Shown: piece after piece, positions 1 to 64,000 of the stretch
Position numbering within the stretch: the first letter of the stretch is position 1
Layout of the letters: every line of letters starts with the position of its first letter
Assembly (NCBI GenBank): GCA_020722565.1
Contig: DYKO01000014.1
Location: forward strand, 1 to 64,000
DNA from: Rikenella microfusus
Lineage (GTDB): Bacteria; Bacteroidota; Bacteroidia; Bacteroidales; Tenuifilaceae
Length of the DNA stretch: 64,000 nt
Reading direction: 5' to 3'
Translations under genes and position numbers: made by a program
The notes under the pieces: generated by a model
What the model was told of the DNA's origin: nothing
What the model saw: only the letters and a program-made list of their open reading frames with translations
The model's database searches: none

Positions 1-530
1 AAAATAAAGTTTTACTGTATAAAATAAACCAAGTTTTCATAAACAACCTTGTGAAACTTGACAGTTAAATATAAAGATTTAAGAACTTGTCCGGTTTTGG
101 TGGATTCAAGATTTAGATTAGAAAAAACATTTTTTAATTGGAGGGTTTCAATCTTACGATTTTAATTTTAGGTGACAGCAGAATAGGTGCTTCTGAAAAG
201 TATATATCGTGAAACCTATTGTTGCTTTCAAGAAACAATCAATAATAAAATAGTAAATGGTAGTGATTTTTTTCTCCTTCAGTATATGTGTAATTCTACA
301 AGAACATGCTCAATTTTGTCTCATTCATACTCGTAGGATTTTAGTCAATGTAAATTACCTGCTACTGAAAGTCGTAAACAAACTTCATGTTAAACAATGG
401 CCATTAAACCAGATAAAATGTTATTTTTGGTAAAAATGTACTAATTTTAACAAGTAATAATGAACGGTTATAAAAATTCAAAAGATTTTCAATAAATTTG
501 CCTGCTTAAATTGATAAATATAATAGTTTT
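1..530. other. AT-rich stretch without a recognisable gene
   Basis: No convincing reading frame, tRNA or hairpin terminator is visible before the first gene at 531. The DNA is strongly AT-rich, as in the other intergenic stretches here. It presumably holds the 3' end region of an upstream unit and the promoter of the bamD operon, but I could not identify a clear -7/-33 pair. Confidence 0.5.
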
Positions 531-1352
531 ATGAGAATTCGGGGCCTTTTATCATTAAAAAGCATTTCGTTTTTTTCAACTCTCATGGCAATCGCCATTC
601 TTTTTTCCTGTAGCGGATTTGAGAAAGTGCTCAAGAGTAAGGATTATGAGTATAAATATAAAATGGCTCTGGAATACTACAAGAAAAAAGACCACTACCG
701 GTATGTTACTCTATTGGAGCAGCTTCAGAATGTATACCGAGGTACCTTTAAAGCCGATACCATTGATTTTTATTTGGCACAGGGCTACTACTATCAGGGC
801 GATTACCTGCTAGCAGGCCATCAATATGATATGTTTCGTAAAACCTACCAGCGAAGCGCATTTACCGAGGAGGCCGAATTTATGTATGCCTACTGTTTCT
901 ATAAATCATCGCCTCGCCCTGAACTGGACCAGGAAAATACCATTGCTGCAATTGAAGCTTTTACTGAGTATATTTCACGATACCCTGATTCCCCCAGAAA
1001 AGCAGAGGTTAACAGAATAATGACTGAACTTCAAGATAAACTTGAAGAAAAATCATATCTGAGTGCAATGCTTTACTACAAGATTGGCGATTACAAAGCT
1101 GCTATTGTAGCCATTCGTAACAGTTTAAAGGATTATCCAAATAGTAAACATCGCGAGGAACAAATGTTTTATCTTTTTAAAGCGTCGTACTTGTTGGCAG
1201 CCAATAGCATTGAGAGTAAGCAACGGGAACGTTACCAAAATGCTGTTGATGAGTACTATTCATTCATCAGTGAGTACCCTAGCTCGGAATACATGAATGA
1301 AGCTAAAAAGATGTATGATACACTAATGAAAGTTTTGCAAAATCTTAACTAG
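531..1352 (+). CDS. bamD: Outer membrane protein assembly factor BamD
   Basis: Lipoprotein subunit of the BAM complex, which inserts beta-barrel proteins into the outer membrane. The 273-residue protein starts with a hydrophobic signal ending in a lipobox (LFSC, Cys about residue 27) followed by GFEKVLKSKDYE, the usual opening of Bacteroidota BamD. The rest is alpha-helical TPR-like sequence (EYYKKKDHY, FLAQGYYYQGDY, YPDSPRKAEV, YPNSKHREE, YPSSEYMNEA), giving about five repeats. It leads a tight cluster: the omega subunit gene begins 8 bases after its stop and coaBC follows. This bamD-rpoZ-coaBC-porD-recN order is one I know from other Bacteroidota. Length and motifs are normal for the family. 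Confidence 0.93.
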   Translation: MRIRGLLSLKSISFFSTLMAIAILFSCSGFEKVLKSKDYEYKYKMALEYYKKKDHYRYVTLLEQLQNVYRGTFKADTIDFYLAQGYYYQGDYLLAGHQYDMFRKTYQRSAFTEEAEFMYAYCFYKSSPRPELDQENTIAAIEAFTEYISRYPDSPRKAEVNRIMTELQDKLEEKSYLSAMLYYKIGDYKAAIVAIRNSLKDYPNSKHREEQMFYLFKASYLLAANSIESKQRERYQNAVDEYYSFISEYPSSEYMNEAKKMYDTLMKVLQNLN

Positions 1353-1360
1353 TTTAGAAT

Positions 1361-1705
1361 ATGGATATCAAGAAAATTAATGCTCCAACAACAACAGTTA
1401 CCCGTGATTTTGATAAGCTGAACAAGGAAACCGGCAACATTTACCAAACCGTTCGTATTATTGCAAAGAGGGCAAATAAGATCAGTATTGATATGAAGCA
1501 GGAGCTGAATCGTAAGCTTGAGGAATTTGCTTACTATTCCGATAACTTAGAAGAAGTATTTGAGAATAGAGAGCAAATTGAAATTTCGAAATTCTACGAG
1601 AGGTTACCCAAACCAAACCTAATTGCTATTCAGGAATTTTTAGAAGAGAAATTGCACTTTGCTTTTAAGGAACAGGCAGAACAAAACGTTCAGGGTGAGG
1701 CTTAG
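1361..1705 (+). CDS. rpoZ: DNA-directed RNA polymerase omega subunit-like protein (RpoZ/Rpb6 family)
   Basis: A 114-residue protein of the Bacteroidota omega-like family, thought to stabilise the beta' subunit of RNA polymerase. The core reads NIYQTVRIIAKRANKIS followed by an acidic helix (ELNRKLEEFAYYSDN), matching the Rpb6/omega pattern of a helix with conserved Ala-Arg-Ala near the N-terminus. It begins 8 bases after bamD and its stop overlaps the start of coaBC, so the three are probably co-translated. Assignment rests on this motif plus the conserved neighbourhood. Confidence 0.85.
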   Translation: MDIKKINAPTTTVTRDFDKLNKETGNIYQTVRIIAKRANKISIDMKQELNRKLEEFAYYSDNLEEVFENREQIEISKFYERLPKPNLIAIQEFLEEKLHFAFKEQAEQNVQGEA

Positions 1706-2897
1706 TGGCAAACATATACTTTTAGGCATTACGGGGAGTATTGCTGCCTATAAATCAGCATCTTTAATTCGTTTGTTGGTTAAGGATGGGGCTGAGGTCA
1801 AGGTGGTAATGACCCCGCTGGCCAAGGAATTTATAACCCCTCTTACTCTTGCCACACTTAGTAAAAGCCCTATTTTAGTTGATTTTTTCAATCCAGAAAA
1901 TGGCAATTGGAACAGCCATGTGGATTTAGGCCTTTGGGCCGATTTATACCTAATAGCCCCTGCATCGGCTAACACAATTGCAAAAATGGCAAATGGCATA
2001 GCCGATAACCTATTGCTTACCTCTTACCTCTCGGCACGTTGTCCGGTAATGGTTGCTCCGGCAATGGATCTTGATATGTATAGCCATCCCACAACGCAAC
2101 GTAATCTCAAAACCCTTGAGGGTTTTGGTAACTTGATTATAGAAGCAGCAACCGGTGAGTTGGCCAGTGGACTTTCCGGAAAGGGGAGGATGGAGGAACC
2201 TGAAAAAATACTTGAGCAGGTTGTGGCGTTCTTCTCAAAAGGAGAACGGTTCAAGAATGTGAGGGTTTTGGTAACCTCAGGTCCCACCTATGAGCATATC
2301 GATCCTGTCCGATTTATCGGTAATCATTCCTCCGGCAAAATGGGCAATGCCATTGCTTTAGAATTTGCACGTCAGGGAGCCATTGTTGATCTGGTTACAG
2401 GACCCGTATCGAGTGTTCCTGTTCATCCTAACATAGGGGTTCATCACGTGGTTAGCGCACGTGAAATGTTCGATAGGGTTTTGCAACTTTACGGCGAATC
2501 TAGAGTAACGGTTTTGGCTGCTGCTGTTGCAGATTTTACCCCTAATGAGGTGGCAGATAAAAAACTTAAGCGTAAGGGCGATGAACTGGTTCTGGTTTTG
2601 CAGCCCACCTCAGATATAGCTGCGCATTTAGGAACCATTAAGCGCAGCAATCAATTAAACATTGGATTCGCATTGGAAACAAACGATGAGTTATCGAATG
2701 CCAAAGACAAGCTCAAGCGTAAAAACCTCGACCTCATAGTACTTAATTCCCTTAACGATCCAGGTGCCGGCTTTGGTGTTGACACCAATAGGGTTACCTT
2801 TATCAAAGTCGATGGTACAACAATACCGTTCGACCTTAAACCAAAAGAAAAGGTGGCCATTGATTTAGTTGATACCGTTTACGATATGATTTCTTAG
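1695..2897 (+). CDS. coaBC: Bifunctional phosphopantothenoylcysteine decarboxylase / phosphopantothenate-cysteine ligase (CoaBC)
   Basis: Makes 4'-phosphopantetheine for coenzyme A in two steps: CoaB joins phosphopantothenate to cysteine and the flavoprotein CoaC decarboxylates the product. I chose the GTG at 1695, giving 400 residues and an 11-base overlap with rpoZ; an in-frame ATG at 1659 would overlap by 47. With this start the numbering matches E. coli Dfp: GITGSIAAYK near the N-terminus and His75 in NSHVDL. However, Asn125 is Asp (APAMDLDMY) and the catalytic Cys158 is Ser (GELASGLSGKGRM). The C-terminal CoaB half has VTSGPTYEHIDPVRFIGN and ends in a typical KEKVA region. I believe the substitutions are shared by other Bacteroidota, but this is from memory. 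Confidence 0.93.
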   Translation: MRLSGKHILLGITGSIAAYKSASLIRLLVKDGAEVKVVMTPLAKEFITPLTLATLSKSPILVDFFNPENGNWNSHVDLGLWADLYLIAPASANTIAKMANGIADNLLLTSYLSARCPVMVAPAMDLDMYSHPTTQRNLKTLEGFGNLIIEAATGELASGLSGKGRMEEPEKILEQVVAFFSKGERFKNVRVLVTSGPTYEHIDPVRFIGNHSSGKMGNAIALEFARQGAIVDLVTGPVSSVPVHPNIGVHHVVSAREMFDRVLQLYGESRVTVLAAAVADFTPNEVADKKLKRKGDELVLVLQPTSDIAAHLGTIKRSNQLNIGFALETNDELSNAKDKLKRKNLDLIVLNSLNDPGAGFGVDTNRVTFIKVDGTTIPFDLKPKEKVAIDLVDTVYDMIS

Positions 2898-2907
2898 CTT
2901 CTTGGCC

Positions 2908-3819
2908 ATGTTCAGAAAAATTATTTTTGCTATTGCCCTTTTACCATCAATTTCCCTGTCACAGGAATTGCGGTGCAATGTATCGGTCAATTCCCAACGC
3001 ATTCAGGGAACTAACCGAACACTTTTTCAGAACATGCAGACCGCCATTTACGAATTCATGAATAACACAACATGGACCAATCATGTTTATGGATTCGACG
3101 AACGCATTGAGTGCAGCATAATGCTTAATATTACGGAGCAGATTGGCTCCGATGAGTTCAAAGGAACACTTCAGGTACAATCGCGTCGGCCAGTTTTTAA
3201 TTCTTCCTACAACACCACCATGCTGAATTTCCAAGATAACAACCTTCATTTTCGCTTCCACGAATTCGAAAAGTTGGAGTTTTCTGAGTCGTCGCACCTG
3301 GATAACCTTTCATCAATTTTGGCATTCTATGCTTACATAATTCTTGGTTTGGATTACGATTCCTTTTCTCGATTGGGAGGTACCGAATACTTTCAAAAGG
3401 CCGAAAGAATTGTAAATAATGCCCAGAATGCCGTTGAACGCGGCTGGAAAGCTTACGAAGGAAATCGAAAAAACAGATACTGGATGATTGAGAATCTTCT
3501 CAATCAAAAGTATCAGCCCCTTCGTGAGGTGCAATACCGGTACCATCGGCTTGGGCTTGATGTGATGAGTGAAAAAGTGGCCGAGGGTCGTAACGAGATT
3601 GCCGAATCGCTTGTCCTGCTTCAACGGGTTTACCGCGAGAAACCCGACCCATACCTGTTTGCCCTGCAGCTCTTTTTCGATGCCAAAAGCGATGAACTTG
3701 TAAATATCTTTTCCGAATCATTCCCCACCGAAAAGGCAAGGGTAGTTAACATTCTTACTGAAATTGACAACCCCAATGCCAGCAAGTACAAGCGTATTTT
3801 AGAGCAAACGTCAAACTAA
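2908..3819 (+). CDS. porD: DUF4835 family exported protein (PorD-like, type IX secretion associated)
   Basis: A 303-residue exported protein with a signal peptide (FRKIIFAIALLPSISLSQ, then ELRCNVSVNS). The opening Q/E-L-x-C-x-V-x-V, the ITEQIGSDEFKGTLQVQSRRPVFNSSY block and the FYAYIILGLDYDSFSRLGG block are characteristic of the DUF4835 family, which some genome annotations call PorD of the type IX secretion system. No catalytic motif is visible. I prefer the ATG at 2908 over the in-frame TTG at 2902. It sits between coaBC and recN, its usual place in the phylum. The family call is firm; the secretion role is only from family naming. Confidence 0.8.
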   Translation: MFRKIIFAIALLPSISLSQELRCNVSVNSQRIQGTNRTLFQNMQTAIYEFMNNTTWTNHVYGFDERIECSIMLNITEQIGSDEFKGTLQVQSRRPVFNSSYNTTMLNFQDNNLHFRFHEFEKLEFSESSHLDNLSSILAFYAYIILGLDYDSFSRLGGTEYFQKAERIVNNAQNAVERGWKAYEGNRKNRYWMIENLLNQKYQPLREVQYRYHRLGLDVMSEKVAEGRNEIAESLVLLQRVYREKPDPYLFALQLFFDAKSDELVNIFSESFPTEKARVVNILTEIDNPNASKYKRILEQTSN

Positions 3820-3831
3820 TGACATCGAAGC

Positions 3832-5496
3832 ATGATACGCAAGCTTTTCATACAGAACTACGCAATAATTGATGAGCTTGAAATTGAGTTCAAACCCGGT
3901 TTGAATATTATTACCGGTGAAACGGGTGCTGGTAAATCTATACTTTTGGGTGCACTTTCCTTACTATTGGGGCAAAGAGCCGATTCCTCGGTACTTAAAA
4001 ATAAGGAAAAGAGTTGTATTATTGAGGCTGAACTTGATGTTCGCGATTATGACCTTGCTAATTTTTTTAACAATAATGACATTGATTCTGAAGAGGTTAC
4101 CATTGTTCGTCGCCAGTTAAGCGATAACGGTAAGTCTCGCGCCTTTATAAATGAAATTCCGGTAAACCTCAACCTACTCAAGGAACTTGGTGAAAGGCTA
4201 ATTGATATTCATTCACAACATCAGAATCTTTTATTGGGCAATTCCCGATTCCAGTTGGATGTGCTCGATTCCCTTGCCCTCTCCAAGGATATTTTGCTCG
4301 ATTATAAAAACGATTACGAGCATTATCGTAGGCTAAAAGAGGAGCTAAACAAGCTCGAGGAGCTGGCCAGAAATGCTGGTAGCGATCTTGATTACCTAAC
4401 CCATCAGTTAAACGAGCTCAAGGTTGCAACGCTTAAGCCGGGTGAACTACCAGAACTGGAGGCTCAGCAAACAAAGCTGACCCATGCCACCGATATTAAG
4501 GCTGCATTGCTACAATCGTATGCTACACTCAGTGCCGATGAGAACTCTATTATTTCAAAGGTAAAGGAGATGGAGGTTTACCTGAGGCGTGTTAGCTCGT
4601 TTTATCCACAAATTGAGGGGCTCATCGAGCGGTTGGAGAACTGCCGCATTGAACTTAAGGATGTCTCCGATGAGCTCGATTCCATGAACTCAGCTGTTGA
4701 GGTTGATGATGAGCAGCAAACGGCTGTGAACAGGCGCATCGACTTAATATATGGATTGATGGCAAAGAATAGGGTAGGCACTTACGATGAGTTAATTAAG
4801 CTACGTGACACACTTGAGGCAAAAGTAAATGAAATTGAGAAATTGGACTTTAACCTCGATGATAAACGTAAGGAGTTGAAACAGGCAGAAACAGTGCTTT
4901 TACAAAAGGCAGAAAATATTAGCCGGTTACGCCAGAAGTCAGTCCCTGCCATTGAGAAGTACATATCTGAAATGCTTCAGCAACTAGGAATAAAGCATGC
5001 TACCTTTAGGGTTGAAATTTCCAGATTCAGCGATTTTCAACCATGGGGAATCGATAGGGTTACATTTTATTTTTCTGCCAATAGAGATGTTGCCCCACAG
5101 GAGCTATCGCGAGTGGCTTCGGGGGGGGAACTGTCAAGGCTGATGCTTAGCCTGAAATCGTTGCTGGTTAGGTCATCGGGATTGCCAACCATAATATTCG
5201 ATGAAATTGATACCGGTGTATCGGGTGAGATTGCCGATCGCATGGGCTCTATAATATTTACGTTGGCCAAGGGCATGCAGGTGATTAATATCACCCATTT
5301 GCCGCAAATAGCCGCAAAGGGTAGCACCCACTTTTTGGTGCACAAGTCGACCGCCAACAGCACGCCGGGGATTAAGCTTCTATCTCCCGATGAGCGTGTT
5401 ATTGAAATAGCCAAGATGCTCAGTGGTGAAAAGGTAACGGATGCAGCTCTTTTAAATGCCCGCGAGCTACTTGGGTCAAACGTTGGTTCAAATTAA
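3832..5496 (+). CDS. recN: DNA repair protein RecN
   Basis: SMC-like ATPase acting early in recombinational repair of double-strand breaks. The 554 residues contain the N-terminal Walker A (GETGAGKS, residues 29-36), a Q-loop region with IDIHSQHQNLLL, a central coiled coil (about 150-375, rich in Leu-Glu-Lys), the ABC signature SGGELSRLMLSLK, and Walker B (PTIIFDEIDTG, about 452-462) followed by THLPQIAA. Length and order are normal. It begins 12 bases after the porD-like gene and is likely in the same operon. Confidence 0.97.
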   Translation: MIRKLFIQNYAIIDELEIEFKPGLNIITGETGAGKSILLGALSLLLGQRADSSVLKNKEKSCIIEAELDVRDYDLANFFNNNDIDSEEVTIVRRQLSDNGKSRAFINEIPVNLNLLKELGERLIDIHSQHQNLLLGNSRFQLDVLDSLALSKDILLDYKNDYEHYRRLKEELNKLEELARNAGSDLDYLTHQLNELKVATLKPGELPELEAQQTKLTHATDIKAALLQSYATLSADENSIISKVKEMEVYLRRVSSFYPQIEGLIERLENCRIELKDVSDELDSMNSAVEVDDEQQTAVNRRIDLIYGLMAKNRVGTYDELIKLRDTLEAKVNEIEKLDFNLDDKRKELKQAETVLLQKAENISRLRQKSVPAIEKYISEMLQQLGIKHATFRVEISRFSDFQPWGIDRVTFYFSANRDVAPQELSRVASGGELSRLMLSLKSLLVRSSGLPTIIFDEIDTGVSGEIADRMGSIIFTLAKGMQVINITHLPQIAAKGSTHFLVHKSTANSTPGIKLLSPDERVIEIAKMLSGEKVTDAALLNARELLGSNVGSN

Positions 5497-5522
5497 TTAA
5501 ACCATTTCGCATCAATTTTGTT

Positions 5523-5530
5523 TATCTTTG
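5523..5530 (+). promoter_or_regulatory. Bacteroidota -7 element (TATCTTTG) before fabI
   Basis: TATCTTTG fits the Bacteroidota sigma consensus TAnnTTTG and lies 24 bases before the fabI ATG, in the only gap between recN and fabI. I do not see a clear TTG at the -33 position, so this is a moderate call. Confidence 0.5.
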
Positions 5531-5554
5531 ATGGTTTAATTTAATAATGTATTT

Positions 5555-6397
5555 ATGGAGTACAATTTACTTAAAGGTAAAAAGGGATTGATATTTGGTG
5601 CCCTAAATGAGAAATCCATTGCATGGAAAGTGGCCGAACGAGCCTACGAAGAGGGAGCAGAGGTAGTGCTATCCAATACTGCTGTAGCTCTTCGTTTTGG
5701 TAATGTTCAAGAACTAGCAGAACGCATGAATACGGTGGTAATTCCTGCAGATGCCACTAATATTCAGGATTTGGAGAACCTTATTGACCAAACCATGGAG
5801 CGTTTTGGCGGTAAAATCGATTTTATCCTGCATTCAATAGGAATGTCGCCAAACGTTCGTAAGGGAAGAACCTATGACGATTTGGATTACGACTTCTTCC
5901 TTAAAACATTAGATATTTCGGCAATATCGTTTCATAAAATACTACAGACCTGTTGGAAGAAAGATGCTATTACCCATGGAGGCTCTGTTGTTGCTCTTTC
6001 CTACATAGCGGCTCAACGTACGCTATATGGTTACAACGACATGGCCGATGCCAAAGCGCTTTTGGAATCAATTGCCCGCAGTTTTGGCTATATTTACGGT
6101 CGTGAGCGCGGGGTGCGAATCAATACTGTGTCGCAATCACCAACGGAAACTACTGCAGGAGGGGGAGTTATGGGCTTTGATGCCCTTTTGGACTTTTCCA
6201 ATAGGATGTCGCCCCTTGGCAATGCCGATGCTCTAGATTGTGCCAATTTTTGTATAACACTTTTCAGTGATTTGACCCGTAAGATAACCATGCAGAACAT
6301 TTACAACGATGGAGGTTTTTCGAGTATGGGTATGAGTAACCGTGCCATGGCTATTTACAACCGAAATCTCGAAGAGTGTAAAGATTGTAAGGAATAA
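5555..6397 (+). CDS. fabI: Enoyl-[acyl-carrier-protein] reductase [NADH] FabI
   Basis: Carries out the last reduction of each fatty-acid elongation cycle in the cytoplasm. This is a short-chain dehydrogenase fold of 280 residues. The N-terminal glycine-rich cofactor site is GLIFGALNEKSIAWKVA, the FabI variant in which NEKSIAW replaces the usual GxG spacing. Catalytic residues follow FabI spacing: Tyr150 (ALSYIAA), then Tyr160 and Lys167 (YNDMADAK). Its own -7 element and a terminator make it monocistronic. A normal-length, intact enzyme. Confidence 0.97.
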   Translation: MEYNLLKGKKGLIFGALNEKSIAWKVAERAYEEGAEVVLSNTAVALRFGNVQELAERMNTVVIPADATNIQDLENLIDQTMERFGGKIDFILHSIGMSPNVRKGRTYDDLDYDFFLKTLDISAISFHKILQTCWKKDAITHGGSVVALSYIAAQRTLYGYNDMADAKALLESIARSFGYIYGRERGVRINTVSQSPTETTAGGGVMGFDALLDFSNRMSPLGNADALDCANFCITLFSDLTRKITMQNIYNDGGFSSMGMSNRAMAIYNRNLEECKDCKE

Positions 6398-6412
6398 GCA
6401 GTTGTAAAAGGG

Positions 6413-6440
6413 AAAGCCCGTTGAATGGCGGGCTTTTTTA
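6413..6440. terminator. Bidirectional terminator between fabI and rpoD
   Basis: Perfect 8-bp stem AAAGCCCG / CGGGCTTT with an 8-base loop, followed on the plus strand by further Ts. It separates the convergent fabI and rpoD genes and can serve both. Confidence 0.85.
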
Positions 6441-7301
6441 CTATCCTAGGTACGATTTAAGTAGCTTACTACGCGAGGTGTGACGCAGTCGTCTTATGGC
6501 TTTTTCCTTAATCTGGCGCACACGCTCACGGGTTAGCCCAAATTTCTCACCAATCTCTTCAAGGGTCATTTCCTGGCATCCGATACCAAAGAACAATCTA
6601 ATGATATCGCGTTCTCTTTCAGTGAGAGTAGCAAGGGCACGTTCAATCTCCTTGCTGAGCGATTCGTTTATTAATCCGCGGTCGGCGCTGGGCGAATCGT
6701 TATTAACAAGGACGTCAAGCAGACTGTTATCCTCACCATCAACAAAGGGGGCGTCAACCGATACATGGCGGCCGCTTACCCGGAGGGTATCGTTTACCTT
6801 TTCTTTGGGCAGCTCCAACAAATTGGCCAATTCCTCTGGCGAAGGAGTGCGTTCAAACTCCTGCTCAAACTTTGAAAATGCTTTGTTTATTTTGTTCAGT
6901 GAGCCAACTTGATTGAGCGGTAAACGAACAATGCGCGATTGCTCTGCTAATGCCTGCAGTATGGATTGACGAATCCACCATACAGCATAGGAAATGAATT
7001 TGAATCCCCTTGTTTCGTCAAACTTTTCTGCTGCTTTAATGAGCCCAAGGTTTCCTTCGTTAATAAGGTCAGGTAAACTTAAGCCCTGATTCTGGTACTG
7101 CTTGGCTACGGATACCACAAAGCGAAGATTTGCACGGGTAAGTTTTTCTAATGCGGCTTGATCCCCCTTGCGGATTCGCTGCGCAAGTTCCACTTCCTCT
7201 TCAACGGTGATTAAATCTTCCTTACCGATTTCCTGTAAATACTTGTCTAGCGATGCGCTCTCCCTATTGGTAATTGATTTTGTGATTTTTAACTGTCTCA
7301 T
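6441..7301 (-). CDS. rpoD: Primary RNA polymerase sigma factor (RpoD/SigA family)
   Basis: The housekeeping sigma factor of Bacteroidota, 286 residues, lacking the long region 1.1 of E. coli sigma-70. Region 1.2 is [16 protein letters not shown]. Region 2 has [38 protein letters not shown] and the -10 recognition block [15 protein letters not shown]. Region 3 follows, and region 4 has [13 protein letters not shown]-type sequence with [27 protein letters not shown] at the C-terminus. It has its own promoter and terminator. It would read the TAnnTTTG -7 elements noted in this window. Confidence 0.97.
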
Positions 7302-7321
7302 CCGACACCTCTATTTTATTG

Positions 7322-7352
7322 CAAAATTAGCATAATAAACTCTTTAATTCAA
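7322..7352 (-). promoter_or_regulatory. rpoD promoter (-33 TTG, -7 TAATTTTG)
   Basis: Read on the minus strand: TTG, a 20-base spacer, then TAATTTTG, matching the Bacteroidota arrangement TTTG / TAnnTTTG. The -7 lies about 20 bases before the rpoD ATG. One of the best-spaced promoters in the window. Confidence 0.65.
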
Positions 7353-7387
7353 GTTTTTAAAAACATGTTATAGAAAACAGAAAATTA

Positions 7388-7428
7388 TCCGGCTACATTA
7401 TAACATGCCTTGTTAAAACGTAGCCGGA
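7388..7428 (-). terminator. Hairpin downstream of the HtrA protease gene
   Basis: A 9-bp perfect stem TCCGGCTAC / GTAGCCGGA encloses a second, smaller pairing (TAACA / TGTTA). On the minus strand it is followed by GGATAATTTTC, so it probably ends transcription of the protease gene at 7469 before rpoD. Confidence 0.6.
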
Positions 7429-7468
7429 ATAAAAATGTTACGTTAGTATAGCAAAAATCTCATAAATT

Positions 7469-8920
7469 TTAATTTACCCCTATGGCATAGTATGCCACCA
7501 CTCCGTTGGGGTATACACCCTCAATAAGTACTCCTCCCGACGAAATGCTGAGCACGCGCTTCAGGTCGTCGATGTTTCTGATTGGTGTGCGGTTCATACG
7601 GGTTATAATAAATCCCTTTTTAATACCTCCCTCTTTGAGTTTTCCATCGCGGATATCTACAATTTGTAACCCGTATCTGATGCCTAAATCACTTTTTTGC
7701 TTATCGGTTACTTCTTTAAACTCTGCTCCTAAACTGCTAAGTATGTCGTTGGTTTTAACTAAGTCGAGCCCGCCCTTAAGGTTTCGAAGTGTAACCTTAA
7801 ATGGGTTACGGGAATTATTGCGGTTAACTATAACATCAATTTGCTGATTGGGGCGGTAGCGGCTAATTTGCTCCTGAAGTTGAGCGGTACTATTTACTTC
7901 AAAACCATTAATCGAAACGATAACATCGCCTGGTTTAATGCCTGCGGCATCGGCTGCACCGTCTTTTTCTACGTCATAAACATAAACCCCTTTAATTTCT
8001 TTTATTCCATTTTCTTTGGCCAGATCGGCGGTAAGTTCCTGAATTTTTACACCTAAAATGGCTCTCTGTACCTCGCCATACTCAATAATATCGGTTACAA
8101 CCTTTTTAACAATGTTGGAGGGAATAGCAAAGGCGTAGCCGGTAAACGAGCCCGTATGGGAGGCAATGGCTGTGTTAATTCCAATAAGTTCTCCTTTAAG
8201 GTTTACCAATGCGCCTCCGCTATTTCCGGGGTTTACTGCAGCATCGGTTTGAATAAACGACTCAATGGCAAATTCTCTTCCGTTTAATATATTGATATTA
8301 CGGGCCTTGGCACTCACAATTCCTGCTGTAACGGTTGATGTAAGGTTAAATGGATTACCGATAGCCAGAACCCATTCCCCAATACGGATATTGTCTGAAT
8401 TTCCAAATGATATGAAGGGTAAATCGGTGGCATCTATTTTAAGCAATGCAATATCGGTGTTCGGGTCTGAGCCAACCAGTTTAGCTGTAAATTTTCGCTT
8501 ATCGTTTAATACAACTGTTATTTCATCGGCCTTTTCAACAACATGGTAATTGGTAACAATAAATCCATCGTGGGTTAGAATAACCCCAGAGCCTGAGCTC
8601 TGCACCTTTTGGCTGGGCATCATATCGCGGGGTCCAAAGAAAAAGTCGAAAAGAGGATCACCAAATGAATAATTCTGTTGTTGGCTAAATTCTGTTGTTA
8701 CGTGAACCACAGCATCAACTGTTTGCTCTGCAGCCCATGTAAAATCGGTTGATGCAGAATCGGGTTTAAAGGTATTCGCAACCCGTATGGGTGTTGCAGC
8801 AGGCTCAGCATTGTTTACAAAATTATTGGCTAAAAATTTATGACTGATTCCTAAAGCAATAAGCCCACCTAGTGTGGCATAAACTATTGGCATGAATATT
8901 CTGTTCGCTTTCATAGACAT
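7469..8920 (-). CDS. degP: Periplasmic serine protease of the HtrA/DegP family
   Basis: Envelope quality-control protease/chaperone, 483 residues. An N-terminal membrane anchor or signal (IVYATLGGLIALGISHKFL) leads into a trypsin-like domain with the catalytic triad visible: His126 (TNYHVVEKAD), Asp156 (SDPNTDIALL) and Ser234 (NPGNSGGALVN). Two PDZ domains follow: the first with GVYVYDVEKDGAADAAGIKPGDVI, the second, more degenerate, with GLQIVDIRDGKLKEGGIKKGFII. It is transcribed alone between the rpoD promoter region and the siaC-like gene. Family and architecture are clear; whether it is DegP- or DegQ-like cannot be settled here. Confidence 0.95.
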   Translation of the reverse strand: MSMKANRIFMPIVYATLGGLIALGISHKFLANNFVNNAEPAATPIRVANTFKPDSASTDFTWAAEQTVDAVVHVTTEFSQQQNYSFGDPLFDFFFGPRDMMPSQKVQSSGSGVILTHDGFIVTNYHVVEKADEITVVLNDKRKFTAKLVGSDPNTDIALLKIDATDLPFISFGNSDNIRIGEWVLAIGNPFNLTSTVTAGIVSAKARNINILNGREFAIESFIQTDAAVNPGNSGGALVNLKGELIGINTAIASHTGSFTGYAFAIPSNIVKKVVTDIIEYGEVQRAILGVKIQELTADLAKENGIKEIKGVYVYDVEKDGAADAAGIKPGDVIVSINGFEVNSTAQLQEQISRYRPNQQIDVIVNRNNSRNPFKVTLRNLKGGLDLVKTNDILSSLGAEFKEVTDKQKSDLGIRYGLQIVDIRDGKLKEGGIKKGFIITRMNRTPIRNIDDLKRVLSISSGGVLIEGVYPNGVVAYYAIGVN

Positions 8921-9091
8921 TTAATTTTTTTGATTACGCTAATATAACGTTCAAAAAAAATACTTCAATACATTGATTAACAAATGTTAACAACTTGTAC
9001 GCCAATTTTTCACTTATTAAAAGGAAAGTGTGACAACTTAAACATGAGTTAAATTGCTCATGCTGAAAAAGTGTCATTTAAATTAGGTTTT

Positions 9092-9466
9092 TTAGTAGGG
9101 AATAAATTTGAAGGGAACATGAATTATTTCGGAAAAAGTTTCTCCGGATTCAAGCATATCTTCATCTATACTATGGTAGTACCAGTTAATGGTAACGTTT
9201 TTACCACTTTTATGTATTGCTTGAAGAATGCTAAGAATTTCGAGTAATTTTTTTGAAGCCGCGGTGTTAAAGTAATCGAGCTTAAATATTGCATTCGTTT
9301 CGTTAATGGCTTGGTTTTGGTATTCCCTCAACCATTCCAGAATTGGTTCAAAAAATTCTTTCGGATTTTCAGGCATAATTTTTCCGTAGAACTCGAAACG
9401 CCCTCTATCTTTATCAAGGGTTACCTCCGGGCTATCGCTGGTTTCCAACAGTTTCAAGGGCTTCAT
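9092..9466 (-). CDS. SiaC-like regulatory phosphoprotein (DUF1987)
   Basis: A 124-residue protein of the SiaC/DUF1987 family. In Pseudomonas aeruginosa SiaC is phosphorylated on Thr68 by the kinase SiaB, dephosphorylated by the PP2C phosphatase SiaA, and in unphosphorylated form activates the diguanylate cyclase SiaD. Here Thr is also residue 68, in KLDYFNTAASKKLLEI, and the preceding SPEV.LD...GRFEFYGKIMPENP block is typical. A SpoIIE/PP2C phosphatase (10509-12389) lies one gene upstream on the same strand, separated by dapF. No SiaB kinase or GGDEF protein is in the window, so the output of this switch is unknown. Confidence 0.85.
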   Translation of the reverse strand: MKPLKLLETSDSPEVTLDKDRGRFEFYGKIMPENPKEFFEPILEWLREYQNQAINETNAIFKLDYFNTAASKKLLEILSILQAIHKSGKNVTINWYYHSIDEDMLESGETFSEIIHVPFKFIPY

Positions 9467-9530
9467 TACGGTATCTTTTAATAAGATCTTACTAATTCAG
9501 AATATCAGCTATTCAAAAATATAACAAATT

Positions 9531-10322
9531 TTATAAAAAATCACTATTAATGCCTATTACACCTTCAAAAACTTCCTGTGCAGGACCTTCGAGCCAGATA
9601 TCGGTAAAGGTATTATTGTGGCGATTAAAATACACTTTTAATATCCCGCCAAGGGTTTGCAGTTCAATAGGCGATTGGTCAAAATCGAAGTAATGGGAAT
9701 AGGCAATTGCTGCGGCAGTAGAACCGGTTCCGCAGGCAAGGGTTTCGGCTTCAACTCCCCTTTCATAGGTTCTGATTTTTAATTTCCCGGGTTGAAGCTC
9801 CTGAATAAAGTTTACATTTGTTCCTCCTTGGTTATAATTTACGCTTTGACGAATTAATTTGCCCTCTCGGGCTACATCAACGGCATCAACATCCCTTACC
9901 AAGGTTACGTAATGTGGGGACCCTGTGTTTAATAAATAGCTGTCGTCAATTATCTCAATTTTATCTACATCAATCATTTTGAGTTTGATTGATCCATTGT
10001 TATTGTAGAGGGCTATATGATAACCGTCGATTCCCAGGAACCCAAAGGTGGAGTCAGAAATTCCCATTTTTTTTGCAAAGGCAGCAAAGCATCGGCCACC
10101 GTTACCACACATGGTGGATTCATTACCATCGGAATTAAAGTAACGCATAAAGGGCATATCGTTCTTTTCCTCCAGCAGAATAAGGCCATCGGCTCCAATA
10201 CCAAAGTGTCTATCGCAAAGGCGATGAATCAGTTCGGCATTAGGAATAAAACTTGATTTGCGATTGTCGATAATAATAAAATCGTTGCCCGCTCCCTGGT
10301 ACTTATTAAAACTGATTCGCAT
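9531..10322 (-). CDS. dapF: Diaminopimelate epimerase
   Basis: Converts LL- to meso-diaminopimelate for lysine and peptidoglycan synthesis. I start it at the ATG giving RISFNKYQGAGNDF, the usual N-terminus, for 263 residues; the frame is open a further 20 codons upstream but that extension does not look like DapF. Both catalytic cysteines are present: Cys72 in STMCGNGGRC and Cys197 in ETLACGTGSTA. The two symmetric halves are intact. It sits between the siaC-like gene and the SpoIIE phosphatase gene on the same strand; I see no functional reason for that. Confidence 0.95.
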   Translation of the reverse strand: MRISFNKYQGAGNDFIIIDNRKSSFIPNAELIHRLCDRHFGIGADGLILLEEKNDMPFMRYFNSDGNESTMCGNGGRCFAAFAKKMGISDSTFGFLGIDGYHIALYNNNGSIKLKMIDVDKIEIIDDSYLLNTGSPHYVTLVRDVDAVDVAREGKLIRQSVNYNQGGTNVNFIQELQPGKLKIRTYERGVEAETLACGTGSTAAAIAYSHYFDFDQSPIELQTLGGILKVYFNRHNNTFTDIWLEGPAQEVFEGVIGINSDFL

Positions 10323-10508
10323 ATTAATCTTTAAAAGAATACCAGATACAATATTCAGGAAAAAAAAGTTGCCATGCAACAAATGGGTTATGTTATTTTA
10401 GAGTAGAAAGCCTACTATTAAACATCGAACTTTATACTAATAAAAAGATTATCAATGCCATAAATTATGGATGAAGTTATTTGTTAATGGGAAAAAACAT
10501 TTGAGAAA

Positions 10509-12389
10509 TTATGCAGTAACAGGACCATACCTAAATCCAACCACCAAAATATCGTCAACCTGTAGGTATTTGGTACCAAGCCAATCTTTAAGGGTATTTT
10601 TAAGAATTTCGCGTTGCTGTTCGGCTGGGAGGATTGCAATGCTACCCAGCAGGTCAACAAAGTTTTTAATCATAAATTTTCGGCCATCTGCACCCCCAAA
10701 TTGATCGATAAACCCATCGGAAAACATGTAGAACCATGTAGGCTGGTCAACTTTAATGGTGTGGCTGGTAAACTCATTTTCCATGTAACCCATCCCTCCT
10801 CCAAGGGATTCCTTATCGCCCCTGATTCTGAAAACTTCGTTGTTTACAACATAAACCAAGGGATTTTTTGCACCTGAGAACTCTACCACATTAGTTTTGG
10901 TATCAACAATGCAAAGGGCCATATCCATACCATCGCGGTTATCTGTTTCGTCTTGTCGGAGGGTACGGCGAATGCCGTTATTGAGTTCCTTAAGAATTGC
11001 TCCAGGTTTATAAATTCCCCGGTAAACGATATCGTTAAGGAGATTGTAACCAATCATGGACAGGAATGCCCCGGGAACGCCGTGGCCTGTACAGTCAATG
11101 GCAGCAATAGCAATTTTCCCTATTTTTTCAGTTGAGTCATATCCTAAGGTCAACTCTTTAAACCAATAGTAGTCGCCGCTAACTACATCGCGTGGTCGGA
11201 AGAATATGAATGAATCGGGGAGTATCTCTTGAAGACTGGTTTGCGGAGGTAACAGAGCCTTTTGAATGCCCTGGGCATAGTTGATACTCTTGCTTATATT
11301 CTCGTTTTGCTTTTGAATATGGTCGCGTTGCTTTTGAATCTCAATATTTTGAAGATTAAGTAGCTCGTTGGCTTTTTTCTTATCGTTGTAGTTTTTGTAG
11401 ATTGTAATAGATGAAACCAATAGAACCAAAAGGAATACCACAGCAAATAAAATTATTATTAGTTGGATTCGCGATTGTGCTTCGCGTTCGCGCAGTTGAG
11501 CCTCTTTGAGCATTCGGTCGGTGTTAAGCAGGTCAATTTCGGTTTGTTTCCGCTGGGCATCTTCTTCAACTATCTTAAGGCTATCCTGCTTGCGCATTAC
11601 AACAAAATTCAGGGAGTCCTGCATGGTTTTATTTTGTAGCTCTCTGAGGCTCATTAGGAGCTCTTGCTGAGTACGTTGCATGCGTTCGCGTTCTGCTTTA
11701 GCCTGTGACTTTACAACCTTGGTTTCGTACTCAGTTTTTATCTGTTGGGTTGCGAGCTGGTGTTCGTAGGCATTTGACATGCCAAAGTACTCGGTGGCTT
11801 TGGATTTATTGCCCAAGTTATCGTAGTTCTGTGCTAAAAGTTTTAAGGAATTTAGAATTAGCCGTGGATTATTTACCGAACGTGAAAGTTCTAATGCCTC
11901 CTCTAAAAGTTGAATGGCTTTTTCAGATTGGTTAAGGGCAGTATGAATGTATGCTACATCAATTAAACCTGCGGCAAGTTCTGATTTGTTGTTTAATTTT
12001 TTGCGAACCTCCAGACTTTTGTAAAAGTATTCAAGTGTAAGGTCGAGCCTATTGAGGTCTGAGTAAATCAAAGCGATATTACTATAAACTGCTTTAATAT
12101 CGTTTAAGTTGCCCACGCGTTCATTAAGGGGGATTGTTTCCAGAAAATAGTTAATGGCTTGCTTAGCATCGCCGTTTTCCCAATAAATAAATGCAATTTT
12201 ATTTAGGTAGAATGCCGCTTGCTGAAAATTATTGGCTTGTTTATATCGTACAACAAGCTCCTTGTATCTATCAACATCATCCTGCTTTTCTTTGGGTAGA
12301 ATAATAACCTGCTGGGCTAACAAATGTGAGCCTGCAAATAGATTAAAGGTAAAAATTAATGTTAAACTTAAAAGTTTCAGCAATGCCAA
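10509..12389 (-). CDS. TPR-domain SpoIIE/PP2C-family phosphatase, membrane anchored
   Basis: Signal-transduction phosphatase of 626 residues. Order: signal peptide (1-26), TPR repeats (about 35-210) predicted periplasmic, a charged coiled coil (about 220-308), one membrane helix (about 309-331), a short second coiled coil (KKKANELLNLQNIEIQKQRD), then a cytoplasmic SpoIIE-type PP2C domain from about 385. Metal-binding motifs are visible: RPRDVVSGDYYW, DCTGHGVPGAFLSMIG, FSDGFIDQFGG and DDILVVGFR. By position it may act on the SiaC-like protein two genes downstream, in the way SiaA does on SiaC; this is inference. Its input module resembles that of the histidine kinase at 24616. Confidence 0.9.
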   Translation of the reverse strand: MALLKLLSLTLIFTFNLFAGSHLLAQQVIILPKEKQDDVDRYKELVVRYKQANNFQQAAFYLNKIAFIYWENGDAKQAINYFLETIPLNERVGNLNDIKAVYSNIALIYSDLNRLDLTLEYFYKSLEVRKKLNNKSELAAGLIDVAYIHTALNQSEKAIQLLEEALELSRSVNNPRLILNSLKLLAQNYDNLGNKSKATEYFGMSNAYEHQLATQQIKTEYETKVVKSQAKAERERMQRTQQELLMSLRELQNKTMQDSLNFVVMRKQDSLKIVEEDAQRKQTEIDLLNTDRMLKEAQLREREAQSRIQLIIILFAVVFLLVLLVSSITIYKNYNDKKKANELLNLQNIEIQKQRDHIQKQNENISKSINYAQGIQKALLPPQTSLQEILPDSFIFFRPRDVVSGDYYWFKELTLGYDSTEKIGKIAIAAIDCTGHGVPGAFLSMIGYNLLNDIVYRGIYKPGAILKELNNGIRRTLRQDETDNRDGMDMALCIVDTKTNVVEFSGAKNPLVYVVNNEVFRIRGDKESLGGGMGYMENEFTSHTIKVDQPTWFYMFSDGFIDQFGGADGRKFMIKNFVDLLGSIAILPAEQQREILKNTLKDWLGTKYLQVDDILVVGFRYGPVTA

Positions 12390-12536
12390 ATATTTTATTC
12401 AAACTTAACTAATTTTTTACTACAATTCAAATAGTATAAATTTTTTTATTGATATTCAGAAAAATTAAATCACTTATTATGTTAATTATATGGATACATT
12501 AAAAACATTAATAAAAAATATTTTGCAAATTGTTAT

Positions 12537-12544
12537 TATATTTG
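12537..12544 (+). promoter_or_regulatory. Possible -7 element (TATATTTG) before the chaperone-like gene
   Basis: TATATTTG fits TAnnTTTG and lies 37 bases before the ATG at 12581 in a very AT-rich gap. There is no well-placed -33 TTG (the nearest TTTTG is only 11 bases upstream), so the call is weak. Confidence 0.35.
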
Positions 12545-12580
12545 AATATTGTAATTTAAAATGAATAACTTTTTTAAATT

Positions 12581-13432
12581 ATGGGACTAAGAACCATAAG
12601 TATAATAGTTGCAGGGGTTTTACGTTCAACAATTTTGCTAGCTCAGGATTTTGAAGTTGCACCTGTAAAAATGGAGTTTGATGCTGAACCCTCTACCAGT
12701 CAAACTAGAGTATTATCGGTTAAAAACCATGGTAGTCAGAGAACTTCCTATACAGTTTCATTTGCCGATTTTTTGCCTTCATCGTCGGGTGAGCGTAATA
12801 TATTGCCTCCAAATTCAACAAAGCATTCCTGTGCCAATTGGATCAACGTTAATCCAGCCTTTTTTGAGTTAAATCCGGGAGAGGATATTCAGTTACAGGT
12901 TACCATGTTGGTTCCCGGCGAGGAGTTCGGGTCGGCATGGTGCATGCTATATGTGCAACCCACAAGGGAGCAAACCAGTTGGAGTGCCGATAAACAATTA
13001 GCAGCAGGTATAACTGTTAGTGGAAGGATTGGTGTTTTGGTTTATCAGTCGCCTAAGTCCAACCAAAACTACTCCATTAAGGTAAGTAACTTTCAGGAAA
13101 TAACTACAACCAATGATACTCAACGTAAATTCTCAGCTGTAATTGAAAATTTAGGCGATAAGGTAACCCACTGTAAGGTGTTCCTTATGGCTTCAAATAC
13201 GGTAACTGCAGAGGAGACTCAATTTCCCCCTCAGGATTTTGAGGTTTTCCCTAAATTAAGCCGTACTGTAGAATTGTCTCTTCCAAATAGTTTACCTCCT
13301 GCCACATATGCCCTTGCTATAATTGTTGATTATGGCCCCCGATTCCCACTTGAGGGGTCTCAGTTAGTTATAGAGGTAAAGGGCGATACAAGAGTTACGG
13401 TTCCGGATACTTCGACCATTAAACCAAATTAG
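12581..13432 (+). CDS. Exported two-domain Ig-fold protein, PapD/DUF916-like chaperone candidate
   Basis: A 283-residue exported protein (signal peptide to about LLAQ, mature start DFEVAPVKMEFD). The sequence reads as two beta-sandwich domains. The first has the pattern of a donor-strand or WxL-interacting chaperone: VAPVKMEFDAEPSTSQTRVLSVKNHG, then WINVNPAFFELNPGEDIQLQVTMLVP and SAWCMLYVQ. The second runs from about YSIKVSNFQEI to LEGSQLVIEVKG. I do not see the classic PapD Arg/Lys cleft motif, so a true pilus chaperone is not proven. The next gene begins 7 bases after its stop. A possible client set is the secreted protein operon at 27918-32661, 15 kb away (inference). Confidence 0.65.
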   Translation: MGLRTISIIVAGVLRSTILLAQDFEVAPVKMEFDAEPSTSQTRVLSVKNHGSQRTSYTVSFADFLPSSSGERNILPPNSTKHSCANWINVNPAFFELNPGEDIQLQVTMLVPGEEFGSAWCMLYVQPTREQTSWSADKQLAAGITVSGRIGVLVYQSPKSNQNYSIKVSNFQEITTTNDTQRKFSAVIENLGDKVTHCKVFLMASNTVTAEETQFPPQDFEVFPKLSRTVELSLPNSLPPATYALAIIVDYGPRFPLEGSQLVIEVKGDTRVTVPDTSTIKPN

Positions 13433-13439
13433 TTATCAG

Positions 13440-14615
13440 TTGTTAAGTAAATTTAGAATTTTAACTCTTTCGATTTTCGCGAGCGCCTTAAGTATTGGTT
13501 GTGCAAGCGCTCAGCAAACATTCGTTTTTGTTGAGCGATTGGGTCCTAACGGCTTGGTTAAGGAAAAGTTTCAGGGAACCATAGTAAATGGCGATACTAT
13601 TAGACAAGGCCGCTACCTATACTATTTTGATGATGGCGTTTTACAGCAAGAAGGTTATTACAGGGATGGAAAGCCCGATAGTGTATGGATAACATATCAT
13701 CCTAACGGAGCCAGGCTTAGCTTATTTCATTATGCTAAGGGTAAAAAGGACGGAGAGTTTATATTTTGGAATTCAGATGGTACAGTTTACCAGAGAGGTC
13801 CCTATAGGGCAAACTTTCTGAATGGGGAGCTTTTCACCTTCTTTAGTAGCGGTAAGGTAAGCGCCAAATCGACTTACCTTAATGGGAAACTCAGCGGAAG
13901 GAGTGAAGTTTATGATGAGCTAGGCCGATTAAGGTTGCGTTGTGATTATTTGAACGATACTATAAACGGACTTTGGGAATCTTACTATGATTCTGGAGAG
14001 CTAAACTATCGGGGGACGAAAAGGAGGGGACAATACCATGATACCCTATACACCTACTACAAGAATGGGCAATTAATGCGTAAAGTATTCTATCGGAATG
14101 GAAAAATTGATGGCATACTGCAATCGTACCATGAAAATGGAGCACCTCAAATAGTATCGATGTACAAAAATGGCAATCAAGATGGCAGTTTTACTGAATA
14201 TCATCCAAATGGTCAGGTAAAAGAGAACGGTTTATATAAAAACAACCTAAAAGAAGGTGAATGGATTAGTTTTTACCCCAATGGACAAATTCATGGTAAA
14301 GGACAATTTATAAATAACCTGCTGGAAGGAGAGTGGGTTTTTTATTGGGAAAACGGGAACTTGAAACAGATTGGGAATTACTGTAAGGGGAAAGCCTGCG
14401 GCCGGTGGAGATATTTTAATAATTTGGGAGTTTTGATTGTTTATGGCTTCTATGTTGATGACAAGCAGTTCGATATTTGGACCACCTTCTATCCAAATGG
14501 AAGATTAGCCGCTCGGATTTTGTATGTTTCAGGTAAACCCACTGCAGCTAAATGGTTGTACGACGAAACCGGAACTTTACATCGAAAGTGGGTTGTGGAG
14601 GGGTTGTCCAAATAA
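13440..14615 (+). CDS. YwqK-family repeat protein (MORN-like repeats), exported
   Basis: A 391-residue protein starting at a TTG 7 bases after the previous stop; no in-frame ATG fits better. A signal peptide (SIFASALSIGCASAQ) is followed by about fourteen repeats of roughly 22 residues of the form G.Y.nGk.dG.w..Y..nG (for example SYHENGAPQIVSMYKNGNQDG, shortened here). Databases call this the YwqK antitoxin or MORN-variant family, but an exported protein made almost entirely of repeats is more likely a surface or periplasmic scaffold. It forms a two-gene operon with the Ig-fold chaperone-like protein and ends at a strong terminator. No enzymatic motif seen. Confidence 0.8.
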   Translation: MLSKFRILTLSIFASALSIGCASAQQTFVFVERLGPNGLVKEKFQGTIVNGDTIRQGRYLYYFDDGVLQQEGYYRDGKPDSVWITYHPNGARLSLFHYAKGKKDGEFIFWNSDGTVYQRGPYRANFLNGELFTFFSSGKVSAKSTYLNGKLSGRSEVYDELGRLRLRCDYLNDTINGLWESYYDSGELNYRGTKRRGQYHDTLYTYYKNGQLMRKVFYRNGKIDGILQSYHENGAPQIVSMYKNGNQDGSFTEYHPNGQVKENGLYKNNLKEGEWISFYPNGQIHGKGQFINNLLEGEWVFYWENGNLKQIGNYCKGKACGRWRYFNNLGVLIVYGFYVDDKQFDIWTTFYPNGRLAARILYVSGKPTAAKWLYDETGTLHRKWVVEGLSK

Positions 14616-14640
14616 AAAAGCCGGATAAAATCCGGCTTTT
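14616..14640. terminator. Bidirectional terminator between the YwqK gene and gyrB
   Basis: Perfect 11-bp stem AAAAGCCGGAT / ATCCGGCTTTT with a 3-base loop. A and T tails lie on both sides, so it can end both convergent genes. Confidence 0.9.
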
Positions 14641-14646
14641 ATGTTG

Positions 14647-16650
<2,004 letters not shown>

Positions 16651-16662
16651 TTAAATAACCTT

Positions 16663-16670
16663 CAAAGGTA
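16663..16670 (-). promoter_or_regulatory. Possible gyrB -7 element (TACCTTTG)
   Basis: On the minus strand TACCTTTG matches TAnnTTTG about 37 bases before the gyrB ATG. No clear -33 TTG at the right distance, so moderate only. Confidence 0.4.
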
Positions 16671-16775
16671 GCTATTTTTTTCGTTTTATGGAAAAATTGG
16701 AACACTTTTTTATTGATTAATTAACAGATAATCAGCAAAATAGATTTCTGTTTATGCCCTCGATTTTGAAACGAT

Positions 16776-18443
16776 TTAAAACTTGTAGGATGCCCCGGCC
16801 AGCATATTAAACCTCTGTGCTGGATATAGGTACCATAGTTGGTAACGTGCAGAGGTGATGTTGTGGGCATTCACAAATACCGATAAACGTTTATTGTAGG
16901 TGTACTCAACACCCAAGTTGGCATCAAGGTAATCGTTCAACCTAACTGCAGTGGCAGCGGGGCCTAATGCCCAACGTTTACCTACTGCAAATAGGCAGGC
17001 CATCAATTTAAACTTATTACCAATATAGTACCTAACTGTGGCATTTATATTATATTCAGGCAGATGCCAAGGGTACTCAACATTTTTCGTTTTGTACTGA
17101 AAGTATTCGGCAGTTAGGTTGATGTGAAACTTTTTGTTGGGGTCAAAGGCTAATTCGCCCTTAACCATTGTTTTTTCCACATTGTCGTATATAATGCTGA
17201 ACCTGTTGTTCAAGGGATTGGAAACGTCAATGCTGGTGTTGACAAACAGGTTTAAGCTATCAATTATGGCGTACGAAGCTTTTACGTGATATGAAAGTGT
17301 TGGGCTAAATTTGCCCTTTATACCACCACCAATTACCATTTTATAAATACTGTTCCATGCCGTTGTCCCGGGAAATGTCCATGGGTTGAGCGATAGCAAG
17401 TAATCGTAGGGATTTTCCTGAATGTAACCGTCAATCTCGATATAGGGAATTATGTAGTGGCTAACAATATCGTATGAGAGGTAGCCTCTTGGAAAGAAGT
17501 AGGTGTTATTGACATTGCCATTGGCATCATAAATCAACGAAAGACCGGCAAGAGCGTGCCATTGCGTGCCAAAGAAGTGTGCCCACGGTTTAAGTTGAAA
17601 AATGGTGTTGTTTTGTGTACCAAGGTTTTTATTCCTTCCGTAGTGGGTGAATGAGATTTCGCCACCAATCTGTTCTTGTCTTAAAAACTTGTTTAAATTG
17701 AAAGTTCCGGATATGGTATTTTCCTGCATGTCGAATTTATCGGAGAGATGCTTAAAGCGAGCCTGCGCCTCGTAGTTGAATTTGGTAGAGTCGTTATGTG
17801 TGGTGTTGAATTTAATATTGGCACCAATTCGGTTAACTGATTGTTTGTCATTGGTAAAGTTAAGTCCTGGTGTATCGAACTGGTAACCGTAGTAGTTTTT
17901 GTTTACCCTGTTATACTGAATATCGCTCTGGATGATTTTTTGCTCAAACATTCTTTTGCCGAAAACGGAGAAATCTAAAGTGGATGAGGGCGCCTTTACC
18001 TTGACATTGTTGTCCAGAATAACCTTTGCATTTGTACTGAGTACCCTAAACCATGCACCGTATTGGTATTCGTTGTTTCTTTTGCTTGCCAGATAGGCTT
18101 GGGCAAAAGGAATAATTGTATTACCGAACCCAATACTCAAGAAACTTTGGTGCAAATTGGGCAGGGGTTCTGCAACCATTCGTGCGGCAGCAAGGGGTGT
18201 TGGTGTAAAGTAGGTGTTTATGGGGCGTTGAACTATGGAATAGCTGAAGTTAGGATTTACCTTTACAGTGTCTGCTATTTTAGGTTGCAGATTGATTTTA
18301 TTGGCATCGGATATCGATGGTTCATAGGGTCGAATCACCTGTACCTCTTTTTTTAAATCCTGTCCATTGGACGACAGATAAGCGCCAGTAGTGAGCGCAA
18401 TGGTTAAAACAATAGGAATTTTGAAATATCTCATGTTTATCAT
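16776..18443 (-). CDS. Outer-membrane beta-barrel protein (TonB-dependent receptor-like, no plug)
   Basis: A 555-residue exported protein. After a signal peptide ending near SSNGQ comes a conserved-looking periplasmic stretch (KKEVQVIRPYEPSISDANKINLQPKI), then alternating hydrophobic/polar strands with aromatic girdles typical of a barrel and a C-terminal aromatic residue (MLAGASYKF). It lacks a plug domain and TonB box, so transport of a siderophore-like ligand is not supported. It lies 20 bases downstream of the large TPR gene, and the two are probably co-expressed; a TPR protein feeding an outer-membrane barrel is a common Bacteroidales pair. Substrate unknown. Confidence 0.75.
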   Translation of the reverse strand: MINMRYFKIPIVLTIALTTGAYLSSNGQDLKKEVQVIRPYEPSISDANKINLQPKIADTVKVNPNFSYSIVQRPINTYFTPTPLAAARMVAEPLPNLHQSFLSIGFGNTIIPFAQAYLASKRNNEYQYGAWFRVLSTNAKVILDNNVKVKAPSSTLDFSVFGKRMFEQKIIQSDIQYNRVNKNYYGYQFDTPGLNFTNDKQSVNRIGANIKFNTTHNDSTKFNYEAQARFKHLSDKFDMQENTISGTFNLNKFLRQEQIGGEISFTHYGRNKNLGTQNNTIFQLKPWAHFFGTQWHALAGLSLIYDANGNVNNTYFFPRGYLSYDIVSHYIIPYIEIDGYIQENPYDYLLSLNPWTFPGTTAWNSIYKMVIGGGIKGKFSPTLSYHVKASYAIIDSLNLFVNTSIDVSNPLNNRFSIIYDNVEKTMVKGELAFDPNKKFHINLTAEYFQYKTKNVEYPWHLPEYNINATVRYYIGNKFKLMACLFAVGKRWALGPAATAVRLNDYLDANLGVEYTYNKRLSVFVNAHNITSARYQLWYLYPAQRFNMLAGASYKF

Positions 18444-18463
18444 GGTTACTCTTTTTCTTGATT

Positions 18464-21400
18464 TTATTTTGTTGTCTGGCGTTCTTTTTCGGTTTTAACC
18501 AGTTGATTTAACTTATTGGTGGCCTCATCTATTATGCCATCTGTTGTACTTCCATAACCATCGAGTACGCTTTGTAGCGTTGCTTTTGCCTGGAAGAAGT
18601 CGTTTTGAGCAGCGTAAACATCGGCAAGCAGAATGAAACTTTTTGCTAACCAGTATTGATGAGGGGTGTTTATCTCGGCAAATGAGAAAACTTCGCTCTC
18701 AGCACGGTTGTATTCACTCCGTTGGAAATATATTAGTGCCTTAAGGTACTTAGATTGGGCTCCTTCAGCGGTTTTTAAGTCTTGTGATATCTTTGAGAAC
18801 TCAATTAGCGCATTATCAAGGTTGTTGAGTTTTAGATAGGCTTGGGCAAGAGTAAACCGGGTTTCCCTTTCAATTTCAGGGGAGAGCTTATCGGTTGACA
18901 GAATAGATGCGGCAATAGCAGGTACCTCATTGGTGTAACCCAGCGCACTGGCGCTTCGTAATTTCCCAACACGGGCACCCAGCAAATTGCTCTTAACCTC
19001 GGCTAAGGCCTCCAGCTTTGAGTAGGCATCGAAGCTTTTATCAAATAGTTTTTGTTCAAAATATAAATTACCAAGCCTTAGTAGGCTTTGTTCGGTAAAA
19101 ATATTTTTGGGGCGATGAACAATTTGCTCAAAGTTCTCAACGGCCATATCAATATTATTGCTTCTTACAAAACAATCGGCCATGTAGTAAAGTGCATTTG
19201 TGGTAAAGTTACCCTGCGGATTTTCCTTAAGGTATTCAGAAAAGGTTTGGTTCGACTTCTCGCAGTTACCGGTAAGGTAAACCTTTTCGGCAGCAATATA
19301 GCTGAGCGAATCCTTTTCGGCTACGCTTAGGTTAGCGATGTTGCCAACCTTTGATGCATAATTAAAGTAAGTAGCGGCATCGCCTTTATCAATATAAATA
19401 TTTCGTATCCCTATTAGCGCATTTTTTGCCTCCTGCGAATTGGGGTAGCTTTCAACTACCTTTTTATAGTATGCCAGAGCATTGTCAAGGTCTCCGGTAT
19501 TGTAACATATTAATCCTAGTTGTACTAATGCTTTGAGGTAGTAGCTGTTACCGGGGTACTCATTTTCAACTCTTTTGTAGTAGTCTGTAGCCAATGAAAA
19601 ATTTTCAATAATATTGTATGCCTCAGCAATCTCAAATAAGGCGTCATCGGTATAGCTCGATTCGGGATATTTAACCAGAAGGTTTTTTAATGATTCAATT
19701 TTCTTTTCGGGGCGGTTAACCAATCCCAAAGAAAAACCGCGTTGAAACAGAGCATAATCGGCATCGAGAACATCGATATTGGCGGCTTTTTCGTAGTAAT
19801 CAATTGCAGCCCAGTAGCGGCGCTGAATAAAAAAACAATCGCCTATTCGGTTGTAGGAATCGGCCTCGTAGGATGTTTTGGCATCATTAGTTAAGCTGGT
19901 GTACTTACGGAACCACGTAATAGCCGCATCATATTGTTTAAGTTTGAAGTATGTGTAGCCTAGGTTATAATGTGCCAATAAGTATTCTTCCAGATTGAAA
20001 GCCCCGGGGGTAAGAATGAACTTCTCGAGATCGTTGGCTGCATTTGTAAAATCACCCATCCGATAGTAAGCCTCTGCACGCCAGAAAAATGTTTGCGCAG
20101 CAATTTGTTGGTTGTAATCCGAATGCTCCAGCGATTTGCTGAACATGTTTACTGCATTACTGTAGTCGAGATTCTGGAATAGTTCTAGTGCCCTAAAGTA
20201 AGCTGCACGTTGAAGTGCTGTTTTAATGGTGGCATCTTTGTTTTTAATTTTTTCAAGCGATTCAACGGCATCCTTATAGTTTTTGGAGTTGAGGTAGGCT
20301 AATGTTAGGTAGTTATAGGCCTCATCAATTCTAGGCGATTTTGGATAATTGCTGATGTAAAGTTTAAAAGCCTCTATGGCTTCGTTAAAAGGGGCATAAA
20401 GTTGCTCATAGGTTAACTTAGCAAAATTAAAAAGGGCATCCTCTTTAATGGTTTTATCAAAATCGAGCTTCGATGCTAAACCAAAGGCTTGACGGGCACG
20501 GTTCTTATCGTTTAGCTCAAGGTAGCAGTGAGCTAGGTGGTAATTGGCATTTTGGCTAAGTGAATCATCGGTTGTTGCAATGCGTTCCAGGTACTTTGAA
20601 GCTTCGGCATACATTGCATTTTTATAATAGGTGAAACCGAGCAGATAAATATCTTCACGGTTTAGCTGTTGTTTGTTTTTATTTTCGTATATTTTGAGGT
20701 AGGTGAGGGCACTATCGTATTGCTTAATCTTGAAAAAGGCATCGCCAACAAGTTTTGCAATTTCGGGAGCTCGCTTATTTGAGTTATCGCGGGCAAGTGG
20801 TGGTGAATAGGTAGCTACTTTTTGGTAATCGGCCTGAAGGTAGTAAATGTGGGAAAGGTAATAGGGCACGAGAGGGGCAAACACCTCATTGTTTTTTAGC
20901 TTCTCAAATCCCTTAATGGCAGTGGCATATTTTTTTTGCAGGTAGGCAATGTGGGAATAGTAGTAGGTTGCAGCATTGGCAAACTTGTTATCAACATCTT
21001 TTACCTGAAAAAAACATCGGTTTGCCGATTCATAATCGCTATCCATAAAGTAGCAGTAGCCAAGAATAAACATCCATTCGTAACGCATATTGCGCTCAAT
21101 GCCGTTTTTATCAACCTTGGTTAGCCAGTATATGGCTTTTTTGTATTTCTTAAGTTGGTATTGCATTTTGCCCATGGCAAAGTAGGCCTGGTCAATAAGT
21201 TGGCTTTCGGGGTAGTTTTGAATGAATTGACCAATTAAATATTCTGCATCCTTGTTGTTTAGCGCAATGGCACACATTGCCCTGTAGAATTCTGCCGAAG
21301 ATTTATTCTGTGCATAGCCCTTTGGCATTTTATTCAAAAAGTCTTCAAATGTTTTTTGTGCATCGGCATACATTTCTTTTCTATACAAATCAATTCCGGT

Positions 21401-21505
21401 TTCGTAAATGCTGTTAACCGAGGTGTACTGATTTGTTTCCTGAGCCGCTAAATCAAGGTAAGCAACAAATGCAAACAGGATAACAAGTAGCAATGTCTTT
21501 TTCAT
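18464..21505 (-). CDS. Large exported tetratricopeptide-repeat protein
   Basis: A 1013-residue protein with a signal peptide (LLLVILFAFVAYLDLAAQ) followed by TPR or Sel1-like helices over its entire length; I count well over twenty units of the A.Y..G...Y....y..A...f.k.l...P type (for example YAMGKMQYQLKKYKKAI-like blocks and NYPESQLIDQAYF). No catalytic domain is present. The YPxSxxxxEAL spacing resembles BamD/YbgF-like periplasmic scaffolds. It is promoter-proximal to the barrel gene at 16776 and most likely forms an envelope complex with it (inference). Confidence 0.85.
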   Translation of the reverse strand: MKKTLLLVILFAFVAYLDLAAQETNQYTSVNSIYETGIDLYRKEMYADAQKTFEDFLNKMPKGYAQNKSSAEFYRAMCAIALNNKDAEYLIGQFIQNYPESQLIDQAYFAMGKMQYQLKKYKKAIYWLTKVDKNGIERNMRYEWMFILGYCYFMDSDYESANRCFFQVKDVDNKFANAATYYYSHIAYLQKKYATAIKGFEKLKNNEVFAPLVPYYLSHIYYLQADYQKVATYSPPLARDNSNKRAPEIAKLVGDAFFKIKQYDSALTYLKIYENKNKQQLNREDIYLLGFTYYKNAMYAEASKYLERIATTDDSLSQNANYHLAHCYLELNDKNRARQAFGLASKLDFDKTIKEDALFNFAKLTYEQLYAPFNEAIEAFKLYISNYPKSPRIDEAYNYLTLAYLNSKNYKDAVESLEKIKNKDATIKTALQRAAYFRALELFQNLDYSNAVNMFSKSLEHSDYNQQIAAQTFFWRAEAYYRMGDFTNAANDLEKFILTPGAFNLEEYLLAHYNLGYTYFKLKQYDAAITWFRKYTSLTNDAKTSYEADSYNRIGDCFFIQRRYWAAIDYYEKAANIDVLDADYALFQRGFSLGLVNRPEKKIESLKNLLVKYPESSYTDDALFEIAEAYNIIENFSLATDYYKRVENEYPGNSYYLKALVQLGLICYNTGDLDNALAYYKKVVESYPNSQEAKNALIGIRNIYIDKGDAATYFNYASKVGNIANLSVAEKDSLSYIAAEKVYLTGNCEKSNQTFSEYLKENPQGNFTTNALYYMADCFVRSNNIDMAVENFEQIVHRPKNIFTEQSLLRLGNLYFEQKLFDKSFDAYSKLEALAEVKSNLLGARVGKLRSASALGYTNEVPAIAASILSTDKLSPEIERETRFTLAQAYLKLNNLDNALIEFSKISQDLKTAEGAQSKYLKALIYFQRSEYNRAESEVFSFAEINTPHQYWLAKSFILLADVYAAQNDFFQAKATLQSVLDGYGSTTDGIIDEATNKLNQLVKTEKERQTTK

Positions 21506-21685
21506 GCCTGGTTCACTATTATAATTGGCCTAAAAATAGCAAGAATTAACCTTGCGCCAATATTGATAATGTCTATTTTAATTAACAATTAAAACAATTT
21601 ATCAAATACCGACTTGGAAATATTGAACCTAAAGTTCGAAAAAATCGTTATATTTACGGGAGTGATTATGTAAAAAAGTAATACC

Positions 21686-22537
21686 ATGATTACCGTTAAG
21701 GCAATATATAAACCGCTTGCAATGGTCGAAGGCTCTGGTGTTAAAGTGCAAAGAGTTTTTGGATATAATACTCGTTTCGAAACAGACCCTTTCCTGCTAC
21801 TCGACTTGTTTGGGTCGGACGACCCAAAAGATTTTCAAGCCGGTTTTCCCGATCATCCGCACAGGGGGATTGAAACCATAACCTACATGCTCCAGGGGAA
21901 GATTACCCATACCGATAGTACTGGTGCCAGGGGAACCATTGAACCCGGAGAAGTTCAGTGGATGACAGCCGGAAGCGGAATAATTCATAGCGAAATGCCG
22001 GAAAACGACACTGATCCATTATTAGGTATTCAATTGTGGATAAATCTTCCGCAAGAGCTGAAGATGGTCAAACCAGGCTACCATAAATTAGGTACCGAAG
22101 CAATACCTGTAGTTGAAACCAATGTTTCCAAGGTTAAAATAATTTCGGGTAAGTATCGTAAACGAGAGGGTGGTTTAACTAATCCTTTAAAACCTGTCGA
22201 TTTATTTGATATTAAGCTTTGGCCTAATTCTGTTTTTGATGAGGTGATTACACCTGATTTCAGAAGCTACAAGTATTTTTTGTTTGTTTATGAGGGGCAG
22301 GTAAGCATAAAGGGATACAATGATTCTATTGTTGCGCCGTTAGGGGTGGCTCTTAGCCAGGGTCATGTAATACAGGTAAAGGCAGGGTTAAAGGGTGCCT
22401 CGTTCATTTTGTTTGGAGCCGAGCCCAATAATGAACCCATTGCATGGCAAGGTTCTATTGTGATGAATACCGATTCCGAAATTCGTAAGGCATTGGAGGA
22501 GTACCAAAATGGAACATTTATAAAGAAGGAGCACTAA
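21686..22537 (+). CDS. Pirin family protein
   Basis: A 283-residue bicupin. The N-terminal cupin carries the pirin metal site: HPHRG (FPDHPHRGIETI) and HSEMP (SGIIHSEMP), with TYMLQGKITHTDSTG between. The C-terminal pirin domain is present (AEPNNEPIAWQGSIVMNT). Pirins are iron-binding proteins; some have quercetin 2,3-dioxygenase activity, but the physiological role in Bacteroidota is unknown. idi begins 27 bases downstream on the same strand, perhaps co-transcribed. Confidence 0.93.
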   Translation: MITVKAIYKPLAMVEGSGVKVQRVFGYNTRFETDPFLLLDLFGSDDPKDFQAGFPDHPHRGIETITYMLQGKITHTDSTGARGTIEPGEVQWMTAGSGIIHSEMPENDTDPLLGIQLWINLPQELKMVKPGYHKLGTEAIPVVETNVSKVKIISGKYRKREGGLTNPLKPVDLFDIKLWPNSVFDEVITPDFRSYKYFLFVYEGQVSIKGYNDSIVAPLGVALSQGHVIQVKAGLKGASFILFGAEPNNEPIAWQGSIVMNTDSEIRKALEEYQNGTFIKKEH

Positions 22538-22564
22538 TATTATTCTTTTAGAATGATTTTTTGA

Positions 22565-23107
22565 ATGAAAACAAATAATATTGCCATTGTAAACCAGCAT
22601 GATCAGGTTATTGGTTACAAAAGTAAAGAAATGGTTCATGCTGAAGGATTACTCCATAGAGCATTCTCTATTCTTATATGTAATGATAGGGGGCAAATGC
22701 TCATCCATCAACGAGCTCATGACAAGTACCACTCACCCGGTCTATGGACAAATGCCTGCTGTAGTCATTTAACCGAAGGCGAACATATGGAAAGCGTAAT
22801 CTACAAAAGATTGCTTCACGAAATGGGTTTTCAGTGTCCTTTGTCCCATCAGTTTACATTTCATTACAGGATTGATTTTGATAACGGATTAACTGAAAAT
22901 GAGATAGATTGGGTTTATATCGGCCTTTATAATGGTAATCCCAATTCAAATCCCGAGGAGGTTGCAGCTTGGAAATGGGTTGACATAGATTGGTTAATCA
23001 ACGATATGGAACAAAACCCATTGAACTACACCTATTGGTTCAGACATATTATGAACCAATACAGGCATCAGATTATTGATGCTTTCCAGAAGTGCCGTGC
23101 TGCTTAA
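22565..23107 (+). CDS. idi: Isopentenyl-diphosphate delta-isomerase (type I, Nudix)
   Basis: Interconverts IPP and DMAPP for isoprenoid synthesis in the cytoplasm. The 180-residue Nudix protein has the type I signatures: RAFSILICNDRGQMLIHQRA, the catalytic cysteine region WTNACCSHLTEGE, a modified Nudix helix (SVIYKRLLHEMGF) and the acidic site NEIDWVYIG. Its stop codon overlaps the end of a decayed copper-ATPase fragment on the opposite strand. Confidence 0.95.
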   Translation: MKTNNIAIVNQHDQVIGYKSKEMVHAEGLLHRAFSILICNDRGQMLIHQRAHDKYHSPGLWTNACCSHLTEGEHMESVIYKRLLHEMGFQCPLSHQFTFHYRIDFDNGLTENEIDWVYIGLYNGNPNSNPEEVAAWKWVDIDWLINDMEQNPLNYTYWFRHIMNQYRHQIIDAFQKCRAA

Positions 23108-23320
23108 CTTTCTTGCTTTAGGTGTAGCAAAACACTATTTGTAAAAGCCGATACAGAGCTAAATGCCCATGGCAAGTGCTGCTATCATCGGGTCTGCTAA
23201 AATACCTGCAAAAGGATATAAAACACCCGCAGCAACAATAGCAATTAGATTGTATATAAATGCCCAGAAAACATTCTGCATAATATGTCCAACTACTCTC
23301 GATGCTGGCTGTGCATCCAG
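23104..23320 (-). pseudogene. C-terminal remnant of a copper-type P1B ATPase (CopA-like)
   Basis: On the minus strand the frame reads SRVVGHIMQNVFWAFIYN, then AAGVLYPFAGILADPMIAA and LAM, the last membrane segments of a CopA/P1B ATPase. After LAM the frame is lost; moving one base (an extra C in the run at 23166-23168) restores AFSSVSAFTNSVLL and a tail KQES ending in TAA at 23104-23106. The whole body of the enzyme (about 700 residues, including the DKTGT and ATP domains) is missing upstream: an in-frame TAA lies just before the fragment and no homologous sequence continues. So this is a truncated, frameshifted leftover, not a gene. Confidence 0.8.
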
Positions 23321-23429
23321 TGTACTCCATGTTTATTAGGGTATATTTCCGAACTGTTGTAGTTTTGTTTGCTGTTTGTGCTGTTAAGGTAGAACTGTAG
23401 AATTTTTTAACAAAAAACTTTACATTGGT

Positions 23430-23467
23430 TATAAAACAAAACCGGCCTCAACCATTTGAGGCCGGTT
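23430..23467 (-). terminator. Terminator of the groES gene
   Basis: Perfect 12-bp stem AACCGGCCTCAA / TTGAGGCCGGTT with a 4-base loop, followed on the minus strand by TTTTGTTTTAT. It lies 20 bases downstream of the groES stop. Confidence 0.85.
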
Positions 23468-23486
23468 ATTAATTACTTAACGGTAA

Positions 23487-23774
23487 CTAAATTTCCTCTG
23501 TTTCAACAACCTTTGCCAGCAAGTCGGAGTAGGGAATTAAAAGGTAGGTTTTACCTTCGAATTCAACTTCAGTACCCGAGTACTTTTTAAAAACTACAAG
23601 GTCGTTTACTGCTATTTCAGCGTTTTCGATATTGCCTACGGCAATAACTCTTGCCCAAATAGGTTTTTCTTTGGCTGTATCGGGAATTATAATACCCGAG
23701 GCGGTTACCTGTTGTGTGTTATCCTCGCTTAAATCGAGGACTACATGTTGGTTTAATGGAACTAATTCTTTCAT
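23487..23774 (-). CDS. groES: GroES-type co-chaperonin (stand-alone)
   Basis: A 95-residue Cpn10-fold protein: KELVPLNQHVVLDLSE at the start, SGIIIPDTAKEKPIWARVIAVG with the mobile-loop region, NDLVVFKKYSGTEVEFEGKTYLLI and DLLAKV at the end. I start it at the ATG at 23774; the frame continues upstream into the neighbouring gene but does not look like GroES there. There is no groEL beside it. The mobile loop (DNTQQVTASGIIIP) lacks the standard K.GGIVL motif, so this may be a divergent second GroES. It lies 10 bases after the thioredoxin-glutaredoxin gene, likely one operon. Confidence 0.85.
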   Translation of the reverse strand: MKELVPLNQHVVLDLSEDNTQQVTASGIIIPDTAKEKPIWARVIAVGNIENAEIAVNDLVVFKKYSGTEVEFEGKTYLLIPYSDLLAKVVETEEI

Positions 23775-23784
23775 ATCGCAGAAT

Positions 23785-24366
23785 TTATTGGGTTTGTATA
23801 TTAAGTAATCGCTTAATTTTTTGTTGGTCGAATCCCACAACCCATTCGCCACCAATATTTGCCTGCGGTACACCTTGCTGCCCTGTTGCGGCAACCATCT
23901 GGCGTGCAGCTTCGTGGTCGCGGGAAACATCAATATCAGTAAAGGCAATACTGTTTTTCCTTAAAAAACTTTTTAATGTGTTGCACCATGGACATGAGGG
24001 GGTGGAGTACACCGTAACACTCTTTTGCTGAGGATTATCCTTCACACGTTGAGCGTAAACGGCATTCTCAAAAAGTTGGGTAAAGAATTGCTTATCGTGG
24101 CAGCCCTTAATTACATCCTTGAGCACTCCTCTTTCAAATACAAGTAACGAGGGGGCACTTGTTATACCGTAATGCTGATGAATCTCTGGGAAACGCGGAG
24201 CATCGACATAATAAATCTCATATTTTTGAGAGTTTTCCGATACCTCTTTAAGCGTACTAAATGCACAATCGTTTACTGCATTACCCTTTTTATACACTAA
24301 CAAGTATGCTTTTGTTTTGTTTGACAGCAATTCCTGTAACTCTTTTAATGCTTTTGCTTCTTTCAT
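23785..24366 (-). CDS. Thioredoxin-like / glutaredoxin fusion protein
   Basis: A 193-residue cytoplasmic protein with two thioredoxin folds. Residues 1-105 resemble thioredoxin (YLLVYKKGNAVNDCAFSTL, YYVDAPRFPEIHQHYGITSAPSLLVFERG with the cis-Pro) but the active-site CxxC is replaced by a single Cys (NDCAF). Residues about 115-193 are a glutaredoxin of the NrdH/YruB type with an intact CPWC site (TPSCPWCNTLKSFL), the cis-Pro (GVPQANIGG) and GFDQQKI. So one half likely binds and the other reduces. Co-transcribed with groES, suggesting a link between redox state and folding (inference). Confidence 0.85.
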   Translation of the reverse strand: MKEAKALKELQELLSNKTKAYLLVYKKGNAVNDCAFSTLKEVSENSQKYEIYYVDAPRFPEIHQHYGITSAPSLLVFERGVLKDVIKGCHDKQFFTQLFENAVYAQRVKDNPQQKSVTVYSTPSCPWCNTLKSFLRKNSIAFTDIDVSRDHEAARQMVAATGQQGVPQANIGGEWVVGFDQQKIKRLLNIQTQ

Positions 24367-24615
24367 AACCTTGTTTTTTTAAAAACACATCAAAAAAAAT
24401 GCCATTATGCAAAAATGTAAATATGTCAATATAGGTTATGACAATTTGATAAAATATGTAAATTTGTCAGCACTGTTAAGAGTGTGTTTATATAAATAAA
24501 ATTGTCATTCACCCAATCCAAACCGTGATTTACATAAAATTTTATGGGAACTGAATCAATAAACAGATGGTTTCGTAATATATTTTAATAAAAGTTACGA
24601 ATTTTCTTTATAGCT

Positions 24616-26331
24616 ATGAGGTTAATTATAAGCATATTCGTACTTATCAATACTTCAAAGAGCTTACTTTCATTTCCTGCTATTGTTCCGCAGCAGGATA
24701 AAACTGTAAAAGAATTGATTGCTCTTGCTGAAGAAAGCGAGAAATCGGGTAATGCTAATCAGGCTGTGTACTACTACGATAAAGTTGCAAATATATACTG
24801 GAAATTAGGGGGATATAATAATGCACAAGTATATTTTGAAAAGGCACTCGAAAATGTTGTAAAGGTAGGGAATAAAAATGGGGAAAAGGTTTTATATACC
24901 AACCTTGGTTTTCTATTTGTAGAGCAATCAGATTACCCAAAAGCCATCAAAAGTTTTGAAAAAGCATTGGGTATTGCAAGTGCAATGGGGAAGAAGTTGG
25001 AGGTTGGTCAAATACTTTTGAATATATCCAATGCTCAGATAGAGCAGGGTGAATATCAGATGGCTATTGCTAAGTTAAACCAGGCTCAATCGATTGCTCA
25101 GGAGGTTGGCGATTTGAAACTGCTACGAAACATCTACTATAACTTTAACAGGGCATACGATAAGTTATCGAATCCCGAGAAAGCGCAGGAATATTTTAAT
25201 TTTTATGCAGCACTTACAAAAAAGATACAGGCCGAAGAAATAAGACAGAAGGAACAGCTGGCTAAAGCCATGGTTGATAGTGCGGGGAGGGTGGTGCAGC
25301 AGTTTGCACAGGAAAAGGATCAAACCGTTAAGAAACTTGCCGAAACCAGTAAGGAGCTTCAAGCGCGAAAGCAAACCCTTCAGGATGTTGAGAAGCAAAC
25401 CCGCGAGCAGCAAATGCAAATTGATTTATTGAATGCCGAGATGCAGCTGCGCGATGTGGAAATCCGCCATCAGAAATTGTTGCAACAGGTTTACATTGGA
25501 ATAATCGTTATATCATTGGTCATTGCAGCCGTAATCTCCTATCTCTATATTGGAAAACGGAAAGCCAATAGGATGCTGGCCAAGAAGAATGCTGAAATTT
25601 CGCAGCAGCGCGATGCCATTAGCCGTCAGGCAGAAGAACTTCGTGAATTGAACGCACTCAAGGATAAGCTGTTTTCCATAATTGCCCACGATCTTCGTAG
25701 CCCGCTTTTCTCGCTTATTACCATGCTGAATATTGCAAAGGAAGGTCACTTCTCTCCCGAAAATTTTAAGCAAGTACTCGATGAGCTATCGGTTAACGTG
25801 AACCATACCACTGCCCTGCTTGAGAACCTGTTGACTTGGGCTAAAAATCAGATGCAGGGAACCAAGGTGAACCCTCAGAACTTTGATTTACATGAACTGG
25901 TAAACTCAAAAATATTGCTGTTAAATGATGCTGCTACATCCAAAGAGGTAAAGCTAATCAATAGCGTACCTGAGGGTGCCATAATTTATGCTGATAAGGA
26001 CATGACCGATATAGTGGTGCATAATCTGATATCGAATGCCATTAAGTTTTGCAATGCCGGCGATAAAATTAATGTTTGGAGCTTTACCGGAGGCGGTACT
26101 GTAACGGTTTGTGTTGAGGACACCGGAATAGGGATGCCCCCCGAAGTAATGGAAAAACTTTTTGGTTCCCAGATTACTTCAACTCCAGGTACTAGAAACG
26201 AAAAGGGAACCGGTTTGGGATTAATACTTTGTAAAGAGTTTATTGAAATGAACGGTGGTGAAATATGGGCCGACAGCCAACTTGGTAAGGGCAGTAAGTT
26301 CTTCTTTAGCCTTCCGGCTATTAAGGTTTAA
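24616..26331 (+). CDS. TPR-domain sensor histidine kinase
   Basis: Membrane-bound kinase of 571 residues. Order: signal peptide (to about residue 20), periplasmic TPR repeats (about 30-205), a long coiled coil (about 208-290), a single membrane helix (about 292-313), a short linker coil (GKRKANRMLAKKNAEISQQRD), a HisKA domain with phospho-acceptor His358 (IAHDLRSPL), and a HATPase_c domain with N box (HNLISNAIKF), DTGIGM and GTGLGL. No receiver or DNA-binding domain, and no response regulator gene nearby: an orphan kinase. The TPR-coil-membrane module is closely like that of the phosphatase at 10509. Confidence 0.93.
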   Translation: MRLIISIFVLINTSKSLLSFPAIVPQQDKTVKELIALAEESEKSGNANQAVYYYDKVANIYWKLGGYNNAQVYFEKALENVVKVGNKNGEKVLYTNLGFLFVEQSDYPKAIKSFEKALGIASAMGKKLEVGQILLNISNAQIEQGEYQMAIAKLNQAQSIAQEVGDLKLLRNIYYNFNRAYDKLSNPEKAQEYFNFYAALTKKIQAEEIRQKEQLAKAMVDSAGRVVQQFAQEKDQTVKKLAETSKELQARKQTLQDVEKQTREQQMQIDLLNAEMQLRDVEIRHQKLLQQVYIGIIVISLVIAAVISYLYIGKRKANRMLAKKNAEISQQRDAISRQAEELRELNALKDKLFSIIAHDLRSPLFSLITMLNIAKEGHFSPENFKQVLDELSVNVNHTTALLENLLTWAKNQMQGTKVNPQNFDLHELVNSKILLLNDAATSKEVKLINSVPEGAIIYADKDMTDIVVHNLISNAIKFCNAGDKINVWSFTGGGTVTVCVEDTGIGMPPEVMEKLFGSQITSTPGTRNEKGTGLGLILCKEFIEMNGGEIWADSQLGKGSKFFFSLPAIKV

Positions 26332-26356
26332 CCCGTTGAATGAAAGAATATAAAAG

Positions 26357-26386
26357 GGATGGTTTCCGGCAACCATCCTTTTTTTT
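26357..26386 (+). terminator. Terminator of the TPR histidine kinase gene
   Basis: Stem GGATGGTT / AACCATCC (8 bp) with a 6-base loop, followed by eight Ts. It starts 26 bases after the kinase stop. Confidence 0.85.
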
Positions 26387-26438
26387 GACTTCAAGTCGTA
26401 AATTTCTTATATTTATGCATTACAGAAAATGTTAGCAA

Positions 26439-27134
26439 ATGAGTATTGCCCTTATTAAATACCTTTCAGAATGGGGGAAGCGACCCAGCGATAAGTATAG
26501 GGAACCCGGTCCTGTAGTCACCATTTCCCGTGAAATGGGCTGCCCCGGTAAAATGCTGACCGATCTTTTGGTTCAGGAACTTAATAAAAAGTATAGGTTG
26601 AAGGATGAGCTGAGGTGGAAATGGCTAGCTAAGGAGAAGATACTGGAAATTGCTTCGGCACGATTAAACCTGCCCAAGGAGGAAATCGACTATGTTTTTG
26701 AGGCCAAGCGTAAGGGGATTATGCAGGAGATACTTGAATCCATGTCGACCAAATACTACAAAAGCGATAAGCACATCCAGAATACAGTTAAAAACATTAT
26801 TCGATCAGAGGCCTCAAAGGGGCATGTGGTAATACTGGGTAGGGGTGGGGTTGCTATAACTCGCGACATTCCCCGTTCCCTCCATATTCACTTGGAGGCT
26901 TCTTTTGAATGGCGAGTTATTAGGGTTCAGGAAATGTACCACTTTGAACCCAAAGAGGCAGAGCAGTATGTAAGAGAGATTGACAAGAAACGTGAAGAAA
27001 TTCGAGTTTACTTTGGAGGGAAGGACACCGATTACACCCGGTTCGACCTTACCTTTAACACCATGACACTCTCGGTACAGGAGATTGTTGATATAATAAT
27101 TTATGCCATGGAGGTTCGCAACCTTATTGTTTAG
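26439..27134 (+). CDS. Cytidylate kinase-like family protein
   Basis: A 231-residue P-loop-type protein of the cytidylate-kinase-like family. The N-terminal nucleotide site is VTISREMGCPGKMLTDLL rather than the classical GxGKGT of Cmk. Further blocks are GHVVILGRGGVAITRDIP (typical of this family), HIHLEASFEWRVIRVQE and KKREEIRVYFGGKDTDYTRFDL, which correspond to the LID-like and Cmk C-terminal segments. Whether it phosphorylates CMP is unknown; a normal cmk is probably elsewhere in the genome. It stands alone between a terminator and the convergent mntP, with only one base between the two stops. Confidence 0.85.
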   Translation: MSIALIKYLSEWGKRPSDKYREPGPVVTISREMGCPGKMLTDLLVQELNKKYRLKDELRWKWLAKEKILEIASARLNLPKEEIDYVFEAKRKGIMQEILESMSTKYYKSDKHIQNTVKNIIRSEASKGHVVILGRGGVAITRDIPRSLHIHLEASFEWRVIRVQEMYHFEPKEAEQYVREIDKKREEIRVYFGGKDTDYTRFDLTFNTMTLSVQEIVDIIIYAMEVRNLIV

Positions 27135-27135
27135 A

Positions 27136-27693
27136 TCATATTGAATGCTCTATTGCAATTTTTAAACCTATACCTATTAGGATTAGGCCTCCTATAATTT
27201 CCATTTTTTTCCCTATTAAAATACCTAATTTTTTACCAAAAAGCATTCCTAACATAGCGATAAGGAAAGTTGTAAAGCCTATAATGATATAGGCAATTAA
27301 AATATTTATATTTAGGGCAATAAAACTCATACCAATTACCAAAGCATCGATGCTTGTTGCAACTGCTAATGTTAGCATTATTCTTATATTCAAGGGATCA
27401 AAATTCTTTTTTTCATTCTTTTGTTCAAAAGCTTCAGTAATCATCTTTAGGCCGATGATTGAAAGGAGCGCTAAGACAATCCAATGATCGATGGGCTCAA
27501 TAAATCGCTTTACTGATAAACCTAATGCCCATCCAATAAGTGGCATGGTTGATTGAAAAACGGCAAAAACGAACGCTATTTTAATGGCTTCCCAAAAAAT
27601 GATATGCTTACGGGCAACTCCACACGAAATAGAAACTGCAAATGTATCGAACGATAAACCAATGGCAAGTAGTATTAATGTTAGTACCGACAT
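27136..27693 (-). CDS. mntP: Manganese efflux pump MntP
   Basis: Exports Mn(II) across the inner membrane. The 185 residues form six predicted membrane helices in two related halves, with the acidic residues expected for MntP: LSFDTFAVSISCG in helix 1 and ATSIDALVIGMSF in helix 4. GLKMITEA and the C-terminal GGLILIGIGLKIAIEH are also typical. I looked upstream (27694-27917) for a yybP-ykoY-type manganese riboswitch and saw no convincing structure. Convergent with the cytidylate-kinase-like gene. Confidence 0.93.
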   Translation of the reverse strand: MSVLTLILLAIGLSFDTFAVSISCGVARKHIIFWEAIKIAFVFAVFQSTMPLIGWALGLSVKRFIEPIDHWIVLALLSIIGLKMITEAFEQKNEKKNFDPLNIRIMLTLAVATSIDALVIGMSFIALNINILIAYIIIGFTTFLIAMLGMLFGKKLGILIGKKMEIIGGLILIGIGLKIAIEHSI

Positions 27694-27917
27694 CCATGCA
27701 AATTTTGAGCAAAGATAGATTATTGAAAAGAAACCTTGAACCCTAAAATTTGAATGAATCTAAAATATATGTTTCAATAAGAAAAAATAGAAAGGATGGT
27801 TTTGATTAAATAATCCAGCGAGAATAAGTAATCAACCCAAAAGTCAATAAAAGAAACAACTAATGAACTTCATTCATTTTATGGTCAGGCAAATATTTAG
27901 CACAAAATATTTGGTTT

Positions 27918-30900
27918 TTACTTTTCAATAACCTCAATTTCAACCCTACGATTGAGGGAGCGGTTTTCCTCGGTGTCGTTTGGTGCTATCGGAACGGTGT
28001 TGCCAAAGCCCCTTACCTGAAGGTTGCTAAAGCCATTCTCAATCAGGTAACGGGCTACGTTCTTGGCACGTTGTTCGGCTATTTCAGTATTGCCGATAGC
28101 CTCAAGGTCGTCGGAGTAGCCCTGAACTTCAATCTTTATACCGGGGTTTTGTCTTAAAATATCCAGCAGCCTATTTAGTTCTGCAACCGCTTCTGGACCA
28201 AGGTCTGCCTTGTTGATATCAAAGAGAATATTTAGCTCAAGTTTTGAACCAATGGATATGGGTTTAAGAAGTATGTCGCGTGTTACGTTCATGAAGGTGG
28301 TAACCTGATTCAGGTTCAGGTTTTCGGCATAGTACCAGTAATCATCGGCAACAACCTCTAATGCGTAAATGTCATCGGCAAGGAACGACAGGCCATAGTC
28401 GCCGGTTAGCGGGTTGGAGTAAACCGAGGCCACAACGCTGTTATTCTTGGTGTTGATCAGGTTAACCCTTGCCCGCATGGGCTTCAATGTGGTGGCATCC
28501 TTTACGGTTCCCCTTAGGTTGGTACGGCGCACCTGCATAACGCCCTCTGAGGCAAAATCCTGAGTGGTTGGGCTAAAGTTAATGCGACGAATCTTTTCAT
28601 CAAATACAAAGTTTACCTCAAATTGCTTGTAGCCGTTAAACTGAACCCTAAAGTTGTTCTGGCGCAGATCAAAGTTTTCGTAGAAAATGTTGTTTATGGA
28701 TACGATGTATTCATCGGTTACCGGAGCGTAAATTATAAATTCTCCATTTTTATCGGTTAGGGTTGAGTAGGTATTGCCATGGCTATCGATGGCGGAGATT
28801 CTAATATTGGAAACATCAATCCTCCCTAAGCCAGAAAGTTTGCTCCGGTTAAGAATGATGCGCCCAAAAACCTTGTTTTTCTCAACAAAGGGAACGTAAA
28901 GGGTCATATTTTTATTGAAGTTGAATTTTACCTCAAAATCGGCTTTAGAAAAGGTGCCCGCCTCATTACCTACTGGGTTGTACGATAATTCATAAACACC
29001 TGCCGGTATATTTTCATAAATAACCTCACCTAACTGATTGGAAAGGAGCTCTCCCGATGTAAAATCAGGAAATTCCATCATTTCCCTATCTGTTCGTTGA
29101 ATGTTAACGAGCACATTTTTAATTCCGGGTTCATTCTCGTTCATTATTCTATTTCCGTTATAATCCTTAAAGAAAACGAGTTTTAACGTATAGAATTTTA
29201 AATGGGGTTGCTGAATGCCAAACTCTTTTCTAACGCTTGCCTCAAAATACATATTCGAATAGCGCTCAACCGCTTCGGTTGGGGTAACCCTTGACTGGAT
29301 GGTATATACATTTAGGAACCGGATTTGCCAATTTTTGGGTAAATACCAGAATAGCTGCGATGTAATATTTGAATAGCTCGATTTGGATACCAAATCGTTG
29401 GAGTATGAGATATTGATTTGGAGTCGGAGCTGCTCTTTATAGATATAGGAATCAAAATAGGGCATAATTCGGAGTATCCTGTTAGGCCTTGAACCGTAGT
29501 ACCAGTTAAACTGTTCATAAATTGAACGTGGCCCGTTGGTGTACATTGCCTGAAAACCCCAACGGGGTTGTCTTAAGTTTAATGTAAAGTATTGGTAGTT
29601 GAATCGGTATTTGGTGGGAGGAATGGCAAATGTAGAATCAACAAAATGGGTGGGTTTATGCGCAACGTTAACGAAACCGGCAAATACCTGTGTGGTTAAT
29701 GAGCTACCGGGACGTTCACCCTTAAAACGGATTCCTAAATTGTAATTCAATACCAGCGTTGAAAAGTAGTCTTCGCCTTTATTAATAACCGGGAAAATAT
29801 CTGAAGAGTTAAATTCAAAACCGGGGCCAGTAAATAGGTGAATTTTATTGTTGGGGTAGTAACCCCATGTAACCAATTGTTTGTGAAAATTGGTGTATGG
29901 TTGTTTTATTACTCCATATGTTCTATAATCGCCGGGGTTGTTTCGGTTATCTATAGCATAGTATTGTAAAGAATTCTTTGCATTGACTGTATAAATAGTT
30001 TGAGCAATAAACTCTGAACGCCCGTTGTAGCTGGAATTTAGGAATGGTTGACCAGATTTAAATCTTACTAAAGTGTTTAGTTTTGGGGTACTATAGTTTA
30101 AATATGCCGTATTACCGTATGCAGCTTTAGAAAAGGTAGAATCAGCTGATTGTCCAAAATTTAATTGATTATATGCAAATTCATAACTAATTCGTAAATT
30201 TTTAATAGGGGAAAACCGTAATCCTACGATACCAATTTGAGATTTGAAAATCTCATTGAGCGTTTCGGTGTACACACCTCCGATCTTAATGCCGTAATTT
30301 TGAGAAAAAGAGTAGTCAAGTTCAGCACCAAAATTGTTTTGTGGATTAATAACACGTTGAGTGGCAATTGCTTCGATATGTAATTTCGAAATATTAGCGC
30401 CTATATGGCCTCCACGGCCGTACAGGCTGCTCTCTATGCTTTTATTGATATCGCCAACCTGTACAAAATATTTATCATTTTTAAAACCCAGCCACATCCT
30501 GTTATAACGGTAAAGATTTTCGGTGGGGGTAGTGTTATCGTTATTATAAAAGAAGTATAGCTCTCTTTTTTTACGGAGGAGAATGCTTCCTTGAATGATT
30601 GAGGCATAAGCAGGCTTGGCGTAATTGGAGAATAGCCCTCTGGCAAATAGCTCTGCAACTAAAACCCTTTTCGATTCAGGGATGTAGTTGGTATAGGAAT
30701 AGGATAGGTTTTTTAACCAGCAGGTGCTTTGAAATGTGGAATCAATGGTTTTTGCTTTTATGTTTAATCTAAACAAATCGCGAGTGGTTTCAATATCTTT
30801 ATTCAGAAAAACATCAAACACTACGGTTGAGTCGGTGTAGGGCGGAACATTAACATCCTGAACAAAATTTTTAAGTCGGGCAGTTCCCAGTCCCGTGTAG

Positions 30901-31457
30901 TTATCGGCTTCCAGCAACAGGCTTACCAATTCCTCGCGGTTGCCCCTGTTCTCAATTCTTACCCTAATAGGGGCATAGCCGGTTTGTTGATCAAGATATT
31001 CAAAACGTGATAGGAATTTGATTCTTACATCAACATCGCGGGGTACTTTTACAAAGCTGTACTCGTTTTTAATGAGGTTTCCTCTGGAATCGGAAACCGC
31101 AGCAATAATAGAGTATCCTATATCCCCCCTAACATTTTCACCTACTGCAACCCTAATGGGTATTAGTGTGGAGTCCAGTGGCGGTAGGGATAATTCAAAT
31201 TTTTCATTACCCAGGATACGCCAACCGGAGGGGACGGTTAGCTGAAAGTTAAATGTTTGGGCCTGATTGGATTGATTTATAATTTTTACAACGTTGAAAA
31301 TGGTTTTCCCTTTAGTAGCCTCAACGCTGTGTTTAATAAACTTAATATCGATTTTTGGAGGTTCGTTATCGTTAAAGAAAAGGTATTGTCCCCTTGTTTG
31401 TAGGGAACAAAAGAAGGCAAATAGAAGAGATAGTATAAAAAACTTTTTTATGCTCAT
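27918..31457 (-). CDS. Giant outer-membrane protein: Ig-like domains, beta-barrel, Cna-B-like domains, OmpA domain
   Basis: A 1179-residue exported protein. Approximate order: signal peptide (1-23); one or two Ig-like NEW3/COG1470-type domains (about 30-245: IDIKFIKHSVEATKGK, PSGWRILGNEKFELSLPPLDST, YAPIRVRIENRGNREE); a long region of alternating aromatic strands typical of a large outer-membrane barrel (about 260-750); an SdrD/Cna-B-like domain with an acidic calcium-type loop (FKDYNGNRIMNENEPGIKNV, about 760); two carboxypeptidase-regulatory-like domains (LTDKNGEFIIYAP; LRGTVKDATTLKPMRARV); and a C-terminal OmpA domain (about 1070-1179: LFDINKADLGPEA, GYSDDLEAIGN, QRAKNVARYLIENG, NRRVEIEV) that should bind peptidoglycan. 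It starts 3 bases after 31461's gene and is the last gene of that operon. The layout recalls an usher-like platform but I cannot place it in a described family. Confidence 0.8.
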   Translation of the reverse strand: MSIKKFFILSLLFAFFCSLQTRGQYLFFNDNEPPKIDIKFIKHSVEATKGKTIFNVVKIINQSNQAQTFNFQLTVPSGWRILGNEKFELSLPPLDSTLIPIRVAVGENVRGDIGYSIIAAVSDSRGNLIKNEYSFVKVPRDVDVRIKFLSRFEYLDQQTGYAPIRVRIENRGNREELVSLLLEADNYTGLGTARLKNFVQDVNVPPYTDSTVVFDVFLNKDIETTRDLFRLNIKAKTIDSTFQSTCWLKNLSYSYTNYIPESKRVLVAELFARGLFSNYAKPAYASIIQGSILLRKKRELYFFYNNDNTTPTENLYRYNRMWLGFKNDKYFVQVGDINKSIESSLYGRGGHIGANISKLHIEAIATQRVINPQNNFGAELDYSFSQNYGIKIGGVYTETLNEIFKSQIGIVGLRFSPIKNLRISYEFAYNQLNFGQSADSTFSKAAYGNTAYLNYSTPKLNTLVRFKSGQPFLNSSYNGRSEFIAQTIYTVNAKNSLQYYAIDNRNNPGDYRTYGVIKQPYTNFHKQLVTWGYYPNNKIHLFTGPGFEFNSSDIFPVINKGEDYFSTLVLNYNLGIRFKGERPGSSLTTQVFAGFVNVAHKPTHFVDSTFAIPPTKYRFNYQYFTLNLRQPRWGFQAMYTNGPRSIYEQFNWYYGSRPNRILRIMPYFDSYIYKEQLRLQINISYSNDLVSKSSYSNITSQLFWYLPKNWQIRFLNVYTIQSRVTPTEAVERYSNMYFEASVRKEFGIQQPHLKFYTLKLVFFKDYNGNRIMNENEPGIKNVLVNIQRTDREMMEFPDFTSGELLSNQLGEVIYENIPAGVYELSYNPVGNEAGTFSKADFEVKFNFNKNMTLYVPFVEKNKVFGRIILNRSKLSGLGRIDVSNIRISAIDSHGNTYSTLTDKNGEFIIYAPVTDEYIVSINNIFYENFDLRQNNFRVQFNGYKQFEVNFVFDEKIRRINFSPTTQDFASEGVMQVRRTNLRGTVKDATTLKPMRARVNLINTKNNSVVASVYSNPLTGDYGLSFLADDIYALEVVADDYWYYAENLNLNQVTTFMNVTRDILLKPISIGSKLELNILFDINKADLGPEAVAELNRLLDILRQNPGIKIEVQGYSDDLEAIGNTEIAEQRAKNVARYLIENGFSNLQVRGFGNTVPIAPNDTEENRSLNRRVEIEVIEK

Positions 31458-31460
31458 TCC

Positions 31461-32021
31461 CTAAGGAATTTCGGCCAGTGTAAAAATAAGGTCAACAAAA
31501 TAGTAATCGGGTTCTCTCCCCAGCAATGGTGTTGTGGTTCCGCAATCGTAGGTAATAACAATTTCGCCGGTAACAGTTAATGCTCCAGGGTCTCCTCCTT
31601 GTACAATGGTTTGGTTGGCATCTGTTAGCACTATGTTGGTAACAGTAGTTCCGGGTATTAATGTTGTTGGTCTTATGTGAATGAAGGATAATGGTATATC
31701 AGCGGCCGCACCATCGGATTGGATGGCCGATGAATTTGCCCTAACCATAAGCTTCCAGCCAGTACTCGTGCCATCGCCGCCAGCATCGGTGGTATCCTGA
31801 AACTGGATATTCAAGCGGGACCAATAACTAAGTGTTTTACCACTTGAATACTCAACCAATGACTTAAAAATAAAAGAAACTGAGCCCCCGGAAACTACCC
31901 TGACTCTTTTAGTGATATTTTGGGCATATATATTATTAGTTGAGTCTAGGAAAGCATTGGTTAACAATATAATACAAATTAACGCAAATTTAAACGCTTG
32001 CCTATAACAGGTCATTACCAT
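31461..32021 (-). CDS. Secreted beta-rich protein, second of a paralogous pair
   Basis: A 186-residue exported protein of unknown function (signal peptide to about IYAQ). It is paralogous to the next gene upstream: both have R(V/L).VVSGG.(V/I).F, then (E/Q)Y(S/T)SG, then a V.(I/V)RA strand, a segment TNxxxxLT(D/N)A(N/S)Q.IV, and a C-terminal hydrophobic strand after a D.Y motif. This copy carries STGWKLMVRA (W89-K-L91) and ends DYYFVDLIFTLAEIP, which recalls the ends of WxL-type or pilin-like beta domains. 46 bases separate it from the upstream paralogue and 3 bases from the giant outer-membrane protein. Not a recognised family to me. Confidence 0.7.
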   Translation of the reverse strand: MVMTCYRQAFKFALICIILLTNAFLDSTNNIYAQNITKRVRVVSGGSVSFIFKSLVEYSSGKTLSYWSRLNIQFQDTTDAGGDGTSTGWKLMVRANSSAIQSDGAAADIPLSFIHIRPTTLIPGTTVTNIVLTDANQTIVQGGDPGALTVTGEIVITYDCGTTTPLLGREPDYYFVDLIFTLAEIP

Positions 32022-32067
32022 TTAGTTTGATAGGTTTGAAAAAAGATAGGGCGTAATGCCCTATCTA

Positions 32068-32661
32068 CTATTTGGGGACTAATTCAAGGAATACGTTGGT
32101 TATGTACCTGTCGGGTGTTAAGCTTTGTGCAAGAAGACTTGAACCATTCATTGCTCCTTCGCTGGTCCCCAGGCGCCATTGAATGGTGAAGTTGTTTTTA
32201 TCAGCACCCCCGGCTGCTGCTCCTGTAGCACCAGTAACTATATTTTGGGATGCATTTGTGAGAGCTAACACAGCGGGGGGTAATGCCCAGTTAGTTGGGT
32301 CAACACCCGATCCAGATTCTGTAAGGTCAAGACCTACATTGTTAAGAGGCATGGTATTGGCAGAATTGTCTTGCCCAATAAAAGTTGCATCCTCTGCACG
32401 TATGGTTACGTCGAAGTCCTGCGAGGCTGATACGGTGAAATTAGTTTGGTATCGGGCATCTCCACCTCCACTATTTATTCCACTGGTGTACTGAGCGATT
32501 GTATTAACAACGAAATCGATATTACCACCCGATACAACAGTTAGCCTTAAAATTGAGTTTAGGGTAACCGACACGGGTATTATTGCCTGGTCGTTTACCG
32601 CTTGTCCAAAGCCCGCTTGCCCTAATAGCAGTAACGAAGCTGCAAAAATTAATTTTCTCAT
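32068..32661 (-). CDS. Secreted beta-rich protein, first gene of the outer-membrane operon
   Basis: A 197-residue exported protein (signal peptide to about GFGQ). The mature part is Asn/Thr/Gly/Ala-rich with alternating hydrophobic residues, as in an Ig-like or pilin-like beta sandwich: IIPVSVTLNSILRLTVVSGGNIDF, NFTVSASQDFDVTIRA and a C-terminal DRYITNVFLELVPK. It has one Trp-x-Leu (QWRLGT, residues 161-166). It heads the operon 32068-31461-27918 on the minus strand. No cysteines after the signal, so no disulfide. Possible roles are fibre subunit or surface-layer protein; both are inference from the context. Confidence 0.7.
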   Translation of the reverse strand: MRKLIFAASLLLLGQAGFGQAVNDQAIIPVSVTLNSILRLTVVSGGNIDFVVNTIAQYTSGINSGGGDARYQTNFTVSASQDFDVTIRAEDATFIGQDNSANTMPLNNVGLDLTESGSGVDPTNWALPPAVLALTNASQNIVTGATGAAAGGADKNNFTIQWRLGTSEGAMNGSSLLAQSLTPDRYITNVFLELVPK

Positions 32662-33214
32662 AGCTGTAAAATTTAAGTTAGTAAATTGTGTTAGAATACA
32701 TTTATGCCAAACAATTAAAATATTATTTAAAAATAATATTTTTAATCTGAAATATGCAAGTGTTTGTTGATAAAAATTTTAAAAATGGGGCTTAATGGGG
32801 GGGAGAAGGGGGTGAGTGGCAAACATAAAACGTAAGGTGTTAAACCTTAAGGGATAAAGGTAAAAGATAGCGTCGATCAGTTTTAACGTTTAACGGTTCA
32901 CACCCCTTTTCGAATTTTGAATTTTGAACCTTGAATCTTATATTCGTCTTTGCCAGACAAGCCCCTTTGAGTTAACGGTTGGTGGGAAACGTTATTTGTT
33001 ATTTGTAAAAAAACCATTGCGTCCCTAGGGGACTTGATTGGAATGATGATAATACTTATTATACCAATATTTTGTCCCTAACGGGATCAAAGAGAGTTTC
33101 GTTGTCCCTAAATCGCTGATTGAAATAGCTTTAAAGCATAACTTGTTCTCTTGTTTCAAGTTTTAACATTATACATTTCACGAACTCCCCCTAATAATCT
33201 CCATCATCCAGTCC
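32662..33214. other. Intergenic stretch with repeat-like sequence
   Basis: About 550 bases between divergent-looking units with no credible gene. It contains a block of TTGAA(C/T)CTT-type short repeats at 32912-32940, followed by GCCAGACAAGCCCC near 32952 that has a near copy (GCCAGACATGCCC) at 55040, and the GTCCCTA repeat element at 33021-33120. The first 100 bases should hold the promoter of the secreted-protein operon; I did not find a perfect -7 element. Confidence 0.5.
33021..33120. repeat. Intergenic repeat with three GTCCCTA units
   Basis: Three GTCCCTA units lie at 33021, 33074 and 33114. The first is a small palindrome (GTCCC TAG GGGAC) and the second also has a partner (GTCCC TAAC GGGAT). 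From memory, similar TTTTGTCCCTAACGGGA elements occur in intergenic regions of other Bacteroidota; a genome-wide count would show whether this is a dispersed family. Confidence 0.5.
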
Positions 33215-34465
33215 TTACTCGTAGCGAAGCGCTTCAATGGGGTCGAGTTTTGATGCCTTTACGGCAGGGATATAACCGGATGCTAAACCTACCAGAAAAG
33301 AGATTACCAGCCCCCCGACCATCCAATCCCAGGGTATAATAAAAGGGCTGTTGGTTAGCATGGAAACCAGGTTTCCAATTATGATTCCCAGAATAATACC
33401 AAGAAAACCTCCCAATTGACAGATAAGAATAGCTTCGAATAGGAACTGCTGCTTTATTTCCTTCGATTTGGCGCCAATGGCCTTACGGGTGCCTATTTCG
33501 CGGGTTCGCTCAGCAACCGCAACCAGCATGATATTCATAAGGCCAATTGCAGCACCAATAAGCGTGATTATTCCAATAACAGTTGCTGCAATGGAAACAA
33601 ATTTCAGGTTTTTAATCAGTAGATTGGCCAGATTATCGCTTTTTTCAATATGAAAATCGCTTTCATCGGTTGCTGTCAAATTTCGAACCAGTCGGAATAC
33701 CCCTTCGGCCTCGCTAATTGCAGCCTCAAGTAGCTTTGGGTCGCGGGGCATAACGCTTATGGAGTAATTCATATTAGGGCGGGAGAAATACACGGCCACG
33801 TTGGTGTATGGGAGGTAAACGGTTCGGTTGGGGCCACCCCCAAACCCTGTTCCCTTGTTTGCCATAACACCAATAATCCTGTATTTACCACTTCCAACGC
33901 TTATTATTTTATCTATTGGGTCCTCGTTCTTGGAAAACAACTTGCTGGCCACCTCGTGCCCAATTATGGCAACATTACGGCTATCCTGGATATCGGCTTG
34001 CGAAAAGTTTCTCCCCTTGGCAATATCTACACCGGCAACCTTTACAAAAACCTCATCAGCGCCCCTTACTGCAATATTGGGGTTGGTCTTTTTAGATGCA
34101 TACTTTATGGTGCTGGCACCTGAAGCATATACTGCAACTGAAACATCGGCAGGAAAACTGAACGTTTCCCTAAACTGACGGGCCTGTTGAAGCGATATGT
34201 GCGAATAGTTTTTTTTGCGGTACCTGTTTCCGGCAATGTTTACGTTCATACCCCGGCTTTGAATGGTAAAGGTGTTTGCACCCATATTGGTAAAGGAGCT
34301 GGTTAAGCTGCCCTCTATCGATTCAATTGCCGTAAGTATGCCCACCAGTGCCATTATCCCTAACGATATGATTAGTATGGTTAGTATGGAGCGAAGCTTA
34401 GTGGCCATTATGGAACTAATGGAAATACGAAACATCTCTCCATATAGGGTAAAAAAATGTTTCAT
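33215..34465 (-). CDS. ABC transporter permease, MacB/FtsX type
   Basis: Inner-membrane permease of 416 residues with the MacB-type layout: membrane helix near the N-terminus (SILTILIISLGIMALVGIL), a periplasmic MacB-PCD domain (about 50-280), then three C-terminal helices of the FtsX domain (VSIAATVIGIITLIGAAIGLMNIML, VAVAERTREIGTRKAIGAKS, LGGFLGIILGIIIGNL). TREIGTRKAIGA and ASKLDPIEALRYE are signatures of this family. No ATPase or membrane-fusion gene adjoins it in the window, so the substrate is unknown; MacB-type permeases act in efflux or lipoprotein-linked transmission rather than import. Confidence 0.9.
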   Translation of the reverse strand: MKHFFTLYGEMFRISISSIMATKLRSILTILIISLGIMALVGILTAIESIEGSLTSSFTNMGANTFTIQSRGMNVNIAGNRYRKKNYSHISLQQARQFRETFSFPADVSVAVYASGASTIKYASKKTNPNIAVRGADEVFVKVAGVDIAKGRNFSQADIQDSRNVAIIGHEVASKLFSKNEDPIDKIISVGSGKYRIIGVMANKGTGFGGGPNRTVYLPYTNVAVYFSRPNMNYSISVMPRDPKLLEAAISEAEGVFRLVRNLTATDESDFHIEKSDNLANLLIKNLKFVSIAATVIGIITLIGAAIGLMNIMLVAVAERTREIGTRKAIGAKSKEIKQQFLFEAILICQLGGFLGIILGIIIGNLVSMLTNSPFIIPWDWMVGGLVISFLVGLASGYIPAVKASKLDPIEALRYE

Positions 34466-34789
34466 TCGAACTAAATATTTAGTTGCCTAATTATTAATAC
34501 TTTATATGCTCAATTTTAACTGTCTTTACTGGGTAGATAAACATCCATAATTTGTACGTTATTTTTTGTGCTGGTTAACTTACTGGGTATTTCATCTTTT
34601 CTAAATGTTTAAATTTTTAGTAATAATCAGTATTCTATGCATTAGCTACATTTGCGTAACTTTATATGCAACCTGAACGCTGATTTTTCAAAATTAGTAT
34701 TTTCCAAATACCTAATGGGTTTATAAAAGCTAAATCATTTAAACATAACATAAAATAGATTAGGTTTGTATTGTGATTTCAAGTTAGAC
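34466..34789. other. AT-rich divergent intergenic region
   Basis: About 320 bases between the divergent permease and acyl-CoA reductase genes. It should contain promoters for both. I see no hairpin, repeat or short gene that I can support. Confidence 0.4.
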
Positions 34790-35833
34790 ATGGAACTTAG
34801 CAAAAGGATTAAAGCATTCACTAAACTTGGTGAAGAGATGTTGGTGGCTATTGGTAGCCCCAACCATTTATTGGGTAATTCAGCCATTGAAGCGTATTAT
34901 CTAAATCCATGGTTTACAAAGGATAATGTATCCAGAGCCATTGAAGCCATTGCTAAGGAATGGTTGAATGAAGAATCGCTTGGAGGCTGGATAGCACAGT
35001 ACCCTTCCAGTTATTTTCCTCCAGAACATCCCATGGATGTTGGGGTGATTATGGCTGGAAATATTCCTCTGGTTGGATTTCATGATTTTTTATGCGTGCT
35101 AATTACGGGCAACCGGATAAGAATTAAGCTATCATCGAGGGATGGAGGGCTTATGAGTGCTATTTCCCAAATGCTTTGTAATATTGAGCCCAGGTTTACA
35201 CCTTTGATTCAGGTGGTTGACGGCACACTAAAGGATTTTGATGCTGTGATTGCCACCGGAAGCGATAGCTCCGCCAAGTACTTTGAATACTATTTTCGTA
35301 ATCATCCGGCTTTGATTAGGGGGCATAGGAATGGAGTGGCGCTGCTTACCGGTGATGAAAGTTCTGCTGAACTGGAGCTGCTCTCCGATGATATTTATAG
35401 CTACTTTGGACTTGGCTGCCGGAATGTGTCGAAGCTGTTGGTACCCAAGGACTATAATTTCAGCTCACTTATCGATGGCATGCAAAAATGGAGGTTTTTA
35501 ATAAATCATCATCGGTATGCCAATAACTATGAGTATGCACGAACCATCAATCTTATTAATCAGACTGTGCACCTCGATACCGGTTTTTCGCTGATTGTCC
35601 CTAATGAGGACATTGATGCGGGTATTGCTACTATTAACTATCAGGAATACTCAAATATACAGGCGGCACTCAGCTATATCGATGCTAATGATGCTAAAAT
35701 TCAGTGCTTGGTAGCGCAGGATGGTATTATTCATCCCCGAAGAGTTAATTTTGGAGAAACTCAGCAACCCAAGTTGAACGATTATGCCGATGGCATTGAT
35801 ACCATTGAATTTTTGGGTAAATTAAACAGATGA
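34790..35833 (+). CDS. Acyl-CoA reductase (LuxC-like)
   Basis: Aldehyde-dehydrogenase-fold protein of 347 residues similar to LuxC/acyl-CoA reductases, which reduce acyl-CoA or acyl-ACP to the aldehyde with NADPH. Visible family blocks are GWIAQYP, VGVIMAGNIPLVGFHDFLCVL, RIKLSSRD, DAVIATGSDSSAKYFEYYF, HRNGVALLTGDES and GLGCRNVSKLLVP, where the Cys is the expected nucleophile (about residue 205). I start at the ATG at 34790; the in-frame TTG at 34766 adds eight unlikely residues. It heads a run of plus-strand genes; 60 bases to the next start. Confidence 0.88.
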   Translation: MELSKRIKAFTKLGEEMLVAIGSPNHLLGNSAIEAYYLNPWFTKDNVSRAIEAIAKEWLNEESLGGWIAQYPSSYFPPEHPMDVGVIMAGNIPLVGFHDFLCVLITGNRIRIKLSSRDGGLMSAISQMLCNIEPRFTPLIQVVDGTLKDFDAVIATGSDSSAKYFEYYFRNHPALIRGHRNGVALLTGDESSAELELLSDDIYSYFGLGCRNVSKLLVPKDYNFSSLIDGMQKWRFLINHHRYANNYEYARTINLINQTVHLDTGFSLIVPNEDIDAGIATINYQEYSNIQAALSYIDANDAKIQCLVAQDGIIHPRRVNFGETQQPKLNDYADGIDTIEFLGKLNR

Positions 35834-35893
35834 TTGGTGGTTTGGATGTTTTGTGCTAATTTGATGCTAACTTTGCAAAAAAATTATCGGGTT

Positions 35894-36421
35894 ATGATTT
35901 ACAAGTTCAGGATGATTTCAGGCGAGGATAAGGCTTTTCTCAGGGATTTTGAGGTTGATAGCGAGCTAACATTTTTAACTTTTCATCAGGCCATTCAGGA
36001 GAACCTTGGTTTTGACCCGGGGCAATTGGCTTCGTTCTTTCTAGCCGATGAGCATTGGAATAAGGGCATGGAACTTACCCTGATTGATATGCAGAACGAT
36101 ACCGATATGGCTGCCATTCCCATGGACAAGATTAAAATTGGGGAGCTGATTAAAAATCGCTGGGAGCGTTTGCTATATGTTTATGATATTTTTACTGATA
36201 GAAACTTATTCATTGAATTAATTGATATTACTGAACCTGACCCAGCAAGCACCTATCCAATTTGCACCGCATCGGTTGGTGAGCCCCCCGTACAGCTGGC
36301 TGAGGATTTTGCTTTTGATGACAATTTTTCCAGGGAGGATTCCAATGAGATTAATGAACTCTTCGACGACTTAAACGAGGAGTATGGGGGTGAACTTCCC
36401 CCTGATGGGTACGATGAATAA
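35894..36421 (+). CDS. Plasmid pRiA4b ORF-3-like family protein
   Basis: A 175-residue acidic protein of the pRiA4b ORF-3-like family (IS1096 passenger TnpR-like fold), widespread in Bacteroidales next to miaA. Start at ATG 35894 gives YKFRMISGEDKAFLRDFEV; further blocks are LTFLTFHQAIQENLGFD, FFLADEHWNKGMELTL and RWERLLYVYDIFTDR. The C-terminus is strongly acidic (FDDLNEEYGGELP). Function is not established. It is 31 bases ahead of miaA and probably co-transcribed. Confidence 0.85.
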   Translation: MIYKFRMISGEDKAFLRDFEVDSELTFLTFHQAIQENLGFDPGQLASFFLADEHWNKGMELTLIDMQNDTDMAAIPMDKIKIGELIKNRWERLLYVYDIFTDRNLFIELIDITEPDPASTYPICTASVGEPPVQLAEDFAFDDNFSREDSNEINELFDDLNEEYGGELPPDGYDE

Positions 36422-36452
36422 CCTACGGCTAACCGTTTGAATGTTTTAACAA

Positions 36453-37373
36453 ATGGTTAACTCTAAAAAGTATCTTGTAGTTCTACTTGGACCAACGGGT
36501 GTGGGTAAAACCGAACTTAGCCTACTGCTGTCCAAACATTTTAATGCCCCAGTAATATCGTGCGATTCTCGACAATTTTTTCGCGAAATGCGAATTGGCA
36601 CTGCTTACCCATCGGAACAGGAACTTGCCCAGGTAACCCACTATCTGATTGGACACAAATCGGTAACCGAGCGCTACAGCTGTGGAATGTTTGAGCTGGA
36701 GGCTCTTGAGCTGCTTAACAGTATCTATATAAATAAAGATATTGCTTTACTGGTGGGCGGTTCAGGTCTTTACATTGACGCCTTACTCAATGGAATTGAC
36801 GATTTTCCTACACCCAATCCTGAACTTAGAAAATCGCTTCAGCATCAGCTTAAAACTGATGGGATTGAAAGTTTAACGCAGCAGCTAAAACTTCTTGATC
36901 CCGATTACTACAACCGTGTTGACTTGAAAAATCCCCAAAGGGTTTTAAAGGCCGTTGAGGTATGTTTGCAAACCGGACGAACATTTAGTTCCTTTCTTTC
37001 CCAACCCAGTAAATCGCGTCCGTTTATACCGGTAAAGATAGGATTAACCATGCCCCGCGAGGAGCTCTACGAGCGAATCAATCGGCGGGTTGATAAAATG
37101 ATTGAACAGGGGCTGGTTGACGAAGTAAAAGGATTATTGCTCTTTAGGAATTACAATGCATTGAACACTGTTGGTTACAAAGAAATTTTTCAGTTTCTCG
37201 ATGGAGAAATCAACCTTGAGCAAGCTATTGAGCTAATCAAGCGTAATACCCGCCGCTATGCTAAGCGCCAGTTAACATGGTGGGCAAGGGATAACGATAT
37301 CAAGTGGTTCCATCCCAAACAACAAACTGAAATAGTTGAACATATGGAGAATATATGCAATCTGAAAATTTAA
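36453..37373 (+). CDS. miaA: tRNA dimethylallyltransferase
   Basis: Adds a dimethylallyl group to A37 of tRNAs that read UNN codons. The 306-residue protein has the P-loop LLGPTGVGKTELS (residues 12-24), CDSRQFFREMRIGTA, the HYLIGHKSVTERYS insertion region, GGSGLYIDALLNG, and the C-terminal RNTRRYAKRQLTWW. All are standard. The last 19 bases overlap the CBS-domain gene that follows, so the two are translationally coupled. Confidence 0.96.
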   Translation: MVNSKKYLVVLLGPTGVGKTELSLLLSKHFNAPVISCDSRQFFREMRIGTAYPSEQELAQVTHYLIGHKSVTERYSCGMFELEALELLNSIYINKDIALLVGGSGLYIDALLNGIDDFPTPNPELRKSLQHQLKTDGIESLTQQLKLLDPDYYNRVDLKNPQRVLKAVEVCLQTGRTFSSFLSQPSKSRPFIPVKIGLTMPREELYERINRRVDKMIEQGLVDEVKGLLLFRNYNALNTVGYKEIFQFLDGEINLEQAIELIKRNTRRYAKRQLTWWARDNDIKWFHPKQQTEIVEHMENICNLKI

Positions 37374-38080
37374 CACAAAAGCCCAATTCGGAAATTTTTC
37401 TGGAGGTATTTACTGAAATTGAAAAATGCCTGAAAGAGATATGTTCTAACGATTATGCCCAAACCTTTTCGGAACTGCTGCAAAGGGCTAAGCAGAAAAA
37501 TCATGTGGTAAACCATTATGCTGCCGATTTAAAGGAATATGCGCAGCTGCGAAATGCAATTGTACATACCCGCCGTAGGAATTTTATCATAGCCGAGCCC
37601 CATACCGAAGTAGTGCAAGAGGTTATTCATATAAGAAACTTATTAAAAAATCCACCCAGGGTAAAGGAGGTGATGAAAACCAATCCATACCATGTAGCAT
37701 CTGGAACATTGGTTAGGGAGGTGCTAGACACCCTTGCCCAAAAGGGCTTTATGCGATGCCCTGTTGTTGATAATGGCGTAGTAGCAGGGTTAATTACAGC
37801 CAAAACAATGGCCCGATGGTTGGTTAGCGGCTCAATAGAGATTGATAGCTCTCATGTTGGAGACCTGCTCAATTTTGTTGACCCACAGGATTACTGTATA
37901 GTTTCAGAAAGCTCCGATATCGTTTCGCTCCTTGGCATTTTTAATAGTTCTGTTAAAAATGGGGCATACATGCAAGCGGCACTTGTTACAAAAAATGGAA
38001 AAAGCAATAGTCCTTTGGTTGGGATTATTACGCCCAGCGATTTCCCATCTATTATTGGGCATTTAAAAGTTAAGCATTAG
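37355..38080 (+). CDS. CBS-domain protein
   Basis: A 241-residue cytoplasmic protein: an N-terminal helical domain (about 1-95; LKEYAQLRNAIVHTRR resembles HEPN/DUF4145-like helices) and two CBS domains (about 105-240: VKEVMKTNPYHVASGTLVREVLDTL, CPVVDNGVVAGLITAKTMARWL, and a second with SPLVGIITPSDFPSII). CBS pairs bind adenine nucleotides and act as regulatory sensors. The RNAIVHTRR sequence (an RxxxxH-type motif as in HEPN RNases) is worth noting, but I do not claim RNase activity. Overlaps miaA by 19 bases. Confidence 0.85.
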   Translation: MQSENLTQKPNSEIFLEVFTEIEKCLKEICSNDYAQTFSELLQRAKQKNHVVNHYAADLKEYAQLRNAIVHTRRRNFIIAEPHTEVVQEVIHIRNLLKNPPRVKEVMKTNPYHVASGTLVREVLDTLAQKGFMRCPVVDNGVVAGLITAKTMARWLVSGSIEIDSSHVGDLLNFVDPQDYCIVSESSDIVSLLGIFNSSVKNGAYMQAALVTKNGKSNSPLVGIITPSDFPSIIGHLKVKH

Positions 38081-38138
38081 ATTTGTCAATATTAGGGGAA
38101 AACCCCATTAAAACCGTATTAAGAAAAATAATAAAAAC

Positions 38139-39749
38139 ATGGAGCAGAATAAGAAGAAACGTGAATTTCCGCATACCTATGTCATTATCTTTATCTTAAT
38201 TGTATTTGCTGCAATTCTTACCTGGTTTGTACATGGTGGGGAGTTTGCCCGAGAGATAAAGAGTGTAAATGGAATAGACCGCGAGGTTCTTGTTCCGGGT
38301 TCCTTCCACAAGGTTGACAACCAACCGCAAACCTGGCAGGTTTTTACATCAATCTTCCAGGGGATGAGGCGTACCTATGATATCATTTTCTATATTTTGA
38401 TGATTGGCGGTGCATTTTGGTTGCTCAATGAGAGCAAAGCGTTGGATGTGGCAATCTTATCTTTTCTAAATTTTACAAAACGCATTGAGCGGTTTAAACC
38501 GCTTAAAATGATTGGGGTCGATAATTTGGTTATTGTGCTTATAATGATATGCTTCAGTTTTTTTGGGGCTGTAATAGGAATGAGCGAGGAGACCATTGCC
38601 TTTGTGGTAATTTTTGTTCCACTGTCCATTAGCATGGGCTACGACTCCATTGTGGGAATAAGTCTTTGTTTCCTTGGCGCAGGACTTGGTTTTGCCAGCG
38701 CCTTGCTCAATCCATTCACCATTGGCATTGCTCAGGGTTTATCAGGCATTCAGCTGTTTTCAGGGATTGAGTATCGGTTTATTGTATGGTTGGTAATAAA
38801 TACCATAGGAATTGGTTACGTCCTGTGGTATGCCCGTCGAATAAAAAAGTATCCCAAATTATCTCCTGTATATGAAATAGATGAATACTGGCGGCATAAG
38901 GCGGCACATGAGGAGAATGGTACAAAAACAAAACCAGGGGAAAGCGCATGGTTTATCTTCGTGGGTTTGGCCATTGTATTTGCCATTTTCTCATTCTTTT
39001 ATCCCATTAGCCATTTGGTGATAGGGCAAAGCACTATTTCTGTTCCAATAATTCCAGTTGCTACAATTGTTTGGGTTTTGGTGGGAATATTGGCATTAAG
39101 GCACTCAGTACAGCTTTTCATAGTAAATATTTTGCTTTTTACCATAGTGTTTCTGATTGTAGGGGTTATGGGATATGGCTGGTATATCAAGGAGATAGCC
39201 ACACTGTTTTTGGTAATGGGCCTAATGGCGGGGATAGCATTTGGTAAGAGTGCCAATCAGTTGGCGCGCTCATTTATTGATGGAGCTAAGGATATTATGT
39301 CGGCAGCACTGGTTGTGGGATTAGCCAGCGGTATTGTGGTCATTCTTGAGCAGGGGAGGATTATCGACTCATTGCTAAACTATTCAGCCGAGGCCATGAT
39401 GGGCTATGGTAAGGTTACCTCAATGGCCATTATGTATGTTTTTTACAACTTGCTAAACCTGATTATTGCCTCGGGTTCTGCTAAGGCAGCGTTAACCATT
39501 CCGCTCATGTCGCAATTTTCCGATTTGATTGGAATAAGTCGCCAGACCACCGTAACAGTGTACCAGTTGGGAGGGGGCTTCACTAACCTGATTACCCCGA
39601 CTTCGGGTGTTATGGTTGGGGTGCTGAGCATTGCCCGCATTCCCTATAACAAATGGTTCCGTTGGTTTTTACCCCTTATGGTAATACTCATCATTGCTGG
39701 CTTTTTGTTGCTACTCCCAACTCTATTTTTACCACTAAGTGGTTTTTAG
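38139..39749 (+). CDS. YfcC-family membrane transporter (arginine/ornithine antiporter-like)
   Basis: Integral membrane protein of 536 residues, about 13 hydrophobic helices, belonging to the YfcC/ArcD C4-dicarboxylate-anaerobic-carrier family. Family blocks: HTYVIIFILIVFAAILTWFV at the N-terminus, IGMSEETIAFVVIFVPLSISMGYDSI, GFASALLNPFTIGIAQG, SGIVVILEQGRIIDSLLNY and ASGSAKAALTIPLM...GLTSPTS-like (here NLITPTSGVM). Substrates in the family are amino acids or basic peptides; the real substrate here is unknown. Confidence 0.92.
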   Translation: MEQNKKKREFPHTYVIIFILIVFAAILTWFVHGGEFAREIKSVNGIDREVLVPGSFHKVDNQPQTWQVFTSIFQGMRRTYDIIFYILMIGGAFWLLNESKALDVAILSFLNFTKRIERFKPLKMIGVDNLVIVLIMICFSFFGAVIGMSEETIAFVVIFVPLSISMGYDSIVGISLCFLGAGLGFASALLNPFTIGIAQGLSGIQLFSGIEYRFIVWLVINTIGIGYVLWYARRIKKYPKLSPVYEIDEYWRHKAAHEENGTKTKPGESAWFIFVGLAIVFAIFSFFYPISHLVIGQSTISVPIIPVATIVWVLVGILALRHSVQLFIVNILLFTIVFLIVGVMGYGWYIKEIATLFLVMGLMAGIAFGKSANQLARSFIDGAKDIMSAALVVGLASGIVVILEQGRIIDSLLNYSAEAMMGYGKVTSMAIMYVFYNLLNLIIASGSAKAALTIPLMSQFSDLIGISRQTTVTVYQLGGGFTNLITPTSGVMVGVLSIARIPYNKWFRWFLPLMVILIIAGFLLLLPTLFLPLSGF

Positions 39750-39776
39750 AATGGTAATTAGATGATGTCAGTGATT

Positions 39777-39810
39777 GAGGGTTGAACATCGCTTCAACTC
39801 TCTTATTGTA
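39777..39810 (+). terminator. Weak hairpin after the YfcC transporter gene
   Basis: Stem GAGGGTTGAA / TTCAACTCTC (10 pairs, one G-U) with a 6-base loop, followed by TTATTGTATA. Likely terminator although the T tract is poor. Confidence 0.5.
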
Positions 39811-39842
39811 TATTGTTTGTGTTCAAATACCTTGAACATGGT

Positions 39843-39872
39843 TTTGTAGATTAAAAAAATCTTATAGCTTTG
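39843..39872 (+). promoter_or_regulatory. Promoter of the Omp85-type barrel gene (TTTG, TAGCTTTG)
   Basis: TTTG, 18-base spacer, TAGCTTTG: a good match to the Bacteroidota TTTG / TAnnTTTG promoter. The ATG of the next gene lies 21 bases downstream of the -7. Confidence 0.65.
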
Positions 39873-39893
39873 TTGTAACCTAAACTAGTTACC

Positions 39894-41249
39894 ATGAAAA
39901 AGACAATCATCCTAGTATGCTTATCGATGCTGACATTGGGTGCAATAGCCCAGGAATCAAACGGTAATAAAATCGAAAAAGTTAAATCGGGTTGGAACGT
40001 CGGCGGGTTGCCTGTTGTATCGTTCGATTCCGATTTGGGATTCCAGTACGGGGCCTTACTTAATATTTTTAACTATGGCGATGGAAGTATCTACCCAAAG
40101 TTTAAGCATAACGTTTACTTGGAGTGGTCGCGGTTTACAAAGGGAAGCGGAATAAACCGAATATTCTTCGACACAAAGTATTTAATCCCCGGAATACGGT
40201 TTACCTCCGATTTAAGTTTCCTTACCGATAAAACCTATGATTTTTACGGTTTTAACGGTTACGAGTCCACGTTTAATATGGATTGGACCGATGATGAAAG
40301 TAACGATTACATGTCAAGGGTATTTTACAAGTACGATCGAAAGTTGTTTCGTTATACGGTTGACCTACAGGGAGGATTACCATTTGAAAATTTTGGTTGG
40401 GCTGCAGGAGTGGGGCTATATAATTACAAAATTAGTAGAGTTGATATAGAAAAGTTAAACGAAGGAAAAGACCCGGAAGATATGCTTCCCGATACCCTGA
40501 CACTTTACGACCATTATGTTAATTGGGGAATTATTGATCCAAATGAGAAGAATGGCTCCTTTGTAACCTATTTGAAGGCCGGACTGGTTTACGATACTCG
40601 CGATAACGAACCCAATCCCATGAAAGGGATGTGGACCGAGGTCGTTCTATCATATGCTCCTTCATTTATGGGAGTAGGTAAAAAGTACGAGCATCTGAAG
40701 CTCTCATTAACACATAGGCAGTACTTTACACTGGTTCCCGAGAGGTTATCGTTTGCTTACCGTTTAGGCTACCAGGGTACAATCGCCGGTACATGTCCTT
40801 TCTATCTACAACCCAATATTACTACTCTAATTCTGAGGGGTGCAACATCTGAAGGGTTAGGTGGTGGAAAATCGCTAAGGGGAATAATTCGCAATAGAGT
40901 TATAGGCGATGGAATTGCCTACGGCAATTTTGAACTTCGCTGGAAATTTGCCCGGTTCTACTTTATCAAGCAAAACTTCTATTTATCGTTAAATACTTTT
41001 GTTGATGGGGGTAGAGTAGTTCAATCCATCAAGTTCAGTAAGGATAATGTGAACCCAGCAGATGTGGGAGTTGGCATAACCTCCGATGATCTTTTTGCTA
41101 GCGATAATGAAACCCTTCATACCAGCTATGGTGCAGGACTTAGAATTGTGATGAACCAAAATTTTATTATCGCTGTTGACCATGGTAGGCCGTTTGATAA
41201 AAGGGATGGTAGTAGCGGAACATATATTGGTCTCAATTTCTTATTCTAA
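39894..41249 (+). CDS. Omp85/BamA-like outer-membrane barrel protein
   Basis: A 451-residue exported barrel (signal peptide to about GAIAQ). It has no POTRA domain of usual length; the barrel includes GGKSLRGIIRNRVIGDGIAYGNFELRW, where the L-R-G resembles the L6 (V/I)RG(F/Y) motif of the Omp85 superfamily, and ends in a strand YIGLNFLF with C-terminal Phe. The GLPVVSFDSDLGFQYGALLNIFNYG opening is typical of the surface-antigen D15-like proteins of Bacteroidota. Function unknown; a short patatin-less or TamA-less member is the closest description. Confidence 0.8.
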   Translation: MKKTIILVCLSMLTLGAIAQESNGNKIEKVKSGWNVGGLPVVSFDSDLGFQYGALLNIFNYGDGSIYPKFKHNVYLEWSRFTKGSGINRIFFDTKYLIPGIRFTSDLSFLTDKTYDFYGFNGYESTFNMDWTDDESNDYMSRVFYKYDRKLFRYTVDLQGGLPFENFGWAAGVGLYNYKISRVDIEKLNEGKDPEDMLPDTLTLYDHYVNWGIIDPNEKNGSFVTYLKAGLVYDTRDNEPNPMKGMWTEVVLSYAPSFMGVGKKYEHLKLSLTHRQYFTLVPERLSFAYRLGYQGTIAGTCPFYLQPNITTLILRGATSEGLGGGKSLRGIIRNRVIGDGIAYGNFELRWKFARFYFIKQNFYLSLNTFVDGGRVVQSIKFSKDNVNPADVGVGITSDDLFASDNETLHTSYGAGLRIVMNQNFIIAVDHGRPFDKRDGSSGTYIGLNFLF

Positions 41250-41791
41250 GTCACCATTATTAATTTACATGTCGCGTTTTATATCTTTCTAAAGGCATTT
41301 CTTAGAATTTATTTGCATTACTCTAAATATTAATAGCAATCCATTATCCATTTCTTGAACCATGAGAATTAAATATCGCTAGTACCCATCAGTTCCCTGT
41401 CTGTTCATATCATATTGATAAAGGGTTTGTCATGCTATATTCTCAGAGAATGTTTTAATACCCCTAAAGGAAGTAAAATCACCCTTTAATACATTAAAAT
41501 TTCTATATTATTATCCTTATAAAGTCAGTATTGCTCTACTTTTCTTCAGATTGAATCAGCAAACTTATTGGCTGAAGGCAAATCGAAACGCCGCTAGAAA
41601 AAAATAAAGTCCCAGTTGCTAACAGCGTATTTATTTCATTTGGGTTGATGATGAATTTGGAATTATTATTGTTTTTTGGTAATTTTCATTCATGTTGATA
41701 ATTATGTTGTTTCAATTCAACAACCATCAACATACCTTTATTATTATTGTAGCCAATTATTAAATAAGTGGCACTAAAACCAGAAGAATAA
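41250..41791. other. AT-rich gap with no supportable gene
   Basis: About 540 bases. I find no open frame, tRNA, strong hairpin or repeat. It separates the barrel gene from the FAD oxidoreductase gene, whose promoter must lie in its last part. Confidence 0.5.
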
Positions 41792-43006
41792 ATGAGGAAA
41801 AGAATTGTCATTATAGGTGGCGGATTTGCAGGAATTACTGCAATGCATACCTTAAAAAAACTGTTGAGGCATGAGGTTGATGTAACCCTAATTGATTATC
41901 GGTCAAATACTCTAAACAAACCACGACTACCCGATGTTGCCATAAAAGGCGAATCGGTAGAACATGCTCGTTTTTTAATGAAGAAAGCAGTTAAACATGA
42001 TGATTATCAACTTATTCAAGAAACAGTAATTAAAATTAATCCTAAGGAACAAAAAATTTTTCTAAAAGAAGGGGGTATTGAAGGTTACGATTACTTGATT
42101 CTAGCTCCAGGAGTAGAAAAATATTATGCAGGCATTGAAGGCTTTATAGAATATGGTTATTCTGTATGTGATGATATTCAGGCGCCCCGTTTGTACAGGC
42201 GGTTACAAACATTTAAAGGCGGTCCTGTTTTTATTGGTTCTATGCCGTACGAATCAGGCATCCGAGTTGATGCACCTAAATTAATAGCCCCCTGTGAAGG
42301 CCCGGTAGGCGAAGTTATGTTTATGTTGAAAGAATTTTTAAGAAAAAAAGGACTTAGCGAATCTAGCCCAATTACAGCATTTACTCCGGCTAAAATCTTT
42401 TTTGAAGACGTTGGCGATGACGTACGAAATGCTGTAGGAGCTATTATGAAAAAAGAGAGAATTGGTTTACTAACAGAAAAAATTGTATCAAAGATTGATT
42501 CTGAACGTATATACTTTAAGGATGGAACAAGTGAATTGTGTGCTTTGCCCATTATTCTCCCACAATACAAACCCTATGAGTTTCTCATGGAAGCAGGGTT
42601 AACCGATGAGGCTGGTTTTATTCCTACCGATAATCAAATGCGACATCTTGATTTCAAAAATGTGTTTGCTGCTGGCGATGCTACCGCTTTGTCCGTACCA
42701 AAGCTTGGTCATATTGCAGTTGTCCAGGCTGAAATTGCAGCAAAAACCATAGCTTCAGATTTAGGGAAGAAAGTAAGAATACCTGCTTTCGAGCCTGCTA
42801 TTCTATGTGTTATGGAACGATCCAATATGCAAGCTACCATGATTTATTCTAATATATTATATGGCAGAAATCTCGATGAAACCTTAAACGGCCATATGGC
42901 TTTTATTATGAAATGGAGCTTTGACTTTTATTACAATTTTACCAGGGGACATATGCCCCCTAAATTTGCCGAAAATCTACTGGTAAAATACCTATCAAGA
43001 AAGTAA
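41792..43006 (+). CDS. FAD-dependent pyridine nucleotide-disulfide oxidoreductase (NDH-2/sulfide-quinone reductase-like)
   Basis: A 404-residue flavoprotein. FAD site at the N-terminus (RIVIIGGGFAGITAMHTL, residues 3-20), central NAD/FAD-type domain, and the second FAD-contact motif FKNVFAAGDATALSVPKLGHIAVVQAEIAA. Fits the membrane-associated NDH-2 / sulfide:quinone oxidoreductase superfamily. One Cys in the central domain (LIAPCEGPVGEVMFML) falls where SQRs have a redox Cys, and one Cys lies at AILCVME, so a sulfide role is possible but cannot be settled by eye. Monocistronic, followed by a strong terminator. Confidence 0.85.
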   Translation: MRKRIVIIGGGFAGITAMHTLKKLLRHEVDVTLIDYRSNTLNKPRLPDVAIKGESVEHARFLMKKAVKHDDYQLIQETVIKINPKEQKIFLKEGGIEGYDYLILAPGVEKYYAGIEGFIEYGYSVCDDIQAPRLYRRLQTFKGGPVFIGSMPYESGIRVDAPKLIAPCEGPVGEVMFMLKEFLRKKGLSESSPITAFTPAKIFFEDVGDDVRNAVGAIMKKERIGLLTEKIVSKIDSERIYFKDGTSELCALPIILPQYKPYEFLMEAGLTDEAGFIPTDNQMRHLDFKNVFAAGDATALSVPKLGHIAVVQAEIAAKTIASDLGKKVRIPAFEPAILCVMERSNMQATMIYSNILYGRNLDETLNGHMAFIMKWSFDFYYNFTRGHMPPKFAENLLVKYLSRK

Positions 43007-43802
43007 AATATTTTGTTTCAATTAGTGTTCTGAGAGAGTAAAAAAAGAAATAATAGTTTAGGTGAACAGTTGCCCGAGAAAAATTATAAAAGGCCAAAAG
43101 TATTTGGCCTTTTAGGGGTTTAGATGTGTAACTTTGTTTTATCACAAATAAGGAGTTAAGCTGAATAAAATTATACACTCATTTTGACAGTCGGCTTTCT
43201 AAAAATTGATTTTTTAAACGATCACTGCATTATTTTAAAATTTGAAGAGCAGTTCTAGTTTTTGATCAATTTGTTAGAGAACAGACCCGATTCTGGAGCA
43301 GCCATATTGAAGTTAAAATGGCACATAGATCTGCTATATAGCTCAACCAGAACTTTCCTCTGACATAATTTATTGGCAACAACAACTGCGAAATAAAAAT
43401 ACTGATTTATTGCGCTTTTATTGGCAACATCTTGAAGCAATTACATAACAAAGCGTAAAGACAGCATGGGTGTTCTCCAATCTGGTCAGCTTTTGAAAAA
43501 TCCATTAGTTCAACTATATCCATTTGCTGTAATTTCAAGAGAATCTGTATGGGGACTGGCAAAAAAAGGTGGAACATGAAGTAGAGTATAGCCTGTTTTG
43601 AAGGGGGGTACTTTTAAAGAAATCAATTCACATAGTCTAACAAGTTGTTAATCGGTTTGGATTTTGCAGAACATTGCTATTTTGTATTTTTACAAAACAA
43701 CAATGATAATAAAACCTAAATCTTTTAACTTTTATCTTGAACCTTGAACCTCAATTACCTCACTCATCTATAATTTAAACTGCATTGATTTTGTTTATGT
43801 TA
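43007..43802. other. Long gap with a terminator and no convincing gene
   Basis: About 800 bases. It holds the hairpin at 43088-43113. A 60-codon frame on the minus strand (43255-43437, TTG start) and a 37-codon frame on the plus strand (43466-43579, starting MGVLQSGQLL) look like chance, and neither resembles a family I know. The last 90 bases have TTGAACCTTGAAC-type short repeats (about 43735-43751) of the kind seen at 32912 and 55052. Confidence 0.5.
43088..43113 (+). terminator. Terminator of the FAD oxidoreductase gene
   Basis: Perfect 11-bp stem AAAAGGCCAAA / TTTGGCCTTTT with a 4-base loop and flanking As and Ts, about 80 bases after the stop. Confidence 0.85.
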
Positions 43803-44948
43803 TTAACTCATATTTTTCAAAATTTCCGCAACGGCAAATCCAAGGTAGTTCCCCACGGCATAACCAATTATACCTGCTGTTATACCCGTTAAAATTACCC
43901 TGCGATTGTTAATAGCAGCAGCTACCACCGGAACAAATGGGGGAGAACAGATTAGGGCTGTAGAGGTAATGATTGTTGTATCAACATCAATTTTAAAAAT
44001 CTTCCCCAAAAATATCTGAAGAAGCAATGAACCAAATACTGCAAGCGTTATATATCCAAATAAGCCTGGAGTTAATCCGGCAAATCGGCTTATATCGGCC
44101 ATGGAGGCAACAACAATGCTGAAAATGAGGATTAAATACATCCCCGATTCGAAGGTTTTTTCAATGCTGTTTATCTGCTTAAAGGTTGATGCTACTATGC
44201 TCAATGTGGTTATGGTGAGTATAACTACAACCACTTGACTGTTTTTTGGAAAAAGCATCGACAGACCTCCTGCAATAACAAAAATTATGATGGTGATCCC
44301 ATAGGCTTTAAGGAGCGGAAAAAATACTTCGCGCCTGAAAATTCCCCAGAATGGGTCGGAACCATTAGTATATTCTATTTCTTCCATTTGTTCGTTGCTA
44401 AATTTTGGAAGGAATAGGGAGAAAAATCTTTTGCCAAGGGTCATCAGAAAGGCCAGGTAAACTGTTGATACCACCATATCATAGGTATGGGTTAGTATGT
44501 AGATGTCGGGATCAACCTTAAGCATAATTTTTAGCGATGCCAGATTCGGAGTTCCGCCGGTATAAACACCTATTAGCATTCCACTTATCTTCCATAAATC
44601 CTGCAGGCTCATTCCGTTGAAAAGGAAATAGCCAATTATTACAATTAGTGTTATCGAAATGATTCCAATTATTAATGCTATCAGGGCTTTTCCGGCCATG
44701 TTTTTCCATTGTTTAATATTTGCCGAAAAAAGTAGTAAGGGAATAGCTAATGGAATTGTTATTGTTGTTATGGTTTCCTGTATTTTTTGGGCCCAAACCT
44801 GCAGTATTCCTACGTTTCCTGCAACAAGTCCAACCAGGTAGGCTATAAAAACAGCGCCCAGTTTGTTTACAAATGGAAACCTATGACATAGGTGGAGTAT
44901 AACAAACGGGGTGAGCAGATAAAACAGAATGAGTAAAACTTGACCCAT
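43803..44948 (-). CDS. DUF819 family membrane protein
   Basis: Integral membrane protein of 381 residues with about ten helices. The DUF819 (YjcL) signatures are visible: LGAVFIAYLVGLVAGN, TITIPLAIPLLLFSANIKQW, SGMLIGVYTGGTPNLASLKIML and CSPPFVPVVAAAINNRRVILTGITAGIIGYAVGNYLG. The family is thought to be transporters but no substrate is established. I chose the ATG giving MGQVLLILFYLL; an ATG eight codons upstream (44972) adds MFLLKIEI and could also be used. Stands alone. Confidence 0.85.
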   Translation of the reverse strand: MGQVLLILFYLLTPFVILHLCHRFPFVNKLGAVFIAYLVGLVAGNVGILQVWAQKIQETITTITIPLAIPLLLFSANIKQWKNMAGKALIALIIGIISITLIVIIGYFLFNGMSLQDLWKISGMLIGVYTGGTPNLASLKIMLKVDPDIYILTHTYDMVVSTVYLAFLMTLGKRFFSLFLPKFSNEQMEEIEYTNGSDPFWGIFRREVFFPLLKAYGITIIIFVIAGGLSMLFPKNSQVVVVILTITTLSIVASTFKQINSIEKTFESGMYLILIFSIVVASMADISRFAGLTPGLFGYITLAVFGSLLLQIFLGKIFKIDVDTTIITSTALICSPPFVPVVAAAINNRRVILTGITAGIIGYAVGNYLGFAVAEILKNMS

Positions 44949-45122
44949 AATTTCTATTTTTAATAAAAACATCGTTCAAGTATATACTTAAATTTTGATT
45001 TTTCAAAAGTTGGCTGTTGATAAATATTTTTAATGGTATTGTTCAATTAACATATTTTAATTAATTTGCCTTGTTTTTATATAATACTGCAGTTACTAAT
45101 TGTTGAGTAAATTGTTACAACG

Positions 45123-45587
45123 ATGAGAGTTTTTTACTTTTCTATCATTCTGTTCTTATGCAGTTTTACAGGGTTTACTCAGGCACAAGCACCGGCATCG
45201 TTATATAACAAATCATTAGCCGATTCCCTGGGTGCCGATGAGTATGGTATGAAGTGGTATGTAATGGTTATGCTTAAATCTGGCAGCAAGCAAATTAAGG
45301 ATAGGGATTCGCTGAGTTGGTTATATAAGGGGCATATTGAAACAATAAATGAATTGTCGAAAACAGGATTTTTGATTATTACCGGGCCCATGGGTAAGAA
45401 CGATAAAAATTTTCGGAGCTTCTATATATTAAACACCAACAAAACCGATGAGGCCCAAAAGGCAATTTTAAATAATCCTGCGGTAAAATATGGGCTATTC
45501 GATGCTGAATATTTTTTCTGGTATGGTCCTGCAGCCCTACCTACCTATAAGCGTTTTCAGCAGATGGTACAGCTAAAGGAGCCCTAA
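45123..45587 (+). CDS. Exported YciI-like protein
   Basis: A 154-residue protein with a signal peptide (VFYFSIILFLCSFTGFTQA) before a YciI-like domain: KWYVMVMLKSGSK, GHIETINELSKTGFLIITGPMGKNDKNFRSFYILNT, then a segment AEYFFWYGPAALPTYKRF. YciI domains have an ABC(ferredoxin-like) fold with a His/Asp pair; here LYKGHIETI and GPMG are in the usual places. An exported form is unusual for this normally cytoplasmic family. The stop codon overlaps the stop of the convergent antiporter gene by 4 bases. Confidence 0.75.
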   Translation: MRVFYFSIILFLCSFTGFTQAQAPASLYNKSLADSLGADEYGMKWYVMVMLKSGSKQIKDRDSLSWLYKGHIETINELSKTGFLIITGPMGKNDKNFRSFYILNTNKTDEAQKAILNNPAVKYGLFDAEYFFWYGPAALPTYKRFQQMVQLKEP

Positions 45588-48514
45588 GAAAGTACTAAAA
45601 CTATTGCTTCCCCATTACTTCTGATATTACAATCGTTAAGAATTGCTGGAGCTTTTATGGGTTTATCCTGTTCATCAGATATTGCATTGCCCAATATAAG
45701 TAGGCACAATGATCCCGTGTAGCGCTGTTTTTCATTGGCTTTAATGATGTGCAACGAAGCGTTATTAATGATGGTTTTAAGTTTTTTGGGAGAGAGCTCA
45801 GCATAATGCTCATGTTGTTTTAGGAGAATCATTGCCATATCTGCAGCAGCGGCAAATGTAAAATATTTGCTGGTTTCAGGATATTTTGATAACAGCGAAT
45901 TTATTGTAGTGCCTCCAATTTTAACTAGGGTAACGGGAGTTTCGGCTTTATATGTGTAAAAAAATCCTGATTTTGCAAGCCATTCATATGATCCAAAAAC
46001 ATTGGCTATTTCTTTTACGCCAATTAGTTTGTTGTCATTATAAATATTAACTGTGCCGTTAAGTATGATGAAAATACTATCCGGATTCGTTCCCTGACGG
46101 GCAATTATGCTATCGGCTGGGTAAATTTTTGTTTGGCTCTCTGATATTATTGCTTGAAGTTGTTCTCTGGTTAATCCACTTAGTCCTGTAATGGAACTTA
46201 TGATTTCAGCAATTTTAGAGGAGGCTTCTTCCTTAATCATCGATTTATCCATTAGTAGTTTCATAGAGGCATGAATTTGGGCTGCAATTCTTTCTGACTC
46301 ATCGGGTTCCAAACGGCCCTGCCTTTTTAAACGGTTCAGCATTTCTTCTTGTTCGTTGAGGAGCGTGCGCGATGCAAGTAACGTTTCAATATTTCTGCAT
46401 ATATCGGGATACTTTACTTTTAGGTTGCGAAGAAACGTTTGACCAGTTATGCGGTTCTCATGTATTTCGTCTTCGAGTGTGCTAAGTATTTCTGTCTCGT
46501 TAGTGCCACCACTTTCACCAAGCGAAAAACCAATAATAAGGCTTGATAGTGACTTTATGCATTCATCTTGGGCTACAACAAAGGCCCGCGCACAGTCGTA
46601 GCTGATGGTTAAACGATTGATAAATCGTTTTTTCCATAAAACGCCAACCAATGGTAGGTTTTGAAGAACCGCTATTGTTTTGGTAGTTTTCCAAAGGTTT
46701 TCGATATCCTGACGTTGTGATAGCGGAATTTTCCCTCCGTAATCGAGAAGCGTATCAATCCGGTCGGAGAGTAGGTGAACGCCATCGGAACTTAGCAATC
46801 CCTCGCTAAACTGACGCCAGTAGCTCTCCTTTTCTTTCTGTAACAGGCGTTTACGGGTTTCAGCAACAGCTTCTTGCATATCAAAACTTTGGGGCTTCTG
46901 CTCAATGGCATCAACATTTAATAAAAAGCTTTGAACACGGTTCCAGTCTGCTCCCGACATGTAGCGGCCTCCCTTTAACTTTTCTATTTCCTTCTCCCCG
47001 CTTAGCCTTATTTGCTGTAGCGATTGCATTAATAGACCAACTTTAATATCGCCAATTTTTGATAGGCCAAGTTTATCGATAAGCCAGCGCACAGTTGTGG
47101 CATTAATTAGCGAGGTAAGCACCACAACACCTGCAGTTAGCGATAGCAACTGGTTTCTCACATCAAATGGCATGCGAGGATCAATGGCTACAATAAGGGC
47201 AAGCGCCAATGCTACTGCGCCTCTCAGTCCACCCCACCAAAGAACAATGGAATCCTTGAAGGTGATGCCGTAACCAATTTTTTGCATTATGGGATAAAAA
47301 ACATAGATGGTTCCCAAACGGGCAATATGTAGGGCAATGTATATAAGGATAAGCACAAATAGGTCATTTAGCGTATAGCTAACCTGTTGGGCAATAACAA
47401 CACCTACAACAATAAATATCAGTGTATTGGCAATGAACGCTGCCAATTCCCAGAATTCGTGCAGGAAGTGCGATACCCCCGGACTGATTCGTGTTTTTCC
47501 GGGACCGGCCATGGATATACCCAGAGTAACAACTGCAATAACACCGGATACATGAAAAACGGATTCGGCAAGAAAGAATGAAAGATATGCAGCACCTATA
47601 ACTACGGTTATTTCAATCAATGCATCATTAAAAACTCTTTTTAACCAAGAAATTATAGCCCAACCAATGGCTGCACCTATCAATACTCCCCCCAGGGCAA
47701 CCCTCAAAAATTCAATCAGGGCATTTTCGCCAGAGGCCTCACCAGTAATGAGCCCGAAAATGGTCATGAAAAACACGATGGCGGTTCCGTCGTTGAGCAT
47801 CGATTCGCTCTCTGTAATGGTTGATAGCCGCTTGCTGGCACCCACCTCTTTAAGAATGGCCACAACAGCCACCGGGTCGGTGGCGCTGATGATGGAACCA
47901 AATAGCAGAGCCATTAGTAGTGTCCATTCGTTTAGGCCTATACCCATTGCTTTGATTAGTAAAACAAAGAAAGCTGTAATGATAATGGCTACCATTATTC
48001 CGGGGACTGCCAGTATAATCGCATTACCCAACGATTTTTTAAAGGTGTGCAAATGAAGGGCATATGCTGCTTCAAAAATCAGTGTTGGCAAAAAGAGATA
48101 TAGAATTAGGTGTGGGTCAATGTTTCCTGCCCATTCTATGGATTGCCCTATTAAGTTGAGTCCATTGCTACTAAAAATTTCCAGCCGGGTGAGTATCCCA
48201 AAAAGCAATCCGAATATAAGTAGTAAAATGGTATAGGGTAGCGGTCCACGGCTAAAAAGGTGCCGGGTGGCTGTACCTATAAACAGAGAGAGAACAATGA
48301 ATAAAAGCGGTGCCAAATTCAAACCGTGGCTTTGATGCTCTTCTGCATTATGGTTGTTATTGCGTTCTGCAACTATCGCCTCATTGGTATGGCTTTCCGA
48401 TACTGAAATGGTATCGCTTCTAACATTTAACTCATTGGCGGACAATGGTATGTATGCTATTGTCGAGAGGGCAATAATTGCAGCTACCGATGTCCTTTTC
48501 AGATAGTTTATCAT
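45584..48514 (-). CDS. NhaP-type Na+/H+ antiporter with long C-terminal regulatory region and CNB-like domain
   Basis: Inner-membrane monovalent cation/proton antiporter of the CPA1 family, 976 residues. A signal-like N-terminus and His/Asn-rich linker (1-70) precede about 12 membrane helices (about 70-480) with the CPA1 site SIISATDPVAVVAILKEVGAS and ESMLNDGTAIVFF. The cytoplasmic part contains helical linkers and a cyclic-nucleotide-binding-like domain (about 800-900: PADSIIARQGTNPDSIFIILNGTVNIY). That domain keeps the beta roll but the phosphate-binding FGExALL..RxA motif is degraded (FGSYEWLAKSGFFYTYKAE), so cNMP binding is doubtful. Similar architecture to plant SOS1 and bacterial NhaP-CNB proteins. 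Confidence 0.9.
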   Translation of the reverse strand: MINYLKRTSVAAIIALSTIAYIPLSANELNVRSDTISVSESHTNEAIVAERNNNHNAEEHQSHGLNLAPLLFIVLSLFIGTATRHLFSRGPLPYTILLLIFGLLFGILTRLEIFSSNGLNLIGQSIEWAGNIDPHLILYLFLPTLIFEAAYALHLHTFKKSLGNAIILAVPGIMVAIIITAFFVLLIKAMGIGLNEWTLLMALLFGSIISATDPVAVVAILKEVGASKRLSTITESESMLNDGTAIVFFMTIFGLITGEASGENALIEFLRVALGGVLIGAAIGWAIISWLKRVFNDALIEITVVIGAAYLSFFLAESVFHVSGVIAVVTLGISMAGPGKTRISPGVSHFLHEFWELAAFIANTLIFIVVGVVIAQQVSYTLNDLFVLILIYIALHIARLGTIYVFYPIMQKIGYGITFKDSIVLWWGGLRGAVALALALIVAIDPRMPFDVRNQLLSLTAGVVVLTSLINATTVRWLIDKLGLSKIGDIKVGLLMQSLQQIRLSGEKEIEKLKGGRYMSGADWNRVQSFLLNVDAIEQKPQSFDMQEAVAETRKRLLQKEKESYWRQFSEGLLSSDGVHLLSDRIDTLLDYGGKIPLSQRQDIENLWKTTKTIAVLQNLPLVGVLWKKRFINRLTISYDCARAFVVAQDECIKSLSSLIIGFSLGESGGTNETEILSTLEDEIHENRITGQTFLRNLKVKYPDICRNIETLLASRTLLNEQEEMLNRLKRQGRLEPDESERIAAQIHASMKLLMDKSMIKEEASSKIAEIISSITGLSGLTREQLQAIISESQTKIYPADSIIARQGTNPDSIFIILNGTVNIYNDNKLIGVKEIANVFGSYEWLAKSGFFYTYKAETPVTLVKIGGTTINSLLSKYPETSKYFTFAAAADMAMILLKQHEHYAELSPKKLKTIINNASLHIIKANEKQRYTGSLCLLILGNAISDEQDKPIKAPAILNDCNIRSNGEAIVLVLS

Positions 48515-48674
48515 GGTTCTGAATTTTATTAGAGCAATTTACGAAATATTGAGCTTTATCCAAATTTCTCTGCGGGTTTATCGATGAAATTCAGAATACT
48601 AATTTTTAGCATCGAGGTTTTGCACTTTAGTTGGATTGATAAATATCAACCTTAAATCTTTTAAAAACCGCATT

Positions 48675-48696
48675 AATTGTAAAATATGTTACAATT
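48675..48696. promoter_or_regulatory. CRP/FNR-type palindrome upstream of the hcp locus
   Basis: Perfect inverted repeat: arms AATTGTAA and TTACAATT, 6-base spacer AATATG, 22 bases in all. Size and shape fit a CRP/FNR-family site, and regulators of the HcpR group control hcp operons in many anaerobes. It ends about 67 bases before the ATG of the ferredoxin-like gene and overlaps the probable -33 region, so it could act as an activator or repressor site. The regulator itself is not in the window. Confidence 0.65.
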
Positions 48697-48722
48697 GATG
48701 CTATGGGGGTAACCTACTTTTG
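48695..48722 (+). promoter_or_regulatory. Promoter of the hcp operon (TTG, TACTTTTG)
   Basis: TTG at 48695-48697 and TACTTTTG at 48715-48722 (17-base spacer) fit the Bacteroidota promoter. The TTG lies in the right edge of the CRP/FNR-type palindrome. Confidence 0.55.
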
Positions 48723-48763
48723 TCAAGGATAATATAATCGATAATAGGTTAGGTACCTAAAGT

Positions 48764-49594
48764 ATGAAAAGAGACTTCATTAAAATAGATAGGGATAAAT
48801 GCAATGGCTGCGGTTTATGCGTTAGCGGATGCCATGAGGGTGCACTGCAGCTAATCGACGGAAAGGCTGTACTGATAAGTGAACTTATGTGCGATGGGCT
48901 TGACGCTTGCATTGGTGTGTGTTCTGTGGAAGCCATTACCATTGAGCAGCGCGAGGCTGAGCCTTATGATGAGGTGCACACCATTAGTAAAATGGTTGTT
49001 AATGGAAAGAATACTGTTATTGCACATTTGAAACACTTAAAGGATTACAACGAGAAAGAATACTTGCGACAAGGTATTGAGTGGCTGCTGGCTAACCGCG
49101 AAAAGATTTCGTTTAGTGTTGATGAGGTGTTGCAGGATTTAAATAGCCATACCAAAGAGGCCTGTGGCTGCGGAACCGATGAACCCAAAGTAAAATCTCA
49201 AACCATGCATCATCCTGGAGGGGGTTGTCCGGGTTCGGCTGAACGCAGCTTTGCGAATAACGATGGCAGAAACAAATGGATGGTTTCAGACAAATCGGAA
49301 CTTACACACTGGCTGGTTCAGCTACGTCTTATTAATCCTTACTCAGGACACTTCATAGGGTCAAACCTTTTACTGGCAGTCAACTGTGTGGCTTTCAGCC
49401 ATGGAAATTTTCACAGTAGCTACCTGAAGGGAAAAACATTGGCCATGGCATACCTCAAACTCGACAGTAACAAGGAGGTTTATGTCGATAAGATTACCGC
49501 ACTAATTGATGATTCCCAGGTTGATACCATTACTGTAATTAAAATGGAGTTTCCCTGTTGTGGGGGGCTTCAGATTGCACGCATGTCTCGATAA
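48764..49594 (+). CDS. 4Fe-4S ferredoxin-like protein of the hcp locus, ended early by an in-frame TAA
   Basis: An iron-sulfur protein usually found beside hcp in Bacteroidota and Clostridia. It has an N-terminal two-cluster ferredoxin (CNGCGLCVSGC near residue 16; CDGLDACIGVC near 44), GGGCPGS in the middle and a C-terminal domain with ...CCGGLQIAR. Translation stops after 276 residues at TAA 49592-49594. The same frame then continues through HANRKVPIKDITVGIQGDIL to TAA at 49670-49672, matching the normal family C-terminus, so the original gene was about 302 residues. Other family-conserved residues are also changed: where relatives have GCPKLD this has AYLKLD, and WPVQL is WLVQL. It looks like a decaying gene. 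Confidence 0.75.
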   Translation: MKRDFIKIDRDKCNGCGLCVSGCHEGALQLIDGKAVLISELMCDGLDACIGVCSVEAITIEQREAEPYDEVHTISKMVVNGKNTVIAHLKHLKDYNEKEYLRQGIEWLLANREKISFSVDEVLQDLNSHTKEACGCGTDEPKVKSQTMHHPGGGCPGSAERSFANNDGRNKWMVSDKSELTHWLVQLRLINPYSGHFIGSNLLLAVNCVAFSHGNFHSSYLKGKTLAMAYLKLDSNKEVYVDKITALIDDSQVDTITVIKMEFPCCGGLQIARMSR

Positions 49595-49734
49595 CATGCA
49601 AACCGCAAGGTTCCCATAAAGGATATTACTGTTGGCATTCAGGGCGATATTCTGGAGACAAATTGGGTGTAAATAACAATAATTCAATAATTAATTCTTT
49701 AATCTATTTACTTTAATTTTTAATTTTTTAAACT

Positions 49735-51381
49735 ATGAGCATGTTTTGCTACCAATGTCAGGAAGCAGCTAAAGGAACCGGCTGCACCATTAAGGGTGTA
49801 TGTGGTAAGAGCGATGATCTTGCGAACATGATGGACCTATTGCTTTTTGTAACCAAGGGCGTATGCGTTTATAGTAGCGCCTTGCGCGAGCAAAAGGGAT
49901 ACGAAAACCCAATCGTAAACAAGTTTGTTTTCGATAGCCTTTTTGCCACCATCACCAATGCCAATTTCGATAAGGCTTCTATTTCGCGTCGGGTTTCCAA
50001 AGCTTTGGAGGTTCGTAATATGCTGCGTGATGAGGCAAAAAGATAGGGTGTGGCTGTGAATACCGATTTCGAGGGTTGCATCTGGGAGGGTAAGCCTGAG
50101 GAGTTCGAGCAAAAGGCTGCAACTGTAGGGATTCTGAACGAAACCAATGAGGACATCCGCTCACTGAAAGAACTTATCACCTACGGCATTAAGGGTATGG
50201 CCGCATATGCCGAGCATGCCTACAATCTTGGCTTTGAGGATACTTCAATCTATGCATTTATGCAGAAAACCTTGGCCGACATTACCCGTAATCATAGTGT
50301 TGACCAGTTGGTTGCGCTTACCCTTGAAACTGGTAAGTATGGCGTACAAACCATGGCGCTGCTCGATAGGGCAAATACATCGAATTATGGTAATCCCGAA
50401 ATAACCAAGGTAAATCTGGGGGGGCGAAATAATCCAGGTATTCTCATCAGCGGCCACGATTTGAAGGATATGGAGGAGCTATTGGCTCAAACCGAGGGGA
50501 CCGGTGTTGATGTTTACACCCATAGCGAGATGCTTCCGGCTAACTACTACCCTGCATTCAAGAGGTACAAGCATTTTGTTGGCAACTATGGTAGCAGCTG
50601 GTGGCACCAGCGTGAGGATTTCGAAAACTTCAACGGGCCTATCCTCTTCACTACAAATTGCATAGTGCCACCACTTGTCAATGCAAGCTATAGGGATAGG
50701 ATTTACACCACCGGATCATCAGGTCTTGAGGGTGCAAAGCACATTCCCGATCGTGAAAATGGTAAACCCAAGGATTTCAGTGAGATAATTGAGCATGCCA
50801 AACGTTGCAAGCCCCCCGTTGAAATTGAAAAGGGTGAGATTGTAGGTGGCTTTGCCCATGAGCAGGTTTTTGCTCTTGCCGATAAGGTTGTGGATGCTGT
50901 AAAGTCTGGATCTATTCGTAAGTTCATAGTAATGGCCGGTTGCGATGGAAGAATGAAGGATCGTAACTATTACACCGAATTTGCAGAAAAACTTCCCAAG
51001 GACACCGTTATCCTAACCGCCGGTTGTGCCAAGTATCGTTACAACAAGTTGCCCTTAGGCGACATTGGCGGAATTCCCCGCGTACTAGATGCCGGACAGT
51101 GTAACGATTCATACTCGCTGGCTGTTATTGCTCTCAAGTTAAAGGAAGTGTTCCAACTAAATGATATTAACGAACTTCCCATTGCCTATAACATTGCATG
51201 GTATGAGCAGAAAGCAGTTATCGTTCTTCTTGCATTGCTTTACCTGGGAGTTAAGAATATACATTTAGGCCCCACTATTCCAGCATTCCTTTCGCCTAAC
51301 GTGGCCAAGGTGCTTGTTGTGAACTTTGGAATTGGTGGTATTACCAATGTTGATGAAGATATCAAGTTAATGGTTGGCTAA
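49735..51381 (+). pseudogene. hcp: Hydroxylamine reductase (hybrid cluster protein) with one in-frame TAG
   Basis: Hybrid-cluster protein, which reduces hydroxylamine (and is linked to nitric oxide handling) in anaerobes. The frame opens at the ATG at 49735 with the N-terminal cluster ligands C5-x2-C8-x8-C17-x5-C23, reads 103 codons to DEAKR, meets TAG (50044-50046), and resumes in the same frame at [10 protein letters not shown] to the stop at 51381 (548 codons plus stop, normal size). All hybrid-cluster ligand motifs are intact after the stop: [46 protein letters not shown] and YEQKAV. So this is a recently interrupted, otherwise complete gene, unless the TAG is read through or is a sequencing error. 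Confidence 0.85.
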
Positions 51382-51390
51382 TGTTAAATC

Positions 51391-51422
51391 ACACTGGCAG
51401 GGTTACAAAACCCTGCCAGTGT
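51391..51422 (+). terminator. Strong hairpin after hcp
   Basis: Perfect 14-bp stem ACACTGGCAGGGTT / AACCCTGCCAGTGT with a 4-base loop, followed by TTAAAATTT. It lies between hcp and the cupin gene, so the cupin gene may have reduced or separate transcription. Confidence 0.85.
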
Positions 51423-51437
51423 TTAAAATTTATAGCT

Positions 51438-51764
51438 ATGACTAACGAGTTCCCATAAGGAGTAAAATTCAATTTTGTTAACGAAGTTGATTGCAACACT
51501 GGCGGTATTGTAAGTGAAAATGTGCTTAAGCGAAGCACCGGTAATATTTCACTATTTGCTTTTGATAAGGGAGAGGGTTTAAGTGAGCACACCACCCCTT
51601 TTGATGCTGTGGTACAAATAATTGAGGGTAATGCTCGCATATTCATCGACGGGAACCCTCACGATTTAAGGGCAGGAGAATCCATTATTATGCCCGCTAA
51701 TGTTCCTCATCCCCTTCAGGCAATAGAGCGCTTTAAAATGGTTTTAACCATGATACGCAAGTGA
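51438..51764 (+). pseudogene. Cupin protein of the hcp locus, with an in-frame TAA at codon 7
   Basis: From the ATG at 51438 the frame reads MTNEFP, then TAA (51456-51458), then GVKFNFVNEVDCNTGGI... in the same frame to the stop at 51764. The part after the stop is a normal small cupin: GEGLSEHTTPFDAVVQIIEG and GESIIMPANVPHPLQA contain the expected metal ligands and beta roll. A short N-terminal segment FPxGVKFN precedes the cupin in relatives I recall, so the TAA most likely replaces a Gln or Lys codon. Translation could start again at an internal GTG (51522, 80 residues), which would lose the N-terminal strands. This is the third gene in a row with one stop codon. Confidence 0.7.
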
Positions 51765-52101
51765 TAAGAATCGGTATTGTTTTTATCTACTGGTAAATTT
51801 TATTAATTAATTTTGAAGATAAGCCTTTGATATCTATGAGTGAATTTGTTTTTCCTAAATAAATTGAACTTTTATACCGATTGTTAAGTAAACATATTTT
51901 TTTTGCAAATGCAGATTTATATTTAGTTTCAGTAGACATCGATTTACAATTAAAATCATATTAAGTAACTAATGCCAATCCTGCAGAGCGTTAGTTTTCT
52001 GCCTCGCATATTATGTACAGGTTACCTTTTGTCAAAATTGTCATGGCAAGTGAATCAGCCTTAGAAGTTTATTATTTAAGTGCAATTTTAAATTAAACCC
52101 A

Positions 52102-52173
52102 ATGGCTACTATGGTAATGGTTTACCTCGGTGTTGCCATTCTTATGTTTGGTATGCCTTTAGTTTTCTTTTAA
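52102..52173 (+). CDS. Possible small membrane protein (23 residues, in-frame continuation after TAA)
   Basis: ATG at 52102 opens MATMVMVYLGVAILMFGMPLVFF, a single hydrophobic helix, then TAA at 52171-52173. The frame continues PKFDRENYWA to TGA at 52204-52206, a plausible cytoplasmic tail. If the two parts were once joined this would be a fourth interrupted frame. It may be a chance frame; I do not recognise a family. Confidence 0.3.
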   Translation: MATMVMVYLGVAILMFGMPLVFF

Positions 52174-52314
52174 CCTAAGTTCGACCGGGAAAATTATTGG
52201 GCTTGACATCAAAAGGGGGTGTGGGATTAAATACCTTGTTTATTTATTTGGTTGTAAATTAACTTCTTAGGCTTTTACCAGAATCCCAAAATATTCTTTC
52301 ACGGCGGTTCACAT

Positions 52315-52322
52315 TACTTTTG
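52315..52322 (+). promoter_or_regulatory. Possible -7 element (TACTTTTG) before the second cupin gene
   Basis: TACTTTTG matches TAnnTTTG about 100 bases before the ATG at 52421. No clear TTG at the -33 distance. Confidence 0.35.
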
Positions 52323-52420
52323 CAGTTTACTGATTCCTCGGCCGCGTTATAAAATACTTGCCTTTTGCATCTCTGGTTTTATAGTAAATTGCTGTAGAAT
52401 GATAATTAAAATCGATTAAA

Positions 52421-52732
52421 ATGAACAAACCGGTTACACTAATGGATGCCCCAAGGGTTTCATTCAACTTCAACGGTTGTATAATGTTCACAGGACAAAA
52501 GGTTGAAATAGTCCATCTCTCCCTTATGCCAGGAGAGGAAGTTCCTTTACATAGCAATCCCTTCGATGTGGTATTTTATCAACTACAGGGCAATCTAGAA
52601 CTAAAAGTTGATGACGATACGCTAATACTTATGCCCGATACTGCTATTTTGGCTTTGGCAAATCAAAGTCGCGGATTGGCAAATAAAACGGAGGCTTTAG
52701 CCAGAGTACTGGTTATTAAGATATACAAGTAA
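52421..52732 (+). CDS. Small cupin-domain protein
   Basis: A 103-residue single-domain cupin: SLMPGEEVPLHSNPFDVVFYQLQGNLELKVDDDTLILMPDTAILA. It has one His (PLHSNPFD) where the metal site usually has several, so metal binding is uncertain. It follows the hcp locus and is intact, unlike the cupin at 51438, to which it is only distantly similar. Function unknown; perhaps co-regulated with the hcp genes by position only. Confidence 0.7.
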   Translation: MNKPVTLMDAPRVSFNFNGCIMFTGQKVEIVHLSLMPGEEVPLHSNPFDVVFYQLQGNLELKVDDDTLILMPDTAILALANQSRGLANKTEALARVLVIKIYK

Positions 52733-52893
52733 AAAATGTTTGTTAAGTCTTTAAATCCCTCAATAAATCCATAATTGAAAGCACCCAAGGTCTGCTCAAA
52801 AACATAAAACTTAACATGCGTAAAATCCTCATTTTTTAGCGTGGATTTTAGTTTATTGGCTATATTCGAACCCTGAATTTGAAGTTGATAATC

Positions 52894-54147
52894 ATGCAAA
52901 TACTCATTCTTAACATCAAAAAACTGGTTCAGGTAGAGGACAAACCTTTGGTTTGGCGCGCAGGTAAAGATATGGCTAAGGTGAATTCAATCGATAATGC
53001 CTTTCTGCTAATCGATAACGGATTGATAGCCAGTTTTGGGCCTATGGCAAATGTTCCCGAATTTTCATCGCTTTCGGGAGATGTTCTTATTTACAATGCT
53101 CATGGCCGCATAGTTTTCCCTTCGTTTTGCGATTCACATACCCATTTGGTATATGCAGGAAGTAGAGAAATTGAGTATATCAATAAAATTAAGGGGCTCT
53201 CCTACGAGGAAATTGCAAAGCGTGGGGGTGGAATATTGAATTCTGCCCGTTTTCTGGCACAAACATCTGAGGATGAACTTTATGAGCAATCACTTACACG
53301 GGTTAACGAAATAATATCAAAAGGCACAGGTGCCGTTGAGATTAAAAGTGGTTATGGTCTGACCATTGAAAGTGAGCTGAAAATGCTTCGGGTTATTCGA
53401 AGGCTTAAGGAAACCACTCCTCTCACAATAAAGGCAACATTTCTTGGTGCCCATGCCGTTCCTGCAGAGTATAAAGGTCGTCAGTCCGATTATGTTGACC
53501 TTATCATTAACGAAATGATTCCCATGGTGGCCGCTGAGGACCTGGCCGATTACATAGATGTGTTCTGCGATAGGGGATTTTTTACCGTTGAGGATACCGA
53601 GCGCATACTAATGGCTGGTATAAAGTACGGCCTTAGGCCGAAGCTGCATGCCAACGAGCTTGACTATTCTGGCGGCATTCAGGTTGGGGTAAAGTACAAT
53701 GCCCTTTCGGTTGACCATTTGGAATACACCGGCGATGCCGAAATAGAAGCGCTGCTGGGCTCCGAAACCATGCCAACTTTACTTCCGAGCGCCGCCTTCT
53801 TTCTGGGCATGATTGACCCACCCGTGCGTAGAATGATTGAGGCAGGTCTGCCCATTGCTTTAGCTTCCGACTTTAATCCCGGCTCATCACCATCGGGCGA
53901 TATGAAATTTATTATGTCGCTCGGATGCATTAAGCTACGAATGCTTCCCGAAGAGGTTATCAATGCAGCTACCATTAACGGTGCTTATGCCATGGGGCTT
54001 TCCGAAACTCACGGAAGCATCTGTAAGGGTAAGGTAGCCAATGTATTTATAACTAAGCCCATACCTAGCATTGAATATTTACCCTATGCCTATACCTCCG
54101 ATTTAATTGAAACTGTTATCCTAAATGGTAAAATCATTAAGAATTAG
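52894..54147 (+). CDS. hutI: Imidazolonepropionase
   Basis: Third enzyme of histidine degradation: opens imidazolone propionate to N-formimino-L-glutamate. The 417-residue amidohydrolase has the metal motifs DSHTHLVYAGSREIEY, GAHAVP, HANELDYSGG, DHLEYTGD and ASDFNPGSSPSGD, all standard for HutI. I start at ATG 52894; a TTG at 52879 adds KLII. It lies near ftcD, which takes its product; hutH and hutU are not in the window. Confidence 0.96.
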   Translation: MQILILNIKKLVQVEDKPLVWRAGKDMAKVNSIDNAFLLIDNGLIASFGPMANVPEFSSLSGDVLIYNAHGRIVFPSFCDSHTHLVYAGSREIEYINKIKGLSYEEIAKRGGGILNSARFLAQTSEDELYEQSLTRVNEIISKGTGAVEIKSGYGLTIESELKMLRVIRRLKETTPLTIKATFLGAHAVPAEYKGRQSDYVDLIINEMIPMVAAEDLADYIDVFCDRGFFTVEDTERILMAGIKYGLRPKLHANELDYSGGIQVGVKYNALSVDHLEYTGDAEIEALLGSETMPTLLPSAAFFLGMIDPPVRRMIEAGLPIALASDFNPGSSPSGDMKFIMSLGCIKLRMLPEEVINAATINGAYAMGLSETHGSICKGKVANVFITKPIPSIEYLPYAYTSDLIETVILNGKIIKN

Positions 54148-54261
54148 CAAAAGCATAACGGGAACATCTGAATAATCATTTTCAATAAGGTGGTGTAAAT
54201 GAAGCAATGTTGCAGGACAAATTAAAATTCAAGGCAGCTATTACTATTAAATTTTAGAAGT

Positions 54262-54981
54262 ATGAAAAAGGCATTAGTTTTTACTGTTATCTTAGGTATA
54301 ACTTCTTGTGCAGAGCTCAAGTTGCCTGCAAATTTTTCACTTCCTCAAGTTCCAACCAGTAAACCTTTATCTACCACTGAGGTAATTCAGGGCCTTAAGG
54401 AGGCTCTAACAATTGGTGCTAAAAACTCAACGTCACTTGCCTCACAGGTTGATGGGTTTTACAAAATCCCAAAGATTTTCATTCCATTTCCACCCGAGGC
54501 CGAAAAGGTTCGTAAAACCTTGGTCGATGCCGGATTTTCTAAGCAGGTTGATGAGTTTACCCTTACCTTGAATCGAGCCGCTGAAGAGGCGACCAAAAGG
54601 GCGCTGCCCATTTTTAAAGATGCCATCGTCAAAATGACCATATCCGATGCCATGGGTATTCTGAAAGGTCCCGATAATGCAGCCACAGAGTATTTCCGAA
54701 AAACAACATCAGAACAGCTATTTCTGGCCTTCAAACCGGTTGCTCATGATGCGATAAAGCAGGTAAAGCTAACCTCTTACTGGGAACCCATTGCATCAAC
54801 CTATAACCGTTTAGCTATACTAACTGGCGGCAGAGCCGTGAATCCTAACCTCGAGGAATATGTAACCCAAAAAGCAATCGATGGGCTATTTATTCTAATA
54901 GAGCAGGAGGAGCATAAAATTAGAAAGGACCCCGCAGCCAGAATAACCGATATACTTAAAAGAGTATTTGGAAGTAATTAA
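54262..54981 (+). CDS. DUF4197 lipoprotein
   Basis: A 239-residue lipoprotein with a lipobox (LGITSCAELKLP, Cys about residue 16). The helical DUF4197 domain follows: GLKEALTIGAKNSTSLASQVDGFYK, IFIPFPPEAEKVRKTL, VDEFTLTLNRAAEEAT and RITDILKRVFG at the end. The family is widespread in Proteobacteria and Bacteroidota with unknown function. It sits between hutI and ftcD on the same strand without an obvious link. Confidence 0.88.
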   Translation: MKKALVFTVILGITSCAELKLPANFSLPQVPTSKPLSTTEVIQGLKEALTIGAKNSTSLASQVDGFYKIPKIFIPFPPEAEKVRKTLVDAGFSKQVDEFTLTLNRAAEEATKRALPIFKDAIVKMTISDAMGILKGPDNAATEYFRKTTSEQLFLAFKPVAHDAIKQVKLTSYWEPIASTYNRLAILTGGRAVNPNLEEYVTQKAIDGLFILIEQEEHKIRKDPAARITDILKRVFGSN

Positions 54982-54997
54982 TAATCAAATATGATTT

Positions 54998-55106
54998 TTT
55001 TTACCTTAAATTTTTTCCCTTAACCTTTAATTCTTTTTCGCCAGACATGCCCTTGATTCTTGAATTTTGAATCTTAATCCTTTAACCTTTGATCTTTAAC
55101 CTTTAA
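54998..55106. repeat. Short intergenic repeat block (TTGAATCTT / CTTTAACC type)
   Basis: A low-complexity stretch of TTTAACC, TTGATTCTTGAATTTTGAATCTT and CTTTGATCTTTAACC units. It shares GCCAGACATGCCC with the block at 32950 (GCCAGACAAGCCCC), and similar units occur near 43735. Possibly a dispersed Bacteroidota intergenic element. Confidence 0.45.
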
Positions 55107-55116
55107 ATAAATATCT

Positions 55117-56811
55117 ATGTCACAAAAAAAACTGATAGAGTGCGTGCCCAATTTTTCCGAAGGGCGCGATATGGCTATCATTAAGCAAATTACCGATGAA
55201 ATTGAAGCCGTTGAAGGGGTTAAGTTGATTGATGTTGATCCGGGAAAGGCAACCAATCGCACTGTGGTAACCTTTGTAGGTACTCCCGAAGAGGTTGTTG
55301 ATGCTGCATTTCGGGCAACTCATAAGGCTATGGAGCTAATTGATATGAGTAAGCATCATGGAGCACATCCGCGCTTTGGAGCCACCGATGTTTGCCCGCT
55401 GGTTCCTGTAGCCAATATCACTATGGACGAGGTGGTTGAGTATGCCCGTAAGTTGGCCAAACGCATTGGCGAAGAGTTGGGGATTCCCGTTTACTGTTAC
55501 GAGTTTGCCGCTTTTGAAGAAAAACGGCGAAATTTGGCCAACTGCAGAGCTGGTGAGTATGAAGGCCTGCCTAAAAAGTTACAGGACCTGGCCTGGCGGC
55601 CCGATTTTGGACCCACAACATTTTTACCCAAAACTGGAGCCATTGCAGTGGGGGCCAGAAACTTTCTTGTGGCTTACAATGTCAATTTAAATACCACATC
55701 TACTCGAAGGGCAAATGCTGTCGCTTTCGATATTAGGGAAAAGGGGCGCCCAAAAAGAATTGGCAACCCCGTAACGGGTAAAATTGCCACTGATGAAAAT
55801 GGCAACGAGATATGGATACCCGGTTCACTAAAAGCCTGTAAGGCTATTGGTTGGTTTATCGATGAGTATGGTATAGCTCAGGTTTCCATAAATCTGACCG
55901 ATATCACTGTAACTCCCATTCATGTTGCCTTTGAGGAAACTTGCAAAAAAGCAGTAGAACGAGGGTTACGCGTTACCGGATCCGAGATAGTTGGTGTAGT
56001 TCCCCTCAGTGCTATGCTTGAGGCAGGTAAGTACTTCCTTCGTAAACAGCAGCGTTCATTGGGTATTCCTGATAGAGAAATTATTAAGATTGCCGTAAAA
56101 TCCATGGGAATCGACGAGTTGTACCCCTTTGATCCCGATAAAAAGATTATTGAGTACATTCTTGAGGATAAGAGCACCAAAAAGTTAATTGATAAAACCC
56201 TAGAGGGTTTCACTCAGGAAACAGCATCGGAGTCGCCTGCGCCTGGTGGTGGTTCAATTTCAGCAGCAATGGGAGCATTTGGTTCAGCTCTTGCCACCAT
56301 GGTGGCAAACCTCTCATCGCATAAGCCGGGTTGGGACGACCGCTGGGAGGAGTTCTCTAACTGGGCTGAAAAGGGCAAGTACTACATGGAACAGCTCATT
56401 AAAATGGTGGACGAGGATACCGCAGCTTTCAACCGTATTATGAGTGCTTTTGGTTTACCCAAGGGAACTGATGAGGAGAAAGCAACCCGCACAAAGGCTA
56501 TTCAGGACGCCACGTTGTATGCCATTGAGGTACCATTTAGGGTAATGAACCTTTGCTTTGAGAGCATGGAGGTTATACGGGCAATGGCTGAACATGGAAA
56601 CCCCAATTCGGTATCCGATGCTGGAGTGGGTGTCCTGGCTGCCCGCTCAGCCGTTATGGGAGCTTACCTTAATGTTAAAATAAACGCTTCGGGACTTAAG
56701 GATAAGGCTAAAGCCGATGAGTTTATCAGCAAGGGTGCTGAAATTGTGAAAAAGACCCAGTTGCTTGAAGTTGAAATATTAGAAATTGTTGAAAGCAAGA
56801 TAAAAGCCTAA
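55117..56811 (+). CDS. ftcD: Bifunctional glutamate formimidoyltransferase / formimidoyltetrahydrofolate cyclodeaminase
   Basis: Last step of this histidine route: moves the formimino group from formiminoglutamate to tetrahydrofolate, then releases ammonia to give methenyl-THF. The N-terminal formiminotransferase (about 1-300) starts KLIECVPNFSEGRD and has HHGAHPRFGATDVCP. The C-terminal cyclodeaminase (about 365-564) has ESPAPGGGSISAAMGAFGSALATMV. 564 residues is the expected bifunctional size. Together with hutI this shows use of histidine as nitrogen, energy and one-carbon source; a terminator follows. Confidence 0.96.
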   Translation: MSQKKLIECVPNFSEGRDMAIIKQITDEIEAVEGVKLIDVDPGKATNRTVVTFVGTPEEVVDAAFRATHKAMELIDMSKHHGAHPRFGATDVCPLVPVANITMDEVVEYARKLAKRIGEELGIPVYCYEFAAFEEKRRNLANCRAGEYEGLPKKLQDLAWRPDFGPTTFLPKTGAIAVGARNFLVAYNVNLNTTSTRRANAVAFDIREKGRPKRIGNPVTGKIATDENGNEIWIPGSLKACKAIGWFIDEYGIAQVSINLTDITVTPIHVAFEETCKKAVERGLRVTGSEIVGVVPLSAMLEAGKYFLRKQQRSLGIPDREIIKIAVKSMGIDELYPFDPDKKIIEYILEDKSTKKLIDKTLEGFTQETASESPAPGGGSISAAMGAFGSALATMVANLSSHKPGWDDRWEEFSNWAEKGKYYMEQLIKMVDEDTAAFNRIMSAFGLPKGTDEEKATRTKAIQDATLYAIEVPFRVMNLCFESMEVIRAMAEHGNPNSVSDAGVGVLAARSAVMGAYLNVKINASGLKDKAKADEFISKGAEIVKKTQLLEVEILEIVESKIKA

Positions 56812-56828
56812 ATCTGAACTGCCAAAGC

Positions 56829-56868
56829 AGTAAAGGCGCCTCAGGGCGCCTTTACTATTTTTTTATAG
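56829..56868. terminator. Bidirectional terminator after ftcD
   Basis: Perfect 12-bp stem AGTAAAGGCGCC / GGCGCCTTTACT with a 4-base loop, followed by seven Ts. It separates ftcD from the convergent barrel gene at 56876. Confidence 0.88.
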
Positions 56869-56875
56869 GTGCATA

Positions 56876-58411
56876 TTAGAATCTGAAACCCAAAGTGAGC
56901 AGTATTTTGTTATCATTTATTTTGTTTGTAACCTCTGGCAGATTGCTATCGTTGTAGAACAAGTATTTAATTTCCTGCAGGGTTTTCAGATAGGCCAAAT
57001 CTATCGACATGTTGTCCGTACGGTAGCCAATTCCTCCGGAAAGTTGTTGAATGTTCGATTTATTGTTCAAAAATTCGGACTTGTAGGGTGACGGGTAGTA
57101 GGCGTATCCAGCACGAAGGGCCAAATCACCCATTTTATATTCCCCGCCAAACTTTAGGTTGGTTACGCTTTTAAAAGCATTGTCCATTTGGTTGTTTAAA
57201 TCCCAGAAGGTATCGCCATCGGCACCGCGGCGGAAACGCATACTGGAGTAGTAAACATGTTCAATCTCAATGCTTATCAATCCATATTGCTGCAAAACTA
57301 TAGCTAGGCTGCCAATCAGTTTCATGGGCGTTTCAAAATGGTAATCGTATCGTCCAAGGGGACTATTACTTTGGAAATAAACTGGTGTAGCGGAGGTATC
57401 AAAATCACTAAGTAGTGATGAAGAAAATGCATCGTCTAAGCTATAGAAAGTGGGAGTATGAAAAGCTAAGCCAATACGCAAAGAGGGTATTGGCGTATAA
57501 ATTCCACCAATTTTAAGATTGTAGCCCGTTCCCTTTGTTTCTAGGTATTGCTTGTATTCCAAACTGTAGAATCTATCTCCATTGGCTCTTGCTGGATTAC
57601 TTGGTTTCGCCTCTTCGGCATACATTGAGTTGAATGTGTAGTTAAAATCGGTAATACCCAACGATGCACCCAGGTAAAGTTTGTTGGAAATATTCACACC
57701 TAAGGCTGAGGAAAATTCGCCTGCACCTCCTTCGGTTGATATGATGTTTTTATAGTTTACTGAATCCTCAAGAAAAATGGCGGGTTCGTAGCTCCCTGTC
57801 CCGGAATCGTAATTGTACAATAGCCATGTATTCCATGCCATTATTGGTTCCCATGCTCCAGCGCCTAGAGTGTTGAATGGATCGTAGCTACTGGTTGGTT
57901 CCAGCTGTAAAGGGCTATATTTGCCGTTGCTAATAGTTGAAAAGTAATCCATTATGGAGTATTTATCGTAGCTACCAATTGTGATGCTGTTTGAATGGTA
58001 ATCGTTTTTACGGGTATATCCAAAGGCAATATTGTATGCAACAATGCCTTTTTCTTCCTTTTTAAAAGGTTTAAATGACATTACAAATCCCAAATTATCG
58101 AGGTAGAGTTTATTCTTGTTGTCGGTGGCCGTGAGCCCTATAAATGTTGAGTTCACTTTTTGGGTTTTAAATGATGGCGAAAAGGTGAATTCACTCGATT
58201 TATAAACTCCAAGCCCGGCGGGATTGATGCTAATTGATGAGAAATCGGCTCCCAATGAGCCAAATGCTCCGCCCATCGATACGAAACGTGCTGTTCCGTG
58301 ATTAATACTTTGGCTAAACCTTAGTCCATCGGCAAGCGTTTGTCCGTTAGCAGAACTAAGTAGAAAAAAAATACCTGTGGCAAGTGTTATACTTTTTATC
58401 TTGATAGTCAT
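56876..58411 (-). CDS. OmpP1/FadL-family outer-membrane transport protein
   Basis: A 511-residue exported barrel (signal peptide to about SANGQ). Family features: an N-terminal mature segment TLADGLRFSQSINHGTARFVSMGGAFGSLGADFSSISINPAGLGVYKSSEF, which is the Bacteroidota FadL hallmark (GSARxxxMGGAfxalGdD.sai..NPAGL), and a C-terminal strand ending in GFRF. FadL proteins take up hydrophobic compounds such as long-chain fatty acids; no ligand can be named here. Confidence 0.9.
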   Translation of the reverse strand: MTIKIKSITLATGIFFLLSSANGQTLADGLRFSQSINHGTARFVSMGGAFGSLGADFSSISINPAGLGVYKSSEFTFSPSFKTQKVNSTFIGLTATDNKNKLYLDNLGFVMSFKPFKKEEKGIVAYNIAFGYTRKNDYHSNSITIGSYDKYSIMDYFSTISNGKYSPLQLEPTSSYDPFNTLGAGAWEPIMAWNTWLLYNYDSGTGSYEPAIFLEDSVNYKNIISTEGGAGEFSSALGVNISNKLYLGASLGITDFNYTFNSMYAEEAKPSNPARANGDRFYSLEYKQYLETKGTGYNLKIGGIYTPIPSLRIGLAFHTPTFYSLDDAFSSSLLSDFDTSATPVYFQSNSPLGRYDYHFETPMKLIGSLAIVLQQYGLISIEIEHVYYSSMRFRRGADGDTFWDLNNQMDNAFKSVTNLKFGGEYKMGDLALRAGYAYYPSPYKSEFLNNKSNIQQLSGGIGYRTDNMSIDLAYLKTLQEIKYLFYNDSNLPEVTNKINDNKILLTLGFRF

Positions 58412-58426
58412 GTTTTTAGGTTTTAA

Positions 58427-58460
58427 TGGTTAAAAAATTAGGGAGAGGCTAACCTCTCCC
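58427..58460 (-). terminator. Terminator of the Tyr/Trp-rich lipoprotein gene
   Basis: Stem GGGAGAGG / CCTCTCCC (8 bp) with a 4-base loop; on the minus strand it is followed by TAATTTTTTAACC. It lies 18 bases after the stop of the gene at 58478. Confidence 0.8.
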
Positions 58461-58477
58461 CTTGAGGTGCATTATGT

Positions 58478-59908
58478 TTACCTTTTTCTGGAGCCAGTTG
58501 AACTTGAACTGCTGTTGCTTGATGAACGCGAACCATTTGAAAAACTTGAGGTGCTGCTGGATGATGCCCTGCTGTTGGAGTTGCCTGAACCATATGAATG
58601 GTTTGAGCCACCCGTTTCTCTTGAGCGATAGGTGTTACTTGAAGGACTGCCAGACGAAGAAGGTGTGCTAACCCTATTGGGTCGGTTGTAGGTTGGAGCT
58701 GTTGAACGAGTATGCGGAGTAGGGGAAGGATTACGACTTATTGTAGAGTTCGTATTTCCCGGGCGTTCAACCCTGCGCGAATAGTTATAATCGCTATTAC
58801 CCGATGTTCTAGGCCATTCATAGGTAGTCCCCGAAGTTCTACGAATGGGTTCTGAAATTCCAATTTCACGTGTTGGACGATTTGTTCGCCCTGTCTCATT
58901 GAATGTACTTTCGTTTGTTGTTCTGGTTCCAGAAGTGGTTCTTTCTCTTCGAATTAATACCTGTTCATTGTTATTGCTGGAGCCATCCCCTCTGCGTGTT
59001 TCATAACTTGGAGCAACCCGTGTTTGAGTACTCCGTGTGGTTACAACAGGATTGTTTTCGGAAGTAGCAACATCTGTTGTTCGGGTTCTTCGGGTTTTTA
59101 CTACTTGACCATCTTTAGAAATGGCTGTTTCTCTGGAGCCAATATGCTGATCGGTATTATAGCCTCCGGTTGTTGATCTCCGGCCGTAGTAGTAGTTACT
59201 ATTGGGAGTGTACCTATTCCAGTAATAGGTGGCATCGTTCCAGCCCCACCAGTATGGGGAATTTGCATAAAAATAGGGATTGTAGTACCATGAACTATAG
59301 TACATGGAATTATAGTACCATGGATTCCAATAGTAACCTACATACCATGGGTTATATCCCCCGTCAAATCCATATCCAAATCCAAAATAGAATCTGCTAC
59401 GGGGCCACCCAAACGAATTGTATATATACCAGGGCTCAACCCAAACATTGCTCCCCATCACAACAATCCTGTAGTACGATGGGTCGTATGCCTGTGCATA
59501 TCGGTAGTCATCTGAATAGTATATGCTCCAATCCTCAATTCCGTATCTGGGATCCTCGAAACCCCTCAAGCGCCTTTCATACGATTCCTGGTAGCTATCG
59601 GACAAAATTCTACGGTAGGGATTTGTTTCCTGAGACTTATATATTACTGTATCTACATTGCTACTGTCATTTAAAGCCTTAAGTGCTTCAGTATACTTCT
59701 CATCAAGTTTACTGTACTGCTGATTCTTAGTAGATGGGGTAGGGCTTTTTTCTACCACCTGGTTTTCAGCTGCTGTTGCTTTAGCGTTGTTCCCCGCATA
59801 AATCTCATCATCCCATGAGGATGTTTTACTCGTTTGCAGGCCAGTAGAGCAGGAAACTGCCAGTAGTCCTGTTAAGTAGAGTGCCGCTAATTTCATTTTG
59901 GTTTTCAT
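58478..59908 (-). CDS. Tyr/Trp-rich and Ser/Arg/Thr-rich lipoprotein of unknown function
   Basis: A 476-residue lipoprotein (lipobox LLAVSC, Cys about residue 20). Residues about 170-240 are very rich in Tyr, Trp, Asn and Pro (YWNPWYYNSMYYSSWYY and similar), with almost no charges. The C-terminal half is low-complexity Ser/Thr/Arg/Asn, ending in a long Ser run and GSRKR. I choose the ATG at 59908, which has a strong GGAGGT ribosome-binding site 5-6 bases upstream, unusual in this window; an in-frame TTG lies 12 bases further up. Similar Tyr-rich proteins occur in many Bacteroidota, often named by low-complexity matches only. Perhaps surface-exposed or matrix-forming. Confidence 0.7.
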   Translation of the reverse strand: MKTKMKLAALYLTGLLAVSCSTGLQTSKTSSWDDEIYAGNNAKATAAENQVVEKSPTPSTKNQQYSKLDEKYTEALKALNDSSNVDTVIYKSQETNPYRRILSDSYQESYERRLRGFEDPRYGIEDWSIYYSDDYRYAQAYDPSYYRIVVMGSNVWVEPWYIYNSFGWPRSRFYFGFGYGFDGGYNPWYVGYYWNPWYYNSMYYSSWYYNPYFYANSPYWWGWNDATYYWNRYTPNSNYYYGRRSTTGGYNTDQHIGSRETAISKDGQVVKTRRTRTTDVATSENNPVVTTRSTQTRVAPSYETRRGDGSSNNNEQVLIRRERTTSGTRTTNESTFNETGRTNRPTREIGISEPIRRTSGTTYEWPRTSGNSDYNYSRRVERPGNTNSTISRNPSPTPHTRSTAPTYNRPNRVSTPSSSGSPSSNTYRSRETGGSNHSYGSGNSNSRASSSSTSSFSNGSRSSSNSSSSSTGSRKR

Positions 59909-59952
59909 ATGCACCTCCAATATAATTGGGTTTATTATTCAATTTTATTCGT

Positions 59953-59960
59953 TACTTTTG
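59953..59960 (+). promoter_or_regulatory. Probable proS -7 element (TACTTTTG)
   Basis: TACTTTTG matches TAnnTTTG about 50 bases before the proS ATG. The nearest TTG is 24 bases upstream, slightly far for a -33. Confidence 0.45.
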
Positions 59961-60009
59961 CCAATGTTTTGCTAAAGAATAGTAACAAAAATTATTCCAA
60001 AATCATTGT

Positions 60010-61485
60010 ATGGCAAAGGAAATTACTAGTAGGAACGAGAATTATTCGCAGTGGTATAACGACATTGTGGTTAAAGCAGGGTTGGCCGATTATTCTGCCG
60101 TTCGTGGCAGTATGGTTATTAAGCCCTATGGCTTTGCCATTTGGGAAAAAATGCGTGATCAACTTGATCATATGTTTAAGGAAACTGGTCACCAAAATGC
60201 TTATTTTCCATTATTTATACCAAAATCATTTTTTAGCCGTGAAGCAGCTCATGTTGAGGGTTTTGCAAAGGAATGCGCTGTAGTTACCCATTATAGGCTT
60301 AAAAATGACCCTAACGGCAAGGGTATTGTGGTTGATGAAGATGCAAAACTGGAGGAGGAACTGGTGGTGAGGCCTACCTCCGAAACCATAATTTGGAACA
60401 CCTATAAATCATGGATTCAATCGTATCGTGATTTGCCCATCCTAATTAACCAGTGGGCTAATGTGGTGCGCTGGGAAATGCGTACCCGTCTTTTCCTTCG
60501 AACTGCCGAATTTCTATGGCAGGAGGGGCACACAGCTCATGCCACCAAGGAGGAAGCTGTTGAGGAGGCTGAACGAATGATTAATGTTTACTCCACCTTT
60601 GCCCGTGAATGGATGGCTATGCCAGTTATAATCGGGAAAAAATCGGAGTCAGAGCGTTTCGCCGGTGCGGTTGATACCTATTCCATTGAAGCTTTGATGC
60701 AGGATGGGAAGGCGTTGCAGGCTGGCACATCTCACTTTTTAGGACAAAATTTTGCCAAGGCATTTGATGTTAAGTTTCTAAATAGGGAAAGCCAACTTGA
60801 ATATGTTTGGGCAACCTCATGGGGAGTTTCAACCCGTTTAATGGGTGCTCTGGTTATGACCCATTCCGACGATAACGGTTTGGTGCTCCCTCCAAAACTT
60901 GCTCCTACTCAGGTTGTTTTTGTCCCCGTTTATAAGAGCGAGGAGGAACTTGCGGCTGTTAGCGAGGTTGTTGCAAAACTCCGGGTTGAACTTCATTCAA
61001 AAGGGATTACCACTCATTACGATGATCGCGATAACTATAAGCCTGGTTTTAAGTTTGCCGAGTACGAATTGAAGGGTGTTCCTGTTCGGGTAGCCATTGG
61101 CCCAAGGGATATCGAAAAGGGTACCGTCGAGGTCGCCCGTCGCGATACGCTCCAAAAACAATTTGTTTCTCAAAATCAACTGGCAGAAACTGTTGTTTCG
61201 TTGCTCGATAATATACAGGCCAACCTCTACAACCGCGCTCTTGAGTTTCGAGAACGCAATACTACCCGCGTGGAAACCTACGATGAGTTTAAAAAGGTTA
61301 TTGCCGAAAATGGAGGTTTTGTTTTAGCCCATTGGGATGGTACTCCCGAAACAGAGGCCCTCATAAAAGAGGATACTAAAGCTACCATTCGTTGTATTCC
61401 TCTTGATATGCCCGAGGAAGACGGTAAGTGTATAGTTACAGGCAAACCATCAAAAAAACGGGCAATTTTTGCATTAGCTTACTAA
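60010..61485 (+). CDS. proS: Prolyl-tRNA synthetase (archaeal/eukaryotic type)
   Basis: Class II synthetase charging tRNA-Pro. The 491-residue protein is of the short ProS2 type without the bacterial INS editing domain. Motif 2 includes [26 protein letters not shown]; motif 3 region [29 protein letters not shown]; the anticodon-binding domain has [24 protein letters not shown]; the C-terminal zinc-like tail ends [20 protein letters not shown]. This type is standard in Bacteroidota. A terminator follows. Confidence 0.97.
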
Positions 61486-61505
61486 GCATAATTTTTTTCT
61501 TATAA

Positions 61506-61538
61506 TAAAAATGGTTGCCATACTGGCAACCATTTTTA
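61506..61538. terminator. Terminator of proS
   Basis: Stem AAAAATGGTTGCC / GGCAACCATTTTT with a 5-base loop, then TATTGG. Symmetric enough to act in both directions. Confidence 0.88.
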
Positions 61539-61569
61539 TTGGTTTTATCTATCGTTTAATGTATATTTG
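61539..61569 (+). promoter_or_regulatory. Promoter of the 61595 gene (TTG, TATATTTG)
   Basis: TTG at 61539-61541, 20-base spacer, TATATTTG at 61562-61569. Good match to the Bacteroidota promoter; the ATG is 25 bases downstream. Confidence 0.6.
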
Positions 61570-61594
61570 GGAGTAATTCTAAATTGATCTTATT

Positions 61595-62290
61595 ATGGAT
61601 GAACCAAATACTCAGGAAAAAATTCAAAATCTACTTAGAGAAAAGGCGGTTATTAAGCAGAAAATATATGATAATACCCTTGAGGTTTTCAACATGATTA
61701 AGGATGTTCTCAGGGACATTGAAGAGGATTACAATAATTCATTAAAAGGTGTTGATAAACGCGTTCGGCTAGAGTATAACGATAGGGGAAAGTATGAAGC
61801 AGAGATTAGGGTTGCCGGCGATTTGCTAATATTTAGCATGCATACCAACGTTTTTGAGTTCGACCGCGATCATAGCATCTGGAAGCTATCGTACGTCCGC
61901 GATGAGGTGCTTAACTCATACTGTGGTATAATTAACATCTACAACTTTTTAGCTGATTCATTCCGGTATAACCGTATGGAAGACCTTGGCTACCTGATTG
62001 GACGTATTTTTGTGAACCGGGAATATAACTACTTTGTTGAAGGCAAACGCCAAATGGGATTCCTTTACAATAATTTCGGACAGGCTAAAATTGATAAACC
62101 TGCCCTGAGAAGAATCATCGAAACGGCTATTACGTATGCCCTCGAATTCGACCTTTTAGTTCCACCCTATGACGTTGTAAAAATTGCTTCAGTTATACAG
62201 CTAAATACCAAAATTGAGAATGCCAAATTGCAAACCGGTAAGCGTTTGGGCTTCCGGTTTAACTCCGATGACGTTTTAGAAGAAAAGTAA
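61595..62290 (+). CDS. Conserved hypothetical protein
   Basis: A 231-residue cytoplasmic protein with no signal peptide or membrane helix. It starts with a charged helix (NTQEKIQNLLREKAVIKQKIYDNTLEVFNMI) then an alpha/beta part: RLEYNDRGKYEAEIRVAGDLLIFSMHTNVFEFD, YCGIINIYNFLADSFRYNRMEDLGYLIGRIFVN. I have seen similar proteins only as Bacteroidales hypotheticals. No catalytic motif. It lies alone with its own promoter, 19 bases before the M49-like lipoprotein gene, so the two may be co-expressed. Confidence 0.65.
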   Translation: MDEPNTQEKIQNLLREKAVIKQKIYDNTLEVFNMIKDVLRDIEEDYNNSLKGVDKRVRLEYNDRGKYEAEIRVAGDLLIFSMHTNVFEFDRDHSIWKLSYVRDEVLNSYCGIINIYNFLADSFRYNRMEDLGYLIGRIFVNREYNYFVEGKRQMGFLYNNFGQAKIDKPALRRIIETAITYALEFDLLVPPYDVVKIASVIQLNTKIENAKLQTGKRLGFRFNSDDVLEEK

Positions 62291-62309
62291 CCCAAAATCA
62301 TTCATAGTT

Positions 62310-63941
62310 ATGATGAAAACAACATTAGCTATTTTTACGATTGTCCTGATTACCATTTCAGGCTGTAAAACCGACAAAAAAAAGCAGGAAAGCATGATGC
62401 AAAAAAAGGTTAACGAGTTTGCCCTCGTAGAGCTTAAAGCTGATATCATCAACCTATCGGCAAACGAGAAGCAAATGCTTCTCTACCTGTTTGAGGCCGC
62501 TGAAATTATGGATGAGTTGTTTTGGCTGCAAACCTATGGTGATAAGGAGGAACTTTTATCAAAAGTTACGGATGATGCTACCCGTGAGTTTGTATATATC
62601 AATTATGGCCCATGGGAAAGGCTAAATAATAATGAACCTTTTATCGAAGGAATTGGCCCCAAACCTCTTGGTGCACGTTTTTATCCTCAGGATATGACCC
62701 GCGAAGAGTTTGAGGCCTTTGCTGCACCCAACAAAACTAGTTTGTATACCCTTATAGTCCGAAATTCTGAAGGGAAATTGGAATCGGTTCCCTACCACTT
62801 GGTGTACAAGGAAAAAATTGACAAGGCAGCGGAATTAATTAGAAAGGCAGCAGAACTCGCCGATGATGCAGGTTTAAAAAAGTATCTTACCCTACGTGCC
62901 GATGCCCTTCAGTCCGATGATTACCTGGCTAGTGACATGGCATGGATGGATATGAAAAATAACAGAATCGACTTTGTGGTTGGACCAATCGAAAACTACG
63001 AAGATGCTCTGTTCAACTATAAAGCAGCATACGAAGCCTATATCCTGATAAAAGATATGGAATGGACGCAAAAAATAAATCGTTTTGCGGCATTGCTACC
63101 AAAGCTGCAGGAAAGCCTACCTGTTGAACCCTCCTACAAAAAGGAAAAGCCGGGCATTGATTCCGATTTGGGAGTTTACGAAGTGATTTACTATGCAGGC
63201 GACTGTAACGCAGGGAGCAAAACTATTGCCATAAACCTTCCCAATGATCCAAGGGTACATCTAGAGAAGGGAAGCCGTAAGCTTCAACTCAAAAATGGCA
63301 TGAAAGCAAAATTCGACAAAATTTTGTTACCCATCGGCAATATACTTATTGATGAGGATCAACGCGACCATATCAAATTTGATGCATTTTTTGAGAATGT
63401 TATGTTTCATGAGGCAGGCCATGGCTTAGGTATAAAGAATCTGGTAAAGGGGAAAGGCACAGTTAGAGAGGCCTTAAAGGAAATGCATTCTGCTCTAGAA
63501 GAGGGAAAGGCAGATATACTTGGTCTTTTCATGGTTTCACAGTTAGCCCAAATGGGAGAGTTACCCGAAAAGGATATGATGGATAACTATGTAACATTTG
63601 TTGCAAGCATTTTCCGATCAGTTCGATTTGGGGCAGCCTCATCTCACGGAAAGGCTAATATGGTTTGCTTTAACTATCTGCTTGAACGTGGTGCTTTTGA
63701 GCGTAACCCTAATACTGGAACATATAGGGTTAATTTTGATAAAATGACCGAAGCAATGAATGCGCTAGCTCATGATATTTTAACCCTGCAGGGTAATGGC
63801 GATTATGAGGGCGCTAAGAAATGGTTTGCTGAAAAAGGATTTATATCCGAAGAGTTGCAGGCCGATTTGAAACGCATTGCTGAGGCCAATATTCCTAGAG
63901 ATATTCGCTGCATTCAGGGAAAGGAAGTGCTTGGTTTGTAA
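62310..63941 (+). CDS. Zinc-dependent peptidase-like lipoprotein (M49/DPP3-related)
   Basis: A 543-residue lipoprotein (lipobox LITISGC, Cys about residue 19). It carries an HExxH-type zinc motif (VMFHEAGHGLG) and a downstream glutamate-rich partner EEGKADILGLFM, the pattern of M49 dipeptidyl-peptidase III, where HELLGH and EECRAE play these roles. The stretch YYAGDCNAGSKTIAINLPND is also typical of this Bacteroidota family. Databases sometimes label it 'dihydrofolate reductase' or 'Zn-dependent hydrolase'; I see no DHFR fold. Probably an outer-membrane-attached peptidase acting on small peptides (inference). Confidence 0.8.
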   Translation: MMKTTLAIFTIVLITISGCKTDKKKQESMMQKKVNEFALVELKADIINLSANEKQMLLYLFEAAEIMDELFWLQTYGDKEELLSKVTDDATREFVYINYGPWERLNNNEPFIEGIGPKPLGARFYPQDMTREEFEAFAAPNKTSLYTLIVRNSEGKLESVPYHLVYKEKIDKAAELIRKAAELADDAGLKKYLTLRADALQSDDYLASDMAWMDMKNNRIDFVVGPIENYEDALFNYKAAYEAYILIKDMEWTQKINRFAALLPKLQESLPVEPSYKKEKPGIDSDLGVYEVIYYAGDCNAGSKTIAINLPNDPRVHLEKGSRKLQLKNGMKAKFDKILLPIGNILIDEDQRDHIKFDAFFENVMFHEAGHGLGIKNLVKGKGTVREALKEMHSALEEGKADILGLFMVSQLAQMGELPEKDMMDNYVTFVASIFRSVRFGAASSHGKANMVCFNYLLERGAFERNPNTGTYRVNFDKMTEAMNALAHDILTLQGNGDYEGAKKWFAEKGFISEELQADLKRIAEANIPRDIRCIQGKEVLGL

Positions 63942-64000
63942 CTGTTTTGGGTTGGGAGCAATTTCCGACCCATTACTATTTAATATTTTATATTAATCAT

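Follow-up and report, generated by a model that had tools for sequence, protein, structure and literature searches.

Three adjacent genes of Rikenella microfusus, encoding a ferredoxin-like protein, the hybrid cluster protein Hcp and a small cupin, are each interrupted by a single in-frame stop codon, and in all likelihood they are part of a nitrite-ammonification and nitrosative-stress gene cluster that is in the course of being lost through ordinary pseudogenisation. All three lie on the plus strand of the window, by which we mean the whole stretch of 64,000 nucleotides that was analysed. An earlier note on this DNA had reported the stops, and all three were borne out in position and frame: TAA at 49592-49594 in the ferredoxin-like gene (48764..49672), TAG at 50044-50046 in hcp (49735..51381, codon 104) and TAA at 51456-51458 in the cupin gene (51438..51764, codon 7).

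The family assignments, confirmed with TIGR01703 and Pfam, survive the interruptions. Read through its TAG, hcp scores 745.7 bits against TIGR01703 (cut-off 360.8) over profile positions 1-521 of 522; it is a pseudogene of the hybrid cluster protein family (TIGR01703, Prismane PF03063), matching the family but not in a single open frame. The ferredoxin-like frame matches Fer4-type families at residues 5-59 and adjoins hcp, as expected of an frdX-type gene. It has lost one codon and several conserved residues (the GEC-P loop, ACPKLD); stretches such as CDGLGACIGECPEGAI and ACPKLD are kept in the genus relatives and altered in the window. The genome appears to hold no replacement for either gene, since a search for a second hcp returned one hcp match in all, and a search for a second ferredoxin of this type returned, besides the gene itself, only four short, weak ferredoxin-domain matches. 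One of these four, listed with two TAA codons, was set aside as an ordinary gene boundary at which two stops stand side by side.

The earlier note had also stated that no other recognisable gene in the 64 kb carries such a stop, which holds as far as it was tested by a codon-usage scan that looks for lone stops with coding-like sequence on both sides. The scan listed the ferredoxin and hcp stops only; it is blind to the cupin stop, which lies too near the start, and would miss short genes. Rerunning the scan with pooled training added TGA 35831, which we take for a normal gene boundary, since the next gene's start codon comes immediately after it. Across 20 further stretches (400 kb of the 2.84 Mb genome) 14 stops were listed, 12 of which, judged by their peptides and by start codons close by, are read as the ends of neighbouring genes. 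The other two are read as interruptions of single genes: an in-frame TAG in a gamma-glutamyltransferase (G000:C4:57505) and an in-frame TAA in a SAM methyltransferase (G000:C31:77561, minus strand). Longer open frames of the gamma-glutamyltransferase occur in five of six genus relatives (570-592 residues vs 551 here), the sixth having no match; with the part after the stop as query, the methyltransferase has matches in three of the six, with frames of 258, 258 and 187 residues compared to 167 here. A further 80 kb of contig C13, scanned as four stretches, yielded no listed stops. On this reading nonsense mutations occur elsewhere in the genome at low density, in at least two other genes, and the cluster of three stands out because all are in one operon.

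The stops were then compared with related loci. In 80 public loci the sites are covered by 80 hcp, 49 ferredoxin and 21 cupin matches, with no stop in any aligned part; an hcp match was present in 26 of 40 related genomes, and none of the 26 contains a stop, while the window's own copy has one. All three genes are stop-free in the genus relatives G001, G002, G004, G005 and G006, with a reservation for the ferredoxin of G004. As far as seen, the three stops appear to be private to this genome.

This distribution bears on programmed or tolerated readthrough, a candidate of the earlier note that would yield full-length ferredoxin, Hcp and cupin. The hcp frame is indeed open and family-like past its stop, and PMC7918605 describes in-frame stops in bacterial genes as widespread, with many perhaps not marking pseudogenes. 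Set against this are the stop-free relatives and the loss of conserved residues in both the ferredoxin and the cupin. A tRNA search returned 40 matches, all typed by anticodon, and none reads UAA, UAG or UGA; these come from 150 scored candidates out of 243, and no tRNA-Ile is among them, so the set is incomplete. The suppressor tRNAs that the earlier note had proposed to look for are thus missing among those typed, and its view that the stop codons keep their usual meaning here is supported. Neither a conserved stop nor a stop-reading tRNA, either of which would point to readthrough or reassignment, was found. Because the stops are not conserved, are of two kinds and are accompanied by lost conserved residues, readthrough is highly improbable; we likewise give very little credence to a version in which this strain reads through all three non-conserved stops of a single transcript and makes the Hcp operon in full at a low level. 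The finding does not bear on the genetic code.

Pseudogenisation being the preferred reading, the codons at the stop sites in relatives give some indication of how the stops arose. The earlier note had suggested that all three could derive from C-to-T changes in Gln codons, and that an alignment with the hcp loci of relatives might return intact copies with Gln at these positions. Intact copies were indeed found, but Gln was absent from the ferredoxin and cupin sites of close relatives. At the ferredoxin site all eight aligned close relatives, including the whole genus sample, carry GAA, GAG or GAT (Glu/Asp), and at the cupin site all nine carry AAA or AAG (Lys). The hcp site is AAA, CAG or CAA in eight close sequences, being CAG or CAA in G002, L003, L004 and L005, so the stop there may have come from a Gln codon. 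Across the larger collection of loci, the residue seen most often at the ferredoxin site is Gln (14 of 49 covering loci), which is found in none of the 21 loci covering the cupin site. The simplest origins would be GAA to TAA in the ferredoxin and AAA to TAA in the cupin. A common C-to-T cause is therefore unsupported for two of the three stops, and the proposal that a deaminase or DNA damage, for example, converted Gln codons at all three sites is almost certainly wrong, despite the Gln codons at the hcp site and the wider ferredoxin set.

In DNA identity across the locus, G003 comes closest to the window, at 79.7% (1078 bases); the remaining genus members reach 74-77%, measured on longer stretches. 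The G003 cupin gene is open with AAG (Lys) at the stop site, and the cupin stop would therefore be younger than the split from G003. The last 228 codons of its hcp are also open, at which point the contig ends.

To assess selection, changes at amino-acid columns invariant in the other sequences were counted instead of dN/dS, because silent sites are saturated (those of G002 included) and pairwise dN/dS is of little use. Six sequences (G001, G002, G004, G005, L003 and L005) served as the reference for the window; for each sister species the other five did so, the window being left out. Omitted from the counts were G006 (a near copy of G001, on the contig that is also in L002), L004 (ferredoxin incomplete) and G003 (hcp incomplete). 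All three genes are more changed in the window than in G002: 22/196 vs 4/200 columns in the ferredoxin (one-sided Fisher p = 1.4e-4), 11/406 vs 3/409 in hcp (p = 0.027) and 9/68, stop included, vs 0/68 in the cupin (p = 0.0015). The open neighbours downstream, all on the plus strand, served as controls. An amidohydrolase by Pfam, which we take to be the imidazolonepropionase gene hutI (52879..54147), has 9/266 changed columns in the window and 12/278 in G002 (one-sided Fisher p = 0.78); the corresponding counts are 4/95 and 2/97 for a DUF4197 gene (54262..54981), and 7/407 and 11/418 for formiminotransferase-cyclodeaminase (FTCD; 55117..56811). When these three neighbours, which have both outgroups, were pooled, the lineage-by-locus interaction was significant (two-sided p = 2.9e-5 vs G002; 4.3e-5 vs G001, G002 and G005 pooled).

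Neighbours with fewer relatives gave 47/341 in the window and 75/416 in G002 for the gene at 56876-, 28/208 and 89/297 for that at 58478-, and 23/405 and 23/428 for that at 60010; the gene at 61595 had too few for a count. G003, compared separately, has 3/184 changed columns in the hcp end (window 3/184, G002 0/184) and 4/68 in the cupin (window 9/68, G002 0/68).

Several comparisons define how this excess is to be read. Within the window's own genome the three genes (42/670) do not differ significantly from hutI (9/266; p = 0.11), and the excess shows only against the slow change of the three genes in sister species. When G004 is the only reference, the pooled ratio of non-synonymous to synonymous changes is not significantly raised (p = 0.24); G004 has a smaller locus excess of its own (13:11 vs 13:34, p = 0.038), and its ferredoxin gene may likewise be on the way to being lost. 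An AT-ward bias of the ferredoxin changes was not significant (p = 0.13). If, as a rough guess, 30-60 missense changes represent the neutral excess, 1.6-3.2 nonsense changes would be expected and the probability of at least three would be 0.21-0.61; the number of stops is therefore unremarkable. Taken together, stops absent from relatives and an excess of amino-acid change point to pseudogenes under relaxed selection, the case being weakest for hcp and in the comparison with G004. The modest excess in hcp, and the lack of any frameshift in it, suggest that this gene was under selection until recently.

Another reading is that translation restarts at the GTG at 50050, separated from the TAG by one codon, to give a working Hcp of 443 residues without its N-terminal part. 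This GTG and its open frame exist and carry Prismane profile positions 91-513, and the part beyond the stop shows no higher density of changes than the part ahead of it (10/338 vs 1/68). The part that would be missing, however, contains the N-terminal four-cysteine motif, which in Hcp binds an iron-sulfur cluster and whose cysteines are kept in the aligned relatives. Since hcp is in addition more changed than in G002, and the ferredoxin and cupin genes are broken too, a functional restart has only a very slim chance of being the explanation, and loss of the operon is the reading followed here.

Upstream of the three genes the regulatory site is also altered. Rodionov et al. 2005 (PMC1274295) give the HcpR2 motif as GTAACnnnnGTTAC. 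This consensus is exact in all five genus relatives with upstream DNA (G001, G002, G004, G005 and G006), and in these and in L003 and L005 the sequence GTAACATATGTTAC is found 94-116 bases upstream of the ferredoxin start. Its counterpart in the window is GTAAAATATGTTAC, 85 bases upstream, and the HcpR-type operator there, TGTAAAATATGTTACA (48678..48693, no strand assigned), has lost one consensus base. Across the 46 rows with enough upstream sequence (L002 and G006 being the same contig), 20 have the exact motif; the window has one mismatch. The genome encodes seven Crp/Fnr-type regulators, one of which, L162, is stop-free and was the only one of the seven to be compared with solved structures. 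Its matches include 5v30 and 6np6, presumably structures of P. gingivalis HcpR; the identification of L162 as HcpR is a lead only.

Downstream of the cupin, sister species carry a block of genes that the window lacks. A PepSY gene, nrfH, nrfA, resB and ccsA follow the cupin directly in G002 and after two further genes in G001 and G004, with nrfA 2.8-4.6 kb from hcp in all three; in G002 and G004 a second cupin comes after ccsA. Pfam assigns the G002 genes to PepSY_TM, Cytochrom_NNT, Cytochrom_C552, ResB, Cytochrom_C_asm (PF01578) and Cupin_2. The name nrfA is backed by PF02335 (585.5 bits for the G002 gene), its matches being below the curated TIGR03152 cut-off in all five genomes with a match. 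In the window the cupin and a second cupin are separated by 656 bases in which no gene is recognised. Frameshift-tolerant alignment identified within them, on the plus strand, a remnant of a ccsA/ResC-type gene (Cytochrom_C_asm), spanning 51872..52372 with the G004 query, 51969-52372 with G001 and 51779-52369 with G002. Depending on the query it contains 3-8 stops and 4-5 frameshifts, and it scores 136-142 compared to maxima of 51-68 in shuffled sequence (60 shuffles per query), as a genuine remnant should; the alignment at the DNA level is weak. This remnant is, to judge from the alignments, the scar of a lost nrfHA-resB-ccsA block. No remnant of PepSY, nrfH, nrfA, resB or the two extra G001 genes scored above shuffles (20 each) in 51765-52420, and neither an nrfA match nor a Cytochrom_C_asm match (an intact ccsA) was found in the genome, which is rated 99.7% complete. 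The second cupin (52421..52732, plus strand), in the position that follows ccsA in G002 and G004, is an open frame with fast amino-acid change (8/33 columns in the window and 3/36 in G002, with fewer relatives), and is possibly also decaying.

Two other genus members help to place the loss of this block. G003 and G005 are also without an nrfA or Cytochrom_C_asm match, both genomes being only 77-78% complete. In G005 the ferredoxin, hcp, cupin and second cupin are open with no nrf genes between them; on the contig seen of G003 no nrf gene lies beside hcp, and the open hcp end and cupin are followed by other genes. Since both keep open genes without nrf, nrf loss alone is not sufficient for hcp decay. 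The scar in the window is more decayed than the hcp operon, and the nrf-ccs block was therefore probably lost first.

These surroundings also bear on the suggestion that the stops are sequencing or assembly errors. The genome is a draft in 32 contigs, and random errors would, like the changes seen, be mostly non-synonymous. Errors would nevertheless have to account for three genes free of frameshifts, for dozens of further locus-specific changes with no excess in the controls 1-5 kb downstream, and for the change in the operator and the independent scar of ccsA. The local assembly artefact considered in the earlier note, an error of three bases, leaves the rest of this decay unexplained, and we regard errors as very unlikely. 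The recent loss of the operon, another of its candidates, is by comparison strongly supported by the excess at invariant sites, the damaged HcpR-type box, the ccsA scar and the failure to find nrfA. The extent of the loss was underestimated: the hcp operon is affected, but the locus concerned is larger and comprises the whole hcp-nrf cluster.

These results support a model of stepwise loss. Judging from the sister species, the ancestral cluster would have run in one direction from an HcpR-type operator through the frdX-like ferredoxin gene, hcp, the cupin gene and sometimes two further genes, to the PepSY gene, nrfH, nrfA, resB, ccsA and the second cupin. In this lineage the PepSY-nrfHA-resB part would have disappeared, leaving the frameshifted ccsA remnant. 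The genome still has a flavodiiron-type gene with an ODP domain and no stops, which might take care of nitric oxide. Once nitrite respiration had been lost, and with this gene still present, selection on the Hcp operon may have lapsed, after which missense changes, the operator mutation and three separate point nonsense mutations would have built up. We infer the order of these events, their cause and the absence of a functional Hcp.

The locus shows the loss of a respiratory and stress-defence cluster at a well-resolved intermediate stage, and open copies in sister species can be set beside it. With an nrf-ccs scar next to a point-mutated Hcp operon, it would allow a study of the order in which linked functions for nitrite and nitric oxide disappear. 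Bacterial operons that become pseudogenes under relaxed selection show scattered nonsense and missense mutations, an altered regulatory site and remnants of deleted neighbouring genes. The present case is the same in kind, at an intermediate stage in which hcp is still mostly conserved, and we make no claim that such decay is unreported. It resembles the HcpR-controlled frdX-hcp operon, as presented in PMC1274295, in that a ferredoxin-like gene adjoins hcp and the HcpR2 motif GTAACnnnnGTTAC lies upstream in relatives; the same paper includes nrfHA in the HcpR regulons of Desulfuromonas and Geobacter. Unlike the operon portrayed there, the one described here is broken and its motif has one mismatch, and in this genus a cupin gene follows hcp, joined in G001, G002 and G004 by nrfHA-ccs genes. 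In Bacteroides thetaiotaomicron, also a member of the Bacteroidales, hcp and nrfA are complementary nitrosative-stress defences according to a preprint (PMC13370916), whereas here hcp is broken and nrfA was not found in the genome.

The second cupin gene of the window (52421-52732), the homologue of which follows ccsA in the sister species G002 and G004, may be decaying as well. Its reading frame is open. The unique changes that it carries comprise 17 non-synonymous versus 2 synonymous substitutions, and 8 of 33 invariant columns (amino-acid positions identical in the other compared sequences) are altered.

Departures were also observed among the relatives. In the sister species G004, the ferredoxin gene (L129, G004:C4:40000-59999) has ACG at the site of the start ATG found in the others, a cluster cysteine is replaced by arginine, and 7 of 203 invariant columns are altered. 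The ferredoxin gene may have entered an early stage of decay independently in G004; alternatively, the assembly of that genome may contain errors. The resB-like gene located between nrfA and ccsA in the relative G001 (L123, G001:C1:95000-114999) appears to be split into two frames (195 and 186 residues), while in G002 and G004 it is a single frame of 405 residues; thus the gene may be interrupted in G001. In two further relatives, G005 (L131) and G003 (L132), hcp and the cupin gene are open and no nrf genes adjoin them, so that repeated loss of the nrf block within the genus is possible, although these two genomes are only 77-78% complete.

Elsewhere in the window's own genome (G000), an in-frame TAG lies near the C-terminus of a gamma-glutamyltransferase gene (L183:17505; G000:C4:57505). 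The open frame is longer than this in five of six genus relatives searched, and no match was detected in the sixth. An in-frame TAA is present in a SAM methyltransferase gene (L200:7561, minus strand; G000:C31:77561), and the part beyond this stop has matches in three of six genus relatives, two of which encode frames of 258 residues compared to 167 in G000.
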